NCBI RefSeq assembly: GCF_900110605.1 | Contig: NZ_FOFI01000002.1 | Coordinates: forward strand, 434,001-498,000 | Reading direction: 5' to 3' | DNA length: 64,000 bases | Source: Epilithonimonas lactis | GTDB taxonomy: Bacteria > Bacteroidota > Bacteroidia > Flavobacteriales > Weeksellaceae | Part shown: positions 1 to 64,000 of the stretch, piece after piece | Layout: every line of letters begins with the position of its first letter | How positions within the stretch are numbered: position 1 is the first letter of the stretch | Notes under the pieces: generated by a model | The model's database searches: none | Seen by the model: the letters and a program-made list of their open reading frames with translations, nothing else | Told to the model about the DNA's origin: nothing | Position numbers and translations under genes: made by a program

Positions 1-30
1 ACCACAGAAAGTCTCTGTGGTTTTTGTTTT
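1..30 (+). terminator. Rho-independent terminator of an upstream gene
   Basis: Perfect 8-bp stem ACCACAGA / TCTGTGGT (1-8 and 14-21) with a 5-base loop, followed by a T-rich run. It would end a plus-strand gene left of the window and faces the end of the minus-strand methyltransferase gene. Confidence 0.7.
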
Positions 31-805
31 AGTCTTTTATAATGACGCCGGCATATTTGCCATCGAATTCTATAATATGTGGTTTGCGTTTGTTCTTCTC
101 GCAATAATCTTTGAAAGCGGCATTGTCCCCAACATCATCACTCATGAAGATGCCACCACTTTTCAGTTTACTCCAAAGCAGATTGTAAGCCCAAAGTCTA
201 CCGTCGTAAGTTTTATCGCTGTCATAATGCACAACATCAAAAGAATTTGACTTCTCAAAAATCTTTGGAAGAGATTCTTTATCAGCATATCTGTAAAGGT
301 CCCAGTTTTTCTTGTATTTTTCTGGGATCACACAACCTACGAAATCCTCACTTTGGTTTTGCAAAATATATGGCATGTCCGAACTGTAAAGCGTTCCATT
401 TCTGTGAACCAATGAAGCCAAAGCCGCAAAAGATGACCATCCGTAAGCTACGCCAGTTTCAATCGATCTTTGAGCATTTGCAAATTCATTGATGTAATAG
501 ATCACACTTAGAGAACCTGCGCCACCCATTTTTACAGGTGCTTTTGCCTGAGCTTGCAACGCCGAAGCAAATTCTTGTGGGAATAGTTTTTCGAAAGGGA
601 CGAAAGTCGTATTGAGCACTTTTTCTATAAAATCTTTCTCGGAGATGGCGATACTCTTGCACCACTTTTCGGCTTCTTCTTTGCCTCTCAATCCAGATGA
701 ACGGTTGAAGATGTTTTTCCAGATCTTACGTCTCAATTCAGGGTAAAGGTCTGGACGTTTCAGATATGCAAAAAAGGTCGAAACGATTTCGGAGATTTTA
801 TTCAT
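29..805 (-). CDS. Class I SAM-dependent methyltransferase
   Basis: 258-residue protein with a Rossmann-type methyltransferase core. The motif ETGVAYGWSSFAAL resembles the glycine-rich SAM loop (motif I), and a later acidic segment HYDSDKTYDG precedes SGGIFMSDDVGDN, as in macrocin-O-methyltransferase-like or Methyltransf_24 enzymes. The substrate cannot be told; the polysaccharide genes across the divergent junction suggest a sugar or glycolipid. I chose the ATG at 805 (MNKISEIV) rather than an in-frame start 13 codons upstream, because those codons would run into the promoter region of the divergent glycosyltransferase gene. No signal peptide, so probably cytoplasmic. Confidence 0.75.
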   Translation of the reverse strand: MNKISEIVSTFFAYLKRPDLYPELRRKIWKNIFNRSSGLRGKEEAEKWCKSIAISEKDFIEKVLNTTFVPFEKLFPQEFASALQAQAKAPVKMGGAGSLSVIYYINEFANAQRSIETGVAYGWSSFAALASLVHRNGTLYSSDMPYILQNQSEDFVGCVIPEKYKKNWDLYRYADKESLPKIFEKSNSFDVVHYDSDKTYDGRLWAYNLLWSKLKSGGIFMSDDVGDNAAFKDYCEKNKRKPHIIEFDGKYAGVIIKD

Positions 806-853
806 AAATATGCTTTGTGGTGCAAAAATACAAAAGAATTGCACAAACAGTCA

Positions 854-861
854 TATATTTG
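854..861 (+). promoter_or_regulatory. Bacteroidota -7 element (glycosyltransferase operon)
   Basis: TATATTTG matches TAnnTTTG, 32 bases before the chosen ATG. No convincing TTG lies at the usual distance upstream, so support is the -7 element only. Confidence 0.45.
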
Positions 862-893
862 CCTTATTAAGAATTATTTTATCAAGAAACACA

Positions 894-2051
894 ATGAAGC
901 AAAAAATAAAAATACTTTTTATACACCGTTCTATGGAGTTTGGAGGTGTGGAAAAAGTTGTTATTAATCAATTGAAAAATCTTGATAAACATATTTTCGA
1001 TGTGACCTTGTTGCTCAAAATGTATCAAGGCGGAATGAGAGATCAGATCCCGGGCGACGTCAATTTGATCTCGCTGACAAAGGGCAAGGAAGACCTTTCA
1101 AAGTTCAAATTATTTTTTCTGATTCAATTAGTTTTAAGGAATATAAAACTAAGATTTCTCGCAAAGTTTCCTTTTTTCGTTGAAAGATTCTATCTGAAAA
1201 AAAAATTTGATCTGATCATTGCTCCAACATATACCAGTTTCGATGATGTTCTTAATAGTCATGACAAAAATGCTAAAAAGATCGCTTGGTTCCATACAGA
1301 CATCAGAGACGGGAAAGACCACAACAATAACTTACGACTACTCAATAAACTCAAAAAATTTGATTGGGTGGTCTTTGGCTCCCAACAGACCCAACAAGTG
1401 ATCGTAGATGAATATCAAATTAACTATCCCAACAGCCAGGTCATCTACAATCCTATTGACATAGACGGAACAAGGCTGAAATCAAAAGAATTTCAAATCG
1501 ATTATGAAAAAAGACCCGTTTTTCTTTCAATAGGAAGGCTGAACAGGAGAAAAGGCTACCACACATTGATGAAAGCTCACAGATCGCTTTTGGATGAAGG
1601 CATTGAGCACTCAATTGTAATCATTGGAGACGGCGAGGAAAATCTGCCGCTTAAGGAACAGGCAAAAGAACTGGATGTGGAGGATTCTTTTCTTTTCTAC
1701 GGTGCAAAATCAAATCCATATCCTTACATAAAAGCTTGCGATTATTACATATTATCTTCTGATTCTGAATCTTACCCGTTGACCATAGGTGAGGTCTTGA
1801 TTCTTGGAAAACCAATCATCAGTACCAACGTGGGCGGTATTTCCGAAATGATGACCCACGATGAAAATGGGCTGTTGATAGATTACTCCGCGGAAGCAAT
1901 GGCAGAAGCAATGAAAAGATTTATCTACGACCATGATCTTACAAACAGGATCATCAACAATAATAAAAATATGGAAGTGAAATTTGACAATTCGATCATC
2001 AATAGGCAAATTGAAGAATTGTTTGTTACGCTCGCAAATAATCGTTCTTAA
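894..2051 (+). CDS. Glycosyltransferase family 4
   Basis: 385 residues with the two-domain GT-B layout. The N-terminus has the GGVEKVV acceptor-side glycine loop. The C-terminal half has SIGRLNRRKGYHTL, VIIGDGEE and an E-x7-E nucleotide-sugar motif (ESYPLTIGE) at about 305-313. It should add one sugar from an activated donor to a growing lipid-linked glycan at the inner face of the membrane. The start is the ATG at 894 (MKQKIKILF); a longer frame from 810 would cover the promoter-like element. It lies 27 bases before a GT2 gene on the same strand, probably cotranscribed. Donor and acceptor are unknown. Confidence 0.88.
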   Translation: MKQKIKILFIHRSMEFGGVEKVVINQLKNLDKHIFDVTLLLKMYQGGMRDQIPGDVNLISLTKGKEDLSKFKLFFLIQLVLRNIKLRFLAKFPFFVERFYLKKKFDLIIAPTYTSFDDVLNSHDKNAKKIAWFHTDIRDGKDHNNNLRLLNKLKKFDWVVFGSQQTQQVIVDEYQINYPNSQVIYNPIDIDGTRLKSKEFQIDYEKRPVFLSIGRLNRRKGYHTLMKAHRSLLDEGIEHSIVIIGDGEENLPLKEQAKELDVEDSFLFYGAKSNPYPYIKACDYYILSSDSESYPLTIGEVLILGKPIISTNVGGISEMMTHDENGLLIDYSAEAMAEAMKRFIYDHDLTNRIINNNKNMEVKFDNSIINRQIEELFVTLANNRS

Positions 2052-2078
2052 TAATAAATAATCCGTCACCAACATTCT

Positions 2079-2999
2079 ATGGAAAGCCCTTTGATCACCA
2101 TCTTTTCCCCGACGTACAATGCAGAAAGCTTTCTACCGTATGTTTTTGAGACCCTGCAAAAGCAAGACTACAAAAATTTTGAATGGCTGGTCGTAGATGA
2201 TTGTTCTACAGACAACACCATCCAAATTCTGAAGGCGTTGCAAGACAAAGCGACTTTCCCTATCCGGATCATTCAGAATGAAACCAATCAGATGGTCACA
2301 AAGAATATCGAGATCGGAATCCATAATGCCAATGGAAAATTTCTCTATTTGACAGGCCACGACGACGGACTGACAGACAATTGCCTTTCTACATTTGTTG
2401 AAGATTGGAATAGCCTAGACATCCAAACCCAAGATAATATCTGTGGACTGGTTTACCATTGTGAGGACCAGGACGGAAATTTTATTGGAACCAAATATCC
2501 TTTTGACTTTTGGATATCGAACGACTTCGAAATGCGCTTCAAGTATCATGTAAAAGGTGAAAAGAGCAGTTTCCACAAGGTTGAAATTCTGAAAAAAATA
2601 CAATATTCCTATCCCGAGATCGATGTTTACATTCCAGAAAATCTTTTTTGGTTCGAGTTGAGCTATAGATACAATTTCATGTACATCAACAAGGTTTTGC
2701 GGGTATATTTCCAGCACGATTCGCATCAAAACATTTCCAAATCTATGGGGCCGGGGAAAAAATATATGGCTGGATTTTCTTTTTTCTTTTCTGAGATCAT
2801 CCGGAAGTACAATACTTATCTAAGAAAAAATTACTTCAAGATGTGGGTGATTCTGCAATTTAATTATATCCGATATTCTCGATACAACCTGCAATCTTTT
2901 TCGGGAATAGTAAAAAATGCTGAAAACAAATTGGTGGTTGCGCTTTTGATCCCGTTCGTGATCATCTTTGAATTAATAAAATTCAAACGATTGATTTAA
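2079..2999 (+). CDS. Glycosyltransferase family 2
   Basis: 306-residue GT-A protein. It starts with the family signature ITIFSPTYN, followed by WLVVDDCSTDNT (nucleotide binding) and TGHDDG near 90 (the DxD-like metal site). A hydrophobic C-terminal helix (VVALLIPFVIIFELI) may tether it to the inner membrane. It follows the GT4 gene by 27 bases. Such enzymes build O-antigen or capsule repeats; the sugar cannot be assigned. A gap of about 200 bases with no feature I can support follows before the FabH-like gene. Confidence 0.85.
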   Translation: MESPLITIFSPTYNAESFLPYVFETLQKQDYKNFEWLVVDDCSTDNTIQILKALQDKATFPIRIIQNETNQMVTKNIEIGIHNANGKFLYLTGHDDGLTDNCLSTFVEDWNSLDIQTQDNICGLVYHCEDQDGNFIGTKYPFDFWISNDFEMRFKYHVKGEKSSFHKVEILKKIQYSYPEIDVYIPENLFWFELSYRYNFMYINKVLRVYFQHDSHQNISKSMGPGKKYMAGFSFFFSEIIRKYNTYLRKNYFKMWVILQFNYIRYSRYNLQSFSGIVKNAENKLVVALLIPFVIIFELIKFKRLI

Positions 3000-3150
3000 G
3001 AAAAACTGTCATCATCGAAATTCATAAAACAGAAAAATATTTTACGACATTGCTGATTTATTTATAATAAAATACATTTAATATCGATTCGGTCTTATCA
3101 AAGCATCAGATTTTGCTTGTTTGGATCAATCTATTGAAGATACTATATTA

Positions 3151-3180
3151 TTCACATAACATTCTTTATTGTTATCTTTG
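3151..3180 (+). promoter_or_regulatory. Promoter of the FabH-like gene
   Basis: TTC (one base off TTG), 19 bases, then TATCTTTG, an exact TAnnTTTG, ending 22 bases before the ATG at 3203. Spacing fits the Bacteroidota vegetative promoter. Confidence 0.6.
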
Positions 3181-3202
3181 CAAAAATTTACCCCACGCTA
3201 AT

Positions 3203-4153
3203 ATGATCAACATTGCAGCGATAGAATACTATCTGCCCAAAAATATATTAACCAACGAAGATATTGCGAATGAATTCCCAGAGTGGAATGCAGACAAGAT
3301 CAAATCAAAAATCGGTGTAGAATCCAGACATTTTGTAGATGATTCCCAAACTGCACTTGATCTGGCCGTAGAAGCTTGCGAAAAACTTTTCAAAAAATAC
3401 GACCGCAGCAAAATAGATTTTATCCTTTTTTGTACCCAAAGTCCAGACTACTTCCTTCCAACGACAGCTTGTATTTTACAGGATAAGTTAAACCTTCCGA
3501 AAAACATCGGCGCTTTGGATTTCAATCTCGGTTGTTCTGGTTTTGTCTATGGATTGACGTTGGCGAAAGGCCTGATATCTATTGGATTAGCAAAAAATAT
3601 TCTGTTGGTCACTTCTGATACTTACACCAAGTTTTTGGATAAGAATGACAAATCCAACAGAAGTATCTTTGGCGATGGCGCAGCGGTTTCCGTTATCGAA
3701 AAAGACGATTCCAAAGCAGATTTCCAATACGTTGTAGGAACAGACGGTGCCGGTTACAATAATCTGATTGTTGAAAATGGCGGTGCGAGAAACGCGTCAG
3801 AAAAGCCAGTTCTTTACATGAAAGGGCCTAAAATCTTCACATTCGCGCTAGAAAATATTCCGGCGTTGATCAGCGAAACACTCGAGAAAAATAAACTTAG
3901 ACTGGAGGATATCGACCTTTTCGTTTTCCATCAGGCAAGTTCTTATATGCTGAATTACTTGAAGAATCTTTGTAATATTCCAGACGAGAAATTCTTCCTG
4001 GATATGAAAGATATTGGAAACACAGTGTCTGCAAGTATTCCAATTGCTTTGAAACTAGCTTTGGACCAAGGCAAGATAAAAGAAGGCTTCAAAGTGATGG
4101 TCGCTGGTTTTGGTGTTGGCTATTCTTGGGGCGCAGGAATTTTGGAATTCTAA
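3203..4153 (+). CDS. 3-oxoacyl-ACP synthase III family protein (FabH-like)
   Basis: 316-residue thiolase-fold ketoacyl synthase. The catalytic triad is visible: Cys111 in NLGCSGFVYGL, His in FVFHQASSYML and Asn in DIGNTVSAS. The C-terminal glycine-rich loop GFGVGYSWGAG is also typical. Canonical FabH condenses acetyl-CoA with malonyl-ACP. The setting between glycosyltransferases rather than fab genes suggests a specialised role, such as making an acyl group for a surface sugar or lipid; that part is inference. The start at 3203 (MINIAAIEYYLP) matches the family and follows a good promoter; the extra 30 upstream codons include the -7 element. Confidence 0.85.
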   Translation: MINIAAIEYYLPKNILTNEDIANEFPEWNADKIKSKIGVESRHFVDDSQTALDLAVEACEKLFKKYDRSKIDFILFCTQSPDYFLPTTACILQDKLNLPKNIGALDFNLGCSGFVYGLTLAKGLISIGLAKNILLVTSDTYTKFLDKNDKSNRSIFGDGAAVSVIEKDDSKADFQYVVGTDGAGYNNLIVENGGARNASEKPVLYMKGPKIFTFALENIPALISETLEKNKLRLEDIDLFVFHQASSYMLNYLKNLCNIPDEKFFLDMKDIGNTVSASIPIALKLALDQGKIKEGFKVMVAGFGVGYSWGAGILEF

Positions 4154-4175
4154 ATAATACTTTAAAGATCTATAC

Positions 4176-4210
4176 AAAATGAAGAGAAGCGATTTTCTTC
4201 ATTTTTTGTT
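4176..4210 (+). terminator. Terminator after the FabH-like gene
   Basis: AAAATGAAG (4176-4184) pairs with CTTCATTTT (4197-4205). The loop can pair further down to a GCGA cap. A T-run follows. Confidence 0.65.
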
Positions 4211-4249
4211 ATTTTAGCAAAACAAAATTTACATTCCTCTCTTCAATTG

Positions 4250-5398
4250 ATGGAAGATCACAAAAAGAAAATCCTTATCAGAATTGGTTCTCTTCGCCAT
4301 GGTGGCGCGGAAAAAGTGCTGGTAACTTTCCTCAAAAACCTTCCGAAGGACAAGTATGAAATTGATCTGTTGCTCAATCTATATTCCGGAAAATATTTGA
4401 CAGATGTTCCGGGTTGGGTAAATGTGATGTACCTCAATCGTGGCGAGATGATCACGACCAATCGCCCAAAAGACATTCCAAAAAAAATATACCGCGTTGT
4501 CTATCAGCAACTTTTGAAGAAATATCCAAAAATACTTTACAAAAGAAAACTGAAAAACAAAGTCTACGATATCGAGTTTGCGGCCATCCACGGTTTTATG
4601 GATGAGGTTCTCAATAGTCCATTGAAGTCTTCCAAAAAACTAATGTGGATCCACAATGATTTGACTAAGGTTAGCGGCTACACAGCCGAGAAGATCAGAC
4701 ATTTTTTCCATTATGATAAAGTGATGGTCATCTCGGAAAAAATCGAACAAACCTTTTTAGAATTAGCAAAAACGGAGACTGAAAAACAGAAGATCGTACG
4801 AATCTACAATCCGCTGGACACCAATGAGATTTTAGTAAAGTCCGAAGCTGGTAGCCCGAAGTCCGAAGACCTCCAACCTGTATTCATTTCGGTAGGAACG
4901 GTTTTTCCTCAGAAAGGATTTGACCGATTGTTGAAAGTCCACAAACGACTTCTGGACGAAGGTTTCCAACACAAAGTACTAATTGTTGGAGACGGTTACG
5001 ATTTCGAAAATGTAAAGAAACTGAAAACCGAGTTAGGCATCGACAAAACAGCAACCATGCTTGGTTTTACAGATAATCCTTATCCTTACTTCAAAGCAGC
5101 CGATTTTTATATTCTAAGCTCAAGATACGAAGGTTTCCCGACGGTTTTGTTTGAAGCTATCACGCTCAAAAAGAATATCATCGCAACCGATGTTTCCGGC
5201 GTAGCAGAAATGTTGGAAAACGGAAAATTAGGCTTGATCACAGAAAACTCGGAAGAAGGAATCTATCATGGAATGAGACAAGCTTTGACCAATCCAGAAC
5301 ATTTCAAAACCTATCAGGACAATCTTGAGCATTATGAAATGCCTTTCGACCTAAAAAATTCTGTGGATAAGATCATGGAGATCATTGATAATTTGTAA
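4250..5398 (+). CDS. Glycosyltransferase family 4
   Basis: 382-residue GT-B enzyme related to the one at 894-2051. It has GSLRHGGAEKVL at the N-terminus, ISVGTVFPQKGFDRLL and VLIVGDGYD in the donor domain, and the E-x7-E motif EGFPTVLFE near 302. The ATG at 4250 follows an in-frame TTG at 4247 and is the likelier start. A TATTTTAG sequence at 4210-4217 is one base off the -7 consensus. The acetyltransferase gene starts 9 bases after its stop, so the two probably form an operon that adds and decorates a sugar of the surface glycan. Confidence 0.88.
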   Translation: MEDHKKKILIRIGSLRHGGAEKVLVTFLKNLPKDKYEIDLLLNLYSGKYLTDVPGWVNVMYLNRGEMITTNRPKDIPKKIYRVVYQQLLKKYPKILYKRKLKNKVYDIEFAAIHGFMDEVLNSPLKSSKKLMWIHNDLTKVSGYTAEKIRHFFHYDKVMVISEKIEQTFLELAKTETEKQKIVRIYNPLDTNEILVKSEAGSPKSEDLQPVFISVGTVFPQKGFDRLLKVHKRLLDEGFQHKVLIVGDGYDFENVKKLKTELGIDKTATMLGFTDNPYPYFKAADFYILSSRYEGFPTVLFEAITLKKNIIATDVSGVAEMLENGKLGLITENSEEGIYHGMRQALTNPEHFKTYQDNLEHYEMPFDLKNSVDKIMEIIDNL

Positions 5399-5407
5399 TT
5401 TTATCCA

Positions 5408-5959
5408 ATGGGTCATTCTATTCTTCAAAAAGATTTTTACCGGGAAAGCGGAAAATATCTGTCTCATTTTCAAATGCTGAAAAAATGTTTCAGTCCCAAT
5501 CTGCATTATATCTATTGGTTCCGGAATGCTCAGAAACATCCTAAATCATCTTTAACAGGAAAATTTTACCGATTGATTCTTCGCCATTACCAGATCAAAT
5601 ACGGCTTTCAGATCTACGCAGAAACCGAGATCGGGGAAGGTTTTTATCTAGGACATTGGGGCGCTCTTGTCATCAATCCGAAAACTAAAATTGGAAAAAA
5701 CTGCAACATTGCGCAAGGCGTTACAATAGCACAAGCCAACCGAGGAAAAAACGAAGGTGTTCCTGTGATCGGCAACGAGGTTTGGATTGGCCCAAATGCC
5801 GTGATCGTCGGGAATATCACCATTGGAAACAATGTTCTCATTGCTCCGAATGCTTATGTCAACACCGATGTTCCTGATAATTCTATCGTTTTGGGAAATC
5901 CTGCAATCATAACTTCAAAACCGAATGCGACTGAAGGTTATATTAACCATAAGATATAA
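5408..5959 (+). CDS. Serine acetyltransferase-like hexapeptide acyltransferase
   Basis: 183 residues with a left-handed beta-helix made of hexapeptide repeats (for example IGKNCNIAQGVTI and IGNEVWIGPNAVIVG) from about 75 to the end. GHWGALVINPKTKIG resembles the active-site region of CysE-type enzymes. It is shorter at the N-terminus than true serine acetyltransferase, and no cysteine-synthesis gene is nearby. With a glycosyltransferase gene 9 bases upstream, O- or N-acetylation of a surface sugar from acetyl-CoA is the more likely role. Confidence 0.8.
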   Translation: MGHSILQKDFYRESGKYLSHFQMLKKCFSPNLHYIYWFRNAQKHPKSSLTGKFYRLILRHYQIKYGFQIYAETEIGEGFYLGHWGALVINPKTKIGKNCNIAQGVTIAQANRGKNEGVPVIGNEVWIGPNAVIVGNITIGNNVLIAPNAYVNTDVPDNSIVLGNPAIITSKPNATEGYINHKI

Positions 5960-6022
5960 TTAATTTTATTATTTATCGACTTTGATATCATATTTTCCAG
6001 TATTAAACTTTGTTAAATCTCA

Positions 6023-6051
6023 TTGTTTTTAAATTTTATATTATATTTTTG
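6023..6051 (+). promoter_or_regulatory. Promoter of carbonic anhydrase gene
   Basis: TTG (6023-6025), 18 bases, TATTTTTG (6044-6051): near-ideal Bacteroidota promoter, with an 81-base leader before the ATG at 6133. Confidence 0.7.
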
Positions 6052-6132
6052 TGTAATTATTGATTTGGTCTATTAGTTTTTAAAAATAACGGCGCCGAAT
6101 CAAATAATTATAAATCAGCAAATTTTATTGTG

Positions 6133-6810
6133 ATGACAAACTCATACGAAGGTATTTTCGAAAACAATAAAAAATGGGTCGAAGGAAAACTAGCGGACAA
6201 TCCGAATTATTTCCACGACCTTGCTAAAACACAGCACCCAGATTACTTGTACATCGGCTGTTCCGACAGTCGAGCAACGGCAGAGGAACTGATGGGTGTA
6301 GGACCAGGCGAGGTTTTTGTTCACAGGAATATTGCCAATGTGGTCAACACTTTGGATATGAGTTCTACAGCGGTAATTCAGTACGCAGTTGAACATCTGA
6401 AAGTAAAACACATCATCGTCTGTGGCCATTACAATTGTGGTGGCGTAAAAGCAGCGATGACCTCTCAGGACCTAGGACTTTTGAATCCTTGGCTGAGAAA
6501 TATCCGAGACGTTTACAGGCTTCATCAGGAAGAGTTGGATTCTGTGGATGCCGATAAAAAATATGATCGCCTTGTAGAACTGAATGTTCAGGAGCAATGC
6601 ATCAATGTAATAAAAATGGCCTGCGTGCAAGAACGTTACATTTTGGATGAATATCCTATTGTTCACGGTTGGGTTTTCGACCTTAGAACAGGAAAAATAA
6701 TTGATCTGGAAATCGATTTTGAAAAGATTTTAAAAGACATCCAGAAAATATATAACCTGACAGATTCTGATTGGGTGATGAGTAAAAAGAACAACAAAAA
6801 TCTTATTTAA
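6133..6810 (+). CDS. Beta-class carbonic anhydrase
   Basis: 225-residue zinc enzyme that interconverts CO2 and bicarbonate in the cytoplasm. Zinc ligands and the catalytic dyad are visible: Cys-x-Asp-x-Arg in IGCSDSRATAEEL, and His-x2-Cys in GHYNCGGV; RNIANVV is the usual segment between them. Length fits the Can/plant-type clade. The ATG at 6133 is preferred to the GTG just before it. It opens a same-strand set of carbonic anhydrase, small exported protein, SulP transporter and second carbonic anhydrase, which points to bicarbonate supply for carboxylases. Confidence 0.93.
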   Translation: MTNSYEGIFENNKKWVEGKLADNPNYFHDLAKTQHPDYLYIGCSDSRATAEELMGVGPGEVFVHRNIANVVNTLDMSSTAVIQYAVEHLKVKHIIVCGHYNCGGVKAAMTSQDLGLLNPWLRNIRDVYRLHQEELDSVDADKKYDRLVELNVQEQCINVIKMACVQERYILDEYPIVHGWVFDLRTGKIIDLEIDFEKILKDIQKIYNLTDSDWVMSKKNNKNLI

Positions 6811-6820
6811 GATTTTCTAT

Positions 6821-7114
6821 ATGAAGTATTGGAGTATTATAATATTAACGGTTTTTCTGAACTTTACGGCGCTTCCTGGGATTGCCGCCATGTTTGGTTG
6901 GGAATTGCCGAGAACCAATGTTATAGTCAACGAGGAAGAGACCCACGCCAACACTTTTGTGCTTTACGAAAAGACCATTCCTAAAACTTTGGACATTCAT
7001 GATTTTCTGAAATTTTATGAAACTGTCCCTCAGAAAAATACAACACCTAATTGGGAAACCAATATCTATTTTTCGCCTTACCTCAGTATATTTTCTCCTC
7101 CCCCGGAAGCTTGA
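6821..7114 (+). CDS. Small exported protein of unknown function
   Basis: 97 residues, beginning 10 bases after the carbonic anhydrase stop. The N-terminus (MKYWSIIILTVFLNF) is a hydrophobic signal or anchor segment. The rest is polar with a Pro-rich C-terminus (FSPPPEA). I see no known domain, no cysteine and no second membrane helix. The tight spacing suggests cotranscription with the carbonic anhydrase gene and possibly a role with the SulP transporter downstream, but no function can be assigned. Confidence 0.6.
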   Translation: MKYWSIIILTVFLNFTALPGIAAMFGWELPRTNVIVNEEETHANTFVLYEKTIPKTLDIHDFLKFYETVPQKNTTPNWETNIYFSPYLSIFSPPPEA

Positions 7115-7214
7115 TTCATTTCGTTTTTCTATAAAACGAGATTCTTGTTTGCTGTTTTTATTGAACAGTAGGCTTTGTTCTGTATCAAGTCAATCAACAC
7201 TTTTTTAGAATAAT

Positions 7215-7229
7215 TGATATTCATTATCA
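7215..7229. promoter_or_regulatory. Fur-box-like palindrome before the SulP gene
   Basis: TGATATTCATTATCA differs at one base from the classic 7-1-7 Fur consensus TGATAATnATTATCA, and lies 20 bases before the SulP start codon. In AT-rich DNA this could be chance, and I cannot see why an anion transporter would be iron-regulated. Confidence 0.25.
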
Positions 7230-7249
7230 GTGACTTCTGCTACATTATT

Positions 7250-8845
7250 ATGCAAAAATCAAAATCTTTGATTGGAGGGATCAAAGAGAATTTTCCTTCC
7301 GGTCTTGTCGTTTTTCTCGTGGCTTTGCCACTTTGTCTTGGGATCGCGTTAGCATCAGGAGCGCCGCCATTATCTGGGATCATTGCTGGGATAGTTGGCG
7401 GGATTGTTGTCGGATTCATCAGTAATTCCAACATCTCTGTTTCTGGTCCGGCTGCTGGTTTGACGGCCATCGTTTTGGTTGCCATCACAGACCTTGGTGC
7501 GTTTGAGTTATTTCTTTGCGCAGGGATCATTGCGGGAATTCTACAATTAATTTTAGGATTTGTCCGGGCAGGAAGTATCTCAAATTATTTCCCTAATAAT
7601 GTCATCGAAGGCATGTTGGCTGGTATTGGAATCATCATTATTCTAAAACAAATTCCGCACGCCTTAGGATTTGACAGTGATTATGAAGGCCACGAATCTA
7701 TTTTTGATAAAGGTCTGAATTTCGGATATTTCTCAGAATTATTTGGAGCGATCCATCCGGGAGCCATCGTTGTGACCTTGGTTTCTGTAGCAATTTTGCT
7801 GGCTTGGGACCACATTACTTTTCTGAAAAGAATAAAACTTTTACCTGGCGCACTGGTTGCCGTCATTGCGGGAATTCTCTTGAATGAATTTTTCAAAATG
7901 TCTGGAAGTTCTTTGGCAATTTCTGAAAAACATTTGGTGACTTTGCCAACACCAAGTTCATTGGAAGACTTCAAAAACCTGATCACGTTTCCAGATTTCA
8001 ATGGATTTACGAATCCTAAAGTTTGGATTGCAGGAGCAACTATCGCAATCGTGGCATCTATCGAGACCTTGCTTTGTATTGAAGCTTCGGACAGATTGGA
8101 TGTTAGGAGAAGGATCACTGATACCAACCTCGAGTTGAAAGCACAAGGCATTGGAAACCTCATCAGCTCTTTCATTGGTGGATTGCCGATGACGTCTGTG
8201 GTGGTAAGAAGTTCCGCTAATGCCAATGCTGGAGCGACTACCAAAGCTTCAGCAATCATTCACGGTGTTTTGTTGCTGATATGTGTTTTGTCGATTCCAG
8301 TGATCTTAAATCTAATTCCATTGGCAACTTTGGCAGCGGTATTGATCTTGGTAGGATATAAATTGGCAAAACCTGCAACCTTCAAACATTTCTGGCACAA
8401 TGGAAAATATCAGTTCATTCCTTTTGTAGCAACCGTTTTGGCTGTTGTTTTCACCGATCTTTTGAAAGGTGTGGGAATTGGATTATTGATCTCAGTATTC
8501 TACATTCTTCAGGGAAATATGAAGCGTGCTTATTATCTGAACAAAGCCACTTTGGACGATGCAGATGAGATCACGATAAAACTGGCAGAGGAAGTATCCT
8601 TCCTGAACAAAGCAGCCATCAAGAAAACTTTAAAGAACGTAAAATCTGGCTCCAAAGTCATCATTGATGCAAAAACAACCTCGTACATCACAACAGATGT
8701 TCTGGAGATGATCCAGGATTTTGCCAATGTGAGAGCGAAAGAAGAAGACATAGAAGTCGAATTGCTTGGCTTCAAAACGTCTTACAGAGACTATGCGAGC
8801 GATCAAGATTCGCACGTCATCGTCAACCACAAAAGAGCAATGTAA
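7250..8845 (+). CDS. SulP family inorganic anion (bicarbonate/sulfate) transporter
   Basis: 531-residue inner-membrane protein with about 10-12 hydrophobic segments. The N-terminal SulP signature is FPSGLVVFLVALPLCLGIALASGAPP, here split by eye into its parts, followed by ISVSGPAAGLTAI. A STAS domain lies at about 440-520 (VIIDAKTTSYITTDVLEMI). Family members carry sulfate, bicarbonate or other anions. Carbonic anhydrase genes on both sides favour bicarbonate, as for BicA-like systems; this is inferred from context. The start is the ATG at 7250 (MQKSKSLIGG); the frame open upstream begins with a TTG and covers a palindrome. Confidence 0.9.
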   Translation: MQKSKSLIGGIKENFPSGLVVFLVALPLCLGIALASGAPPLSGIIAGIVGGIVVGFISNSNISVSGPAAGLTAIVLVAITDLGAFELFLCAGIIAGILQLILGFVRAGSISNYFPNNVIEGMLAGIGIIIILKQIPHALGFDSDYEGHESIFDKGLNFGYFSELFGAIHPGAIVVTLVSVAILLAWDHITFLKRIKLLPGALVAVIAGILLNEFFKMSGSSLAISEKHLVTLPTPSSLEDFKNLITFPDFNGFTNPKVWIAGATIAIVASIETLLCIEASDRLDVRRRITDTNLELKAQGIGNLISSFIGGLPMTSVVVRSSANANAGATTKASAIIHGVLLLICVLSIPVILNLIPLATLAAVLILVGYKLAKPATFKHFWHNGKYQFIPFVATVLAVVFTDLLKGVGIGLLISVFYILQGNMKRAYYLNKATLDDADEITIKLAEEVSFLNKAAIKKTLKNVKSGSKVIIDAKTTSYITTDVLEMIQDFANVRAKEEDIEVELLGFKTSYRDYASDQDSHVIVNHKRAM

Positions 8846-8891
8846 AAATTGCAAGATCATTAACATTAATACTTTTTAAAACATTTAAAAT

Positions 8892-9527
8892 ATGAAAGCA
8901 CATACATTCGAAACACAAACGACCATTACTCCTGACAAAGCGCTTGAAATCCTGAAAGAAGGAAACGAAAGATTCGTTAAAAATCTAAAAGCGAACAGAG
9001 ATCTTTTGTCTCAGGTCAATGACACGCGTGCGGGACAATGGCCATTTGCTGTAGTTTTGAGCTGTATCGACAGCCGTACATCTGCCGAATTGATCTTTGA
9101 CCAAGGATTGGGCGATATTTTCAGCGTGAGAATTGCTGGTAACTTTGTGAATCAGGACATTCTTGGTTCTATGGAATTTGGTTGCAACGTGGCAGGTTCC
9201 AAACTGGTTGTCGTTCTAGGTCACACCAAATGTGGCGCATTGAAGGGCGGATTGGACGCAGCAGCGATTCAAGGTCTTGGAATGGACAACCTGAACCATT
9301 TGATCGATCACTTCGATCACATCATCAAAGATATCATCACTGACGGTGAAGAGCGTTCTTCTAAAAATGAAGACCTATTGGAAAGACTGAATCAAAGCAA
9401 TGTAAAAAATGCTATTGAAGACATCCGTACCAAAAGTTCTACGCTTAAAAAGATGGAAGAAGACGGCAAGATCAAAATCGTAGGAGCCAACTACGATGTT
9501 GAGACCGGAGTGGTCACTTGGATCTAA
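8892..9527 (+). CDS. Beta-class carbonic anhydrase, SulP-associated
   Basis: 211 residues. Zinc-site motifs are LSCIDSRTSAEL and LGHTKCGALKGG, with RIAGNFVNQD between them. Sequence and spacing differ clearly from the enzyme at 6133, so this is a second subclass rather than a recent duplicate. It begins 46 bases after the SulP gene. A transporter plus carbonic anhydrase pair would convert imported bicarbonate to CO2, or hold leaking CO2 as bicarbonate. No signal peptide, so cytoplasmic. Confidence 0.92.
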   Translation: MKAHTFETQTTITPDKALEILKEGNERFVKNLKANRDLLSQVNDTRAGQWPFAVVLSCIDSRTSAELIFDQGLGDIFSVRIAGNFVNQDILGSMEFGCNVAGSKLVVVLGHTKCGALKGGLDAAAIQGLGMDNLNHLIDHFDHIIKDIITDGEERSSKNEDLLERLNQSNVKNAIEDIRTKSSTLKKMEEDGKIKIVGANYDVETGVVTWI

Positions 9528-9561
9528 AAAATATTTTTTCTTTATACAATTAATTAGGTTT

Positions 9562-9593
9562 GTAGGCCGGGTAATTTATTTTATCCGGCTTAC
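9562..9593. terminator. Bidirectional terminator hairpin
   Basis: Stem of about 13 bp around GCCGGGTAA / TTATCCGGC, with a 6-base loop, between the convergent carbonic anhydrase and pth genes. The T-tract is weak on both sides. Confidence 0.5.
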
Positions 9594-10157
9594 TTATTTC
9601 CCATTAAAAGCAGTCATCGTATTCTGAATGCCTGCAAAGACGAAAGATAAACTGGCTTGGGAAAACTTTTCGATTCTTTCAGAAAGTTTTTCTTTTTCCT
9701 CCTCATTCCATTTTCCAAGAACGTAATCTGCTTGTTTGCCTTCTGAGAATTCTGCAGAGATCCCGAATCTTAATCTTGGATAGTTTTGCGTATTCAGTTG
9801 GGATTGGATACTTTTTAAACCGTTATGTCCAGCGTCTGAACCTTTCATTTTCATCCTCAAAGAACCAAATGGCAAAGCCAGATCATCTGTAATGACCAGA
9901 ATATTTTCTAAAGGAATATTCTCTTTCTGCATCCAGAATTTCACGGCATTTCCGGAGAGATTCACATAAGTATCAGGTTTTAGGACAAAGACTTTTCTGC
10001 CTTTGTATTTTCCTTCTGCCAAAAGTCCAAAATTCGAAGATTTGAAAGGAGCTTCTATCTTTTCAGCGATCTTTTCCGCTACTTTGAAACCGATATTATG
10101 TCGCGTTTCTGCATACTCTTCCCCTTTGTTGCCAATGCCGACAATAAGATATTTCAT
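9594..10157 (-). CDS. pth: Peptidyl-tRNA hydrolase
   Basis: 187 residues, the normal family length. It releases peptides from prematurely dropped peptidyl-tRNA. The motifs are complete: Asn10 in GIGNKGEEY, catalytic His20 in TRHNIGF, YVNLSG, TDDLALPFG and GSDAGHNGL. It starts 3 bases after the stop of the upstream lipoprotein gene on the same strand, so the two are likely cotranscribed. Confidence 0.97.
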   Translation of the reverse strand: MKYLIVGIGNKGEEYAETRHNIGFKVAEKIAEKIEAPFKSSNFGLLAEGKYKGRKVFVLKPDTYVNLSGNAVKFWMQKENIPLENILVITDDLALPFGSLRMKMKGSDAGHNGLKSIQSQLNTQNYPRLRFGISAEFSEGKQADYVLGKWNEEEKEKLSERIEKFSQASLSFVFAGIQNTMTAFNGK

Positions 10158-10160
10158 GGA

Positions 10161-11057
10161 TTACTGATATTCGAATTTGGTAACGATGGATGTAGCAGTG
10201 ACGGTAGTAGGATAACCATCATTATCATAGACATAGGTCGCAGTCTGAGTATCTTCCATATCAGTTCCGCCTAGATTAAATATAACATTTATCGTTGCCG
10301 CATTATTTTTAGCAAAACCTGTGATACTGCTGGCATCAGCTTCTGCATGGATCATTGATATCAAATAATCCTTTGGAAGCAAGTTGTATGGATTGATCTT
10401 GTTATCATAAGCTGAGAGATTCACCGTCAATTCCAATTCCTGTAAAAAATCGAACACAGGAACAGGAAGTCCCACATTTAATTTCGATTTGAAATTCCAT
10501 CGGGAAACGTTGTTACCAGAATAAGAAAGGTTGGATACAAAATTGGCAACTACACTTGTATTATCCTCACCAAAAACATCTTCATTGACAATAGAAGGCC
10601 AGCCATTGGCAGCGTAGGTCAGGTTGGCAATACTTTTTATAGAGCCGCCAGTTTCGGTATGCGTTACATTCAGCTTGGTTATTTGATTGCTTGTATAGAC
10701 CGGAACTATTTCCTCTGTACTGATATCACCAGCAAAATTTTCGGTTCTCACGATCTTTGCGATATTACCGGAAGCTAGATAAGTGACATCGATTTTAATG
10801 CTGTTGTCACTGGTCGTTACAGCCGTCAATTTTTTGTCTGAATTATAAGTATAATTATAGGTCATAATATCACCTTCATCATCGATGGTGACTTTTTTTA
10901 GCAGTTTGGTCGGAGTCACTGTTCCACCACCGGGATTCGTGTTTGGATTGTAATCCATACCTACCAGAAGGTCACCGTTTGCATCCTGATTGGGATCGCA
11001 AGAAGACAGCATTAAAAGCCCGAAGATGAGAGACAAATAATAAAATAAATTTTTCAT
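10161..11057 (-). CDS. Predicted lipoprotein with YD-like repeats
   Basis: 298 residues with a clear lipoprotein signal (LLMLSSC, Cys about 20). A glycine/threonine linker (NPGGGTVTPT) follows, then a beta-rich body with recurring phrases such as YTYNSDKKLTAVT and YVYDNDGYPTTVT. These resemble the YD/RHS-like strands of Bacteroidota surface lipoproteins annotated as DUF4595-type. Probably anchored in the outer membrane. No enzymatic motif is visible. It sits between mfd and pth and may share a transcript with pth. Confidence 0.75.
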   Translation of the reverse strand: MKNLFYYLSLIFGLLMLSSCDPNQDANGDLLVGMDYNPNTNPGGGTVTPTKLLKKVTIDDEGDIMTYNYTYNSDKKLTAVTTSDNSIKIDVTYLASGNIAKIVRTENFAGDISTEEIVPVYTSNQITKLNVTHTETGGSIKSIANLTYAANGWPSIVNEDVFGEDNTSVVANFVSNLSYSGNNVSRWNFKSKLNVGLPVPVFDFLQELELTVNLSAYDNKINPYNLLPKDYLISMIHAEADASSITGFAKNNAATINVIFNLGGTDMEDTQTATYVYDNDGYPTTVTATSIVTKFEYQ

Positions 11058-11075
11058 TGATTATTGTTGTGTTTG

Positions 11076-11083
11076 CAAAGTTA
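11076..11083 (-). promoter_or_regulatory. -7 element of the lipoprotein-pth unit
   Basis: On the minus strand TAACTTTG matches TAnnTTTG, 18 bases before the lipoprotein ATG at 11057, within the short gap after mfd. No TTG at good spacing. Confidence 0.4.
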
Positions 11084-11102
11084 ACTTTTTAAAATAAATC
11101 CT

Positions 11103-14100
11103 TTAAGCCAAGATCCTATTCAAAACCAGATTCACCTCATCCACATTTTTCACGTTGTCTTTCCGCATCATCAGCTGGTTGTTCTTTTCTTTTAACGTCG
11201 CTTCCTTCGGATTTTGTGTGAGGTAGGCAATTATTTTTTTGAATTTTTCACTTTGATAGAATTTGTCCTGAGGATTCGCAGGGAAATATCCGAGGAACAC
11301 TTTGTTTTTCACGACCAATTTATCAAATCCAATTTCCGCGGCCAGCCATTTCAGCTCCACAGATTTTAAGAGATTGATGGCTTCATCTGGCAATTCTCCG
11401 AATCGATCTTTCAATTCATTTTCGAAGTTTGCAAGGTCGATGGCATTATTGATCTCAGCTAATTTTTGATATAATGACAATCTTTCCTCGGTCGAGCTCA
11501 CATAATGATCCGGCAACATCAACTCAAGATCCGTATCGATATTCACTTCCTTCGTCGATTTGAATAACTTCTGACGGTCTTCCTCATTCTCGAAAAGGTT
11601 TTCAAAATCCTCATCATCTTTCAATTCCTCCAAAGCTTCCTGCATCATTTTCTGATACGTTTCAAATCCCATTTCGTTGATGAATCCACTTTGTTCCGCT
11701 CCAAGCAGATCGCCCGCACCACGAATCTCCAGATCCTTCATCGCGATCTGGAATCCACTTCCAAGGTCCGAAAATTGCTCAATCGCCTCCAGACGTTTCC
11801 TCGCATCGGAAGTCATCATATCAAACGGTGGCGTAATCAAATAACAGAATGCTTTCCTGTTGCTTCGCCCAACTCGTCCACGCATCTGGTGAACATCCGC
11901 CATTCCAAATCGGTGAGCATCATTAATGAAAATCGTATTCGCATTCGGAACGTCTACTCCACTTTCGATGATCGTTGTAGCGACCAGAACGTCATATTTT
12001 CCATTCATAAAATCGAGGACGTTTTGCTCCAATTGTTTCCCTTCCATCTGTCCGTGACCGATCACGACTTTCGCATCTGGAACCAAACGTTGGATCAATC
12101 CTGCAATGTCTTTCAGATTTTCAATTCTATTATTGATGAAATAAACCTGTCCGTCACGCTGAAGTTCATACGAAACCGCATCACGGATCACTTCTTCGCT
12201 GAAACCAATTATACTCGTATCAACGGGCTGACGATTTGGTGGTGGCGTTTTGATGACCGAAAGATCTCGTGCGGCCATTAAAGAAAACTGTAAAGTCCTT
12301 GGAATCGGTGTTGCCGTCAACGTCAAGGTATCAACATTGGTTTTCATCGTCTTCAGTTTATCTTTTACAGAAACTCCGAATTTATGTTCTTCATCAATGA
12401 TCAAAAGACCTAAATTCTTGAATTTCACTTTCTCCGAAGCCAATTGATGTGTTCCGATCACGATATCCACTTTTCCGTCTTTCAATCCAGCTAAAGTTTC
12501 GGATTTCTGTTTCGCCGTTCTGAATCTATTCAAATAAGAAATATTGACCGGAAAATCCTTCAATCGCTCTTTGAAACTTCTGTAATGCTGGAAAGCCAGA
12601 ATCGTAGTTGGAACCAAAATCGCCACTTGCTTGCTGTCCGTCGCCGCTTTGAAGGCCGCACGGATCGCAATTTCCGTTTTCCCGAAACCTACGTCGCCAC
12701 AGATCAAACGGTCCATCACGCCTTCATCTTCCATATCGCGCTTCACATCGAAAGTCGCTTTTTCCTGATCCGGCGTGTCTTCGTAAAGGAAACTCGCTTC
12801 CAACTCATTTTGAAGATAAGAATCCGGCGAATATTGGAAGCCTTTCGCGGTTTTTCGTTGCGCGTAAAGTTTTATTAGATCAAACGCGATCTGCTTGACT
12901 CTCGCTTTTGTTTTTTGTTTTAATGATTTCCACGCTGGCGAACCGAGTTTGCTGAGGACAATTTCCTTTCCGTCTGGTCCGTTGTATTTTGAGATTTTAT
13001 GAAGCGAGTGAATGCTCACGTAAAGCAAATCGCCATTTTTATACGTCAGTTTGAAACATTCCTGGATCTTCCCATCGTTATTGACCTTCACCAAGCCCAT
13101 AAATTTCCCAATGCCGTGATCGATGTGCGCAATGTAATCGCCCACTTTCAAAGACATCAGATCTTTCAAAGTCAGCTGTTCGGATTTGGCAAACGTGTCT
13201 TTGGATTTGTAACGTTGATAACGGTCGAAGATCTGATGGTCTGTGTAAACCAGAAGTTTATGTTCAAGATCCACAAAACCCTGATGAAGTTCGGATCTAA
13301 AACTTTTAAATGGAATCTGATGTCCCAATTCTTCGAAAATTGATTGCAATCTTTCTCTTTGTTTTTCCGATGAGAAAGAGATCCACGTGTCAAAACCGAG
13401 AATTTGTTTTTCCTGAAGGTCATCGATCAATAATTCAAAATTCTTGTGAAAACTTGGCTGTTGTGTTTGGTTAAGTTCCAATGTTTTGATCTTCGGAAGT
13501 TCAAATTTGTGTGAACTGAAATCGATGGTTTTGAACTTGATCAGTTTATTCTTGAATTCATTTTCGGAAATAAACAATTCTTCCGGCTTTCTATGACTGA
13601 TCTCTTTGCTTAGTGTTTCAAATTTCTCAAATGATTTTTCATAAAAATCCTTGACTTTCTTAACGCCGAGAAATAGATTCTTTGATACGATCAAACTGTC
13701 ATTAGAAAGCAATTCGAAGAAAGAAACCTTGTTCCCTGAAACCGAAAAGTTCATATTGGAAACCAACTGGAATTCCATGATCTTGTCCAATGAAAGTTGA
13801 GATTCGATATCAAAAGTTTTGATGCTTTCCACCTCATTACCAAAAAATGTGATCCGGAAAGGCTTTTCATTAGAGAAAGAAAAAACATCCACAATTCCAC
13901 CACGAACAGAGAATTCTCCAGGCTCGGAAACAAAATCGGTTTGGTTGAATTGGTAATGATTCAGCAACTCATCCACAAAATCAAAATCCAATTGGTCACC
14001 GACTTTGATCTGATGCGAAATTGCTTTGAAATCTTCTTTCTTCAACACTTTCTCGGACAATGCGCCAACGTAAGCCACAATGACTTTCGGAGATTTTTCG

Positions 14101-14450
14101 GAATTTATTTTATTGATGACCTCAGTTCTCAAAACCAAATTGGCGTTCTGCGTTTTCTCAACTTGATAAGGTTCCAAATGCGTTGCTGGAAAATAGAGTA
14201 TATTTTCTTTCCCAAGCAGATCTTCCATTTCTGAGTTTACATAGAGCGCATCTTCCTTGTCATCGACAATGAAAAGAACATTCTTTTTGTGCGCCAGAAA
14301 CAATTCTGCCGTGAAAATAGAAACAGCCGAACCTGCGCTTCCTTTCACAGAAATATGTTGGTTGCTATCTAATTGTGAAAAAATCTCACTCCCAAACTCC
14401 TTCTTAAGCAAATCGGGAAGCAGATTTTCATTGATTTTTTTTAATTCCAT
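11103..14450 (-). CDS. mfd: Transcription-repair coupling factor
   Basis: 1115 residues. Mfd removes RNA polymerase stalled at lesions and recruits UvrA. Order of parts: a UvrB-like N-terminal half (PATHLEPYQVEKTQNANLV near 90), the CarD-like polymerase-interacting domain (GDYIAHIDHGIGKF near 435), the SF2 translocase with Walker A GDVGFGKTE near 590 and a DEEH box (IIDEEHKFGV), TATPIPRTL, the RGRVGRSNRK motif VI, and a C-terminal TRCF domain. It is complete and of normal length, with no operon partner upstream. Confidence 0.97.
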   Translation of the reverse strand: MELKKINENLLPDLLKKEFGSEIFSQLDSNQHISVKGSAGSAVSIFTAELFLAHKKNVLFIVDDKEDALYVNSEMEDLLGKENILYFPATHLEPYQVEKTQNANLVLRTEVINKINSEKSPKVIVAYVGALSEKVLKKEDFKAISHQIKVGDQLDFDFVDELLNHYQFNQTDFVSEPGEFSVRGGIVDVFSFSNEKPFRITFFGNEVESIKTFDIESQLSLDKIMEFQLVSNMNFSVSGNKVSFFELLSNDSLIVSKNLFLGVKKVKDFYEKSFEKFETLSKEISHRKPEELFISENEFKNKLIKFKTIDFSSHKFELPKIKTLELNQTQQPSFHKNFELLIDDLQEKQILGFDTWISFSSEKQRERLQSIFEELGHQIPFKSFRSELHQGFVDLEHKLLVYTDHQIFDRYQRYKSKDTFAKSEQLTLKDLMSLKVGDYIAHIDHGIGKFMGLVKVNNDGKIQECFKLTYKNGDLLYVSIHSLHKISKYNGPDGKEIVLSKLGSPAWKSLKQKTKARVKQIAFDLIKLYAQRKTAKGFQYSPDSYLQNELEASFLYEDTPDQEKATFDVKRDMEDEGVMDRLICGDVGFGKTEIAIRAAFKAATDSKQVAILVPTTILAFQHYRSFKERLKDFPVNISYLNRFRTAKQKSETLAGLKDGKVDIVIGTHQLASEKVKFKNLGLLIIDEEHKFGVSVKDKLKTMKTNVDTLTLTATPIPRTLQFSLMAARDLSVIKTPPPNRQPVDTSIIGFSEEVIRDAVSYELQRDGQVYFINNRIENLKDIAGLIQRLVPDAKVVIGHGQMEGKQLEQNVLDFMNGKYDVLVATTIIESGVDVPNANTIFINDAHRFGMADVHQMRGRVGRSNRKAFCYLITPPFDMMTSDARKRLEAIEQFSDLGSGFQIAMKDLEIRGAGDLLGAEQSGFINEMGFETYQKMMQEALEELKDDEDFENLFENEEDRQKLFKSTKEVNIDTDLELMLPDHYVSSTEERLSLYQKLAEINNAIDLANFENELKDRFGELPDEAINLLKSVELKWLAAEIGFDKLVVKNKVFLGYFPANPQDKFYQSEKFKKIIAYLTQNPKEATLKEKNNQLMMRKDNVKNVDEVNLVLNRILA

Positions 14451-14474
14451 TCTGAAATATGTGTAAACAGGAAA

Positions 14475-14502
14475 ACGATTCCGAGCTTGTTCCCGGAATC
14501 GT
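14475..14502. other. Hairpin in the mfd 5' leader
   Basis: ACGATTCCG (14475-14483) pairs perfectly with CGGAATCGT (14494-14502) across a 10-base loop. It falls between a -7 element at 14512-14519 and the mfd ATG, at the very 5' end of the predicted mRNA. No T-tract follows on either strand, so it does not look like a terminator. Confidence 0.4.
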
Positions 14503-14511
14503 AATTCTTGG

Positions 14512-14519
14512 CAAAGATA
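14512..14519 (-). promoter_or_regulatory. -7 element of mfd
   Basis: Minus-strand TATCTTTG matches TAnnTTTG, 61 bases before the mfd ATG. Confidence 0.4.
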
Positions 14520-14572
14520 CTATTTTTAATAAAAATTAGTTTTAATTTTACATCCACTAATAAACTGCCAAA

Positions 14573-14950
14573 GTGAAATTTGCATTCAAAATATTATCCT
14601 TTTTCTGCTTGATGTCTGTTCTCCTGACACGATGCAAGGACGATGATGCCAATATCTTTCGGGCTTATGCAGAAGGCAAATTCACGTATTCGGACGGCAA
14701 ATTTTTGGAAGATCCCATTCATCTTGTCAGCAACAAAAAAGTGATCGCAGAATCTTATCCTAAGGAAAGTGGCAGTTTTGTCTTGGCTGGACCTTACGAA
14801 AAGAATTCTTACAAACTGCAGTTGAAAAACTTCAAGATCAAATCTTTCTCTACTGAAACCGCTGGCTGCAAAATCTCAGCAGATTCTCTCAGCATCGAGA
14901 TTCCGGATGGTGTGACCTACATTATTTTCAACGACATTACTTTGAAATGA
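14573..14950 (+). CDS. Hypothetical exported protein, possibly a lipoprotein
   Basis: 125 residues starting at a GTG codon (MKFAFKILSFF). The N-terminus is a signal sequence ending SVLLTRCKDDD. This looks like a lipoprotein signal, but the residue before Cys is Arg instead of the usual Gly, Ala or Ser, so lipidation is uncertain. The body is beta-rich with no known motif. Its stop overlaps the start of the next gene in ATGA, so the two are translationally coupled and probably act together at the outer membrane. Confidence 0.65.
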   Translation: MKFAFKILSFFCLMSVLLTRCKDDDANIFRAYAEGKFTYSDGKFLEDPIHLVSNKKVIAESYPKESGSFVLAGPYEKNSYKLQLKNFKIKSFSTETAGCKISADSLSIEIPDGVTYIIFNDITLK

Positions 14951-15561
14951 TAAGAAGATCTATTCTATTTTTCATCGCCATTTTTTCGATTTCTGTCTCT
15001 GCACAACGGCGAAAACAAAGCTGGACAGAACAAGTGAAGTTTTCCGTGGATCCACATGTAAAGGTGATGACCTCGCTTGGCAATAATTTCCTAAGTGAAT
15101 CTTTCGATTATTTTTATGGATTCGGGATTGGGCTTAATACCAATCTTTACAAGAATTTTGGTCTCGGCGTAGAATACACTTATTTTCTGGCTACTTTGAA
15201 AAACCCGGAATTGTTCGGATATCTCGGCGCACCATCTATTAATAATTTTGATTGGTACGTTTTTCACAAAGACAAGATCTCGGAAGCGTTCTTCGTGGAA
15301 GAGATTGTAGGTTACAGCACCTATCGAATGAAAAGCCCTTATCTGGACAACTCTGGTGACTTCCGTGAAGGTAATGGTGGACTGAATCTTGGTGCAAAGG
15401 CTATTTACGTTTTGGATGTAGAAGGCGTGCAGGAAATCGTTTTGGGTGGGAAACTTAATTTCTACAATTCCAAGATCGGCAATCAGAATCCAGACCTCGA
15501 GAAGTATTACTCCAAAGCGACGTTACTGAACATAAGTCTGGCCTATCGCTTTAATTTTTAA
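14947..15561 (+). CDS. Putative outer-membrane beta-barrel protein
   Basis: 204 residues with a signal peptide (cleavage near FSISVSAQ). Alternating aromatic strands such as YFYGFGIGLNTNLYKNFGLG follow, and the C-terminal end is an aromatic strand (NISLAYRFNF), typical of outer-membrane barrels. An 8-strand porin-like fold is plausible. The first four bases overlap the upstream gene. Ligand unknown. Confidence 0.65.
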   Translation: MIRRSILFFIAIFSISVSAQRRKQSWTEQVKFSVDPHVKVMTSLGNNFLSESFDYFYGFGIGLNTNLYKNFGLGVEYTYFLATLKNPELFGYLGAPSINNFDWYVFHKDKISEAFFVEEIVGYSTYRMKSPYLDNSGDFREGNGGLNLGAKAIYVLDVEGVQEIVLGGKLNFYNSKIGNQNPDLEKYYSKATLLNISLAYRFNF

Positions 15562-15629
15562 GGAGATTTTAAGCTTTTATAATTTCTGGTTAAAGTTTTA
15601 TATTTCTCATTTTTAATCAATTATTACTA

Positions 15630-15637
15630 TAAATTTG
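15630..15637 (+). promoter_or_regulatory. -7 element
   Basis: TAAATTTG matches TAnnTTTG, 28 bases before the ATG at 15666. Confidence 0.45.
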
Positions 15638-15665
15638 TCTCATCAAAAAACATAAACAACTCAAA

Positions 15666-15926
15666 ATGAAAAATCTTTTAGCAACATTGCTGCTTACTTT
15701 CGGATTAGGAGTAGCATCAGCACAAACAACACCAGCAGCGAAAGCAACAAAGACAGAGGTCAAAGCGAAAACTTCTAAAACATCTGTAGAAGCAAAAGCT
15801 GCAAAAGTGGCAAACACGCCAGACGTCAAACTGAAAAAAGACGGAACACCGGACAAACGATACAAAGCCGCCAAAACCCTGAAAAAGGACGGAACGCCAG
15901 ACAAGCGTTACAAGGCTAACAAGTAA
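15666..15926 (+). CDS. Small secreted Lys/Ala-rich protein with a tandem repeat
   Basis: 86 residues: a signal peptide (ends GVASAQ), an Ala/Lys/Thr-rich low-complexity middle, then two copies of LKKDGTPDKRYK separated by a few residues at the C-terminus. Strongly basic. The same 12-residue unit is also repeated at DNA level. I recognise no domain. The basic repeats could bind nucleic acid, polysaccharide or cell-wall material in the periplasm; that is speculation. It has its own promoter and terminator, so it is a single-gene unit. Confidence 0.65.
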   Translation: MKNLLATLLLTFGLGVASAQTTPAAKATKTEVKAKTSKTSVEAKAAKVANTPDVKLKKDGTPDKRYKAAKTLKKDGTPDKRYKANK

Positions 15927-15984
15927 TTTATCTCGATCTTTTGAAGAGAAGGATAATTTAATTTTTCATAACTTTTATTTTTTT

Positions 15985-16018
15985 AAGGCTTTACAATTTT
16001 GTAAGGTCTTTTTTTTGG
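15985..16018 (+). terminator. Terminator of the repeat-protein gene
   Basis: 11-bp stem (15985-15995 with 16000-16010, two G-U pairs), a 4-base loop, then eight T. Confidence 0.7.
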
Positions 16019-16061
16019 TTCGCGATTTGATTAAAGTTTATCATCAATAAAAAATATCATT

Positions 16062-16406
16062 ATGAATAATCCGAAACCAATGCTTACACTTTCCGAAGTG
16101 ATGGAAAAACTAAGACAAAAAGGCATCACCAAAGAAATTCTAATGAATGAGGATAAAAAATTTGTGTTGCGCGACGAGGGAATTGTTTACAAACCTGAAG
16201 ACCTGAAGATTATCCGAACGTACAGATTCGAAGGCGCAAGTGATCCAGGCGATAACGTGGCACTGTACCTTTTGCAGGACGTGTACGGCAACCAAGCGAT
16301 GATCATCGATTCATATGGCGCCAACAGCAACTACAGCGGTCCGGAATTCGATGACTTTTTGAAGAAAATAGAAGAAGACGAACAAAAAGAAGAATTTGAT
16401 TTCTAA
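16062..16406 (+). CDS. Small conserved protein often misnamed phosphoribosylpyrophosphate synthetase
   Basis: 114 residues. The pattern TLSEVMEKLRQKGIT, then YRFEGASDPGDNVALYLL, then IDSYGANSNY matches a small Bacteroidota family that databases often label as phosphoribosylpyrophosphate synthetase. True PRPP synthetases have about 310 residues and a PRPP-binding loop, neither of which is here, so the label is not supported. Function unknown; acidic C-terminus (EEDEQKEEFDF). Cytoplasmic. Single-gene unit with its own terminator. Confidence 0.7.
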   Translation: MNNPKPMLTLSEVMEKLRQKGITKEILMNEDKKFVLRDEGIVYKPEDLKIIRTYRFEGASDPGDNVALYLLQDVYGNQAMIIDSYGANSNYSGPEFDDFLKKIEEDEQKEEFDF

Positions 16407-16433
16407 ATAATTCCTTTTTTAGTTTTTTTATAG

Positions 16434-16470
16434 AAGCCTCGTCTCTCAAAAGACGAGGCTTTGTTTTTTA
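16434..16470 (+). terminator. Terminator
   Basis: Perfect 11-bp stem AAGCCTCGTCT / AGACGAGGCTT with a 6-base loop, then TGTTTTTT. Confidence 0.85.
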
Positions 16471-18477
16471 GATCTTGATGATCAGCAAAGTTTTCTTAAG
16501 TCCATCCTCAATACCTTTCCAGTAGAAGTTGAAGAATGATCGTTCCTTGTTCCGTTCAACATAGATGTCCACAGATTCTGGGAATTTCTGAGAATCCTTC
16601 TTCACAAACAGATTGGCAACGCCAGAGAGGAATTTCTTTTTCTCCTTGGTATCTTTATCGATCAGCGCCACCTTCAAATCTTTATGTGTGATCTTGAATT
16701 TCCCATTCATAATATCATTGTTTCCTTTGAAATTATAATCAAGACTCGTGATTGTCCCGGTCGCTGTGATATTCATATAAGGTTTGATGAACGGATTGAT
16801 GTCATTTGCCGGCAAATCATTGATGTAACCACCGATTGTAAAGTTGTCTCGTAAGTCCGAAGTGTCAAAGTTCCAATTCACTTTCATTGGAGAAACGCCC
16901 ATAAAATTGCAATTGATGACAATCGGAACTTTCGTATTTGTGCCTTTCTTTTTGTTAGAATTCAGGTTTTTGACATTCAAATTGAAATTCGTAAAAAATA
17001 CTTTTCCAGGTCCGTTGTTGTCTGGCTTGTCTTCTTCATAAACTAATTTTGAGTTTATAAGACTCAGATTGTCAACAACTAAAGGGAATTTTATATTTCT
17101 AAGAACTTTGGAATAGAGTAACTTTTCTTTTGGATTGTCTTTCGGGATTTTGCTTCGGAAAATATTGGCGTCCACATTGTGAAGTTTCGCGGATTTCAAA
17201 TGCAGGTCGAGTTCTTTTTCAAAAGTCCAATCCACGCCAGAAAGTTGAATCCTGTTTGCTGAAATATTAAATTGGTCATCTTCCATCGGAATGGTTCTCA
17301 CAAACTCGGCGCGCGACATTTTTGGAATCATTTTAAAATTCATTAAATCAATCGATTGCGAAGACATATTGAAGCTTGACAAACTGAGATTGTAATATTT
17401 GCCAGAATCGTAAAAAAACGTATTCCCAACAATTTTATAATCTTTGAATTTGAAAGGCAATTTGTTCTTCGAAGTTTCGTCATCCATCAAAAATTCTTTC
17501 ACATTCGCATCAAATTTTGCAAGTGACAAGGATTTTTCGCCGTTGGATTTCAGCATTGATAAGGTTCCATTTTTAATATCAATATTGGCAAAATTCAAAT
17601 CGATGCCATTTTTCTTTGTATTTTTCGGTTTAATGATTTTCGCATCACGATTTTGAATCACAAATTCCGGATTGATGAACTGCGCATTTTTCAAATTCAG
17701 TTTCGCCTTATCAAAAACCAAATCATTGAAAGAAATTTTCTTGCTTTTGATACTGAAGAGACTTTTCTGTTTCGTAAAACTTTTCTCCCAATCTTTAAAA
17801 TCCAAAATCGATTTCAACTCAAAATCATTGATTTCCAATTGCCCATTATTGGTTTTAACATCGCTGGAATTAATCGTATAAACGTCACTTATTTTAGCGA
17901 AGAAATCTTTCGCGGTAATCTTGTAACTGTCGAGCGCAAACGGCAATTCGTTCGGATTATCATTCAAGCTAAGATTCTTGATTTCGAGATTTAGGTTTTT
18001 AGCTGAAAAAGCTTTTAAGTCATCCGGATTTATAACGTCGATGTTTCCTTTGGTGATGTCAATATTTCGGATGAAAAACGGCATTGGTTCTTTGACGGAA
18101 TCTTTGGTTTTCTTTTGCGCCAATCTGATTTTGAGACGTGGATTCGTCAATCTAATGGAATTGGTATTGATTTTTTTATTTTTGATTAAATCAATGATTC
18201 CTAATCTACTGACATTCAAGCCGTCAACAAATCCATCAATCGCCAAAACTTTTTTGTCATTCGGATTTTTGGATTTTATCAAAATATCGTCTGCCGAAAT
18301 ACTTCCGCTGAGAATTTCGACATTCAAAGTTTTGTAGGTAATGGCGTAAGGTGTTTTGTTTTTGATGTAATCCGGAAGCTGATACTTGAGCCAAAGCGTG
18401 AATCCAATGTTCACTATCAGGATGAGAAGCAAAATACTTCCCACAACGATTCCGGTAACTTTTAAAGTTTTTTTCAT
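16468..18477 (-). CDS. AsmA-like inner-membrane-anchored protein
   Basis: 669 residues: one N-terminal membrane helix (about 7-30), then a long periplasmic part. The opening YKTLNVEILSGSISADDILI and repeated NIDITKGNIDVINP / NIDIKNGTLSM phrases are typical of AsmA/DUF748 repeating-beta-groove proteins. These are thought to bridge the periplasm and help move lipids or support outer-membrane assembly. That role is known for TamB/YhdP relatives and inferred here. Single gene, same strand as the DUF2797 gene upstream, separated by about 205 bases with an inverted repeat. Confidence 0.75.
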   Translation of the reverse strand: MKKTLKVTGIVVGSILLLILIVNIGFTLWLKYQLPDYIKNKTPYAITYKTLNVEILSGSISADDILIKSKNPNDKKVLAIDGFVDGLNVSRLGIIDLIKNKKINTNSIRLTNPRLKIRLAQKKTKDSVKEPMPFFIRNIDITKGNIDVINPDDLKAFSAKNLNLEIKNLSLNDNPNELPFALDSYKITAKDFFAKISDVYTINSSDVKTNNGQLEINDFELKSILDFKDWEKSFTKQKSLFSIKSKKISFNDLVFDKAKLNLKNAQFINPEFVIQNRDAKIIKPKNTKKNGIDLNFANIDIKNGTLSMLKSNGEKSLSLAKFDANVKEFLMDDETSKNKLPFKFKDYKIVGNTFFYDSGKYYNLSLSSFNMSSQSIDLMNFKMIPKMSRAEFVRTIPMEDDQFNISANRIQLSGVDWTFEKELDLHLKSAKLHNVDANIFRSKIPKDNPKEKLLYSKVLRNIKFPLVVDNLSLINSKLVYEEDKPDNNGPGKVFFTNFNLNVKNLNSNKKKGTNTKVPIVINCNFMGVSPMKVNWNFDTSDLRDNFTIGGYINDLPANDINPFIKPYMNITATGTITSLDYNFKGNNDIMNGKFKITHKDLKVALIDKDTKEKKKFLSGVANLFVKKDSQKFPESVDIYVERNKERSFFNFYWKGIEDGLKKTLLIIKI

Positions 18478-18549
18478 CTAATTTTTTCTAACTAATTGAT
18501 TACTAAAAACCGTTCCAACTTTAAATGCCTTTTTCTTTTAAGAGTGTTC

Positions 18550-18674
18550 AACCACAAAAGTCACAAAAGAAAATCAAAAAATTAATCATTCAAAAGAGAA
18601 AAAAAGACAACTTTTAAAACAATTTCTTTATTTGAGCTTTTAATAAAATTAGAGCTTTTGTGCCTTTTGTGGTT
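18550..18674. repeat. Long inverted repeat between DUF2797 and AsmA-like genes
   Basis: 20-base arms (18550-18569 and 18655-18674) match as inverted copies at 19 of 20 positions, and each arm itself holds a CACAAAAG direct repeat. The enclosed 85 bases are AT-rich with no ORF. It could fold as a long hairpin or be a small non-autonomous element. Confidence 0.6.
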
Positions 18675-18682
18675 TCGAATTT

Positions 18683-19474
18683 CTAAACTGTCAACTCCAC
18701 AACATAACCTTCGTGCCCGCGAACATTGATGAAATCATCACCTTCAAAAGCAAGATATTGTCCTTTGATTCCCTTCAAAACGCCATTGAATTCCGGTTTT
18801 TTGTCCAATGTGAAAACATTGATTTTCTCAGGTTTTTCATAAGGAAAATCGAGTTTGATGATATTTTCCTCGCTCACCGCAAATTTTTTGAAATCGTTGG
18901 GAAAATAGTCTGCGATTTTGTTTCGGAAATCGATCAGATCTAAAGTGTCCTCGTAATCATCCAAAAGCATTTTCTTCGGATTGGTCTTGTCGGCCACGTG
19001 TTTTTTGAGTTCTACCTCAATCATTCCAGCTTCGTAACGGTTTTCCGTGATGGCAATTGGCAAAGCGAACGTTGCACCTTGATCGATCCATCTTGTCGGG
19101 ATTTGCGCTTCTCGAGTCACGCCAACTTTCACATCGCCTGTGTAAGCCAAATAAACGATATGCGGAACCAGCTGGATCTGTTTTTCAACTTCCAGATCTC
19201 TTTCGCCCACACCAAGATGCGCGGTTGACAATTCCGGACGGATAATCGTGTCGCTTGCGTATGGACTTTCGAAGAAGCATTTTTTGCAGAATCCCATTCG
19301 GTAGATCTTTTCGTCGCTCCCACAATTCACACATTCGTAGCCAACATGTTGGATGTGAAGCTCTTTTCCAAAAAGCTGATTCATATTGATGAGATCGCCA
19401 TTCAGGTTGAGGTAATACTGGATCGGTTTTCCGTTTTGAGAGATCATTTTCAGGATTTGTCCGGAGAATTGCAT
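18683..19474 (-). CDS. DUF2797 domain protein
   Basis: 263 residues. A zinc-ribbon-like region near 50-70 holds two CxxC pairs (CVNCG and CKKCF). The next region (VYLAYTGDVKVGVTR, then RWIDQGA) recalls the core of GIY-YIG folds. This is the DUF2797 layout known from Bacteroidota and some archaea. Biochemical function is unknown to me; nucleic-acid binding is a reasonable inference from the ribbon. No signal peptide. Confidence 0.8.
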   Translation of the reverse strand: MQFSGQILKMISQNGKPIQYYLNLNGDLINMNQLFGKELHIQHVGYECVNCGSDEKIYRMGFCKKCFFESPYASDTIIRPELSTAHLGVGERDLEVEKQIQLVPHIVYLAYTGDVKVGVTREAQIPTRWIDQGATFALPIAITENRYEAGMIEVELKKHVADKTNPKKMLLDDYEDTLDLIDFRNKIADYFPNDFKKFAVSEENIIKLDFPYEKPEKINVFTLDKKPEFNGVLKGIKGQYLAFEGDDFINVRGHEGYVVELTV

Positions 19475-19612
19475 TTTGTCGTGGATTAGAAATTGGGATT
19501 AAAAGTAAACATTATAAATCAATTTCTAAAAATTTATCGAAGACTTTGAACGAGCACTTTGGCGGATGATCGGAAATAAACTTAAGATAATTCTCAATTT
19601 GATTTTTAATAA

Positions 19613-19620
19613 TAAATTTG
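19613..19620 (+). promoter_or_regulatory. -7 element
   Basis: TAAATTTG matches TAnnTTTG, 21 bases before the ATG at 19642. Confidence 0.45.
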
Positions 19621-19641
19621 TCGCAATTAAAAACACTTTTT

Positions 19642-20457
19642 ATGAAAAATATCTATGCATTGCTATTATTAGCACTGACCAACTTCGCAATTGCTCAAAC
19701 AACTATTTTCACAGAAAATTTTGGTGCTGGAACAGGCTCTACAAATACCAGCGTGGGAGTTTACACTGGATATCAAAATGCTTCTCCGATTGTTTACAGT
19801 GGAAATTCTGATATAAGAACAACATTCTCTTCCACCGGTTATACTGGTGCTAGCGGAGCTGGCTGTCTGTTTTTAGGAGCTACCACAGCTGCAACTGCAC
19901 CAGAGAAATTTTTGACAATCTCAGGAATCAAGACATCAGAATACAAGGATATAAGTTTATCTTTTGGGCATTACAATGGCATTGCAAACACAAGCTTTGT
20001 CCCAAAAGTTGAAGTGAGCACAGATGGATCTAACTGGACCGCTCTTAGTTATGCAAGAGTTAGTACCAATGCTTCTGTTTGGGAATATGTGACGGCTACA
20101 GGAACAATTCCGAAGACAGAAAATCTAAGAATCCGTTTTACTAATACTATGGATTCAGCGGTTGGATACAGAATTGATGATATCAAATTAGTGGGAACCG
20201 TAGATGCTCTAGCGGTCAACAACACCAAAAAAGAAAGTTTTAATATCTATCCTACTGCGGTCAGCAATGGAATTGTCTATGTTACATCTCCAAGTAATGG
20301 ACTGAAAAATATCAAGATCTACGACGCTTCTGCAAAATTGGTCATCAGCACAGCAACTCCAAAAGAAGTGAATGTTTCCAAACTTGCAAAAGGAACGTAT
20401 ATTATGAATGTTGAAGAAAATGGTGTTTCACAAACCAAAAAGTTTATTGTCAAATAA
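19642..20457 (+). CDS. Type IX secreted protein with C-terminal sorting domain
   Basis: 271 residues: signal peptide (ends NFAIAQ), a central beta-sandwich of about 170 residues, then a type A T9SS sorting domain of about 70 residues. The sorting domain runs from FNIYPTAVSNGIVYVTS to KGTYIMNVEENG and ends KKFIVK. The protein should cross the outer membrane through T9SS, losing the tail. The centre resembles jelly-roll modules of Bacteroidota secreted proteins, and no catalytic motif is visible. Start at ATG 19642, not the upstream TTG. A T9SS component (PorW) is encoded at 45.1 kb. Confidence 0.85.
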   Translation: MKNIYALLLLALTNFAIAQTTIFTENFGAGTGSTNTSVGVYTGYQNASPIVYSGNSDIRTTFSSTGYTGASGAGCLFLGATTAATAPEKFLTISGIKTSEYKDISLSFGHYNGIANTSFVPKVEVSTDGSNWTALSYARVSTNASVWEYVTATGTIPKTENLRIRFTNTMDSAVGYRIDDIKLVGTVDALAVNNTKKESFNIYPTAVSNGIVYVTSPSNGLKNIKIYDASAKLVISTATPKEVNVSKLAKGTYIMNVEENGVSQTKKFIVK

Positions 20458-20476
20458 AAATAATCCTCTGAATATT

Positions 20477-20512
20477 AAAAGAATCTCCCAATTAAGAGAT
20501 TCTTTTTTTTGT
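20477..20512 (+). terminator. Terminator of the T9SS cargo gene
   Basis: 11-bp stem (20477-20487 with 20496-20506), core GAATCTC / GAGATTC, then a T-run. Confidence 0.8.
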
Positions 20513-20544
20513 TTAATTCTTATCTTCGCAAAACATTTGATCTT

Positions 20545-21573
20545 ATGAATTATCTAGTTACTGGCGGCAGTGGATTTATCGGTTCTCATCTGGTAGAACA
20601 ACTTTTGAAAAATGGACATTCTGTCATTAATATTGACAACTTCGACGGTTTTTATGATTATAAGATCAAAGTTCAAAATACACTTGAATCTTTGGATATA
20701 AAATCTGAGTTTAATTTTAAGGACAAAGAAACTGATATTCAAAAATTATCAACTGAAACAAAGTCAGACAATTATCAACTTTACTATCAAGATATTCGGG
20801 ATAAAAAAGGATTGGAAGCGATTTTCCAAAATCATAAAATCGATGTCGTGATCCATTTGGCGGCTTTGGCTGGCGTTCGTCCGTCTATTGAAAGGCCTTT
20901 GGAATATGAAGAAGTGAATATCCGTGGCACTCAGCATCTTTGGGAACTGTGTAAAGATTTTGAAATCAAAAAGTTCGTTTGTGCTTCATCATCAAGTGTT
21001 TATGGGAATAATGAGAAAATCCCGTTTGCTGAGACCGACAATGTGGACAATCCTATTTCGCCTTACGCAGCGACAAAAAAATGTGGCGAAATTATCGGCC
21101 ACGTTTACCACAGTCTTTATCATATCGATATGATCCAGCTGCGGTTTTTCACGGTTTACGGACCAAGACAAAGACCAGATCTGGCGATTCACAAATTCAC
21201 AAAACTGATTTCCGAAAATAAAGAAATCCCGTTCTATGGCGATGGTTCCACAGCTAGAGATTACACTTTCATTGATGATATTATTGATGGTATTTTGAAA
21301 TCTATCCAATATCTAGAGGCCAATGAGAACGTTTATGAGATCATCAATCTTGGTGAAAGTGAAGTGGTGACACTCAACGAAATGCTGTCTGTCCTAGAAA
21401 CGACAATTGGCAAAAAAGCAAACAAAAAAATGCTGCCAATGCAACCAGGCGACGTCCAAAAAACCAATGCTGACATTACCAAAGCAAGGACAATAATTGG
21501 ATATGCGCCAGGCACAAACTTCCAAAATGGCATAAAAAAATTTGTGGAATGGTTTTTGGGAAATCCGCAGTAA
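20545..21573 (+). CDS. NAD-dependent sugar-nucleotide epimerase (UDP-glucuronate 4-epimerase-like)
   Basis: 342-residue extended short-chain dehydrogenase. The NAD loop is TGGSGFIGSHLVE at 5-17. The catalytic Ser/Thr region is CASSSSVYG, and the Tyr-x3-Lys pair is YAATK. FFTVYGPRQRPDLAIHKF and DNFDGFYD fit UDP-glucuronate 4-epimerases, which make UDP-galacturonate for surface polysaccharide. Other hexuronate or hexose substrates cannot be excluded. The ATG at 20545 agrees with the family start. It stands alone, far from the polysaccharide cluster at the left end. Confidence 0.85.
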   Translation: MNYLVTGGSGFIGSHLVEQLLKNGHSVINIDNFDGFYDYKIKVQNTLESLDIKSEFNFKDKETDIQKLSTETKSDNYQLYYQDIRDKKGLEAIFQNHKIDVVIHLAALAGVRPSIERPLEYEEVNIRGTQHLWELCKDFEIKKFVCASSSSVYGNNEKIPFAETDNVDNPISPYAATKKCGEIIGHVYHSLYHIDMIQLRFFTVYGPRQRPDLAIHKFTKLISENKEIPFYGDGSTARDYTFIDDIIDGILKSIQYLEANENVYEIINLGESEVVTLNEMLSVLETTIGKKANKKMLPMQPGDVQKTNADITKARTIIGYAPGTNFQNGIKKFVEWFLGNPQ

Positions 21574-21671
21574 TACGCCACGATGACAATCAAATTTAAA
21601 TATTAAATAAAATAATTTTTAAATATTGTTGAAAATCAGTAGAAAAGTGTATAAAGTATCACCTAATTTTT

Positions 21672-21679
21672 TACTTTTG
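21672..21679 (+). promoter_or_regulatory. -7 element
   Basis: TACTTTTG matches TAnnTTTG, 15 bases before the ATG of the DUF2795 gene. Confidence 0.5.
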
Positions 21680-21694
21680 CAAAAATTATAAATT

Positions 21695-21916
21695 ATGTAT
21701 TGGACATTAGAATTAGCATCTTACCTTAGTGATGCACCTTGGCCGATGACCAAGGCAGAATTGATCGACTACGCTATCAGAACCGGAGCGCCTATGGAAG
21801 TTGTAGAAAACCTACAAGCTATCGAGGACGAAGGAGAGATCTATGATGCAATCGATGAGATCTGGAGCGACTATCCTACAGATGAGGATTACCTCTGGAA
21901 CGAGGACGAATATTAA
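21695..21916 (+). CDS. DUF2795 family small protein
   Basis: 73 residues, very acidic. The helical core LSDAPWPMTKAELIDYA, followed by APMEVVENLQAIEDEGEIYD, matches the short DUF2795 family found widely in Bacteroidota. Function unknown; cytoplasmic. It lies about 96 bases before secA on the same strand with no clear terminator between them, so some readthrough into secA is possible. Confidence 0.8.
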   Translation: MYWTLELASYLSDAPWPMTKAELIDYAIRTGAPMEVVENLQAIEDEGEIYDAIDEIWSDYPTDEDYLWNEDEY

Positions 21917-22012
21917 TTCGGTTTTTTGGCTCTTGGTTTTACCTTTTGCCAATTCTTTTAAATAAATAACGCAGTTGGCCACAAGCCAAGTGCAAACCGC
22001 AAATAGCAAATT

Positions 22013-25000
22013 ATGAGTTTTTTAAATACAGTTCTTAAAAGTTTTTTGGGAGACAAAAATGCAAAAGATCTTAAAGAAGTAAAAAAAGTTGTCGCAAAAA
22101 TCAAAACAGTAGAATCTGGCATCCAAGCATTATCCGATGATGGATTGAGAGATAAAACAGCAGAGTTCAAAGAGAAATTGAAAACTGCCACTGCAAAATT
22201 TACAACCCAAATTGAAGAAACTAAAGAGCAGATAAAAAACTCAACCAACGTTGACGAGAAAGAAGCACTTTTCACCAAGATCGAAACTCTGAAAAAAGAG
22301 TCTTACGAAGTGGAAGAAAAAGTATTAGCTGAAGTTCTTCCAGAAGCATTTGCTTTGGTAAAAGAAACCTCCAGACGTTTGGCGCAAAACGGAGAAATTC
22401 GTGTAACTGCTACAGATAGAGACCGCGAATTGGCAGCTACAAAGGATTTTGTGGTGCTGGAAGGCGACATCGCTGTTTGGAAAAACAAATGGGACGCTGC
22501 GGGAACGCCTGTCGTTTGGGACATGGTTCATTACGACACACAGTTTATCGGTGGTGTTGTCCTTCACCAAGGGAAAATTGCTGAGATGGCAACCGGAGAA
22601 GGAAAAACACTTGTTGGAACTTTGCCGATTTATCTTAATGCACTTCCTGGCCGTGGTGTTCACGTGGTAACCGTGAATGACTATTTGGCAAAACGTGACT
22701 CCGCTTGGATGGGTCCATTGTACGAATTCCACGGCATGAACATCGATTGTATCGACCTTCACCAGCCAAACTCAGACGCCAGAAGAAAAGCTTATCAGGC
22801 AAGCATCACTTACGGAACCAACAACGAATTTGGTTTCGATTATTTGAGAGATAACATGGTAACTTCTCCAACTGAATTGGTTCAGGGAGAATTGAACTTT
22901 GCGATTGTAGATGAGGTGGATTCTGTTTTGGTAGATGATGCCAGAACGCCATTGATCATTTCTGGTCCGGTACCACAAGGCGACAGACAAGAATATGATG
23001 TCTTGAAGCCTTCTATCGACAGAATCGTTGAAGTTCAAAAGAAAACCGTTTCAGTCCTTTTCAACGAAGCAAAAAAATTAATTGCTGCTGGAAAAACCAA
23101 AGAAGGCGGTTTCAAATTACTACAAGCTTACAGAGGTCTTCCTAAGAACAGACAATTGATCAAGTTCTTGTCAGAAAGTGGAAACCGTGCATTATTACAA
23201 AAAGTTGAAGGCCAATATATGGCGGACAACAACCGTGACATGCCAATCGTAGATAAAGATCTTTATTTCGTGATCGATGAGAAAAACAATCAAATCGATC
23301 TAACTGATAAAGGTGTAGAATATATGTCAGCTGGTAACGAGGATCAACAATTCTTCGTTTTGACAGACATCGGAACTGAGATTGCTGATATCGAAAAACA
23401 AAATCTTTCTAAAGAAGATGAGTTCGCGGCGAAAGAAGAATTGTACAGAGATTTCTCTATCAAGTCTGAGCGTATCCACACTTTAAATCAATTATTGAAA
23501 GCTTATACATTATTCGAAAAAGATGATGAATATGTGGTGATTGACGGCGAAGTGAAGATCGTTGATGAGCAAACAGGTCGTATCATGGAAGGAAGACGTT
23601 ATTCCGACGGACTTCACCAAGCGATTGAAGCTAAGGAAAATGTAAAAATTGAAGCAGCGACTCAAACGTTTGCGACCGTTACTTTGCAGAACTACTTCCG
23701 TATGTACAACAAACTGGCTGGAATGACCGGAACGGCGGAAACAGAAGCAGGAGAATTCTGGCAAATCTACAAACTGGATGTTGTTGTAATTCCTACCAAC
23801 AGACCAATCCAGAGAGATGACAGACAAGATCTGGTTTTCAAAACCAATCGCGAAAAATATAATGCAGTAATCGAGGAAATCGAAAAATTGGTAGAAGCTG
23901 GAAGACCTATTTTGGTTGGTACCACTTCTGTTGAGATCTCTCAATTGTTGTCAAAAGCATTAAGCTTAAGAAAAATCCCTCACAACGTTTTGAATGCGAA
24001 ACTTCACAAGAAAGAAGCAGAGATCGTAGCTGAAGCTGGTGGCGCAGGTGTTGTAACCATTGCAACCAACATGGCTGGTAGAGGAACGGATATCAAACTG
24101 AAAGGCGAAGTGAAAGCCAACGGTGGTCTTGCGATCATCGGAACAGAAAGACACGATTCTCGTCGTGTTGACAGACAGTTGAGAGGTAGAGCGGGACGTC
24201 AGGGAGATCCAGGAAGTTCTCAGTTCTATGTTTCTTTGGAAGACAACTTGATGCGTCTTTTCGGATCCGAAAGAATTGCGAAAATGATGGACAGAATGGG
24301 ACATAAAGATGGCGAAGTGATTCAGCATTCTATGATCTCCAAGTCTATCGAAAGAGCTCAGAAAAAAGTAGAGGAAAACAACTTCGGTGTTAGAAAGAGA
24401 TTGTTGGAATATGACGATGTGATGAACAAACAGCGTGACGTGATCTACAAACGTAGAAAGAACGCCTTGTTCGGAGATCACTTGAAGTACGACATCGTGA
24501 ATATGATCTACGATACAGCTGCTGCAATCGTTTCTCAACACAAAGCTACTGGAGTTTATAAAGATTTCGAATTCGATATCATCAAATATTTCACAATGGA
24601 ATCGCCGGTTACAGAAGCTCAGTTTTCAAGCACTCAGATTCCTGCGTTGACAGACATCGTTTTCAAAGCGGCAAAAGAAGATTATGACTTAAGATTAAAC
24701 CTTCTTAAAGAAAATGCTTATCCAATCATCGAGAATGTATTCCTAAATCAAGGTTCGATGTTCAAAATGATCCAGGTTCCGTTTACAGATGGCATTAAAA
24801 CAATGACGATTGTAACGGATCTACAACAAGCTTATGAAACCAAATGTGAATCGTTGATTACTGATTTTGAAAAGAATATCTCTTTATCTATCATTGATGA
24901 GAACTGGAAAACACACTTGAGAGAAATGGATGACCTACGTCGTTCTTCCCAAGGTGCTGTTTATGAGCAAAAAGATCCATTGGTCATCTACAAGCAAGAA

Positions 25001-25084
25001 TCTTTCTACTTGTTTAGCGAAATGGTAGAGAAAGTGAACAAAGAAATTGTTTCATTCTTATACAAAGGCGAAATTCCTGCATAA
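22013..25084 (+). CDS. secA: Preprotein translocase ATPase SecA
   Basis: 1023 residues. The motor drives unfolded proteins through SecYEG. Walker A is TGEGKTLVG near 195; the DEAD-type box is [18 protein letters not shown]; motif GRGTDIKL and [10 protein letters not shown] are in the second helicase half; the helical scaffold and wing follow. Extra sequence inside the N-terminal motor domain makes it longer than the E. coli form, as usual in Bacteroidota. The C-terminus stops at KGEIPA without the Cys-rich zinc/SecB-binding tail. A strong terminator follows. Confidence 0.98.
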
Positions 25085-25107
25085 ACAAAGGACTTTACGA
25101 TATAACC

Positions 25108-25145
25108 AAAAAGCTGTTGATAATTTCAACAGCTTTTTTGTTTTA
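25108..25145 (+). terminator. Terminator of secA
   Basis: Perfect 13-bp stem AAAAAGCTGTTGA / TCAACAGCTTTTT, 5-base loop, then T-rich. Confidence 0.9.
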
Positions 25146-25176
25146 ACATTTATTAACAAAATGACAAATATCATAT

Positions 25177-25197
25177 TTAATTCTAATTTAGAATTAA
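25177..25197. promoter_or_regulatory. Palindromic operator over the promoter of the first TonB receptor
   Basis: A perfect 10-1-10 palindrome; its 19-base core is TAATTCTAATTTAGAATTA. It is centred 20 bases before the -7 element, over the -33 position, where a repressor would block RNA polymerase. A related palindrome lies before the second receptor gene. An iron or metal repressor is the natural guess. Confidence 0.6.
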
Positions 25198-25206
25198 TAA
25201 AAATAA

Positions 25207-25214
25207 TACATTTG
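25207..25214 (+). promoter_or_regulatory. -7 element of TonB receptor gene
   Basis: TACATTTG matches TAnnTTTG, 17 bases before the ATG at 25232. Confidence 0.55.
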
Positions 25215-25231
25215 CAAAAAATTAGTCCTTA

Positions 25232-27406
25232 ATGAAGAAAATAATTGTGAGTGCTGTGGTTTTGGTTTCCACGTTTGCATATGCTCAAGAGAATGATACT
25301 GTAAACAACTCGAAAAACATAGAAGAAGTTATCATCGATGCTTTGGTAAAAAAAGATAGTGACTATTCTAACAAAATGCCTTTAAAAGCTATTGAGGATC
25401 CTCAAGTACTATCATCAATTAGTTACAAAGCTTTAGAGAATCAGCTTTTATATACCATAGATGATGCTTACAGAAATATTACTGGATTACAAAAAATGTG
25501 GAACGCTACCAGCAGAGCTGGTGATGGTGGATCATTTATAATTCTAAGAGGTTTCGTTTCTACCGGTTCTATGAGAAATGGTTTGGTAGCACCTGTAACA
25601 ACAACAGTGGACGCGATCAATCTTGAAAAACTTGAAGTGTTAAAAGGCCCTTCCGGAACTTTGTATGGAAGTAATGTTGCATCTTACGGAGGTTTGGTCA
25701 ATAGAGTTACAAAAAAACCTTATGGTACCTTCGGAGGAAATGTTACCGTTACTGGCGGTGGCTATAACACTTACAGAGCTCAGGCGGATGTAAACGCACC
25801 TTTGACTGCAGATAAAAAACTTCTATTCCGAGTTAATACAGCTTACACAAACTCTGGCACTTTCCAGAAAAGTGATATGAAAAATTCATATTTTGCATTC
25901 ACACCTTCATTGACCTATAACGCTTCTGACAGATTACAGTTTAATGTGGAGTACGAAATGTTCAACAACAGAGCAGTCGGCGAGCAGCTATTCTTTTATC
26001 TATCTCCCGTTGGACTTAATGGCATTGATAATATGAAAGATCTGGAAAAAGCAGGTCTTGATTACAAACAATCTTTCATTGGTGATGATCTGTACACAAC
26101 TGCAAGAGTCAATAACGTCTTTGGACAGATCAATTATAAGATCAATGACAACATCAAGTCATCAACAAATATTAATAACTCTCACAGCTTCTCAAACGGA
26201 TTCGGTCCATATTTCGGACTGGGAATGATGGACAACCAATTGCTCATTCAAAGATATGATCAAGGAACAAAAGACAGTAAAAAATCTTGGTTCCAAGTAC
26301 AGCAGAACTTCAACTTCGATTACACTTTCGGAAATGGAATGAGAAACAGAACTGTTGCAGGTTTTGATTTCTTACAAACTAAGGACAGATCCAGGTTCAT
26401 CTATTTGAATACTGGTGCTTTTGATACGGTTTCTGCTAATGGTGGAGATTATTCTGGATTTAATGGTTCTGCTTTAGGAGCTCTTTATAATAATCCTGCC
26501 AACTTGAGCAATTATGATATTGATTCTGACCTTAATACTTACAGTGGATATGTTTCCAACGTTTTCACACCTGTTTCAGGTCTTAATGTAGTTCTAGGAT
26601 TACGTTATGAAAGTAATGATTCTAAAGGCGGAAAAGTTTGGATAAATGATACTGATCCTTACAATCAATCAGCATGGTCTCCAAAAGCAGGATTGGTTTA
26701 TGAGATTGTAAAAGACAAATTCTCAGTTTTCGGGAATTACCAAAACAGTTTCAAAAGTAATGGATATTACACATTCAATGCTGCAGGAGAAACTGCATTA
26801 TCAGATCCGGAAAGAGCAAATCAGTTCGAAGGAGGTTTTAAAACTAATCTGATCAACGGAAAAATCAATGCTACTGTAAGTTATTATGATATCACTGCTA
26901 AAAATTATCTCGTAACTACAGGATATTTTGGAAACATAGCTATCCAGAATCAAACTGGAGAGATTCGCAGCAAAGGTGTAGAACTTGAAGTTAATGCCTA
27001 TCTTGTTAAAGGATTTTCTTTGATCGGAGGTCTTGCATATAACGATACTGTAGATCAAGCCACCGGAATGAGACCTGCTACATCTGGGTCAAAATGGTTA
27101 GCAAACTTTAACGCAAGTTATCAATTCATTGATGGAAATCTTAAAGGTTTAGGATTTGGCGTTGGAGGAAATTATGCGAGCGACAACAAAATCCTTAATC
27201 AATTTAATCCAACAAGAAACGCACAGGATACTTTTACTTTGAATAGCTTTTTTGTCTTAAATGCTAACGCATATTATGACACTAAGAAATTCAGAATTGG
27301 ATTGAAGGTTGATAACTTTACCAACGAACATTATTGGATCGGATATTCTACTGCAAATCCACAGACTCTTATCAATGCTTTAGGAAGCATCACTTACAAA
27401 TTCTAA
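25232..27406 (+). CDS. TonB-dependent siderophore receptor
   Basis: 724-residue outer-membrane receptor. Signal peptide (ends STFAYAQ), a TonB-box-like stretch (NIEEVIIDAL) at about 30-40, and a plug domain with IILRGF and LEKLEVLKGPSGTLYGSN. The 22-strand barrel ends in aromatic SITYKF. No carboxypeptidase-like N-terminal domain, as in classical siderophore receptors. The next gene encodes a PepSY membrane protein of the kind paired with siderophore receptors. The substrate is probably a ferric siderophore, inferred from the pair and the promoter palindrome. Confidence 0.88.
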   Translation: MKKIIVSAVVLVSTFAYAQENDTVNNSKNIEEVIIDALVKKDSDYSNKMPLKAIEDPQVLSSISYKALENQLLYTIDDAYRNITGLQKMWNATSRAGDGGSFIILRGFVSTGSMRNGLVAPVTTTVDAINLEKLEVLKGPSGTLYGSNVASYGGLVNRVTKKPYGTFGGNVTVTGGGYNTYRAQADVNAPLTADKKLLFRVNTAYTNSGTFQKSDMKNSYFAFTPSLTYNASDRLQFNVEYEMFNNRAVGEQLFFYLSPVGLNGIDNMKDLEKAGLDYKQSFIGDDLYTTARVNNVFGQINYKINDNIKSSTNINNSHSFSNGFGPYFGLGMMDNQLLIQRYDQGTKDSKKSWFQVQQNFNFDYTFGNGMRNRTVAGFDFLQTKDRSRFIYLNTGAFDTVSANGGDYSGFNGSALGALYNNPANLSNYDIDSDLNTYSGYVSNVFTPVSGLNVVLGLRYESNDSKGGKVWINDTDPYNQSAWSPKAGLVYEIVKDKFSVFGNYQNSFKSNGYYTFNAAGETALSDPERANQFEGGFKTNLINGKINATVSYYDITAKNYLVTTGYFGNIAIQNQTGEIRSKGVELEVNAYLVKGFSLIGGLAYNDTVDQATGMRPATSGSKWLANFNASYQFIDGNLKGLGFGVGGNYASDNKILNQFNPTRNAQDTFTLNSFFVLNANAYYDTKKFRIGLKVDNFTNEHYWIGYSTANPQTLINALGSITYKF

Positions 27407-27412
27407 AAAATA

Positions 27413-27445
27413 AAAAAGCTAAGTTTGCAACTTGGCTTTTTAAAC
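27413..27445 (+). terminator. Intra-operon terminator or attenuator
   Basis: 13-bp stem AAAAAGCTAAGTT / AACTTGGCTTTTT (one G-U) with a 3-base loop, ending 9 bases before the next ATG. It should cut transcription between the receptor and PepSY genes, leaving only partial readthrough. Confidence 0.75.
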
Positions 27446-27449
27446 TTTT

Positions 27450-28655
27450 ATGAGGAAAAAACATCATCATAAGAAGAAACCTGGTTTCTTTAAAAAATGG
27501 ACAGCCAAACTACATTTGTGGTTTGGCTTGTCCATTGGTACACTCATTTTCATTATCGCGATCACAGGCGCCTTGTATGTTTTCAAAGATGAAGTGGAAA
27601 ATGTGACCAGAAAAGAATACATCTACCACAACGAGCAGAACATCGACCAAAAACAAATCCTGCCAATCCGCGTGATGGAAAAATTGGTCAACGAGCAGAC
27701 CAAAGAAAAGTATCCAATCCACTGGATCAACGTTCCGATCGACAAAAAAATGTCCTATCAATTTTACTGGTACGAGCATCAACCTGATCAATGGAATTAC
27801 TTTGATGAATTTCCGATCTACAAATTAGCTTACGTCAATCCCTACACAGGAAAAGTACTGCAAACGTACGACGAGAAAAACGGTTTCTTTGCCATTGTGA
27901 AATCCATCCACTGGAGTTTTCTTTTGAAACAGGATTGGGGAAGTTATGTTGTCGGGATTCCGGTCATTATTTTCTTAATAATGCTGATCACAGGAATTGT
28001 GCTTTGGTGGCCAAAGAATAAAGCAGCCAGAAAACAACGCTTCAAATTCCAATGGAAAGACACCACACAATGGAAACGAAAGAATTATGACCTTCATAAT
28101 ATCCTCGGCTTCTACTCTTCTATTTTTGCTTTGATCCTCACCATTACAGGTTTGTTCTATGCATTCTTTGTCGTTCAGGCGATGATCTACGTCGTATTTT
28201 CTGGAGGCGAAACAGCTTATCCGGATTTCTCAAAGATCACGACCAAAGCGCCAATAGAGATGAAAAACGACAGAACCTTGGACAAGATCTCTGACAAAGT
28301 GAAGGAGTTGTATCCAACAGCTTACGGATTCAGTTTGGATCTTGGTCATCCGCATATCGACGATCACGAACATCCGAATTTCGAGGTTTATGTGAGACAT
28401 CTATCCTACTCTTATCACAAAAGCAGCAGCTTGATCTTTGATGAGAACTCTGGAGAATTACTGCACACACACGACCCGAAAGACAAGAACTTTGGAGAGA
28501 AAACCGTGGCTGCCAATTATGACATTCACGTTGGTGCGATCTTAGGCTTGCCGACAAAGATCATCGCATTCATTGTCAGTTTAATCATTGCCTCAATGCC
28601 AATCACTGGATTTATGATCTGGTGGGGACGAAGAAAGAAAACACAGATTAAATAA
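27450..28655 (+). CDS. PepSY-associated transmembrane protein (siderophore/iron uptake type)
   Basis: 401 residues with a His/Lys-rich N-terminus (RKKHHHKKK) and about four membrane helices: FGLSIGTLIFIIAITGALYV, one near 170, one near 220, and one at the C-terminus ending in WWGRRKK. The layout is that of PiuB/FpvG-like proteins, which are thought to reduce iron from siderophores in the periplasm. Conserved His residues (for example KLHLWFG and DLHNILGFY) could bind haem. It lies just after the siderophore receptor gene. Confidence 0.85.
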   Translation: MRKKHHHKKKPGFFKKWTAKLHLWFGLSIGTLIFIIAITGALYVFKDEVENVTRKEYIYHNEQNIDQKQILPIRVMEKLVNEQTKEKYPIHWINVPIDKKMSYQFYWYEHQPDQWNYFDEFPIYKLAYVNPYTGKVLQTYDEKNGFFAIVKSIHWSFLLKQDWGSYVVGIPVIIFLIMLITGIVLWWPKNKAARKQRFKFQWKDTTQWKRKNYDLHNILGFYSSIFALILTITGLFYAFFVVQAMIYVVFSGGETAYPDFSKITTKAPIEMKNDRTLDKISDKVKELYPTAYGFSLDLGHPHIDDHEHPNFEVYVRHLSYSYHKSSSLIFDENSGELLHTHDPKDKNFGEKTVAANYDIHVGAILGLPTKIIAFIVSLIIASMPITGFMIWWGRRKKTQIK

Positions 28656-28664
28656 TTGATATTG

Positions 28665-28695
28665 AAACCTGAATTTAATCATTCAGGTTTTATAT
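28665..28695 (+). terminator. Terminator of the PepSY gene
   Basis: 10-bp stem AAACCTGAAT / ATTCAGGTTT followed by a T/A-rich stretch. Confidence 0.65.
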
Positions 28696-28705
28696 TAATT
28701 TTAAT

Positions 28706-28724
28706 TCATACTATTTTAGTATGA
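28706..28724. promoter_or_regulatory. Palindromic operator over the promoter of the second TonB receptor
   Basis: TCATACTATTTTAGTATGA is a perfect 8-3-8 palindrome centred 23 bases before the -7 element. It shares 14 of 19 positions with the core of the palindrome at 25178-25196 (pattern TnATnCTAnTTTAGnATnA), so one regulator may bind both. Confidence 0.6.
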
Positions 28725-28737
28725 TAATAAAATAATT

Positions 28738-28745
28738 TACTTTTG
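28738..28745 (+). promoter_or_regulatory. -7 element of the second TonB receptor gene
   Basis: TACTTTTG matches TAnnTTTG, 20 bases before the ATG at 28766. Confidence 0.55.
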
Positions 28746-28765
28746 CTCTCTATTTTTAATAAACT

Positions 28766-31336
28766 ATGAGCAGCAATCCTATTATCTTGAAAAAGTGGTA
28801 CATCCTCTTTTTCACTTTCACAATCATCCATTCAGTCGCACAGAATTCGATCACCGGAAAAGTTCTGGATAGCATCAACAACAAACCGATCACATCGGTC
28901 AAGATCACTTCGAAGGCCGATAAAAACGTATCCGTCCAAACCGATCAGGATGGTAATTTTACCTTAACTAATATCAATCAATTTCCTTCAGAATTCAAAA
29001 TTCAGAAAAACGGATTCGAGTCGAAGTCTTATTATATTAATGAAAATCCGACCGACACTTTGATCATCAAACTTCTCCCCAATGATTTCGTGATCACGGA
29101 AGTCATCGTTACCGCCAGACGACGAGAAGAAACGGCGCAACAAGTTCCGATTCCCATCAATGTGATCTCTGGAAAAAAAGCGGAAGAAACGGGCGCTTTC
29201 AATGTCAATCGCTTGAAGGAACTGGTGCCATCGGTTCAGTTTTACAGTTCCACACCTAGGAATACAAGTCTCAGCATTCGAGGATTAGGCTCTACTTTCG
29301 GATTGACCAATGATGGTTTGGACCCAGGTGTTGGTTTCTACGTGGATGGTGTTTACTATGCAAGACCAGCAGCCACAACTTTAGATTTTGTTGACATCGA
29401 GAGGATCGAGGTTTTGCGCGGTCCGCAGGGAACTTTATTCGGTAAAAATACAACGGCCGGAACCTTCAATGTCACAACAAAGCAGCCAAGTTTCACAACA
29501 GGTGGAACAGCAGAGATCAGTTTTGGCAATTATGGATTCATCCAGGCAAAAACGTCTGTCACGGGCGCCATCTCGGATAAGTTTGCCAATAGATTCTCAG
29601 CTTCGGGAACACACCGCGATGGTACGATCTATAATTCCAGAGCCAGCCAAGACCTGAATGATATTAATTCTATTGCGATACGAGATCAGCTCTTATACAA
29701 ACCCAATGAAAATTTAAAATTCATCTTGACCGGAGATTATAATCGACTTCGAGCAAATGGCTACGCACAAGTGATCGCCGGCGTTGTGACCACAAAAAGA
29801 GCTGCTTACAGACAATTTGGAAATATCATTTCTGACCTTGGTTATACACTTCCTGCAATCGACCCGTTTAACAGGACTGTCGACACAGACACGCCGTGGA
29901 AAGCGGAACAAGATATGGGCGGACTTTCCCTGAATGCTGAATACACCTTAGGAAAAGGAAAGATCGTCTCGACCTCAGCGTGGCGATTCTGGAATTGGAA
30001 TCCATCCAATGACAGAGATTTTACAGGACTTGCAGCGTTGGCAAAATCCCAGGCGCCGAGCAAACATCAGCAATGGAGTCAGGAAATCCGCTGGTCTGGT
30101 GATTTCAATGAAAAACTGAGCGGCGTGTTCGGTGTTTTTGGAATCTGGCAAAGATTACGGGCAGACAAAAATGGACAGATCGAAGAAGCTGGAAAAGACC
30201 AATGGCGATTTTCCCAAAGTTCTACAAGCTCTTTGTGGCAAACGCCAGGATTGCTAGATGGCTACGGAATCAAATCTTATCCAAGTCTCAACTCTTTTAG
30301 TGGTGCGGTTTTCGGACAGTTGGATTGGAGCTTCTCCGAAAAACTTAGTTTACTGCCGGGAATCCGCGTCAATTATGATAAAAAGGAAATCGATTTCAAA
30401 AGATTTATTTATGGCGGTCTGGAAACCAGTGACCCAGCTTTGATCGCGCTCAAAAATTCCGTTTACAGCAATCAGGAATTCAATGCGTCGATAGATGACA
30501 CCAACTTTTCCGGACAATTGACTTTAGCCTTCAAACCAACCAAAAACTACAACCTATTCGGGACATTTTCCACAGGCTTCAAACCAGTCGGACTGAATCT
30601 TGGTGGACTTCCAACAGATTCTAATGGCAATGCATTGACGGAATTGGCCGTCGTGAAACCAGAAAGGATCCTTCATTACGAATTAGGTTTGAAATCTCAA
30701 CCTTTCAAAAATTTCATCTTCAATCTAACCCTCTACAATTCATCTATTAAGGATTATCAAGTTCAAGTTCAGGCAGCTGACCTTTCCATCAACAGAGGTT
30801 ATCTGGCGAATGCAGAAAAAGTACGAGTTCGCGGCATCGAGACCGATCTTTCTTACAGCTTCAGCAATTTGTATTTCTATTCCAATCTGGCTTACACAGA
30901 GGCGATTTATAAAAAATTTAACAATGCGCCGCCAGCTTTGGAGAATACAGGTGGACCTACTTTCGTTGATATTTCGGGTGGTGTTTTGCCAGGCGTTTCC
31001 AAATGGGCAGGTTCTACGGGTGGAGAAATTAATTTTGCAGGAAAATTCCTCAATTATAATGGCGATTATTTCTTCGCTTTGGATAGCTATTACCGTACAA
31101 CGTTCTCATCCAGCCCTACACCATCTCAGTTTTTGAATGTTCCCGGTTATGCCCTTTTCAATTCGAGATTTGGATTCCGAGTGCGACAAGGTGTCACGAC
31201 CTATCTTTGGGTAAGGAATATTTTCAACCGCGATTATTTTGAGCAATTGCTTCCCGGTGCTGGAAATGCGGGACATTATGCCGCGGTTTTGGGCGACCCA
31301 AGAACTTATGGCGTTACGATAAAATATAACTTCTAA
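28766..31336 (+). CDS. TonB-dependent receptor with carboxypeptidase-like domain
   Basis: 856 residues. A signal peptide (to about HSVAQ) is followed by a carboxypeptidase-regulatory-like beta domain (SITGKVLDSINNKPITSVK, about 29-110), a TonB-box-like EVIVTARRREE, and a plug with SIRGLGSTFG and IEVLRGPQGTLFGKNTTAG. The barrel ends VTIKYNF. The plug is close to the FecA/iron-complex group. Its promoter palindrome resembles that of the receptor at 25.2 kb, suggesting joint control and possibly another iron chelate as substrate. Confidence 0.88.
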   Translation: MSSNPIILKKWYILFFTFTIIHSVAQNSITGKVLDSINNKPITSVKITSKADKNVSVQTDQDGNFTLTNINQFPSEFKIQKNGFESKSYYINENPTDTLIIKLLPNDFVITEVIVTARRREETAQQVPIPINVISGKKAEETGAFNVNRLKELVPSVQFYSSTPRNTSLSIRGLGSTFGLTNDGLDPGVGFYVDGVYYARPAATTLDFVDIERIEVLRGPQGTLFGKNTTAGTFNVTTKQPSFTTGGTAEISFGNYGFIQAKTSVTGAISDKFANRFSASGTHRDGTIYNSRASQDLNDINSIAIRDQLLYKPNENLKFILTGDYNRLRANGYAQVIAGVVTTKRAAYRQFGNIISDLGYTLPAIDPFNRTVDTDTPWKAEQDMGGLSLNAEYTLGKGKIVSTSAWRFWNWNPSNDRDFTGLAALAKSQAPSKHQQWSQEIRWSGDFNEKLSGVFGVFGIWQRLRADKNGQIEEAGKDQWRFSQSSTSSLWQTPGLLDGYGIKSYPSLNSFSGAVFGQLDWSFSEKLSLLPGIRVNYDKKEIDFKRFIYGGLETSDPALIALKNSVYSNQEFNASIDDTNFSGQLTLAFKPTKNYNLFGTFSTGFKPVGLNLGGLPTDSNGNALTELAVVKPERILHYELGLKSQPFKNFIFNLTLYNSSIKDYQVQVQAADLSINRGYLANAEKVRVRGIETDLSYSFSNLYFYSNLAYTEAIYKKFNNAPPALENTGGPTFVDISGGVLPGVSKWAGSTGGEINFAGKFLNYNGDYFFALDSYYRTTFSSSPTPSQFLNVPGYALFNSRFGFRVRQGVTTYLWVRNIFNRDYFEQLLPGAGNAGHYAAVLGDPRTYGVTIKYNF

Positions 31337-31412
31337 TTTTTAAAATTAACCAAATATTTAATTCATATTAAATTCCTTTTCTCTAAATTTAGGGTCTTAA
31401 AAATTTTGATCG

Positions 31413-32384
31413 ATGTCATTAATTGATTTATCACGACAAATCGCCATAGGTATAGATATTGGCGGAACCAATACCAAATTCGGTTTGGTGAACCACCGCG
31501 GAGAGATTCTCGCAAAAGGACAAATTAAAACTGAGGAGTACAAGCAGGTAGAAGATTTTATCGAGGCCTTGTATGTCAACATCAAACCACTTATCGACAA
31601 AGTTTCCACCAACACGACTTTGGACGGGATCGGCGTTGGCGCACCCAATGCCAATTACTACACAGGAACCATAGAGTTGGCACCAAATCTTCCGTGGAAA
31701 GGTGTCGTTCCGTTTGCTGAATTGATGACAAAGAAATTCGGGGTGCCTTGCAAAATGACAAATGATGCCAATGCTGCTGCACTTGGAGAGATGATGTTCG
31801 GTGCTGCACGAGGAATGAAAGATTTCATCATGATCACTTTGGGAACAGGCGTTGGAAGCGGAATCGTAGCCAGCGGAAGTCTGATCTACGGTCACGATGG
31901 ATTTGCCGGAGAACTAGGTCACACCGTGGTGAAGCCTGGTGGAAGAAAGCATTGGAGCACAGGTTCCGAAGGTAGTCTTGAGGCTTACGCATCTGCTACC
32001 GGAATCGCGATCACTGCAAAAAAATTCAGAGCTGAGTTTCCAGATTCTATGTTGAATCAATATCCGGAAGAAACGATCAATTCCAAAACAGTACATGAGT
32101 GTGCTAAAAAAGGAGACCCAACAGCCATTGAAGTTTTCAGATACACAGGACAGAAATTGGGAGAAGCATTAGCAAACTTCGTAATGTTCTCATCACCAGA
32201 AGCAATCCTATTGTTTGGAGGTGTGATCAAAGCTGGCGATTTCCTCTTGAAGCCTGCCAAATTACATATGGAAAGAAACCTGTTGCCAATTTTCCGTTCC
32301 AAGGTGAAATTGGTCTTCAGTGAACTGGACGAGGCGGATGCTGCCATTCTTGGCGCAAGTGCTTTGGTCTGGGAAAATAAATAA
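31413..32384 (+). CDS. ROK family protein (putative glucokinase)
   Basis: 323 residues. The phosphate loop is GIDIGGTNTKFG at 12-23. NDANAAALGEMMFGAARG contains the catalytic Asp region; TLGTGVGSGIV is the second phosphate motif. The ELGH His of the ROK zinc site is kept, but the following CxCGxxGC cluster is replaced by GGRKHWSTGSEGSLE, with no cysteine. The fold can probably still bind sugar and ATP. Glucokinase is the default guess in Bacteroidota, though N-acyl-sugar kinases share the fold. Confidence 0.85.
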   Translation: MSLIDLSRQIAIGIDIGGTNTKFGLVNHRGEILAKGQIKTEEYKQVEDFIEALYVNIKPLIDKVSTNTTLDGIGVGAPNANYYTGTIELAPNLPWKGVVPFAELMTKKFGVPCKMTNDANAAALGEMMFGAARGMKDFIMITLGTGVGSGIVASGSLIYGHDGFAGELGHTVVKPGGRKHWSTGSEGSLEAYASATGIAITAKKFRAEFPDSMLNQYPEETINSKTVHECAKKGDPTAIEVFRYTGQKLGEALANFVMFSSPEAILLFGGVIKAGDFLLKPAKLHMERNLLPIFRSKVKLVFSELDEADAAILGASALVWENK

Positions 32385-32398
32385 TTGAGATAGAGAGA

Positions 32399-32467
32399 TC
32401 CTTTGATGTTCGTTTTTAATGGGAATAATATTTGCTATTAAGAACAAGGAAAATCAAAGGATTTTTC
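32399..32467 (+). terminator. Long terminator-like hairpin after the ROK gene
   Basis: ATCCTTTGAT (32399-32408) and ATCAAAGGAT (32452-32461) pair perfectly and are followed by a short T-run. The loop has further partial pairing (TGTTC with GAACA). It ends 11 bases before msrA. Confidence 0.55.
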
Positions 32468-32477
32468 TTGCTCAAAA

Positions 32478-33131
32478 ATGAAACGTTATTTATTAATATT
32501 CTTAAGCTTTTTCCTCGTCAACTGCAATGGACAGGAGAAAAAATCAAAACCTTTAACAAATCAAAAAATGGATAAAAACAATTTGGAATATGCCACTTTG
32601 GCAGGCGGATGTTTTTGGTGTGTGGAGAGTTGTTTCCATATGCTGAAGGGTGTAGAATCTGTAACCTCAGGATATTCTGGCGGACAGAAAGATAATCCTA
32701 CTTATGAGGAAGTATCAACTGGAACGACTGGACATGCAGAAGTTGTACAGATCGCCTATGACCCAAAGATCATTTCCTTCAAACAATTATTGGAAGTGTT
32801 CTGGTTCCTTCACAACCCTACAACGCTGAACAGACAAGGCAATGATATTGGAAGACAATACAGATCCGCCATCTTCTATCATTCTGATAAGCAAAAACAA
32901 GAATCTGAGGAATCTTTGAAAGCATCTGAAGCAAAAGGTGAATGGAACGGAAAATACGTTACAGAGATTGTTCCTTTCAAAAAATTCTGGTCGGCGGAAG
33001 CTTACCACCAAGGTTATTACAACGCCAATCCAAACCAGCCTTACTGTAGTGCTGTTGTTGGACCGAAGATCCAAAAATTCAAAAAACATTTTGGAGAATT
33101 GGGTTGGTTACAAGAAAAAGTGGAGCAATAA
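32478..33131 (+). CDS. msrA: Peptide-methionine (S)-S-oxide reductase, exported lipoprotein form
   Basis: 217 residues. MsrA reduces methionine-S-sulfoxide in oxidised proteins. The catalytic motif GGCFWC has its nucleophile at Cys45. GYSGG, GHAEVVQI and the C-terminal YHQGYYNANPNQPYC segment are all present. An N-terminal lipoprotein signal (FFLVNCNGQ) puts this form in the periplasm or at the outer membrane, where it would repair exported proteins. The stop codon lies in the loop of its own terminator. Confidence 0.95.
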   Translation: MKRYLLIFLSFFLVNCNGQEKKSKPLTNQKMDKNNLEYATLAGGCFWCVESCFHMLKGVESVTSGYSGGQKDNPTYEEVSTGTTGHAEVVQIAYDPKIISFKQLLEVFWFLHNPTTLNRQGNDIGRQYRSAIFYHSDKQKQESEESLKASEAKGEWNGKYVTEIVPFKKFWSAEAYHQGYYNANPNQPYCSAVVGPKIQKFKKHFGELGWLQEKVEQ

Positions 33132-33145
33132 GCTCCACTTTTTTT
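33115..33145 (+). terminator. Terminator overlapping the msrA 3' end
   Basis: 12-bp stem AAAAAGTGGAGC / GCTCCACTTTTT; the loop AATAA contains the msrA TAA stop. Confidence 0.85.
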
Positions 33146-33168
33146 ATTCATTATAATTTACAGATTAT

Positions 33169-34074
33169 TTATTTCCAACCTTGGTTGCGTTTTTCGTCTG
33201 TCCTTTTTTTCCCATTATCGATGTTATAAGCAAAGCCTATTCCCAAAGTTTGTTTCAATTGCGTTTTCTTAATCTGATTGTGGTCGTACAACAAATCTAA
33301 AGTGACGTTGGTCGAGATGTACTTATTGACCTTCAAATTAAGAATTCCACCATAAGAAAGCACCAATCTTTCAGGGTGATCCAGGTAGTTGGAGAAAACG
33401 GAAGCATTATTCTGCAACATAATGTTTTCCATCAATTTCACCTTGTATTGCGCCGTTGCCAGAAATCCAAATTGGAACAACATAGCATCGCCATCATTCT
33501 TCAAACCGTAATTACCCGCGTATTGCAGATCTTTATCTGTCACGAATGTGAATCTTGCGTTGGCAGGTCTCAATGTCATTGTAAAATTATCATTCGGTTT
33601 GTAAGTAAAACCAGCACCAACATTCACATAACCTGGTGACATGAAGTTTGAGATCTTTTCAGCTTCGGGATTGTTTCCATCTTTGTAGCCTGGCGCAAAT
33701 TGAGAGATCAAGCCAGCGCCAACCGAGGCGTACCAATTGCCCGAGATCTTGCGTCCATAATTGGTAGAAAGGTTGATGACATCCTGCGTTTTTCTATTAC
33801 CAACACCTTGCGTATTATTCATTCCATAACCCAGAATGATGATGTTTTCCCAAAGGTCCTTGTCCTTCTCGTAGGTCAGATTGTAATTGACACCGGCTTG
33901 CCAGCCCACATTATTGGCACCACCTGCCACCCAATTGGAAAAGGCAGATTGATTGAGCATCAATGTATTTTGTCCCAGTACAGACCAAGCTTTTACCGTA
34001 TCTTGAACTGGTAGTTCTTGAGCATAGGAATTGAGAGCAAGCAGAATGCCTGCTGCAAAAAGTAGTTTTTTCAT
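33169..34074 (-). CDS. DUF3078 outer-membrane protein
   Basis: 301 residues with a signal peptide (ends LNSYAQ). The DUF3078 hallmark is the opening WSVLGQNTLMLNQSAFSNW, then AGGANNVGWQAGVNYNL. Strands such as MSPGYVNVGAGFTYKPNDN and the AYNI near the end suggest an outer-membrane barrel. Function unknown. It follows a longer paralogue by 27 bases on the same strand, so the pair forms an operon and arose by duplication. Confidence 0.85.
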   Translation of the reverse strand: MKKLLFAAGILLALNSYAQELPVQDTVKAWSVLGQNTLMLNQSAFSNWVAGGANNVGWQAGVNYNLTYEKDKDLWENIIILGYGMNNTQGVGNRKTQDVINLSTNYGRKISGNWYASVGAGLISQFAPGYKDGNNPEAEKISNFMSPGYVNVGAGFTYKPNDNFTMTLRPANARFTFVTDKDLQYAGNYGLKNDGDAMLFQFGFLATAQYKVKLMENIMLQNNASVFSNYLDHPERLVLSYGGILNLKVNKYISTNVTLDLLYDHNQIKKTQLKQTLGIGFAYNIDNGKKRTDEKRNQGWK

Positions 34075-34101
34075 CAGTGTGTATTTATTATAATAATGTT
34101 C

Positions 34102-35211
34102 TTAATTAACAAAAGGTTTGATCACACCAGTTGTTGTATCGCGATCTACTTTATAACCAAGATTATAGGTGATCCCGAAACCTAAAGTTTGTTTTCTCTG
34201 CAATTTCTGGATCTGATCGTGATCATACATCATATCGATGGTAACAACGCCAGAGATATATTTGTTGAATTTTAGATTCAAAGCGCCACTGTAGTTGATA
34301 TCGACTCTTTCCGTATGTTCCAGATAGTTGCTAAAAAAGTTGATCTGATTGACATAAGTAATATCCTTGTAGATCTTGATCTTATAAAGAATATTGACCA
34401 TGGCTCCAAGCTCTGCACGCATACTTTGTCCATCCTTTTCCAGACCATAAGTTCCGGCAGTTTGAAGCTTTTTATCGAGCACAAAAGTGAATTTCCCATT
34501 GAGAGGACGCACGATCACCTGGAAATTCTCATTAGGATTATAAGAAAAACCAAGACCGACATTCAGGTAACCTGGTGCCATGAACTTGGAAATTCGGTTG
34601 TCATAGACAGGCTCTGGTGTATTGGCATAATTGAATCCCGGCGTAAATTGTGACAAGAACTGGAAACCTGTTGACAAATAGTAATGTTGCGCCAACTCGT
34701 AACCATAATTGGTCATGATATTGATGTAATCATCTGTCTTTCTGGTAGATTGTCCAGTCGAGGAAACAAATCCATAACCCATCTGAATATTATTATCCAG
34801 ATAGTGTCTGTTCTTTTTATAGACGATATTGTAATTCACCTTTCCGATGACACCAATGTTATTATTCCCGCCGGCATACCAGTTTGCAAATGATGATTGA
34901 TTGAAAACCAAACTGTTCTGCCCAAAAAAGAACCAGCGTTTCAGCGTTGGCAAGTTGAGAATGGACGATGGCGTCAAGGGACTCGTGTCATCCGTATTGG
35001 AAACGATAATGGTATTGTTAGATAGTTTGACCGTGTCATTTTTCAAAGATCTGATATTCACTATCTTCGGATTTGCCAAACTATCGATATCAATGGATGT
35101 GGAATCCCATCTGCTCTGCGCAATAGAATCTATTAATTTTTGATAATCAGTAATTTGAGCTTTAGAAAAAAAGACCATCACCACCGCAAAAACAACCAAT
35201 ACCTTTTTCAT
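34102..35211 (-). CDS. DUF3078 outer-membrane protein, long paralogue
   Basis: 369 residues with a signal peptide (FFSKAQ). A polar segment of about 80 residues not found in the shorter paralogue precedes the DUF3078 region, which begins FFFGQNSLVFNQSSFANWYAGG. Later matches to the neighbour include KFMAPGYLNVGLGFSYNPNEN and IDMMYDHDQI. First gene of a two-gene operon; a minus-strand -7 element lies just upstream. Function unknown. Confidence 0.85.
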   Translation of the reverse strand: MKKVLVVFAVVMVFFSKAQITDYQKLIDSIAQSRWDSTSIDIDSLANPKIVNIRSLKNDTVKLSNNTIIVSNTDDTSPLTPSSILNLPTLKRWFFFGQNSLVFNQSSFANWYAGGNNNIGVIGKVNYNIVYKKNRHYLDNNIQMGYGFVSSTGQSTRKTDDYINIMTNYGYELAQHYYLSTGFQFLSQFTPGFNYANTPEPVYDNRISKFMAPGYLNVGLGFSYNPNENFQVIVRPLNGKFTFVLDKKLQTAGTYGLEKDGQSMRAELGAMVNILYKIKIYKDITYVNQINFFSNYLEHTERVDINYSGALNLKFNKYISGVVTIDMMYDHDQIQKLQRKQTLGFGITYNLGYKVDRDTTTGVIKPFVN

Positions 35212-35227
35212 TAATCAAAATTTTCCA

Positions 35228-35235
35228 CAAAAATA
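35228..35235 (-). promoter_or_regulatory. -7 element of the DUF3078 operon
   Basis: Minus-strand TATTTTTG matches TAnnTTTG, 16 bases before the ATG at 35211. Confidence 0.45.
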
Positions 35236-35353
35236 ATAAAACTAATTTTTTAAAAATCTGACTTTATAACCAAATTCTCAATTTTCCGAGCTTTTTTTGC
35301 GGACAAAATTACCTTTTCTTCAAAATGGCTGTATAATTGTGATTCTCAAATCC

Positions 35354-36127
35354 ATGTTTTTGAAGACCTTTCATTTAAAATCCTTTTTGGTTCCCATTGC
35401 ACTGCTCTCATTGATGTGGATTTTTTTCCTACTCCAGAATCTCGGATTTTTCGGAGGTTGTAGCGGCGCAATTATTCCGCTGGTCCCGGATGGTTTGAGT
35501 GGCGTCATCTTCGCACCTTTGCTTCATGGCAGTTTGGACCATATCATCGGCAACTCTATGCCGATTGCGATTCTTCTCTTTTTGTTGTTTGAATTTTACC
35601 CAAAGATCGCTTTAAAGATTTTTCTGATTGGCTGGATCGCCTCCGGATTATTGGTCTGGATGTTACCGCCGATAGACATTATCACAGGACAGTGGAATTA
35701 CAGCTGTATCATCGGCGCGAGTGGATTGGTCTATATGCTGGCGTTCTTCATTTTCTTCAGTGGTGTCTTCCGCTGGAATATGAAATTGCTGACCGTTTCG
35801 TTGGTCGTTGCCTTGTACTACGGAAGTTTGATCTGGGGAATCTTTCCAGAAGAGTTTTTTTCCAATCTTCCCGAGCCTAGTAGGATCAGTTGGCAATCGC
35901 ACCTTGCGGGAAGCATCACAGGAATTATATTAGCTTTAATTTTCAGAAAACAAGGTGAAAAAAAAATCAAATACATCTGGGAATATCCTGAATATTACAA
36001 TGAGCGGGACGACAAAATGTGGCAGGAATACATCCAGAATCATCCAGAGGATTTTGAAGATCTACCTCAGCTGAAACAGCATAACATTTGGGAATATCTG
36101 GACGAGATCCGGAAAAATGAAAAATAA
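35354..36127 (+). CDS. Rhomboid family intramembrane serine protease
   Basis: 257 residues with six hydrophobic segments. The family landmarks are HGSLDHIIGNSM, the catalytic Ser in GASGLVY, and the catalytic His in SWQSHLAGSITG. It would cut membrane proteins within the bilayer. A charged C-terminal tail of about 50 residues follows the last helix. The ATG at 35354 is chosen; the open frame upstream starts from a TTG and adds non-family residues. It is 30 bases before dprA, possibly cotranscribed. Confidence 0.88.
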   Translation: MFLKTFHLKSFLVPIALLSLMWIFFLLQNLGFFGGCSGAIIPLVPDGLSGVIFAPLLHGSLDHIIGNSMPIAILLFLLFEFYPKIALKIFLIGWIASGLLVWMLPPIDIITGQWNYSCIIGASGLVYMLAFFIFFSGVFRWNMKLLTVSLVVALYYGSLIWGIFPEEFFSNLPEPSRISWQSHLAGSITGIILALIFRKQGEKKIKYIWEYPEYYNERDDKMWQEYIQNHPEDFEDLPQLKQHNIWEYLDEIRKNEK

Positions 36128-36157
36128 TTTCTAAATTGGTCGTACACAAATGACCAT

Positions 36158-37264
36158 ATGAATCCGGAAGAATATCTCTACATTCTCGCGCTGAAACAGT
36201 GCAAAAACATTGGCAACATCAATCTCAAAAAACTGATACAGCACATTGGATCAGCCAAAGAAGTTTGGGAATCATCACCAAAATCTCTCCTTTCGATCTC
36301 AGGAATTGGCAAAAGTAGCATTCAGAATATTGGAAACAAAGAATTCTTGAAGTCTGCAGAGAAGGAAATTATGTTTTGTGAAAAACACGGCATCAAAATC
36401 ATTTCTCAGGAAGAAAACCTCTACCCAAAACACCTTTTAAATTGTGACGATTCGCCCGTCATTCTATTCTACAAAGGCCATTTGAATACTGACCTAAATC
36501 CTGTCAGCATTGTTGGAACCAGAAAACTAACTACTTACGGAAAACACTTTATTCAGGCTTTAACGTCTGAGTTATCAACCTCAAAGGTTTGTACGGTGAG
36601 TGGACTTGCATTGGGCGCAGATTCATGTGTTCATGAGGAATCCTTGGATCATAACATCCCGACCGTCGCTGTTTTAGCACAAAGCTTGGACAAGATCTAT
36701 CCGGCTTCCAACAAAAATCTGGCTAAGAAGATCATTGAGAATAATGGCGCACTAATCACAGAATACGCTTCGTTCGAAGGCATGGCGAAGGAAAATTTTT
36801 TGCAAAGGAATAGGATCATTGCAGGTTTTTCGCCACACTTGATCGTTGTGGAAACGGCTTATGGCGGCGGATCTGTTACAACCGTCACAGCGGCCAACCA
36901 ATACAACCGGGATGTTTATGCTTTGCCCGGAAAGATCACGGATGTTTACAGCCAAGGTTGCAACCAACTGATCGCAAACAACAAGGCAGAATCTATTGTC
37001 GACATTAAAACTCTGGTCAGAAATCTCAACTTCACACCGCAGCCCGAATTATTTCCGGTAGAAGAGACGAGAATCATGATCGAGCCTGATAAAAAAGACC
37101 ACCATAAAATATTGGAAATCATAACCGAAAATAAAAATATTTCGCTTGATGAATTAGCCGAAAAATCTGACATTTTGCACCACAAGATCTTACCAATTCT
37201 CCTCGATCTGGAAATTTATGGCTACATCAAATGTCTTTCCGGAAGGCAATATCAACTTAATTAG
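36158..37264 (+). CDS. dprA: DNA-processing protein DprA
   Basis: 368 residues. DprA loads RecA onto incoming single strands in natural transformation. An N-terminal helix-hairpin-helix part (ISGIGKSSIQNIG) is followed by the Rossmann-like core with VSIVGTRKLTTYG, SGLALGADSCVHEESL and FLQRNRIIAGFS. A C-terminal winged-helix DprA domain (ISLDELAEKSDILHHKILPIL) closes the protein. All parts are present, so the strain may be competent. Confidence 0.95.
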   Translation: MNPEEYLYILALKQCKNIGNINLKKLIQHIGSAKEVWESSPKSLLSISGIGKSSIQNIGNKEFLKSAEKEIMFCEKHGIKIISQEENLYPKHLLNCDDSPVILFYKGHLNTDLNPVSIVGTRKLTTYGKHFIQALTSELSTSKVCTVSGLALGADSCVHEESLDHNIPTVAVLAQSLDKIYPASNKNLAKKIIENNGALITEYASFEGMAKENFLQRNRIIAGFSPHLIVVETAYGGGSVTTVTAANQYNRDVYALPGKITDVYSQGCNQLIANNKAESIVDIKTLVRNLNFTPQPELFPVEETRIMIEPDKKDHHKILEIITENKNISLDELAEKSDILHHKILPILLDLEIYGYIKCLSGRQYQLN

Positions 37265-37397
37265 AAAAACAACATTTCGGAAACGTGAAGTAATTTAATA
37301 TTAACTTCAAAAATTGTTAACACAAAAGACAGAATTATACATTATGCAAAAAACTTAATCTATATCATTAAATTTTCAATAAAAATCAAAATATTAC

Positions 37398-37427
37398 TTG
37401 CGAAATTCGAAAAAGAATTTAAATTTG
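37398..37427 (+). promoter_or_regulatory. Promoter of gdhA
   Basis: TTG (37398-37400), 19 bases, TAAATTTG (37420-37427): ideal Bacteroidota spacing, 19 bases before the gdhA ATG. Confidence 0.75.
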
Positions 37428-37446
37428 TTGTCATAATTGTTACACA

Positions 37447-38805
37447 ATGGAATTATTTAACGTTGAAGAAAAGATTCAGGAATTTATGGCGAAAATCGAA
37501 GCCAAAAATCCTAACGAACCCGAATTTATCCAAGCTGTAAAAGAAGTTGCGGTGACCGTAATTCCTTTCATTGCGACGAGAAAAGAATATACCGGAATGA
37601 AACTTCTGGAAAGAATGGCAGAGCCGGAAAGAGTGATCATCTTCCGCGTGCCGTGGATCGATGATAAAGGCGAGATCCAGGTGAACAGAGGATTCAGAAT
37701 CCAAATGAACTCTGCGATTGGACCTTACAAAGGTGGAATCAGATTCCATCCAACGGTAAATCTTAGCGTTTTAAAATTCCTTGCTTTTGAGCAGACTTTC
37801 AAAAACTCACTTACAACTTTGCCAATGGGCGGTGGAAAAGGAGGCTCCGACTTTGATCCACAAGGAAAATCGGATATGGAAGTAATGCGTTTCTGCCAAG
37901 CCTTCATGATGGAGCTTTGCAAACACATTGGTCCAGAAACAGACGTTCCTGCCGGAGACATCGGTGTTGGCGCAAGAGAAATCGGATACCTTTTCGGAAT
38001 GTATAAAAAGATCAGAAACGAATTTACTGGTGTATTGACTGGTAAAGGTCTGGCCTATGGTGGATCGTTGATCCGTCCGGAAGCAACTGGTTATGGTGTG
38101 GTTTATTTCGCTGAGCAGATGCTTAAAACAATTAATGAATCCATCGCTGGTAAAACTGTAGCCGTTTCTGGATTTGGAAACGTAGCTTGGGGTGTTATCA
38201 AAAAAGTCAACGATCTGGGAGGAAAAGTTGTGACAATGTCTGGTCCGGATGGTTACATCTACGACAAAGACGGGATTTCCGGAGAGAAGATCGAATATCT
38301 TTTGGAACTGAGAGCAAGTGGAAATAATAGAGCGGAAGATTACATTACGAAATATCCTGAAGCGCAGTTCTTTGCAGGAAAAAGACCTTGGGAGGTGAAG
38401 TGTGACATTGCTTTCCCATCTGCAACGCAAAATGAATTGGATCTGGAAGATGCAAAAATATTGGTTGCAAACGGTTGTCTTTGTGTAACCGAGGCTGCAA
38501 ATATGCCTTCGACGCTTGAGGCGATCAACTATTTCTTGGACAATAAAGTTTTGTTCTCTCCAGGGAAAGCTTCTAACGCTGGTGGAGTTGCGACTTCCGG
38601 ATTGGAAATGACGCAAAACTCGATCAGACTCAACTGGACCTCAGAAGAAGTTGACGCAAGATTGAAAGAGATCATGATCGGCATCCACAAAGCTTGTAGA
38701 GACTACGGTAAAGAGGAAGACGGATACGTGAACTACGTGAAAGGTGCAAACATCGCAGGCTTCGTAAAAGTGGCTGAAGCTATGTTGGCTCAAGGTGTAG
38801 TTTAA
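37447..38805 (+). CDS. gdhA: Glutamate dehydrogenase, hexameric NADP-type
   Basis: 452 residues, the length of the hexameric type. It makes glutamate from 2-oxoglutarate and ammonia. GPYKGGIRFHPTVN and PMGGGKGGSDFDP hold the substrate and catalytic lysines; AGDIGVGAREIGYL carries the catalytic Asp; VAVSGFGNVAWG is the dinucleotide loop. NADP preference is typical for this subgroup but not proven here. Single-gene unit with a strong promoter and a terminator. Confidence 0.95.
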   Translation: MELFNVEEKIQEFMAKIEAKNPNEPEFIQAVKEVAVTVIPFIATRKEYTGMKLLERMAEPERVIIFRVPWIDDKGEIQVNRGFRIQMNSAIGPYKGGIRFHPTVNLSVLKFLAFEQTFKNSLTTLPMGGGKGGSDFDPQGKSDMEVMRFCQAFMMELCKHIGPETDVPAGDIGVGAREIGYLFGMYKKIRNEFTGVLTGKGLAYGGSLIRPEATGYGVVYFAEQMLKTINESIAGKTVAVSGFGNVAWGVIKKVNDLGGKVVTMSGPDGYIYDKDGISGEKIEYLLELRASGNNRAEDYITKYPEAQFFAGKRPWEVKCDIAFPSATQNELDLEDAKILVANGCLCVTEAANMPSTLEAINYFLDNKVLFSPGKASNAGGVATSGLEMTQNSIRLNWTSEEVDARLKEIMIGIHKACRDYGKEEDGYVNYVKGANIAGFVKVAEAMLAQGVV

Positions 38806-38857
38806 ATGAGATTTTAGAAGTTAGATTTTAGAGATTAAAATTTGACTTTCATATAAC

Positions 38858-38892
38858 AAAAATGCAGCTAAATTATTAGCTGCATTTTTTAT
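38858..38892. terminator. Bidirectional terminator
   Basis: 14-bp stem AAAAATGCAGCTAA / TTAGCTGCATTTTT with a 4-base loop, between the convergent gdhA and cupin genes. Confidence 0.85.
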
Positions 38893-38943
38893 TTAGTTAA
38901 TGACAAAAAGTACTTCATACTTTCTACATTTTACTTTGTACAA

Positions 38944-39825
38944 TTATCTTGGTAAACCTCTTTTCAAAGCATAATTTCCTCTTTCTATCGCTTTTTTCTC
39001 TTTCCAGTTCATATAGTTGGCTTTGAAGTTCTTCTTCATGAAGTTATCAAAACCTCTTTGAACAGTAAGATTCCAAAGTGAATTTGCTTTTACGCCCCAA
39101 CTTTTGTCCCAAGCTCTGAGTGACAAGGAGAAACTACCATCCAGATATTTCATCCAATGCCACCAACCTGTCGGCATGAAGAGTGTATCGCCATGTTCCA
39201 GGAAACATTCGATGCCTTCAACGCCGTCCAACGCTGGGAATTTTTCGAAATCCGGATTTTCAATATCATAATCTTCCAAGGCATAAGTGGCGTACGGAAG
39301 ACAATACAAACGGTCTTTCCATTTCTGTTCGAAAAGCAAAACGTGTTTTCTCCCATTGAAATGCGTGTGGAAAATGTGAGCGAGGTCAATATCATAATGA
39401 AGGAAAGTCACAGAACTTTTCCCGCCAAAGAACATACTTGGATATTTGTCTAGGAAACCACCCATCAATTCTTTTGGAGAGATGTAATCTTTCAGAATGT
39501 CTGGAGCATGTTTTATAGGGTCGAAAAAGAAGATCCGCAGATCCGTTGGTTCTCTTTGGATCAGGTCGATGTAATCTGCAAACTTCATCTCCGTGGTTGG
39601 AGTATTGATTGGTGCCGCTGGATCAGCTTTGGCACTGTCATACAAAGGAACAGTCACATCTCCCACCACTTCTTTTATATATTCCATCGTCCACTTTTGA
39701 TAGGCTGGCCAGTTTCTCGCCATGTTTTTGATGACAACTGGTTTGCGCGGTTTCAGATATTTTTCGAAGAATTCTTCTTTTGTAATATCGTCTACAATAT
39801 CAATCGGTTTTAAAATGACTCCCAT
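38944..39825 (-). CDS. Cupin-like JmjC-domain protein (putative 2-oxoglutarate/Fe(II) oxygenase)
   Basis: 293 residues of the cupin_8/JmjC type. RKPVVIKNMARNWPAYQKWT is the usual N-terminal part. The iron ligands appear as H-x-D in FLHYDIDLAHIFHTH and a distal His in PTGWWHWMKY. Such enzymes hydroxylate proteins or small molecules; the target here is unknown. Its -7 element lies about 20 bases upstream. Confidence 0.8.
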   Translation of the reverse strand: MGVILKPIDIVDDITKEEFFEKYLKPRKPVVIKNMARNWPAYQKWTMEYIKEVVGDVTVPLYDSAKADPAAPINTPTTEMKFADYIDLIQREPTDLRIFFFDPIKHAPDILKDYISPKELMGGFLDKYPSMFFGGKSSVTFLHYDIDLAHIFHTHFNGRKHVLLFEQKWKDRLYCLPYATYALEDYDIENPDFEKFPALDGVEGIECFLEHGDTLFMPTGWWHWMKYLDGSFSLSLRAWDKSWGVKANSLWNLTVQRGFDNFMKKNFKANYMNWKEKKAIERGNYALKRGLPR

Positions 39826-39845
39826 ATTAATCTAATATTAAGGAA

Positions 39846-39853
39846 CAAATTTA
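39846..39853 (-). promoter_or_regulatory. -7 element of the cupin gene
   Basis: Minus-strand TAAATTTG matches TAnnTTTG, 20 bases before the ATG at 39825. Confidence 0.45.
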
Positions 39854-39989
39854 TTAAATTTTACTCTTCATTATCTATAATTATTTTAAATAATCGAATG
39901 TGATGTTATAAATAGATTATCCTTCAAATCTTTAATAATAAAAAGAAGTTTCAAGATTTAACTATAATCTTTTTGTAAACTCCAATAAA

Positions 39990-40013
39990 AACTTTGTAAC
40001 ATTTTACAAAGTT
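39990..40013. promoter_or_regulatory. Palindrome before the TonB-type barrel gene
   Basis: AACTTTGTAA and TTACAAAGTT form perfect 10-base inverted arms around CATT. The centre lies about 22 bases before TACTTTAG (40024-40031), a one-off -7 element, so it covers the -33 position. No plus-strand gene just upstream needs a terminator, so an operator is more likely. Confidence 0.5.
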
Positions 40014-40048
40014 CTTTTACTAATACTTTAGTGATACAATTATTTAAC

Positions 40049-42796
40049 ATGAAAAAAATTCTCTCTCTCCTTTTTGTGCTTGCTTTTTCTCTGATTGTTT
40101 TTGCACAGAAAACCGTTACAGGAATTATTACCGATGCAGACGGAAAAGCCCTTGCAAGCGCCAGTGTAACCATTGAAGAACCTGGAAAAAACGCGATTCT
40201 TGCCTATGGAATTTCCAATGCGAAAGGCGAATATAAAGTAACTTTTACCTCAGCGGAAAGTAATCTGGACCTGAAGATCAAAGCCTTCAACCAGAAACCG
40301 ATCACGCAGTCCATCAAAAATGATGATCAGAAACTGAATTTTTCATTGGATTCTCAAGCCACAGAAATCCAGGAAGTAAGACTTAAAACAAAATTGATCA
40401 CCAAAAAAGGAGATACAATTTCTTACGACCTGAAATCTTTCGAAAATAAAAACGACAGAACCCTTGCCGATGTTTTGAAGAAGATCCCAGGCATCGAGGT
40501 AAACAAAGATGGAACGGTCCTCTACCAAGGTGAGGCCATCAACAAGTTTTACGTCAATGGCAAAGACCTGATGGAAGGTGGCTATGGAACAATCAACAAC
40601 TCACTTCCAAAAGATGCCGTTTCCAAAGTTGAAGTTTTGGAAAACCACCAACCAGTAAGCATTCTACGTGATAAAGTTCCTTCCGAACAAGCCGCACTTA
40701 ACATCAAACTAAAAAAATCTGTGACGATGACCGGTCGTGGCGAAGTTGGCGCAGGTTTTAGCCCATTGCTTTGGAATGTGAAATTGACACCAATGTTCTT
40801 TGGACAGAAAAACCAGTGGGTCATCAACTATAAAGCGAATAACAATGGCGAAAGTGTTGAGAAAGAAGGTAATCTTTTAAGTTTTGGAAGTAGATGGGAA
40901 GGTAGAAGGTCTCAAACTACACAGAAATCCTGGCTAAATGTAGAATCTGCTGACACACCAAACCTTCCCGAGAAAAGATATCTACTCAATAATGTTCATT
41001 TTGTCTCTGCAAATCTGCTTACAAGCCCCTTCAAAAATAAGGAGTGGGAACTAAAAGCAAACGCCAGCTACACAAACAATGCTGTTGAAAGAGTGTCTTC
41101 GTCCATCAATGTATATGAAGTGGGATCACCAAGTTTTACACCTGGAGGAACAATCACATCTTCGGCTTCTAATAATTTTTACACCAATGCAGCAAAGGGC
41201 GAATTGATCTTTACAAAAAATGCTAAAAAAGGTTTTTTCAAAAATACAACTACTTGGAATGGCTACTGGAATGATAGTCGAGCGGATGTAATTCAGAACA
41301 CACCAAATTCAGTAACTAATCTTATTGATAATCGGGCAAGTGGTCAATCATTGGAATCTCCAACCGGCTCTTTTCAGAATTCACTTAGTACCATTATCCC
41401 TTGGAAAGATAAATTGTTTAACGTCATGAGTTACTTCAAATATCAAAAGGACAGACAAACCTTAGAAGTGAATCCAGCGAGTTACACCAACTTTCAGAAT
41501 ATAAATCCGGAATTCAATGGCTATGATAAGCTGAAACAGTACACAAACTCGAATACCTTGGAGGCAAATCACTCATTATCTGTTGGCTTTAATTTCAAAA
41601 AATGGACTTTGATTCCAGAAGTAGGGATCAACATGAACTTCAATAGACTCAATTCTGCTTTGTATGGTGGGAAAAATGATTCTTTTACCGCAATTAATAA
41701 TTCTTATATCAATGATGTTGATTGGAATGAAATCCAGTCATACACACAAATTAGTGTTAATTACAAGTCTGACAGATTGAATCTTAATGTAACATTACCT
41801 TATAACTTTTATGGTATTGCTTATAAAGACCATCTCAACAATAAGAACAGTGACTTGAACAAGTCTGTTTTCGAACCTACTTTTTTTGCAAGCTACGACT
41901 TCGCCTCCTTCTTCAAATATTGGGTTTTTGCGAGCCAGAATTACAATTTCGGAAGTTTTGGATACTTGTATGGTGGTAAAATGTTGACAAACCCATTAAG
42001 CATCTCACTTAGAAGTCCTGAGTCTGATATAATGCCTCAGTTCAGAAGCAGAAATATTGGAACAAGATTAGAATATAGAAATCCGCTCAATAATTTGTTC
42101 TTCAACGTAAGATATAATTATGGAACCAATCGTAAGAATATTTTAGAAAGTTTTACAAGAAGCGGCCTCTCATCTAACTTAGCGCTTATTGATGAGACTA
42201 CCAATACCAAAAGCCAGACAGAAGGTGCGGAAATTGGTAAGTACTTTCCTAAATTCAAATCTAACCTATCTTTAAGTTTCACTAATACCGATGCTAACAA
42301 CTTTTTCAAAAACATACCTGTTGGTGTAACAGATCCGAAATTGGTCCCTTTAACAGAGACTACTAACAACATACAAACCCTTACCGCTAAATTCAATAAT
42401 GCTTATTTTAGTTGGTTCAGCATAGATTACAACATTAGCATGAACTGGAATCAGAACTATAACAAAACAGAAGATTTCAGACAAAAATCAAGTGGCTGGA
42501 ATCATAATCTTGCAGCATACATCTATCCTTCCGACAATCACACTTTTGGATTTAACTGGGATGATATCTCCTCTTCCACAACAGGATTATCCTTTAGAAA
42601 TTCATTCTATGATCTTTCCTATCAGTATACTTGGGTCAAGAGAAAAATCGATTTCGAATTCAAATGGTTGAATATTGCCAATAGAAAGTTGTATGAAACA
42701 GTCAATGTAGATACTGCAAACAAGTTGGTGATGTCAAATCAAATCTACATCCGACCAAGCCAATTCATGTTCACCGTCAAATTCAATTTCAAGTAA
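40049..42796 (+). CDS. TonB-dependent-receptor-like outer-membrane barrel (GLPGLI partner)
   Basis: 915 residues. Signal peptide (ends IVFAQ), a carboxypeptidase-regulatory-like domain (TVTGIITDADGKALASASV, about 24-110), a short plug-like region (LADVLKKIPGIEVNKDG, then FYVNGKDLMEGGYG) and a long barrel ending FMFTVKFNFK. The plug is reduced compared with true siderophore receptors. This type is found next to GLPGLI proteins, as here. The substrate is unknown; peptide or metal roles are guesses. Start at ATG 40049; a GTG at 40031 is less likely because it overlaps the -7 element. Confidence 0.82.
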   Translation: MKKILSLLFVLAFSLIVFAQKTVTGIITDADGKALASASVTIEEPGKNAILAYGISNAKGEYKVTFTSAESNLDLKIKAFNQKPITQSIKNDDQKLNFSLDSQATEIQEVRLKTKLITKKGDTISYDLKSFENKNDRTLADVLKKIPGIEVNKDGTVLYQGEAINKFYVNGKDLMEGGYGTINNSLPKDAVSKVEVLENHQPVSILRDKVPSEQAALNIKLKKSVTMTGRGEVGAGFSPLLWNVKLTPMFFGQKNQWVINYKANNNGESVEKEGNLLSFGSRWEGRRSQTTQKSWLNVESADTPNLPEKRYLLNNVHFVSANLLTSPFKNKEWELKANASYTNNAVERVSSSINVYEVGSPSFTPGGTITSSASNNFYTNAAKGELIFTKNAKKGFFKNTTTWNGYWNDSRADVIQNTPNSVTNLIDNRASGQSLESPTGSFQNSLSTIIPWKDKLFNVMSYFKYQKDRQTLEVNPASYTNFQNINPEFNGYDKLKQYTNSNTLEANHSLSVGFNFKKWTLIPEVGINMNFNRLNSALYGGKNDSFTAINNSYINDVDWNEIQSYTQISVNYKSDRLNLNVTLPYNFYGIAYKDHLNNKNSDLNKSVFEPTFFASYDFASFFKYWVFASQNYNFGSFGYLYGGKMLTNPLSISLRSPESDIMPQFRSRNIGTRLEYRNPLNNLFFNVRYNYGTNRKNILESFTRSGLSSNLALIDETTNTKSQTEGAEIGKYFPKFKSNLSLSFTNTDANNFFKNIPVGVTDPKLVPLTETTNNIQTLTAKFNNAYFSWFSIDYNISMNWNQNYNKTEDFRQKSSGWNHNLAAYIYPSDNHTFGFNWDDISSSTTGLSFRNSFYDLSYQYTWVKRKIDFEFKWLNIANRKLYETVNVDTANKLVMSNQIYIRPSQFMFTVKFNFK

Positions 42797-42816
42797 CACA
42801 CTATTTTAATTATACC

Positions 42817-42859
42817 AAAAAAGGTAGCGCAAATTTTTGTCTGCCTTTTTATTTTTTTT
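42817..42859 (+). terminator. Terminator between the barrel and GLPGLI genes
   Basis: 10-bp stem AAAAAGGTAG / CTGCCTTTTT (one G-U) with inner AT pairing, then a long T-run. The next ATG is 27 bases on, so some readthrough may feed the partner gene. Confidence 0.65.
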
Positions 42860-42885
42860 AATTTTAAATCACTAAAAACTTAGTT

Positions 42886-43791
42886 ATGAAGAAAACACTT
42901 TTATTACTGATGACTTTTCTGAGTTTAATTTCTTTTGCTCAAGGAACACGGATCATGTACGAATACAGATTTGTCTCCGATCTGGCGAAAAAAGATTCTG
43001 CAAATACAGAATTGATGTATCTCGATATTAAAAAAGACGGCAGCAAATTCTACAGCCGTAAGCGATTCTACAGCGATTCTGTCCGCGACGCTTATATCCA
43101 AAAACAATTGGCTTCTGGCGCAACCAATTTCAGCTACAATGATAACAACGCAGGGAAGGTAGAAGCTTCTGTCAATAAATCTTATCCAGACTTTAAAGTC
43201 AACCTACACACAACGATCGGCCAAAATCGTTTCAATGTTTCTGACTCAAAACCGATGGATTGGAAGATCCTTCCCGACAAAAAGAAAATCGACAAATTCG
43301 ATGCTCAGAAAGCGACTGTGGAGTTTGGAGGCAGAATGTGGACAGCATGGTTCTCGCAGGATTTTCCTTTTCAGGACGGTCCTTACAAATTCCATGGATT
43401 GCCAGGACTGATATTGGAAATGGAAGATTCTACCGCCACACACATTTTCAAATTTGCCGGAAGCAAAAACTTTGATGAGATCGAAAAAATTGAGAAAAAA
43501 GAAATCGAATCAACAGCTCCAGGCGGAAGAGTTGTGAGATTCGGGAATATGGCGGGTGGAAAGGAATTGGAAGTTTCCGAGGAGCAATTCATCAAACAGT
43601 GGAAAGAATACAAAAATGATCCTGTAAAAGACATGAGACAAAACCTCTCCAGGCCAGGCGTGAAAATGAAAGTTAACATCAACGGAAAAGAAATGACAGA
43701 TCCGGCAGAGATGCTGAGAAATATGGAAAAATTCCAGAGAGAGCTGATCAATAAGGACAATAATAAAATTGAACCTTCGCTTTATCCTTAA
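42886..43791 (+). CDS. GLPGLI family protein
   Basis: 301 residues with a signal peptide (ends LISFAQ). The eponymous motif is seen in YKFHGLPGLILEMED near 168. The opening IMYEYRF and MWTAWFSQDFPFQDGPY also match the family. Function unknown. Members sit beside large TonB-type barrels with a carboxypeptidase-like domain, exactly as here, so a periplasmic partner role is likely. Confidence 0.88.
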   Translation: MKKTLLLLMTFLSLISFAQGTRIMYEYRFVSDLAKKDSANTELMYLDIKKDGSKFYSRKRFYSDSVRDAYIQKQLASGATNFSYNDNNAGKVEASVNKSYPDFKVNLHTTIGQNRFNVSDSKPMDWKILPDKKKIDKFDAQKATVEFGGRMWTAWFSQDFPFQDGPYKFHGLPGLILEMEDSTATHIFKFAGSKNFDEIEKIEKKEIESTAPGGRVVRFGNMAGGKELEVSEEQFIKQWKEYKNDPVKDMRQNLSRPGVKMKVNINGKEMTDPAEMLRNMEKFQRELINKDNNKIEPSLYP

Positions 43792-43816
43792 TTCCCACAT
43801 AAAACACTATTTTTAT

Positions 43817-43842
43817 AGTCCTCTATTTGGAGGACTTTTTTA
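43817..43842 (+). terminator. Terminator of the GLPGLI gene
   Basis: Stem AGTCCTC / GAGGACT with a 6-base loop and a T-run. It overlaps the possible upstream extension of kdsC, supporting the downstream kdsC start. Confidence 0.75.
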
Positions 43843-43865
43843 TGCTAAATTTTTACAAGATCAAA

Positions 43866-44387
43866 ATGAGTTATTTACCCAAATTAAAAAATATAAAAGC
43901 CTTCGTATTCGATGTTGACGGCGTTTTCACAGATGGCAGCGTTTACCTTTTGCCAGATAAAAATATGAGTCGTGTGATGAGCGTTCTAGACGGCTATGCG
44001 GTTGTCCAGTCCATCAAGCAAGGTTACAAGATCGGAATCATCACGGGCGGAAATGACCCGATGGTAAAAAACAGAATGGAATATTTGGGAATCAATGATT
44101 ATTACGCCAAATCTTCGCACAAGATTTCGGATTACGAAGATTTCAAATCAAAACATAATTTACAAGATTCCGAGATCCTCATGATGGGCGATGATATCCC
44201 GGATATTGGAATTATGAAATTGGCAGAGATCTCTGCTTGTCCTGCCAACGCAGTTCCGGAAGTGAAGGCAATTTCAGATTACATCTCTCCAGTCTATGGT
44301 GGAAAAGGTGCTGTGCGTGATGTGATAGAACAGGTGATGAAAGTCCAAGGAAAATGGAATCTCGACGAAGAAACAAAATCAGCTTAG
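43866..44387 (+). CDS. kdsC: 3-deoxy-D-manno-octulosonate 8-phosphate phosphatase
   Basis: 173 residues, the KdsC length with no cap domain. HAD motif I is FDVDGVFTDG with Asp16 and Asp18; motif II is IITGG; motif IV is MMGDDIPDIGIM. It yields free Kdo for lipid A core assembly. Start at ATG 43866 (MSYLPKLK); longer frames would begin inside the preceding terminator. It is followed 64 bases later by maf. Confidence 0.9.
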   Translation: MSYLPKLKNIKAFVFDVDGVFTDGSVYLLPDKNMSRVMSVLDGYAVVQSIKQGYKIGIITGGNDPMVKNRMEYLGINDYYAKSSHKISDYEDFKSKHNLQDSEILMMGDDIPDIGIMKLAEISACPANAVPEVKAISDYISPVYGGKGAVRDVIEQVMKVQGKWNLDEETKSA

Positions 44388-44451
44388 TTATTTGATAATG
44401 AATTGCTTCAGCGAAACATTTGAACGTTGAAGAACCATAGACATTAAGCCA

Positions 44452-45039
44452 ATGAAATTACTACTTGCTTCCCAATCGCCTAGACGAAAAGAATTGTTAT
44501 CGCAACTCGGTTACCAATTCGAAACCGTCAGTATTGATGTGGATGAATCTTATCCTGCAGAACTTTTGCCAGAAAATATCGCCGAATATGTTTCAAATAA
44601 AAAAGCAGCCGCTTTCGATGTTGAGTCTGATGAGATCCTACTAACTTCTGACACGATTGTCGCATTAGACCAAAAAATCCTCCTCAAACCAAAAAATGAG
44701 GATGACGCTTTTGTAATGTTAAAAGAACTTTCGGGTAAGAAACATCAGGTTTACACCGCTTTCACCATCAAAACCAAAGATTCTGAAATTAGTAAGACCA
44801 GCAAAACAGACGTTGAATTCTCTGAGATCAGCGATGAGGAAATCAAGTTCTACATTCATAATTTCAAACCTTTTGACAAGGCCGGATCTTACGGAATACA
44901 GGAGTGGCTAGGCATGTCCAAGATCAAAAATATCTCCGGGTCATTCTATTCTGTGATGGGTTTTCCGGTGGATCTGGTTTATGAAGAACTCAAAAAAATG
45001 AACTGCTTTCCAAAGAATTTTCAAAACAAGATTCTTTAG
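44452..45039 (+). CDS. maf: Maf family nucleotide pyrophosphatase
   Basis: 195 residues. The Maf signature ASQSPRRKELL at 6-16, LLTSDTIVALD with the conserved Asp, and DKAGSYGIQEW are all present. These enzymes hydrolyse dTTP/UTP or modified nucleotides to monophosphates; which subtype cannot be fixed by eye. It lies between kdsC and porW on the same strand, a plausible operon. Confidence 0.92.
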   Translation: MKLLLASQSPRRKELLSQLGYQFETVSIDVDESYPAELLPENIAEYVSNKKAAAFDVESDEILLTSDTIVALDQKILLKPKNEDDAFVMLKELSGKKHQVYTAFTIKTKDSEISKTSKTDVEFSEISDEEIKFYIHNFKPFDKAGSYGIQEWLGMSKIKNISGSFYSVMGFPVDLVYEELKKMNCFPKNFQNKIL

Positions 45040-45109
45040 ATAATTTTCCTTGCAAAAATTCGTTATTTTTACAGATTGAATACTCAATTTTCAAATTGAA
45101 ATTACTTAG

Positions 45110-47725
45110 ATGAGAAAATATTTACTGATCATACTTGCTGTCGTAAGCATATTGGCCTGCAACCCGCGTAATAAAAAGAAGAAAACCAAAAGCGGTCCAA
45201 TAAACAGATTTATGACCTACCACAATACTTTGTTCAACAGTAAGGAAGCGCTTGCTGCAGAGATGGAAAGCAGGGACAAAGCTCATGTGGACAATTTTTA
45301 TGACCCATATATTTCTGTATACACCACAGAAGATGTAGCTCAGGAAACAAATAGTTTTTCTGGAGGATCCAATTCTGCGATGCAATCGGACATGCCGATA
45401 TCTCCCGTGAGAGGAGCTTCTAGGTCTTCTAGAAATGCAGCTTCTTCTAATTTTGTCGACAGTCAGACTATGTCATCAGTAGGTGGCGGTAACAATTCGC
45501 AGTCCGGAAATGCCAACAAAAAAGGCGCTACCATTCTGGAAATCACTGAAGCTAAAGCCTCCAAGGCCATCACAAAATATTCTGTCCTCGTAAATGGGGT
45601 TGAAAAAAACAAGAAGATCTTTGATGCTTACATCCTTTTGGCAAAAGCGAGAATGTACCAAGGAAAACATTTGGAATCCCTGGATGCATTGACCTATCTT
45701 TTCAATACGATGAGCAAGGACAAAAGGCTTCCTTTGGCTCATATCTACAAAGCGGCCAACTATACCAAATTAAAAGAATATTACCGTGCAGACGAGGTTT
45801 TCAAAAATCTTGAAGAAAATCCAAAGATCAAACTTAAAAAAGAACATCTTCGGATCATGAAAGTTTACCAAGCGGACAACTTCCTGAAATGGGGCAAAAA
45901 AGAACTCGCTGCAGAGGTTTTGGAAGATGCTTTCACTTACAACAAAGACAGAAGAACAAAAAGTCGCATCGCATTTTTACGCGGACAGATCCTTTCTAAC
46001 CTGAATAGAAAAGATGAAGCAAGAGAGTCATTTGCTGCAGCTTACAAATATGCGAACAGCTACGAATTCGAAGTCAAATCTCAGATCGAGATCGCTAAGA
46101 CCTTTGACGGCAAAGCTGACAGCTACGAAGAAGCAATGGCCTATCTAGCGAATATCGCGAAGAAAGGAACCTATGCATCCCGTAAAAATGAATTGTTCTA
46201 CGCTAGTGGATTAGTGGCAACGTCTGCTGCAAAAGATTCTATCGCCGATTCCTTTTTTAGAAAAGCTTTGAAGGAAAAACAGTCCGATCCACAGATCAGA
46301 GGTCTTACCTATTCTGAGATCGCGAAGAAATATTTTGCCAAAGATGATTACTTGACAGCTGGTGTCTACTATGACAGTGCGCTTGCCGTGATGACCTACT
46401 TGCCAGAAAAAGAGCGATTGACAAGCCTTACAGCCAACATCAAGAAACTTTCCAAGAATTATTATGTCATTAAGAAAAACGACAGTATCCTAAACTTGGC
46501 AAAGATGTCTCCTGATCAACAAAGAGATTATTTCTCAAAATATATCGAGAAAATCAAGGCTAAAGAAGAAGCAGCAGAGCTAGAACAGAGAAGAGCTGAC
46601 CGCAGTAAAGGCTTTGATAACAATGACTACAATGCCAACTCTATCTTTGCGAACAATTCTTCTGACGCCAATAGTTTCCAAAACTTTGGGATCACTGGAG
46701 GTTCTACGTTCTATTTTGCCAACTCCAACAACATTCCGAGAGGAGAAAATGCCTTCAGACAGACTTGGGGAAACAGGACCTTGTCCGACAACTGGCGTTA
46801 CTCCGCAAAAACCACCACGATCGAGGAATTGAAAAATGAAGCACTCGGCTTGGCAAATGCACCTGACCCAAGGCGTTTGGAACCGGAATTCTACATCGAG
46901 CAGATTCCTACTTCTCGCGAAGTATTGGGAACATTGAAGAAGGAAAGAGACACCGCAAGCCTTGGAATGGGAAGAATGTACGAGTCATTTTTTGGTAATA
47001 CGAAATTAGCGACCAAGACATTATTTGATCTTGTGGAAGTAAAACCAGACGAAGAAACAGATTTGCAGGCTTTGTACAACATTTTCGTTTTCAACTATGA
47101 GAAAAGTCCAGCGGATGCAGAGAAAGCAAAACAATTGATCTTGGAAAAATATCCATATACCTCTTATGCAGAATATGTGAAGAATCCTAAAAACAAGGAT
47201 TTCAACAAGTCAACTGCCGATGTAGAGAAACTCTATGCGGATGCTTATAAGCTTTACGAAACAGAAAAGTTTGCAGAGTCATCCGCTATCATTGAAAAAG
47301 CAATTGCAGACAATCCAAAAGATGCTTTGGTCCCAAAATTCTATCTATTGAATGCTTACAATGCGGGGAAAAATGCGGGGAAAGAAATTATGATCCTTCA
47401 ACTGGAGCAGATCGTCCTCAACTACGCTAAAACACCCGAAGGTCTGAAGGCAAAAGAACTTTTGAAATATCTGAAAAGTGACGTCAAGTTAGAATTGACG
47501 GATGAGAGTGGAAATGCAATTTCACAAAACGCTCAACAACCTCAGCAACAGCCAAACGCCGAAGAGTTGGAAAGAGCAAAACAACTAAGACAAGACCTAG
47601 ATCAAAATGAAAGAGGAGCGATGGCTCCTTCTACAGGTCCGGGAATTCCTGGTGCATCAGCGAAAATGGATGGAGGCAGCCTTCAAAAGGTCCAGGCAAT
47701 TTCTCCCGAGAAAATAAAAAAATAA
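45110..47725 (+). CDS. porW: Type IX secretion lipoprotein PorW/SprE
   Basis: 871 residues. The lipoprotein signal VSILAC has Cys about 17. Then NRFMTYHNTLFNSKEAL opens a long alpha-helical region with TPR-like repeats, e.g. AYILLAKARMYQGKHLESLDAL split across helices near 165. The C-terminal part is Gln/Pro-rich. Length and opening match SprE, which is needed for gliding and T9SS function in flavobacteria. It would serve the secreted protein at 19.6 kb. Followed by a strong bidirectional terminator. Confidence 0.88.
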   Translation: MRKYLLIILAVVSILACNPRNKKKKTKSGPINRFMTYHNTLFNSKEALAAEMESRDKAHVDNFYDPYISVYTTEDVAQETNSFSGGSNSAMQSDMPISPVRGASRSSRNAASSNFVDSQTMSSVGGGNNSQSGNANKKGATILEITEAKASKAITKYSVLVNGVEKNKKIFDAYILLAKARMYQGKHLESLDALTYLFNTMSKDKRLPLAHIYKAANYTKLKEYYRADEVFKNLEENPKIKLKKEHLRIMKVYQADNFLKWGKKELAAEVLEDAFTYNKDRRTKSRIAFLRGQILSNLNRKDEARESFAAAYKYANSYEFEVKSQIEIAKTFDGKADSYEEAMAYLANIAKKGTYASRKNELFYASGLVATSAAKDSIADSFFRKALKEKQSDPQIRGLTYSEIAKKYFAKDDYLTAGVYYDSALAVMTYLPEKERLTSLTANIKKLSKNYYVIKKNDSILNLAKMSPDQQRDYFSKYIEKIKAKEEAAELEQRRADRSKGFDNNDYNANSIFANNSSDANSFQNFGITGGSTFYFANSNNIPRGENAFRQTWGNRTLSDNWRYSAKTTTIEELKNEALGLANAPDPRRLEPEFYIEQIPTSREVLGTLKKERDTASLGMGRMYESFFGNTKLATKTLFDLVEVKPDEETDLQALYNIFVFNYEKSPADAEKAKQLILEKYPYTSYAEYVKNPKNKDFNKSTADVEKLYADAYKLYETEKFAESSAIIEKAIADNPKDALVPKFYLLNAYNAGKNAGKEIMILQLEQIVLNYAKTPEGLKAKELLKYLKSDVKLELTDESGNAISQNAQQPQQQPNAEELERAKQLRQDLDQNERGAMAPSTGPGIPGASAKMDGGSLQKVQAISPEKIKK

Positions 47726-47756
47726 AAAAAAGAGAGCAATTAGCTCTCTTTTTTGT
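47726..47756. terminator. Bidirectional terminator
   Basis: Perfect 12-bp stem AAAAAAGAGAGC / GCTCTCTTTTTT with a 5-base loop, between convergent porW and tnaA. Confidence 0.9.
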
Positions 47757-47761
47757 TTCGA

Positions 47762-49138
47762 TCATATCTTATCCAGCTGCACTGTAAAGTGTCGTAGAAT
47801 GGCTGGTTCTTTGGTGATCTTGTAACCTTTGGTGATCTCGTTTCGTCTTTCAAAAACATTGATCACTGCGGCTGCTACATAATCCATATGATTGTTGGTG
47901 TAAGTTCGTCTTGGAATTGCCAGTCTTAATAATTCCAATTTCGGGTAACGATTTTCTCTCGTCTCTGGATCACGGTCAGCCAAGAGAGTTCCAATTTCCA
48001 CACCTCGGATTCCGGCTTCTTTGTAAAGCTCGATGGCTAAAGTTTGTGCGGGAAATTCCTCTCTTTTGATATTAGGTAAGAAGTTCAGTGCGTCTATAAA
48101 AACAGCGTGTCCGCCAATTGGCTTTTGAACTGGGATTCCGGCTTCCATCAATTTATTTCCAAGATATTCAACTTGTGAAATTCTGCTTTCCAGATAAGGG
48201 AATTCTGTTGCTTCGTCCAATCCAGTTGCCAAAGCTGACATATCTCTTCCAGCCATTCCACCGTAAGTGATGAAACCTTCGTAGATGATGGTGAAGTTGG
48301 AAGCTTGCTCAAAGATCTCTCTGTTTTTTAAAGCGATGAATCCGCCGATGTTGACCAAGCCATCTTTCTTGGAACTCATCGTCATACCGTCACCATAAGA
48401 GAAAATCTCTTTACAAATCTCTTTAATGGTCCTGTTTTCCTGTCCTTTTTCTCTTTTCTTGATGAAATAAGCGTTCTCTGCAAATCTAGCGGAATCAAAC
48501 AGAACCGGAATTCCGTATTGATCTGATAATGCCTTTACAGCTTTGATATTTTCGAGAGAAACAGGTTGTCCGCCGGAAGAGTTGCAAGTGATCGTGATCA
48601 AACAAAACGGGATCTGTTCTTTTGGATGAGAACTGTAAACAGCTTCCAATTTTTCCAGATCAATGTTTCCTTTGAATGGATGAAGGTCATTAATATCAAA
48701 AGCTTCATCGATTGTACAATCTACAGCGTGCGCTTTTCGAAATTCGATGTGTCCTTTTGTGGTGTCGAAGTGTGAATTTCCGGGACAAATGTCGCCTTCT
48801 TTCACCATTACGGAGAACAATACATTTTCTGCCGCTCTTCCTTGATGTGTGGGTAATAAGTAAGGAAAACCAGTGATTCTTTCAACGGTACTTTGCAACG
48901 CTTCGAATGATCTTGAGCCTGCATAACTTTCGTCGCCGATCATCAGTGCGCCCCATTGTTTGTCACTCATAGCGCCGGTTCCGCTGTCTGTCAGCAAATC
49001 GATGAAAACGTGGGAACTTCTAAGATTGAATAAATTATAATCGGCTTTTTTCAGCCATTCTTCGCGTTGTTCTTGGGTAGATTGGTATATTTCTTCGACC
49101 ATTTTGATTCTAAATGGTTCTGCGTAAGGTAATTTCAT
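47762..49138 (-). CDS. tnaA: Tryptophanase
   Basis: 458-residue PLP enzyme that splits tryptophan into indole, pyruvate and ammonia. The PLP lysine is in MSSKKDGLVN. Tyrosine phenol-lyase is very similar, so I checked specificity positions: FDTTKGH carries the tryptophanase Asp, VEIGTL lacks the phenol-lyase Arg, and LRHFTVQ carries the tryptophanase His instead of Phe. Other parts (TDSGTGAMSDKQWG) are closer to the lyase, a mix usual in this clade. No tnaC leader or tryptophan permease is next to it. Confidence 0.92.
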   Translation of the reverse strand: MKLPYAEPFRIKMVEEIYQSTQEQREEWLKKADYNLFNLRSSHVFIDLLTDSGTGAMSDKQWGALMIGDESYAGSRSFEALQSTVERITGFPYLLPTHQGRAAENVLFSVMVKEGDICPGNSHFDTTKGHIEFRKAHAVDCTIDEAFDINDLHPFKGNIDLEKLEAVYSSHPKEQIPFCLITITCNSSGGQPVSLENIKAVKALSDQYGIPVLFDSARFAENAYFIKKREKGQENRTIKEICKEIFSYGDGMTMSSKKDGLVNIGGFIALKNREIFEQASNFTIIYEGFITYGGMAGRDMSALATGLDEATEFPYLESRISQVEYLGNKLMEAGIPVQKPIGGHAVFIDALNFLPNIKREEFPAQTLAIELYKEAGIRGVEIGTLLADRDPETRENRYPKLELLRLAIPRRTYTNNHMDYVAAAVINVFERRNEITKGYKITKEPAILRHFTVQLDKI

Positions 49139-49213
49139 GATAATGAATAGTTAAGAATGAATAATTAATTGAAAGTGGAAATTAATTGTTGACATCTTAT
49201 TTGAAATGAAAGC

Positions 49214-49300
49214 CTGCAGCCCGGCTTGAGTGGAAATCCTTTTTTGTGGCTGGAAAAGCCAGGCAAAAAGATTGGGAACGGAAGACGGATAAAGCTGCCC
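49214..49300 (+). repeat. Dispersed intergenic repeat, copy A1
   Basis: 87 bases between tnaA and the DUF502 gene. It begins CTGCAGCCCGG, contains GGAAATCCTTTTTTGTGGC and AAAAAGATTGGGAACGG, and ends AAAGCTGCCC. About 94% identical to the inverse of 56881-56968. No ORF. Confidence 0.85.
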
Positions 49301-49382
49301 TAATAAAATGTAAGATTAATCTCGTAGGAATAAATTATAGTGAATAGAAATACTAACTATAATCTTAATTATTAATTTGAAA

Positions 49383-49997
49383 CTACTCCGGTGCTTTGAA
49401 AACGTTGTCGTCTGAATGAAATCCGGCCACACCTCCACTCACAGCGAACTTCATGGCTTCGGCGGCGCTCATACCGGTTACTTCTTTGATATTATTGAAT
49501 TTGGTGATGATCACCCAGCCAGAAACGGCATAGGAATGCGGTAAATAAACGGCGATCATATGCTCCAGATCGACGACGGACATATCGGACTGCGTCAAAA
49601 ATCCAATTCGCCAAATCTCCGGCGCTTCATTGGTCTTGACCCAAACCGGCACATTGAATTTTTTCTTATCGCCCACGAAAGATCCGAGAACGTCTTTCAG
49701 CGAAGTGTAAATAAATTTGATCCCTGGGATATGTTCCAAAACGTAATCCACACCGTCGACGATCAATCTTCCGATGATGAATTTGTTTCCGAAAAAACCA
49801 ATAAAAGTCGTCCCGAAGATAACAATGAAAAATACAAGCCCAGGAAACTTTTCTGAGACAGAAGGCACCAGATTATCGATGCTGAAAACCACGCTCCAAA
49901 TGACCCAAACCGTGATGGCAAGAGGCCCAATGATAATCAATCCTTGGATGAAGGATCGTATAAAGAGTCGAAGATAATCGTTGAGATTTCTGTCCAT
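49383..49997 (-). CDS. DUF502 membrane protein
   Basis: 204 residues with two N-terminal membrane helices (about 13-36 and 48-70). A soluble domain typical of DUF502 follows (IPGIKFIYTSLKDVLGSF and VYLPHSYAVSGWVIIT). Function unknown; these proteins are widespread in bacteria and plant membranes. It starts 8 bases after miaE on the same strand, so the two are cotranscribed. Confidence 0.85.
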   Translation of the reverse strand: MDRNLNDYLRLFIRSFIQGLIIIGPLAITVWVIWSVVFSIDNLVPSVSEKFPGLVFFIVIFGTTFIGFFGNKFIIGRLIVDGVDYVLEHIPGIKFIYTSLKDVLGSFVGDKKKFNVPVWVKTNEAPEIWRIGFLTQSDMSVVDLEHMIAVYLPHSYAVSGWVIITKFNNIKEVTGMSAAEAMKFAVSGGVAGFHSDDNVFKAPE

Positions 49998-50005
49998 TTT
50001 AGATT

Positions 50006-50587
50006 TTAGCCGTGAATGGTTTCTTTGTTTCCGTAGGATTTCATAATGTTGGCCTCATATTCCAGCCACTCTTCCCAACGTTTGTTCACCTTTTCCGGGT
50101 CGCCCAACTGTCTTGCGAAACCGATGAATGTTGTGTAATGATTGGCTTCGGAAACCATCAGGTCGTGGTAGAATTGCTTCAGTTCCTCATCCTTGATATT
50201 CTCCGTCAACACTTTGAAACGTTCGCAGCTTCTTGCCTCGATCATTGCTGCGAAAAGCATTTTGTCGATAATTTGCTCATCGCGGTGTCCACCTTTTACG
50301 AGGAATTTAATTAGATCATTCACGTAATCGTCCTTGCGTGTTCTTCCCAAAACACCACCTCTTTTCTTGATGATCTCGTGAACTTGGTTGAAGTGGTCCA
50401 ACTCTTCCTGCGCAATGGCCAAAAGTTCGGTCACCATTTCTGTGTGCTCTGGAACCATTGTGATCAGGCCAATCGCGTTGGTAGCAGCTTTTTGTTCGCA
50501 CCAAGCGTGATCGGTAAGGATTTCTTCCAAGTTATCTTCGGCGATGTTTGCCCAACGTGGATCTGTAAGAAGTTTAAGACGGAACAT
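50006..50587 (-). CDS. miaE: tRNA-(ms2io6A)-hydroxylase
   Basis: 193 residues. The ferritin-like diiron enzyme hydroxylates the isopentenyl group at tRNA position 37. Metal-ligand helices are visible: HAWCEQKAA, AQEELDHFNQV, IEARSCERF and VSEANHYTTF, giving the E, E-x2-H, E, E-x2-H pattern. Length matches the family. First gene of a two-gene unit with DUF502. Confidence 0.92.
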   Translation of the reverse strand: MFRLKLLTDPRWANIAEDNLEEILTDHAWCEQKAATNAIGLITMVPEHTEMVTELLAIAQEELDHFNQVHEIIKKRGGVLGRTRKDDYVNDLIKFLVKGGHRDEQIIDKMLFAAMIEARSCERFKVLTENIKDEELKQFYHDLMVSEANHYTTFIGFARQLGDPEKVNKRWEEWLEYEANIMKSYGNKETIHG

Positions 50588-50749
50588 TTTAATATTTTTT
50601 GTAAAAATAAGGATTTGATGGCTTCTTATTAAATATTTTATTGATTAAAATTAATTTTTGAAATCAATGTTGACAAATATCGCTTTAACGAAACACATTA
50701 TCATTTGGCATAGATATTGAAAAATTAACAATAATCAAATAATAAAATT

Positions 50750-50980
50750 ATGAAAAATTCAACTATTACCAATCGTGCTAAATTATTTCTATTTAGCTTC
50801 TTAGCTCTTTTTTCTTCTGCATTGACCTATGCACAAGATTCAACAGTCGTTAAGACAACAAATGTTACCACTTCTACAGAAGAATGGCAAACCAATCCAA
50901 CATACTGGATCATTGGTGGCGTCGTTCTTATTGTGATCGTCGCAATTGTGGCGATGAGCGGAAGGAAAAGAAATGATTAA
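50750..50980 (+). CDS. Small exported single-pass membrane protein
   Basis: 76 residues: a signal peptide (about 1-28, ends LTYAQ), a 25-residue Thr/Ser-rich periplasmic stretch, then a membrane helix WIIGGVVLIVIVAIVAM and a basic tail GRKRND. Not recognised. The fold is a short type I membrane peptide. It has its own terminator. Confidence 0.6.
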   Translation: MKNSTITNRAKLFLFSFLALFSSALTYAQDSTVVKTTNVTTSTEEWQTNPTYWIIGGVVLIVIVAIVAMSGRKRND

Positions 50981-50989
50981 AAATATTAC

Positions 50990-51014
50990 AAAGCGCTTTT
51001 AGGAGCGCTTTTTT
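50990..51014 (+). terminator. Terminator of the small membrane protein gene
   Basis: 8-bp stem AAAGCGCT / AGCGCTTT, a 6-base loop, then T-run. Confidence 0.8.
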
Positions 51015-52111
51015 TATGGATTCTTTGAAGCTGTTTTAGCTCTCAAAAATTCTAGAACTTTCCAACCGAGATCATCCACTTTTTTCAAACCAATCGAAAT
51101 CAGGAATGCCAATAAAATATTGAGCGGATAAATGATCAAAACCAACAGCCACCAACTCATCGAATCTTTCAGAGGGACCACAAGAAAATAGATCAATGAT
51201 GAACTCATTCCCTGAGCGAAATAGAAGAAGATCGCATTTTGTCCGACATTGGTTATGAAATTTGGTTTCGTGATCTTCAATCGGTTGTAGAAAACGAAAA
51301 GGGTGACCAATGAGAATAAGGTCCAAATAATGTACGGAATTTTCGGTGGGAATTTTTGTTTATTGATCTTATAGAAAATATCACTTCCATAATTCCAGAA
51401 CAACCAAGCCAAAGCAATTGCGACCAATCCGTACAAAACGGGAATCATTTTGGTTGATATTTTCGTGCCTTTCATTCTGTTTCCAATCAGAAAAACAGCC
51501 ATATAAAAAGCCACATAACCACCTTGTCCATTAGGGTAATAATGTGGAAAAATATTGAATATCAAAGTTAAAACGATACAAAGCCCAATAAACCAATTGA
51601 TGTGTTTCGGGAAGAATTTTAAAATTAATACGCCCAAAACCGTCAAGATATAATAAACTTTCAGATACCAAAAACTTCCCATCACCACAGGAAAAGTGTC
51701 ACAAGTGGAATACTCGTGCAAGTACCAATTTCCCAAAACCTGCCACTGCGGTTCTGACGAAATACTGCTTGGAACGTACTTGGTTCCGAATGTTGAGTAG
51801 AAATCCTTCAACCATTCAAACGAGAAAAAATTCAATCCAAAAACCTTGAAAAAGTAGTCGAGGAAAAAGAGAAATGTCACGAAGATCATGTACGTGATCT
51901 GCAACTTCAGCAATCTGTAAAGCGTTTTCTCGATATTATTCCCGGAAGTAATCCCGCTGAGCGCATAAAACAATGCAACATCAAAAACCAAAGAGAAAAC
52001 CCGAACTTCCGTCGGAATGTAAAATTGTCCGCTCCAGAAAGCCGTGTGAATGAATATAATGGAAATGGTCGCCAGTCCTTTGGCAAAATCAATATAGAGA
52101 TCTCTTTGCAT
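51014..52111 (-). CDS. Acyltransferase 3 family membrane protein
   Basis: 365 residues with about ten membrane helices. The N-terminus LYIDFAKGLATISIIFIHTAFW is the AT-3 opening with the conserved His, split by eye as RDLYIDFAKG plus FIHTAFW. These proteins O-acetylate surface sugars or act as related membrane acyltransferases. Substrate unknown. Single gene; its 3' end abuts the terminator of the small protein gene. Confidence 0.8.
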   Translation of the reverse strand: MQRDLYIDFAKGLATISIIFIHTAFWSGQFYIPTEVRVFSLVFDVALFYALSGITSGNNIEKTLYRLLKLQITYMIFVTFLFFLDYFFKVFGLNFFSFEWLKDFYSTFGTKYVPSSISSEPQWQVLGNWYLHEYSTCDTFPVVMGSFWYLKVYYILTVLGVLILKFFPKHINWFIGLCIVLTLIFNIFPHYYPNGQGGYVAFYMAVFLIGNRMKGTKISTKMIPVLYGLVAIALAWLFWNYGSDIFYKINKQKFPPKIPYIIWTLFSLVTLFVFYNRLKITKPNFITNVGQNAIFFYFAQGMSSSLIYFLVVPLKDSMSWWLLVLIIYPLNILLAFLISIGLKKVDDLGWKVLEFLRAKTASKNP

Positions 52112-52226
52112 CGATGTGATTAATTATCTGAAAGTCAAAATTATCATTATTTTCCCAAGTTCTTTATAAATATTTAACTTTTACCACTCGATTGTTATCC
52201 TTATTTTTACAAGTTCAATCGTAGAA

Positions 52227-53987
52227 ATGTCAGATATCATTCAGCTTTTACCGGATCACGTTGCCAATCAGATTGCTGCTGGAGAAGTGGTACAAAGGCC
52301 AGCTTCCATTGTGAAGGAACTTTTGGAGAATTCTGTGGATGCAGGTTCAAATAAAATCCAACTTATCATTCGTGACGCTGGGAAAAATCTGCTTCAAGTT
52401 GTGGACAACGGTATTGGAATGTCTGAGACGGATGCAAGATTGGCTTTTGAACGTCACGCCACTTCAAAGATCCGTTCGACGGAAGATATTTTCAAAATAG
52501 CGACCAAAGGTTTCCGTGGTGAAGCTCTGGCGTCGATTGCTGCGGTTGCACAAGTGGAGCTTAAAACAAAACAAAAAGATTCGCCTGTTGGGACGAATAT
52601 CTATATTGAAGGTGGACTTTTCCAATTTCAAGACCCGATTCAAACCGTTGAAGGTTCTAACTTCTCGGTCAAGAATTTATTTTACAATGTTCCCGCAAGA
52701 AGGAAATTCCTTAAAAATGACAATGTAGAATTTCGTCATATCATTGATGAATTTCAGCGGGTTGCTTTGGCTCACGAAAATATCGAGTTTGAAATGTTCC
52801 ATAATGACGAGCCAGTTTTCAAACTGAGAAAAGGCGGTCAAATGCAAAGGATCGTGGATGTTTTCGGGCGAAAGTTGCAGCCACTTTTGATTCCGATCAA
52901 GGAAGATCTTGGCTGGGTTCATTTGCACGGTTATGTAGCGAAACCAGAAGGCGCTAAAAAAACACGAGGCGAACAATTCTTCTTTGTGAATGGCAGGTTT
53001 TTCCGAAGCGCTTATCTCAGCAAAGCCGTCCAGGAAGCGTTTGAAGGACTTTTGCAACCTGGTTACATTCCGTCATTTTTTCTTTATCTGGAAATGGATC
53101 CGGAGAAAATTGATGTGAATATCCATCCTCAAAAAACAGAAGTTAAGTTTGAAGACGAAGCGTTGATTTTCGCTTTGGTGAGATCAACAATCAAACGTTC
53201 TTTGGGAATTTACAACGTTGCACCCAGTTTGGACTTCGAAAGAGATCCGAAAATGGAAGCTTTTTTCGCACCCAGCAAAAGCACTTACAGCGCACCATCG
53301 CCATCTGCGATTAACGTTGACAGAGATTTCAATCCGTTTTCTGTGGAAAAAACAACAGATGAAGAGCGGATCAATTTGGCTGAACTTTACCAAGCAACAG
53401 AAGCAGCGCCATCAAAGATCAATCTTTTCGAAGATGATGATCTGGACGAAGACCTTTTCCGATTGCCAAACGGTTATTGGCTTCTGAACAAAGATGGATT
53501 GACGTATATGTTGGATCTTGGGAGAATGCACCGCGTGATCATGTCTTCGCATCAGGAAAATCTGCCAACGAAAAAAGCAGGTCAAAGTCTGTTGTTTTCT
53601 TTAGAATATCATTTGAATGAAATCGAGAAAAACAAATACAAATCCATCAAAAAATATCTACCGGATTTTGGTTTTGAAATGACCTTGGCTCAGGAAAATG
53701 TCCTCAGAATCGAAACTGTTCCAGAAGCTTTGAAAGAGTCTCAAGTCATCAAATTCCTTGAAAAAATCTTCGAAGTTTTGGAATACCGAACCGAAGATGA
53801 GTTCTCCAAATACTTTGAATACCAATGGATTAAACTTAAAACAAAATCCAAATTTGATTTCATTTATAAAACCGAAGTGGAACAATTGGTCAAAGACTTT
53901 ATCGACCTTGGATTTCCGCAATATACCGTGAATGGTAAAAAATGTTGGATGGAAGTTCCATTTGACGATTTTAAAAACAAATTTTAA
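52227..53987 (+). CDS. mutL: DNA mismatch repair protein MutL
   Basis: 586 residues. The GHKL ATPase half is intact: KELLENSVDAG with Glu31 and Asn35, DNGIGM, and TKGFRGEALASIAAV. The dimerisation half lacks the endonuclease signature DQHA-x2-E-x4-E; the matching place reads LDLGRMHRVIM. The CPHGRP-type motif is also missing near the end (VNGKKCWMEVPFDDF). It should bind ATP and MutS, but nicking activity is doubtful. It is followed 3 bases later by a rhomboid gene. Confidence 0.95.
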   Translation: MSDIIQLLPDHVANQIAAGEVVQRPASIVKELLENSVDAGSNKIQLIIRDAGKNLLQVVDNGIGMSETDARLAFERHATSKIRSTEDIFKIATKGFRGEALASIAAVAQVELKTKQKDSPVGTNIYIEGGLFQFQDPIQTVEGSNFSVKNLFYNVPARRKFLKNDNVEFRHIIDEFQRVALAHENIEFEMFHNDEPVFKLRKGGQMQRIVDVFGRKLQPLLIPIKEDLGWVHLHGYVAKPEGAKKTRGEQFFFVNGRFFRSAYLSKAVQEAFEGLLQPGYIPSFFLYLEMDPEKIDVNIHPQKTEVKFEDEALIFALVRSTIKRSLGIYNVAPSLDFERDPKMEAFFAPSKSTYSAPSPSAINVDRDFNPFSVEKTTDEERINLAELYQATEAAPSKINLFEDDDLDEDLFRLPNGYWLLNKDGLTYMLDLGRMHRVIMSSHQENLPTKKAGQSLLFSLEYHLNEIEKNKYKSIKKYLPDFGFEMTLAQENVLRIETVPEALKESQVIKFLEKIFEVLEYRTEDEFSKYFEYQWIKLKTKSKFDFIYKTEVEQLVKDFIDLGFPQYTVNGKKCWMEVPFDDFKNKF

Positions 53988-53990
53988 ATT

Positions 53991-54755
53991 ATGTTTCCTC
54001 AAATAACACCAGTGACGCGAAATATCATCATTCTAAATGTGATTTTTTACATAGTCAGTAATTTTGTGTCTTATCCTCTACTTTACGATAAATTTTCTGG
54101 TTATTTCCCACTTTCTCCTAATTTTGAAAGTTGGCAAATTGTTACCCATATGTTTATGCATTCAAGTTTTAAGGAACCTGGAGGAACTCTTTTTCACATT
54201 ATTTTTAATATGTTCACGCTTTATAGTTTCGGACCAGTACTGGAGCAGGTTTTAGGACAGAAGAAGTTTATCATTCTTTATTTTGCTGCTGGTTTGGGTG
54301 GTTTCGTTTTGTTTAATATGTGGAATTATTACGAAGTAAGTCAGCTTACAAATTATCTAACTTCTCAAGGATTCGACATTCATGATGTTTATAAAACAGT
54401 GGACACCAGGCAGATAAAATATTACCCTCAGTTTTCTGACAAAGAAGGTATTGATAGCTCTGCCCGTGAACTTTTTGCAATTTTAAAAACGCCAATGGTA
54501 GGTGCTTCTGGTGCAATTTTCGGGATTATCGCTGCGTTTTCTACTTTGTTCCCAGATGCAAAATTGATGTTCATGTTTATTCCGTTTCCGATCAAGGCAA
54601 AATATTTAACGCCGATTATCATTGCCGTTTCGATATTTTTAGGCCTGCGCCAATTCAGCGGTGATAATATTGCACATTTCGCACATCTCGGCGGCGCATT
54701 GATTGGTTATTTGTTTGTTCTCAATTTCAAGAAAAACCGAGACAGGATCCAATAG
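53991..54755 (+). CDS. Rhomboid family intramembrane serine protease
   Basis: 254 residues with six hydrophobic segments. The catalytic Ser is in VGASGAIFGI near 166, the His in IAHFAHLGGALIGY near 227, and FHIIFNMFTLYSFG is the L1/TM2 signature. Its sequence differs from the rhomboid at 35.4 kb, so the genome has at least two types. It starts 3 bases after mutL and directly abuts the next gene, forming a tight operon. Confidence 0.92.
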   Translation: MFPQITPVTRNIIILNVIFYIVSNFVSYPLLYDKFSGYFPLSPNFESWQIVTHMFMHSSFKEPGGTLFHIIFNMFTLYSFGPVLEQVLGQKKFIILYFAAGLGGFVLFNMWNYYEVSQLTNYLTSQGFDIHDVYKTVDTRQIKYYPQFSDKEGIDSSARELFAILKTPMVGASGAIFGIIAAFSTLFPDAKLMFMFIPFPIKAKYLTPIIIAVSIFLGLRQFSGDNIAHFAHLGGALIGYLFVLNFKKNRDRIQ

Positions 54756-55736
54756 ATGGGAATCATTCGATTTTTATTGACGATTTTACACATCATCATT
54801 ATTGTTTTGTTGTTCGGAACGATTATGAACGCCTACATTCCGCCAAGTGTTTTCGGAATGCTGAATCTCCTGTCACTTGGTTTTCCAATATTGATCATCA
54901 TCAATGTTTTGTTGTTGATATTTTGGATCATTAGCTGGAAAAAAAGAGCGGCTGTTTTCCTGGTATTATCTTTATGTTTCATCATTCCGACTAGACGTTG
55001 GCTCAACTTTACACCAGATAAAAAAGAAAAACCCAATCTTAAACTGATTTCTCTCAATGGGAAATTTGGTTATTTTGGCGATGGAAAAATATATGGTTTC
55101 CTTAATGAACAAAATGCAGATGTCGTTTTCTTTCAGGAATATGACAATAAGAAACCTTTGGACGGCTTCCAATATTTCGAGAACAGCCGACCGATTGTAA
55201 AGATCCAATCTAGATTCCCGATCATCGAAAGTGGCGAAGTGAAAACCGACGTCAGTACCGGAATGTGTCTTTATGCGGATATCAAGATCAATGGAAAGAT
55301 CATCCGTTTTGTGAACGTTTACATGGAACCTTTCTTCCTGGACAAAAAAATGGTAAAACCGACGAATGATATGGACAGGAACGAGGAAAAAGCAAAAAAG
55401 CTAATCCATAAATTGGTTCCCACATTCAAAAAACACCAGACACAGATCGATCAGATCAAAGATTTTATTGATAAGTCACCTTATCCGATCATCGTTGGCG
55501 GCGACTTCAACGCTGTTCCCAATTCATACGAATATTACAAAGTTTCTGAAGATTTGGAAGATACTTTTCTGAAAGTTGGGAAAGGCAGCGGAACAAGTTT
55601 TCATGACTTTAAATTCCCAATGAAGATTGACCACATATTTTCATCAAAATCAATTAAACCAATCAGTTACAGGGTTGACAGAAGTGTTGACATCTCTGAC
55701 CACTTCCCTGTCCTTGCCGAATTTTTGATTGAATAA
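54756..55736 (+). CDS. Endonuclease/exonuclease/phosphatase family protein, membrane-anchored
   Basis: 326 residues. Three hydrophobic helices at about 1-90, then an EEP domain. Metal and catalytic motifs are VFFQEYD (the Glu), GGDFNAVPNS, and SDHFPVLAEF (terminal His). Members cut nucleic acids, phosphodiesters or phospholipids; the substrate is open. The catalytic part likely faces the periplasm. The start abuts the rhomboid stop. Confidence 0.87.
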   Translation: MGIIRFLLTILHIIIIVLLFGTIMNAYIPPSVFGMLNLLSLGFPILIIINVLLLIFWIISWKKRAAVFLVLSLCFIIPTRRWLNFTPDKKEKPNLKLISLNGKFGYFGDGKIYGFLNEQNADVVFFQEYDNKKPLDGFQYFENSRPIVKIQSRFPIIESGEVKTDVSTGMCLYADIKINGKIIRFVNVYMEPFFLDKKMVKPTNDMDRNEEKAKKLIHKLVPTFKKHQTQIDQIKDFIDKSPYPIIVGGDFNAVPNSYEYYKVSEDLEDTFLKVGKGSGTSFHDFKFPMKIDHIFSSKSIKPISYRVDRSVDISDHFPVLAEFLIE

Positions 55737-55749
55737 AATTAAAATGATT

Positions 55750-56073
55750 ATGAAAAAAATAATAGTTGCAAGCGTTTTAATTCTACTTTCAGCTTGCTCC
55801 AAAGAAACACCCGTTCTGAACAATTCCGACAATCTGGATGCTGCGCCACAAATGGTCTATGACACTACAGCCATCGATTCTTTCGGTCCCGGTGCAACTT
55901 CTGAAGCCGTGATGGCAAAAATCAACGCGGTCGCCATCAAGAAAGAACAAGACAGTTTAGCCAAAATCGCAAAAGCAGAGCAGGAGAAATTGGACAAGGA
56001 AAAAGCCAAGTTAGAAGCTGAAAAAGCGAAGGAGCCCAAAACAGAACAACCGACACCAACCACAAATCCATAA
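55750..56073 (+). CDS. Small lipoprotein with a charged coiled-coil tail
   Basis: 107 residues. Lipoprotein signal ILLSAC (Cys about 15), a short Ser/Asp-rich linker, then a Lys/Glu/Ala-rich helix of about 50 residues (KIAKAEQEKLDKEKAKLEA) predicted as a coiled coil, and a Pro/Thr tail. Not recognised. I start it at ATG 55750 (MKKIIV); ATG 55744 adds two residues. Last gene of the mutL operon. Confidence 0.65.
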   Translation: MKKIIVASVLILLSACSKETPVLNNSDNLDAAPQMVYDTTAIDSFGPGATSEAVMAKINAVAIKKEQDSLAKIAKAEQEKLDKEKAKLEAEKAKEPKTEQPTPTTNP

Positions 56074-56075
56074 AA

Positions 56076-56104
56076 AAACCCATCAGATAATTTCTGATGG
56101 GTTT
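56076..56104. terminator. Bidirectional terminator, mainly for the superoxide dismutase gene
   Basis: 12-bp stem AAACCCATCAGA / TCTGATGGGTTT with a 5-base loop. A run of A on its left gives a U-tract for the minus strand. Confidence 0.8.
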
Positions 56105-56126
56105 CTCAATATAATTCTATGAAAAA

Positions 56127-56723
56127 TTATTTATTGTAAAGTTCTTCCACTTTATCCCAATTGATCACATCAAAAAACGCATTCACATAGTCTGGTCTTC
56201 TGTTTTGATAGTTAAGGTAATAAGCGTGCTCCCAAACATCCAATCCAAGAATTGGCGTTCCTTGTTTGTCAGCAACCGGCATTAGTGGATTGTCCTGATT
56301 TGGTGTAGAAGTTACCGCTACAGAACCATCAGAATTTTTCACCAACCAAGCCCAACCAGAACCGAATCTAGTTTTCGCCGCGTTAGAAAAATCTTCTTTG
56401 AATTTATCAAAACCACCGATTTTCTCGATTTCAGCTTTCACATTTCCAACTGGCTCTTTGCTACCGCCTGGCGTCAAAAGTTCCCAGAAAAGTGAGTGGT
56501 TGTAGTGTCCACCGCCGTTATTTCTTACTGCAGGTTTGTCAGTTCCTGTTTTTTGGATTTCTTCAAGAGATTTCCCTTCAAGTTCTGTCCCTGCGATTGC
56601 GTTATTAAGATTGTCCACATACGCCTGGTGGTGTTTTAAGTGGTGGATTTCCATTGTTTTTGCATCGATGGTTGGCTCCAACGCATCGTACGCATAACTA
56701 AGTTTTGGTAATTCGAATGACAT
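56127..56723 (-). CDS. sodA: Superoxide dismutase, Mn/Fe family
   Basis: 198 residues. Metal ligands are visible: His in [15 protein letters not shown], His in [10 protein letters not shown], and Asp/His in [23 protein letters not shown] together with the Gln in TPNQDNPLM follows the Mn-type pattern, not the Fe-type, though cambialistic forms exist in Bacteroidota. No signal peptide, so cytoplasmic. Minus-strand -7 element at 56758-56765. Confidence 0.93.
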
Positions 56724-56757
56724 AGTTTGGTATTTATTTGTTAATAAATGAATTGTT

Positions 56758-56765
56758 CAAAAATA
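56758..56765 (-). promoter_or_regulatory. -7 element of the superoxide dismutase gene
   Basis: Minus-strand TATTTTTG matches TAnnTTTG; a CAA (TTG on minus) at 56787-56789 gives 21-base spacing. Confidence 0.5.
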
Positions 56766-56880
56766 GTCAATTATTATTCCAAGAAGCAAGAATTAGACTT
56801 ATTTTATAAATATTTAACATCGAAAAATATAATAAAATTTGCCGTAACTTTGACGCATTCTAAATAATTAATTATTATTT

Positions 56881-56968
56881 GGGCAGCTTTATCCGTCCTC
56901 CGTTCCCAATCTTTTTGCCAAAGCTTTTCCAGCCACAAAAAAGGATTTCCACTCAGGCCGGGCTGCAG
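56881..56968 (-). repeat. Dispersed intergenic repeat, copy A2
   Basis: Inverse copy of the element at 49214-49300, with about five differences including a one-base length change in the central loop. Confidence 0.85.
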
Positions 56969-57117
56969 ATAAATCTAGAAACGAGATTCATCGATGCCAA
57001 TTTAAAAATTAGAATTAGAGATAATTCGACCTCAAAAAATTCCCCTCCTCTGGAGGGGTGACAAAATTCAGAGAATTTTGACGGGGTGGTCAACCATAAC
57101 AAAACATATAATTTAAA

Positions 57118-58338
57118 ATGTTTGATATCAACAACATAAGAGCCCAATTCCCAATCCTGAACCAAGAAGTCAACGGCAAACCATTAGTTTATCTAGACAA
57201 CGCCGCAACTTCCCAAAAACCGATTTCAGTTATCAAAACTTGGGAACAATATTACGAAACCATCAACGCCAATGTTCACCGTGGCATCCACACGTTGAGT
57301 CAATTAGCAACGGAAGAAATGGAACTTTCCAGACAGAAAATCCAACGTTTCATCAATGCAAAACACGACTACGAAGTGATTTTCACTAAAGGAACAACGG
57401 AAGGAATCAATCTCGTGGCTTATGCTTTGACCAACCAAATCAAACCAAATGACGAAATCATCATTTCTTATTTGGAACATCACTCCAACATCGTTCCGTG
57501 GCAGATGCTTTGCGAAAGAACCGGCGCAAAACTTCGCGTCATCCCAATGGACGAAAACGGAATCCTTCAAATCGATGTTTTGGATGAATGGTTGAACGAA
57601 AAAACAAAAATAGTCTCTGTAAATCAAGTTTCTAACGCTTTGGGAATCATCAATCCCATCGAAGAAATCATTGAAAAAACAAGAAGACTTTCCAATGCTT
57701 ACGTTTTGATTGACGGCGCTCAATCTGCACCACATTTCAAAATCGATGTTCAGAAACTGGATTGTGATTTCTTCGTCTTCTCGGGACACAAGATGTACGC
57801 ACCAATGGGAACTGGAATCCTTTACGGCAAAGAATCTGTGCTTGAAAATCTTCACCCTTTCCACGGCGGTGGCGAAATGATTGCGGTTTGTAGCTTTGAG
57901 AAAACAACTTACGCCGGTTTACCTTTCAAATTCGAGGCTGGAACACCCAATGTTGGTGGCAATATTGCGATTGGCTCGGCTGTAGATTTCATTGAAAATA
58001 TCGGTCACGAAAATCTTCAAAACCACGAAAACGACCTTCTGAATTACGCTCAGAAAAAACTTCTTGAATTAGAAGGCATCAAAATCTATGGCGAAAAAGC
58101 CAATAGAACCGGCGTCGTTTCCTTCAACTTGGAAGGCGCAGGAATCGCCTCTGACACCGGAATGATTCTCGACAAACTGGGAATTGCCGTGAGAACCGGG
58201 CATCATTGTACTCAACCGATTATGGATTTTTTCAACATTGCAGGAACTGTGCGTGCAAGTTTTGCAGTTTACAATACTTTGGAAGAAATTGATATTCTGG
58301 TGGAAGGTGTGAAGAAAGCGCAGAGAATGTTAGTGTAA
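57118..58338 (+). CDS. sufS: Cysteine desulfurase SufS
   Basis: 406 residues, group II desulfurase. It takes sulfur from cysteine for Fe-S cluster assembly. Visible landmarks: YLDNAATSQKP at the start, NANVHRGIHTLS, the PLP lysine in SGHKMYAPMGTG near 223, and the persulfide Cys in RTGHHCTQP near 360. The short active-site loop is of SufS rather than IscS type. Other suf genes are not directly next to it in this window. A strong terminator follows. Confidence 0.95.
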   Translation: MFDINNIRAQFPILNQEVNGKPLVYLDNAATSQKPISVIKTWEQYYETINANVHRGIHTLSQLATEEMELSRQKIQRFINAKHDYEVIFTKGTTEGINLVAYALTNQIKPNDEIIISYLEHHSNIVPWQMLCERTGAKLRVIPMDENGILQIDVLDEWLNEKTKIVSVNQVSNALGIINPIEEIIEKTRRLSNAYVLIDGAQSAPHFKIDVQKLDCDFFVFSGHKMYAPMGTGILYGKESVLENLHPFHGGGEMIAVCSFEKTTYAGLPFKFEAGTPNVGGNIAIGSAVDFIENIGHENLQNHENDLLNYAQKKLLELEGIKIYGEKANRTGVVSFNLEGAGIASDTGMILDKLGIAVRTGHHCTQPIMDFFNIAGTVRASFAVYNTLEEIDILVEGVKKAQRMLV

Positions 58339-58426
58339 AATGAAAAAATAAATTCTCGTAGATAAAGCTAATTATGCAGATTTAAATTAAAAAAAATCTG
58401 CTCTATTTGCCAAATCAGCGAGAACT

Positions 58427-58472
58427 AAAAACAAAAACCTTTCGATTAATTTCGGGAGGTTTTTGTTTTTAA
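58427..58472 (+). terminator. Terminator of sufS
   Basis: Stem AAAAACAAAAACCT / AGGTTTTTGTTTTT, extended inward by eight more pairs with two G-U. Confidence 0.8.
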
Positions 58473-58591
58473 TATCTGCCAAATTGTATTGCTTTTCCTA
58501 TTGGCATATCTCTTGCGAAATTATAGATTCATTCGTAACAGTATTGTTTTTCCATTAAATTGGAGAAACGATTTTTATATTAATTAAGATT

Positions 58592-58608
58592 AATGACAAT
58601 ATGTCATT
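58592..58608. promoter_or_regulatory. Palindrome in the lon leader
   Basis: AATGACAATATGTCATT is a perfect 7-3-7 palindrome ending 9 bases before the lon ATG. TGACA-n3-TGTCA is a form used by dimeric repressors; it also overlaps the ribosome entry region. Confidence 0.4.
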
Positions 58609-58617
58609 CAATATACT

Positions 58618-61020
58618 ATGACAGAATTTGAAAATATCAGTTTTGAGGAAATCCTAGACGAAGGTTTCGGAATCGTGGCAGAAGAGATCAATCTGGATGA
58701 GCTCGGCAATCAAGATGCCGACAAAACCCAAACTGTTTTCCCAATTCTCCCCGTGAGAAATATGGTGATGTTCCCGAAAGTCATTACGCCAATTACGGCT
58801 GGAAGGGAAAAATCCAAAAAACTCTTGGAAGATGCTCAAAGAGAAAACAAACTCGTGGGAATCATCAGTCAAAAAAATCCAAACGAAGAAAATCCCTCTG
58901 AAAAAGACCTTTACCTCGTAGGAACTTTGGCAAAAATCCTTAAGATCATCACGCTTCCCGAAGGTAATATTACTGCGATCACTCGCGGCGTTCAGAGATT
59001 CAAAGTGAAAAAATTTGTTTCTACCGAGCCTTACTTTCTTGCAGAAATTACCAAACAAAAAGATACACAACCCAAAGATAAAGAGGAATTTTCTGCATTG
59101 GTGGACAACATCAAAGACCTTGCAGAAAAGATCATCAACATCGATCCAAATATTCCAAATGCAGCACAGTTTGCTATCAAAAATATTGATGGGCAAGAAG
59201 ACCTTTTGAATTTCGTTTCAGCCAACGGAAATTTTGCGTCAGACAAAAAACAAAGTTTATTAGACGAAAAAACCTTGATCGGCCGTGCAAAAAATCTTTA
59301 CGAAATGATGCACGATGATTTCCGTCATCTCGAACTCAAAAACCAAATCCATCAAAAAACCAGCAAGGATCTTGACAAGCAACAGCGTGAATATTTCCTC
59401 AATCAGCAGATCCGCACCATCCAAGACGAGTTGGGCGGCGGCGCAGAATCTGATGCCGACGAATTCCGTAAAAAAGCTTCAAAACTGAAATGGAGTGATG
59501 ATGTAGAAAAACACTTCGAGAAAGAACTACAAAGACTTTCCAGACAGCATTCCAGCTCGCCGGATTACAACGTTCAGCGTAATTATCTGGACTTTTTCAC
59601 CGATTTACCTTGGGAACATTATTCCAAAGATGCCTTCGATTTGAACAAAGCGGAGAAACTTTTGGACAAAGAACATTTTGGGTTAGAAGATATCAAGAAG
59701 AGAATTTTGGAACACATCGCCGTTCTGAAACTTAAGAACGATATGAAGTCGCCAATCCTTTGTTTGGTTGGTCCTCCAGGCGTTGGAAAAACGTCATTAG
59801 GTAAATCTGTTGCCGATGCTTTAGGAAGAAAATATGTGCGTGTTTCTCTTGGTGGATTGCACGACGAAAGTGAGATTCGCGGACACAGAAAAACCTACAT
59901 TGGTGCGATGGCAGGAAGAATCCTTCAATCCATCAAAAAATCCGGAACATCAAATCCAGTGATCGTTTTGGATGAGATTGATAAACTCGGACAAGGCGCT
60001 CACGGCGACCCAAGCTCAGCTTTGCTGGAAGTTCTTGACCCTGAACAAAATAACAATTTCTACGATAACTTCCTAGAATTGGGTTATGACCTCTCCAAAG
60101 TAATGTTCATCGCAACGGCCAATTCACTTTCTACCGTTCAGCGTCCGCTTTTGGACAGAATGGAGATCATCAGCATTGCTGGCTATACTTTGGAAGAAAA
60201 AGTGGAAATTGCCAAACGACATTTGATCAAAAAACAATTGCGTGAAAATGGTTTGGATGCCAAATATCTGAAGCTCGGAAATCCAGAATTGAAACACATT
60301 ATCGACGCGCACACTTCTGAAAGTGGCGTGAGAACTCTGGAGAAAAAAATTGCAGGAATCGCGCGCTGGGTAGCACTTCAAATCGCAATGGAAAAAGAAT
60401 TTGATCCAAAAATCTCTGTTGATAAAGTCGATGAAATTCTTGGTGTTCCAAGACCTAAAACTTTGGCCGAAATCACAGATGTTCCCGGCGTGGTAACAGG
60501 GTTGGCCTGGACAAGTGTCGGTGGCGATATTCTCTTTATTGAAAGTATTTTATCCAAAGGAAAAGGCGCTTTGACAATGACCGGTAACCTTGGAAATGTG
60601 ATGAAGGAATCTGCGACAATCGCTTTGGAATTCATCAAAGCACATTACGAGGAATTAGGCATTTCTGAAGAAGACATCGAAAAGAAAAACATCCACGTTC
60701 ACGTTCCAGAAGGCGCAACGCCAAAGGATGGACCATCTGCCGGAATTGCGATGCTAACATCAATGGTTTCCAGCTACAAGAACATCAAAGTGAGACCACA
60801 TTTGGCAATGACGGGCGAAATCACGCTTCGTGGAAAAGTACTTCCAGTCGGCGGAATCAAGGAAAAATTACTTGCGGCAACCAGAGCTGGAATCAAAGAA
60901 GTCATTCTTTGTGAAGCGAACAGAAAAGATGTGGAGGAAATCAAAAAAGATTATCTGAAACATCTGAAAGTCAATTACGTGACCAATATGAGTGAAGTTG
61001 TTGAGATTGCTTTGAAATAA
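58618..61020 (+). CDS. lon: ATP-dependent protease Lon
   Basis: 800 residues. It degrades misfolded and regulatory proteins. Order: N-terminal substrate domain (FPILPVRNMVMFP from about 40), coiled-coil part, AAA+ module with Walker A GPPGVGKTSLGK near 385 and VIVLDEIDKLG, then the protease domain with Ser707 in KDGPSAGIAM and Lys750 in GGIKEKLLAA. All essential residues are present. A palindrome lies directly before the start. Confidence 0.97.
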   Translation: MTEFENISFEEILDEGFGIVAEEINLDELGNQDADKTQTVFPILPVRNMVMFPKVITPITAGREKSKKLLEDAQRENKLVGIISQKNPNEENPSEKDLYLVGTLAKILKIITLPEGNITAITRGVQRFKVKKFVSTEPYFLAEITKQKDTQPKDKEEFSALVDNIKDLAEKIINIDPNIPNAAQFAIKNIDGQEDLLNFVSANGNFASDKKQSLLDEKTLIGRAKNLYEMMHDDFRHLELKNQIHQKTSKDLDKQQREYFLNQQIRTIQDELGGGAESDADEFRKKASKLKWSDDVEKHFEKELQRLSRQHSSSPDYNVQRNYLDFFTDLPWEHYSKDAFDLNKAEKLLDKEHFGLEDIKKRILEHIAVLKLKNDMKSPILCLVGPPGVGKTSLGKSVADALGRKYVRVSLGGLHDESEIRGHRKTYIGAMAGRILQSIKKSGTSNPVIVLDEIDKLGQGAHGDPSSALLEVLDPEQNNNFYDNFLELGYDLSKVMFIATANSLSTVQRPLLDRMEIISIAGYTLEEKVEIAKRHLIKKQLRENGLDAKYLKLGNPELKHIIDAHTSESGVRTLEKKIAGIARWVALQIAMEKEFDPKISVDKVDEILGVPRPKTLAEITDVPGVVTGLAWTSVGGDILFIESILSKGKGALTMTGNLGNVMKESATIALEFIKAHYEELGISEEDIEKKNIHVHVPEGATPKDGPSAGIAMLTSMVSSYKNIKVRPHLAMTGEITLRGKVLPVGGIKEKLLAATRAGIKEVILCEANRKDVEEIKKDYLKHLKVNYVTNMSEVVEIALK

Positions 61021-61050
61021 AAATAATTAAGATTCATAATCTAAACATAC

Positions 61051-61085
61051 ATCCGTTCGGGAAATTTTCTCGGACGGATTTTTAT
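61051..61085 (+). terminator. Terminator of lon
   Basis: 12-bp stem ATCCGTTCGGGA / TCTCGGACGGAT (two G-U), 5-base loop, T-run. Confidence 0.85.
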
Positions 61086-61158
61086 TTTAATATTCAATTC
61101 AAATTTTTATTAATTTCGCATTTACAAATTCATTTACACCAGAATATTAAAACATCAT

Positions 61159-61365
61159 ATGGGAATTACCGCACTATTTGTAATTTTATTGGTCATCTTG
61201 ATATTTTTGGTGTCATACATTCCCAATCTAACATTCCGCAAAAAGATTTTCATCGTCATTGCTGCTTTGTTGGTCTGTTTCGCCGTTTTGGCTTTCCTCT
61301 TCGCAACACAGTTTGGCGGAGGAAGAGAACCGGTTCAAAATGAAACTTTAGAAATTAAAAAATAA
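61159..61365 (+). CDS. Small two-helix membrane protein
   Basis: 68 residues with two hydrophobic helices (about 3-21 and 29-49) joined by a basic turn (NLTFRKK), and a polar tail. Not recognised. It lies 18 bases before the DoxX gene and is likely cotranscribed with it. Confidence 0.6.
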   Translation: MGITALFVILLVILIFLVSYIPNLTFRKKIFIVIAALLVCFAVLAFLFATQFGGGREPVQNETLEIKK

Positions 61366-61383
61366 CTATAAAATTTACAAACT

Positions 61384-61755
61384 ATGAAATACGTCAAATT
61401 TATCCTCTGCATCCTTTTCGGCTTAATGTTCATCAACGCCGGGCTAGACAAGTTCTTCCATTATATGCCAATGCCGGAACTTACAGAGTCTATGAAAAAA
61501 TCATTCGCCGCATTTGCAGAACTGAGCTGGCTGATGCCATTGGTCGGTGCCGTAGAAATCATAGGTGGTGCTTTATTCATCTTTCCAAAAACGAGAGCGT
61601 TGGGCGCCATTGTCATCTTACCAATTATGGTCGGAATCGTTCTTCACAACTTTACAAAAGCTCCGGAAGGCATTCCAATCGCCTTGGTTTTCGCAACCAT
61701 CAACCTTTGGATTTTGATTGATAATCGCAAAAAATACGAAGCTCTAATCAGCTAA
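61384..61755 (+). CDS. DoxX family membrane protein
   Basis: 123 residues with four membrane helices. The family pattern shows in GLMFINAGLDKFFHY at the start, LVGAVEIIGGALFIFPKTRALGA, then GIVLHNF. DoxX-like proteins have been tied to redox or thiosulfate metabolism in a few species; for most, as here, the function is unknown. Confidence 0.85.
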   Translation: MKYVKFILCILFGLMFINAGLDKFFHYMPMPELTESMKKSFAAFAELSWLMPLVGAVEIIGGALFIFPKTRALGAIVILPIMVGIVLHNFTKAPEGIPIALVFATINLWILIDNRKKYEALIS

Positions 61756-61781
61756 GATTTTTACCATTTCAAAAATAAAAT

Positions 61782-61810
61782 TTGCAAATTCAAAAAAAAT
61801 AATATCTTTG
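61782..61810 (+). promoter_or_regulatory. Strong promoter of a small transcription unit
   Basis: TTG (61782-61784), 18 bases, TATCTTTG (61803-61810). Nearly ideal; predicted start of RNA near 61816. Confidence 0.7.
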
Positions 61811-61815
61811 CACCT

Positions 61816-61985
61816 GAAAATCAAGTTCAACCAACAAAAATAACAACGAAGCAATGTTCAAATACAACTTACATACATCAGTAGGATTGCCTTTTGCAAA
61901 GGCGAGGCTTCGTGGTTTGGTACATTCTTAGAACAACAGTATAATGAAATATCAAAACCCGGAGTCGTAAGATTTCGGGTTTTTT
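61816..61985 (+). ncRNA. Putative structured small RNA or leader transcript
   Basis: About 170 bases between a near-consensus promoter and a strong terminator. ACGAAGC (61846-61852) can pair with GCTTCGT (61907-61913), and inside this lies a perfect hairpin GCCTTT-TGC-AAAGGC (61889-61903). A 25-codon ORF spans both helices. It could be a regulatory RNA, a small-peptide mRNA, or an attenuating leader for the genes downstream. I recognise no named RNA family. Confidence 0.5.
61854..61931 (+). CDS. Short ORF within the small transcript (25 codons)
   Basis: ATG to TAG, beginning MFKYNLHTSVG and ending LRGLVHS. Basic (3 Arg/Lys pairs by eye) with no membrane helix. It covers the predicted helices, so translation and folding would exclude each other, as in leader-peptide systems. 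No run of one amino acid points to a classic attenuation signal. Confidence 0.35.
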   Translation: MFKYNLHTSVGLPFAKARLRGLVHS

Positions 61986-61988
61986 ATT
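61954..61988 (+). terminator. Terminator of the small transcript
   Basis: AAAACCCG / CGGGTTTT with four more inner pairs (two G-U), then T5. Confidence 0.8.
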
Positions 61989-62024
61989 GCGCAATATTCC
62001 AAACTCAAAACGTTTCCCCGAAAT

Positions 62025-62128
62025 CTTTTTTTTAGGAGCTTAATCCCGCTTTCCGCTGTATCTTTTTTTGCCAGCGCTTTTTTCAAGCCCACGCAAAAAA
62101 AAAGGATGCCGCTGCAATCGGGGCTAGG
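62025..62128 (-). repeat. Dispersed intergenic repeat, copy B1
   Basis: Read on the minus strand: AGCCCCGATTGCAGCGGCAT, CC plus T-run, a central hairpin region, AAAAAAAGATACAGCGG, then GCGGGATTAAGCTCCTAA. It shares the plan of copies A1/A2 and is close to copy B2. Confidence 0.75.
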
Positions 62129-62143
62129 ACAAACTCCTGCCAT

Positions 62144-62176
62144 AAACCTTCAAGGTTTCAAAAACCTTGAAGGTTT
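62144..62176. repeat. Perfect 15-bp inverted repeat
   Basis: AAACCTTCAAGGTTT and AAACCTTGAAGGTTT around CAA. From memory, hairpins with these arms recur between genes in flavobacteria. No T-tract follows. Confidence 0.75.
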
Positions 62177-62184
62177 GAATAAAA

Positions 62185-62204
62185 CCAACTAGAATTTTAG
62201 TTGG
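62185..62204. repeat. Small hairpin in the rtcB leader
   Basis: CCAACTA / TAGTTGG with a 6-base loop, 57 bases before the rtcB ATG. It may affect rtcB mRNA stability. Confidence 0.5.
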
Positions 62205-62260
62205 CAAACGAGATGCGAGAAAATCAATCATCTCTCATCATTCATCAATTATATAAAGCA

Positions 62261-63652
62261 ATGGGAAATTTAAAATTAAAAGGAAAAGATATATTAAAAT
62301 TAGGCTATCCAAACAACCAGAGCGTCAACATCGCTTTGGAGGTGATGAAAAGAAATTTTGCAACCAAAAATATTCATTATGTGAAATCTCTTCTCAAGGA
62401 AATCCAGCAGAATCCGGAGAACTTCGAGAAAGATTTAACCTTCGGACAAATTGCGGAAGCTCTGCTTTCATCAAAGAAAACCGAGAAAAGAATGCTCAAC
62501 ACCAACCGGGCATCTTTCCAGATTTTCGGAAATGATATTTCAGATGAAGCAAAAAACCAATTATACACCGGACTGAAACTGCCAATTGCAACTCAAGGTG
62601 CTTTGATGCCCGATGCACACAGTGGTTACGGACTTCCAATCGGTGGCGTTCTCGCAGTAGAAAATGCCGTGATTCCTTATGGAGTCGGGATGGATATCGG
62701 ATGCAGAATGTCGCTCAGTATTTTGGATACGCCAATTTCATATCTCGACGGCGCGAAAGATAAATATGAAAAAGCGCTTGCCGAACACACCAAATTCGGG
62801 ATGTACGAAACCCACAAATCTCACGTCGACCACGAGATTTTCGACAGAGATACGTTTGATTTAATTCCGATTTTAAGAAGATTGAAAGGAAAGGCCATCA
62901 AACAAATGGGAAGCTCCGGCGGCGGAAATCACTTCGTAGAATTCGGGGAAGTGGAAATTACGGAAGAAGATGAACAAATCAATCTTCCGAAAGGAAAATA
63001 TCTCGGAATTCTTTCACACAGCGGTTCGCGTGGATTGGGAGCAGAAATCGCTCAGTATTATTCGAGAGTGGCGACCGAACAGTGTCCGTTACCGAAAGAA
63101 GCGCAAAACTTCGCTTGGCTGGATTTGAACACGCATCTCGGATTAGAATACTGGACGGCGATGAATCTCGCGGGAGATTATGCTTCAGCCTGTCACGATG
63201 ATATTCACAGAAGACTTGTGAAAGCGGTCGGCGGAAGAGTGAAAGCGAGAATCGAAAACCATCACAACTTCGCGTGGAAAGAAATCCACAACGGGAAAGA
63301 AGTGATTGTTCACCGAAAAGGCGCAACTCCAGCCAACGAAAACGAGTTGGGAATGATTCCCGGTTCGATGACGGCAAAAGGTTTCATCGTGCGTGGAAAA
63401 GGAAATCCGGATTCGCTGAACTCGGCTTCACACGGAGCGGGACGGGCTTTTTCGAGAGGAGAATGCAGAAATCGTTTTACTCAAAATGACATTAAGAAAG
63501 AATTGAAGCTCAAAAATGTCACCTTGATGGGCGGAAATGCGGAAGAAGCACCGATGGCGTACAAAGACATCAATGAAGTGATGAACGCACAAAGTGAATT
63601 GGTCGATATTCTCGGAACTTTCCAACCTCGGATTGTGAGAATGGATAAATAA
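62261..63652 (+). CDS. rtcB: RtcB-type RNA ligase, PrfH-associated
   Basis: 463 residues. RtcB joins RNA ends bearing 2',3'-cyclic phosphate or 3'-phosphate to 5'-OH, using GTP and manganese. Visible landmarks: MPDAHSGYGLPIGGV, YGVGMDIGCRMS (metal Cys), GSSGGGNHFVEFGEV, HSGSRGLGAEIA, ENHHNFAW, and the guanylylated His in NSASHGAGRAFSRGE. The ATG at 62261 (MGNLKLKGKDI) fits the family; an upstream ATG at 62213 and a TTG at 62201 fall in the hairpin-rich leader. prfH follows, so this is the RtcB2-like member of a repair pair. Confidence 0.95.
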   Translation: MGNLKLKGKDILKLGYPNNQSVNIALEVMKRNFATKNIHYVKSLLKEIQQNPENFEKDLTFGQIAEALLSSKKTEKRMLNTNRASFQIFGNDISDEAKNQLYTGLKLPIATQGALMPDAHSGYGLPIGGVLAVENAVIPYGVGMDIGCRMSLSILDTPISYLDGAKDKYEKALAEHTKFGMYETHKSHVDHEIFDRDTFDLIPILRRLKGKAIKQMGSSGGGNHFVEFGEVEITEEDEQINLPKGKYLGILSHSGSRGLGAEIAQYYSRVATEQCPLPKEAQNFAWLDLNTHLGLEYWTAMNLAGDYASACHDDIHRRLVKAVGGRVKARIENHHNFAWKEIHNGKEVIVHRKGATPANENELGMIPGSMTAKGFIVRGKGNPDSLNSASHGAGRAFSRGECRNRFTQNDIKKELKLKNVTLMGGNAEEAPMAYKDINEVMNAQSELVDILGTFQPRIVRMDK

Positions 63653-63764
63653 TGATTGATGTTGGATGCGGGATGTTGGGTGTTTGATGTCAAAAACCTG
63701 CATTTTAATTCTTTTGAAAATCATTTAATAAATTATAACAAATAGTAATAAAAAGGAGAAAAAC

Positions 63765-63868
63765 CATAGCCTCGATGTAAACGGCATCCTTTTTTGTTGC
63801 AGACGCAGCGAAGCGGAGACTGTGACAAAAAAGATATAGTGAACAGCGGGATTAAGCTCCTAAAAAAA
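63765..63868 (+). repeat. Dispersed intergenic repeat, copy B2
   Basis: Plus-orientation copy with GCATCCTTTTTTGTTGC, a central hairpin region, ACAAAAAAGATATAGTG, GCGGGATTAAGCTCC and a run of A. It ends exactly at the prfH start codon and supplies its A-rich ribosome entry region. Confidence 0.75.
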
Positions 63869-64000
63869 ATGGACAAAATAATACAAATTACCTCGGGAAG
63901 AGGACCTTTGGAATGTCAATGGGTAGTTGCCAAAGTTCTGAAGGTCTTTCTTGAGGAAGCGAAACAAAATAAAATCGGTTACGAAATCATCCATCGTGAA
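63869..64000 (+). CDS. prfH: Peptide chain release factor homologue PrfH (partial, cut by the window end)
   Basis: The first 44 codons are present. IIQITSGRGPLECQWVVAKVL matches the N-terminal RF-H signature (an S-x-G-P-x-E-C pattern), split here as IIQITSGRGPLEC plus QWVVAKVL. The GGQ peptide-release motif would lie beyond the window. PrfH is paired with RtcB in many bacteria: it recognises ribosomes cut in the decoding centre and frees the peptide so that RtcB can reseal the RNA. 216 bases separate the two genes, mostly repeat copy B2. Confidence 0.85.
   Translation, partial: MDKIIQITSGRGPLECQWVVAKVLKVFLEEAKQNKIGYEIIHRE

Follow-up and report, generated by a model that had tools for sequence, protein, structure and literature searches.

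A candidate leader-ORF attenuator upstream of rtcB-prfH ribosome-repair genes in flavobacteria and their relatives

Introduction

Trp-type attenuators alternate between helices 1:2, 2:3 and 3:4, and the position of the ribosome decides which of them form. In Pseudomonas aeruginosa, the passages of two papers that deal with the PA5471.1 leader peptide (PMC12057347, PMC13041342) describe it as controlling armZ (PA5471), an RtcB-like gene adjacent to prfH (PA5470). According to these passages, the leader transcript is constitutive, complete translation of PA5471.1 lets segments 3 and 4 pair as a terminator, which does not arise when ribosomes stall. ArmZ also de-represses the MexXY pump, and according to review text in the same sources (PMC12057347 / PMC13041342) it is apparently only in MexXY regulation that a leader peptide controls an anti-repressor.

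Few cases are known of how bacteria sense ribosome damage and turn on rtcB-prfH. The portion of PMC9223846 on E. coli RtcB2-PrfH reports that it protects from colicin E3, which cuts 16S rRNA, while the portion of PMC12606134 on E. coli rtcBA describes control by RtcR, a sigma-54 activator; rtcB is likewise controlled by RNA or ribosome damage there, through an activator protein. Closer to the DNA studied here, the sections of PMC9723704 on structured 5' leaders of Flavobacterium psychrophilum propose leader-peptide attenuation for amino-acid operons, and the term "RtcB" has no occurrence in the main text of that paper. Searches of the open PubMed Central literature listed no report of a leader on rtcB-prfH in Bacteroidota.

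Here we describe a predicted structured transcript upstream of rtcB-prfH in a 64,000-nucleotide stretch of the Epilithonimonas lactis genome (the window). We most likely see in it the 5' leader of these genes rather than an independent transcript, judging from its sequence and that of its relatives.

Results

A probable structured leader with alternative pairings lies upstream of rtcB-prfH

An earlier note on this DNA had described a near-consensus promoter, a 25-codon ORF, two helices and a strong terminator at positions 61782-61988. All of these elements were confirmed, and they are conserved beyond chance (Table 1). The flavobacterial -7 box is given as TAnnTTTG at -12 to -5 in the promoter section of PMC9723704, where the F. 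psychrophilum leaders have the same promoter consensus as the leader described here; since the box TATCTTTG matches this consensus, we placed the transcription start at about 61815. The resulting 175-nt RNA has a predicted folding energy of -44.2 kcal/mol compared to -27.6 ± 3.7 kcal/mol in 200 shuffled sequences (z = -4.54), none of which folded as low.

Table 1. Features of the predicted leader and its surroundings, together with a second leader type seen in related loci. Positions refer to the window unless a locus is named.
Feature	Position	Strand	Details
-7 promoter box TATCTTTG	61803-61810	+	matches TAnnTTTG; predicted start ~61815
Segment A (ACGAAGC)	61846-61852	+	directly 5' of AUG; outer helix with B
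Leader ORF, 25 codons, MFKYNLHTSVGLPFAKARLRGLVHS	61854-61931	+	stop TAG 61929-61931
Outer helix	61846-61852 with 61907-61913	+	A:B, fold prediction
Inner hairpin inside ORF	61887-61894 with 61898-61905	+	fold prediction
Segment B (GGCTTCG-T-GGTTT)	61906-61918	+	codons 18-22; ends 10 nt before stop
Segment C (AAACCCGGAGTC)	61955-61966	+	terminator 5' arm; alternative partner of B
Segment D (GATTTCGGGTTT) plus T run	61971-61985	+	terminator 3' arm
Terminator stem	61955-61966 with 61971-61982, then T run	+	loop GTAA 61967-61970; intrinsic terminator spans 61955-61985
Flavo-1 (RF01705)	62038-62129	-	between predicted attenuator and rtcB
rtcB, 463 aa	62261-63652	+	PF01139 271.5 bits; first gene behind terminator
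Flavo-1 (RF01705)	63764-63857	+	between rtcB and prfH
prfH	63869-64000, runs off window	+	TIGR03072 214 bits, cut-off 166.65
Second attenuator-like leader	L256:3664-3802, L259:3663-3801, L249:2825-2963, L238:4374-4515, L213 ~3260		

Segment B of the window can pair with A or, given one bulged U, with C. The four segments could therefore alternate as they do in trp-type attenuators, with A:B, B:C as an antiterminator and C:D as the terminator. The B:C pairing, which joins the 3' part of the ORF to the 5' arm of the terminator, was absent from the earlier note. A second tiny ATG-led frame (about 61943-61970, MKYQNPES, read by eye) opens shortly upstream of the terminator and extends into its 5' arm; such a frame is present in many, not all, leaders.

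The earlier note had held that nothing in the neighbouring genes explains this RNA, a view that the downstream rtcB-prfH genes overturn. The rtcB product scored 146.5 bits against TIGR03073, with the match beginning at codon 93. Since this is below the cut-off of 271.8 and prfH is adjacent, we classify this rtcB, on profile score and gene context, as a divergent member of the prfH-linked class. In the genome, prfH is complete (232 aa) and is followed by a gene encoding a TPR protein, the normal last gene of the operon. RtcB-like and PrfH genes thus lie downstream (PF01139, TIGR03072), as in PA5471.1-armZ-prfH. The Flavo-1 RNA elements that flank rtcB in opposite orientations scored 68.3 and 57.2 bits.

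Comparison with Rfam at gathering score revealed no family over the leader in the window, and by E-value no family was judged to cover it in the window stretch and 17 related loci. We rejected two candidates. BTnc005 (RF04178) gave a full-length match of 24 bits (E 0.0019; gathering score 174.8), mainly to the stem and terminator, and was judged a chance match, as no such match occurred in 17 related loci at E<=0.05; Thr_leader gave one antisense match of 37.6 bits, below its gathering score of 55.

The leader tracks prfH-linked rtcB

A DNA search of 98 genomes yielded 30 loci, 20 of which, the window's own included, were usable leader loci; the other 10 gave short matches only (L018, L020, L021, L024-L030). 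Two alignments were made, from 19 (A1) and 13 (A2) of the 20 loci, and 13 leaders served to build a covariance model, R1. In the 19 relatives, each represented by ~10 kb, rtcB and prfH lie behind the leader in 18, and the genes upstream of it vary by group: lon plus a DoxX gene, a gene for a protein starting MRHKIKNQ, or others. In one genome (G012, L034), rtcB is in two pieces of 91 and 348 codons, as if broken, and the leader is intact.

We then scanned the 148 genomes of the family, in which a TIGR03073 score above 90 bits marks 75 rtcB2-like loci. R1 placed a leader upstream of 60 of these, its matches ending 373-1234 nt before the TIGR03073 match, and a locus-level search added one more (G173:C4), giving 61 of 75. 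Thirteen of the 14 leaderless loci hold an rtcB paralogue without prfH in a single genus (g21), and none of the 13 had a leader at E<=0.05; the last leaderless locus, G137, is only 34% identical. Among 30 loci with both flanks available, all 20 with prfH had the leader and the remaining 10 lacked both. The prfH-less, leaderless paralogue (L051-L056, L058-L060, L077, L260-L262) is ~480 aa long in the two copies that we read, and several genomes of one genus also carry a prfH-linked copy.

At 60 bits or more, 49 of 50 R1 matches in these 148 genomes lay upstream of rtcB2. The other is an intact orphan leader in G028 (L045 / L019), the sole exception among the 19 relatives, in which rtcB and prfH are missing at the locus and the leader stands directly before the operon's TPR gene. 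Seven of 66 hits (E up to 8.3e-4) are not before rtcB2, and for these we considered whether genes other than rtcB2 might use the leader. We rejected this, as the hits besides the orphan leader, six in number (38-51 bits, inspected singly), are ordinary gene 3' ends with terminators. A further 46 hits were weaker (E 9.6e-4 to 0.01) and included one upstream of rtcB2 (G153).

Across the phylum, prfH scored above cut-off in 28 of 395 genomes: nine in the window's family, 17 in a second family of the order and one in each of two families of the class. R1 detected the leader in 9 of the 19 prfH loci outside the family (3.1 kb per locus), all in the second family; in the remaining 10, the sequence available upstream was often truncated or contained an inserted gene. 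The loci from the two other families, L175 and L176, had no leader in 1.1 kb upstream of rtcB, and we therefore narrowed the reach of the leader from the whole phylum.

Named genomes were sampled through an RtcB-alignment scan, using the best 80 of 588 confirmed stretches. These 80 loci come from Chryseobacterium, Epilithonimonas, Kaistella, Soonwooa, Halpernia, Cloacibacterium, Capnocytophaga, Flavobacterium, Kordia, Aquimarina, Tenacibaculum, Polaribacter, Myroides, Zobellia, one Sphingobacterium and others. The leader was found in 78 of the 80, 75 by R1 (E<=0.05) and three that R1 missed (L204, L213, L215) by a promoter-ORF-terminator scan. The two without it are L234, which lacks it in 3.2 kb, and L232, which has just 151 nt of upstream sequence. 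Seventy-three of these best 80 have prfH in the flank (70 by tblastn and three Capnocytophaga loci by profile), and seven have the leader and rtcB with no prfH in the flank. Pattern searches performed less well: a strict regular expression recovered the leader in 40 of the 80 loci compared to 75 by the covariance model, and a degenerate start-region pattern was too unspecific, matching 190 of 296 genomes as well as controls. Plasmid records gave no leader match. The known reach of the predicted leader is flavobacteria, their relatives and one Sphingobacterium.

Many relatives (L209, L186, L196, L201, L205, L255 and others) carry extra genes between the leader and rtcB. One type encodes a basic protein of ~245-260 aa without a Pfam match and another a PcfJ-like protein (PF14284), each judged from one scanned example, and in two Capnocytophaga loci (L196, L202) prfH lies between the leader and rtcB instead of behind rtcB.

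Expression of rtcB most likely depends on readthrough

The gene linkage described above bears on whether the RNA could be an independent trans-acting small RNA, perhaps a dual-function one encoding a 25-aa peptide, that merely lies upstream of rtcB. Such a role would fit its own promoter, strong terminator and strong fold, and also the orphan leader of G028, whose 10-kb locus has no prfH and whose genome has no rtcB2 (best TIGR03073 match 44.5 bits). However, the leader is closely linked to rtcB2, and the position of promoters argues against independence as well. In the 39 named loci free of inserted genes, TAnnTTTG occurs 28 times in the 2535 nt upstream of the leaders (a strict box in 25 loci, none in 14) compared to once, in a single locus, in the 7319 nt between terminator and rtcB. 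Since the promoter box is nearly absent from the latter interval, rtcB most likely depends on readthrough past the terminator. We therefore rejected the small RNA, which we regard as very unlikely, on linkage and promoter placement. The word "independent" in the earlier note does not stand for the same reasons: the leader tracks prfH-linked rtcB while the upstream genes change, and only 1 of 39 insert-free loci has a strict box behind the terminator.

Conserved helices include a predicted antiterminator pairing

The probable 5' leader of rtcB-prfH was also analyzed for conserved pairing. ORF and terminator were parsed in 106 leaders, 57 of them non-redundant; the parser truncated the ORF of L216 and missed that of L249 because the model match starts inside them. 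RNAalifold did not recover the outer helix on the first alignment, partly because MAFFT had misplaced the sliding A segment in some rows, and a model with a named structure was used in its place. Together, A:B, the inner hairpin and C:D had 95.1% of cells paired compared to a maximum of 50.6% when the helices were slid, and 18 of 27 pairs showed double changes, on an alignment fitted to these helices. Taken singly, A:B had 96.2% of cells paired with changes on both sides at 5 of 7 pairs, the inner hairpin 90.0% with such changes at all 8 pairs, and C:D 96.7%. In addition, A:B was stronger than with shuffled A in 45 of the 57 leaders (p<=0.05).

In most leaders, B resembles the 3' arm of the terminator and can pair with its 5' arm, C. 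The usual form of B is CUUCG, one bulged or mismatched base, then GGYYY. The B:C core motif was missing in 11 of the 106 leaders, and the remaining 95 cores covary as GGCTT/AAGCC (27), GGTTT/AAACC (21) and GACTT/AAGTC (11), with GATTT/AAATC and GACGT/ACGTC among further, single cores, although relatedness inflates such leader-wise counts. With the best B site chosen, 64 of the 95 cores pair at five of five places, 15 at four and 16 at two or three.

We assessed B:C further on alignment A5, which was fitted to A:B, the inner hairpin and C:D and not to B:C. This alignment derives from the loci of 46 of the 57 non-redundant leaders and has 45 rows, one antisense row (L019 minus) being counted. 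On A5, 88.2% of B:C cells were paired compared to 22-62% (maximum 62.4%) when slid, with 21 double-changed cells compared to 4.8 ± 4.1 in shuffles and a covariation of 0.166 compared to 0.124, neither value being reached in 500 shuffles. The number of pairs with a double change did not exceed that in shuffles (103 of 500), nor did the number of further pair types (413 of 500).

Swapping C among the 57 leaders gave a native total of -722.5 compared to -562.9 ± 17.6, and none of 2000 permutations reached the native value. Leader by leader, the native C outscored all foreign segments in only 8 of 57 cases, and the median share of foreign C segments that did as well was 12.5%. B:C outperformed shuffled B regions in 38 of 57 leaders (p<=0.05), and went beyond synonymous shuffles (p<=0.05) in only 19 of 57 when codons were drawn from the leader pool and 28 of 57 with uniform codons. 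On a quick rtcB tree, there were six supported independent pairs at the main covarying place, where B changed in the same direction in an average of 4.5 and in the opposite direction in 0.0 (median sign-test p 0.125); the second covarying place changed once, in step. The predicted terminator and antiterminator helices are mutually exclusive, as C can pair with either D or B, and both pairings covary.

The position of the leader ORF is conserved rather than its peptide

The ORF has exactly 25 codons in all 20 usable loci of the DNA search, and in the non-redundant set 53 of 57 leaders have one of 24-31 codons. Close 25-codon ORFs differ by 237 synonymous and 303 nonsynonymous single-nucleotide codon changes, and other frames are also open, +1 in 9 and +2 in 27 of the 57 leaders. 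Since the peptides also vary, it appears to be an ORF in this place that is kept rather than the peptide. In some leaders the GCTTCG motif lies in another frame, such that the amino acids change and the RNA motif, with its B:C pairing, is kept, which also argues against a dual-function small RNA. The test proposed earlier, conservation in relatives that keep the flanking genes, thus came out in favor of the helices and the presence of the ORF and not of a strongly conserved peptide.

These peptides also speak to a classical amino-acid attenuator sensing one charged tRNA; the most recurrent residue is Phe at codon 2 (37 of 57 leaders). The trp-like topology would suit such a sensor, and the passage of PMC13041342 on a Pseudomonas cca mutant reports that Gln3-Phe4 of the leader matter there. 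However, no run of one codon was found in the 106 parsed peptides, codon 2 differs in 20 of the 57 leaders, and the genes behind the leader serve repair and not amino-acid synthesis, so we regard this explanation as very unlikely indeed.

A predicted attenuation mechanism

The analysis instead points, with high probability, to transcription attenuation through a leader ORF as the control of the ribosome-repair operon rtcB-prfH(-TPR). In the 106 parsed leaders, a short ORF lies upstream of an intrinsic terminator before the genes that would be controlled. In 49 of 57 leaders, the distance from the end of the GAAG in A to the start codon is 2-7 nt, and in 40 of 52 the distance from the end of B to the stop codon is exactly 7 or 10 nt. 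A 19-codon ORF occurs in two leaders, where the stop codon abuts B; these would follow the same logic in another register. Given that A lies beside the start codon and B near the stop codon, a ribosome at the start would cover A and a ribosome at the stop would cover B. This conserved place of the ORF in 40 of 52 leaders, together with the finding that no riboswitch family of Rfam matched the leader in the window and 17 relatives, makes a ligand riboswitch or protein-bound leader with an incidental ORF very unlikely, even though conserved hairpins with covariation would be expected of one.

In the attenuator that we propose, transcription would start at about 61815. In healthy cells, the 25 codons would be translated quickly and the ribosome would pause at the stop codon and cover B, such that C would pair with D and transcription would end. 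Damaged or drug-blocked ribosomes would instead initiate and then halt, or advance only slowly, at the start or the first few codons, where they would cover A and leave B free; free B would pair with C as it emerges, no terminator would form, and the polymerase would read into rtcB and prfH, whose products would rescue and reseal damaged ribosomes. We infer the readthrough, its direction (with stalling as the "on" state) and ribosome damage as the natural signal. RtcB and PrfH act on ribosomes, which makes ribosomes blocked in elongation after initiation the likeliest trigger.

Masked folding of the transcript up to C in 58 leaders is consistent with this scheme. The median expected number of B:C pairs was 11.7 with a ribosome at the start, 11.2 with one at codon 8 and 0.3 with one at the stop, where 13 of the 58 leaders nevertheless kept at least 5 expected pairs. 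At equilibrium, the ribosome-free transcript before D preferred B:C (median 11.5 pairs, compared to 0.3 for A:B), so absence of translation would keep the genes off only if A:B forms first and holds. The alternative pairing, the covariation and the gene linkage thus lend support to the earlier suggestion that folding would depend on translation of the ORF and be connected with the ribosome-repair pair.

Comparison with known attenuators

The leaders described here resemble trp-type attenuators in their three alternating helices and differ from them in the place of segment 1, immediately upstream of the start codon instead of within the ORF, and in having no regulatory codon run. They share with PA5471.1-armZ-prfH, as described in the passages cited above, a leader ORF, a terminator and downstream RtcB-like and PrfH genes, with stall-induced readthrough being predicted in the present case; this likeness is one of architecture and downstream genes. 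Unlike PA5471.1, the present leaders have an ORF of 24-31 codons in most cases, A beside the AUG, and B in the 3' part of the ORF. They would be a form of the ribosome-stalling control already known in Pseudomonas, here in another phylum and with a layout of its own. The comparison suggests a broader connection between ribosome stalling and ribosome repair, with the armZ leader of Pseudomonas as an instance of it rather than a peculiarity of an efflux pump. The leader is a concrete candidate for a cis-acting sensor in Chryseobacterium relatives, flavobacteria and one Sphingobacterium, and it would make translation stress easy to report in these bacteria, in which mRNAs lack Shine-Dalgarno sequences according to the relevant portion of PMC9723704.

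More tentatively, and as a possibility that we would not quite favor, such leaders may be widespread sensors of ribosome integrity that respond to ribosomes initiating without elongating; the Pseudomonas logic would then be ancestral or have evolved repeatedly, and the efflux role of armZ would have come later. Since A abuts the start codon, the leader would under this reading report specifically on ribosomes that are able to initiate and unable to elongate, and damage to the decoding center would lead damaged ribosomes to switch on their own repair.

Separately, a second, different attenuator-like leader was observed upstream of rtcB in Tenacibaculum, Lutibacter and Aquimarina (Table 1). It has an ORF of ~20 codons and a terminator arm with GCGTCC, and in four loci (L256, L259, L249, L238) it stands in tandem with the standard leader.
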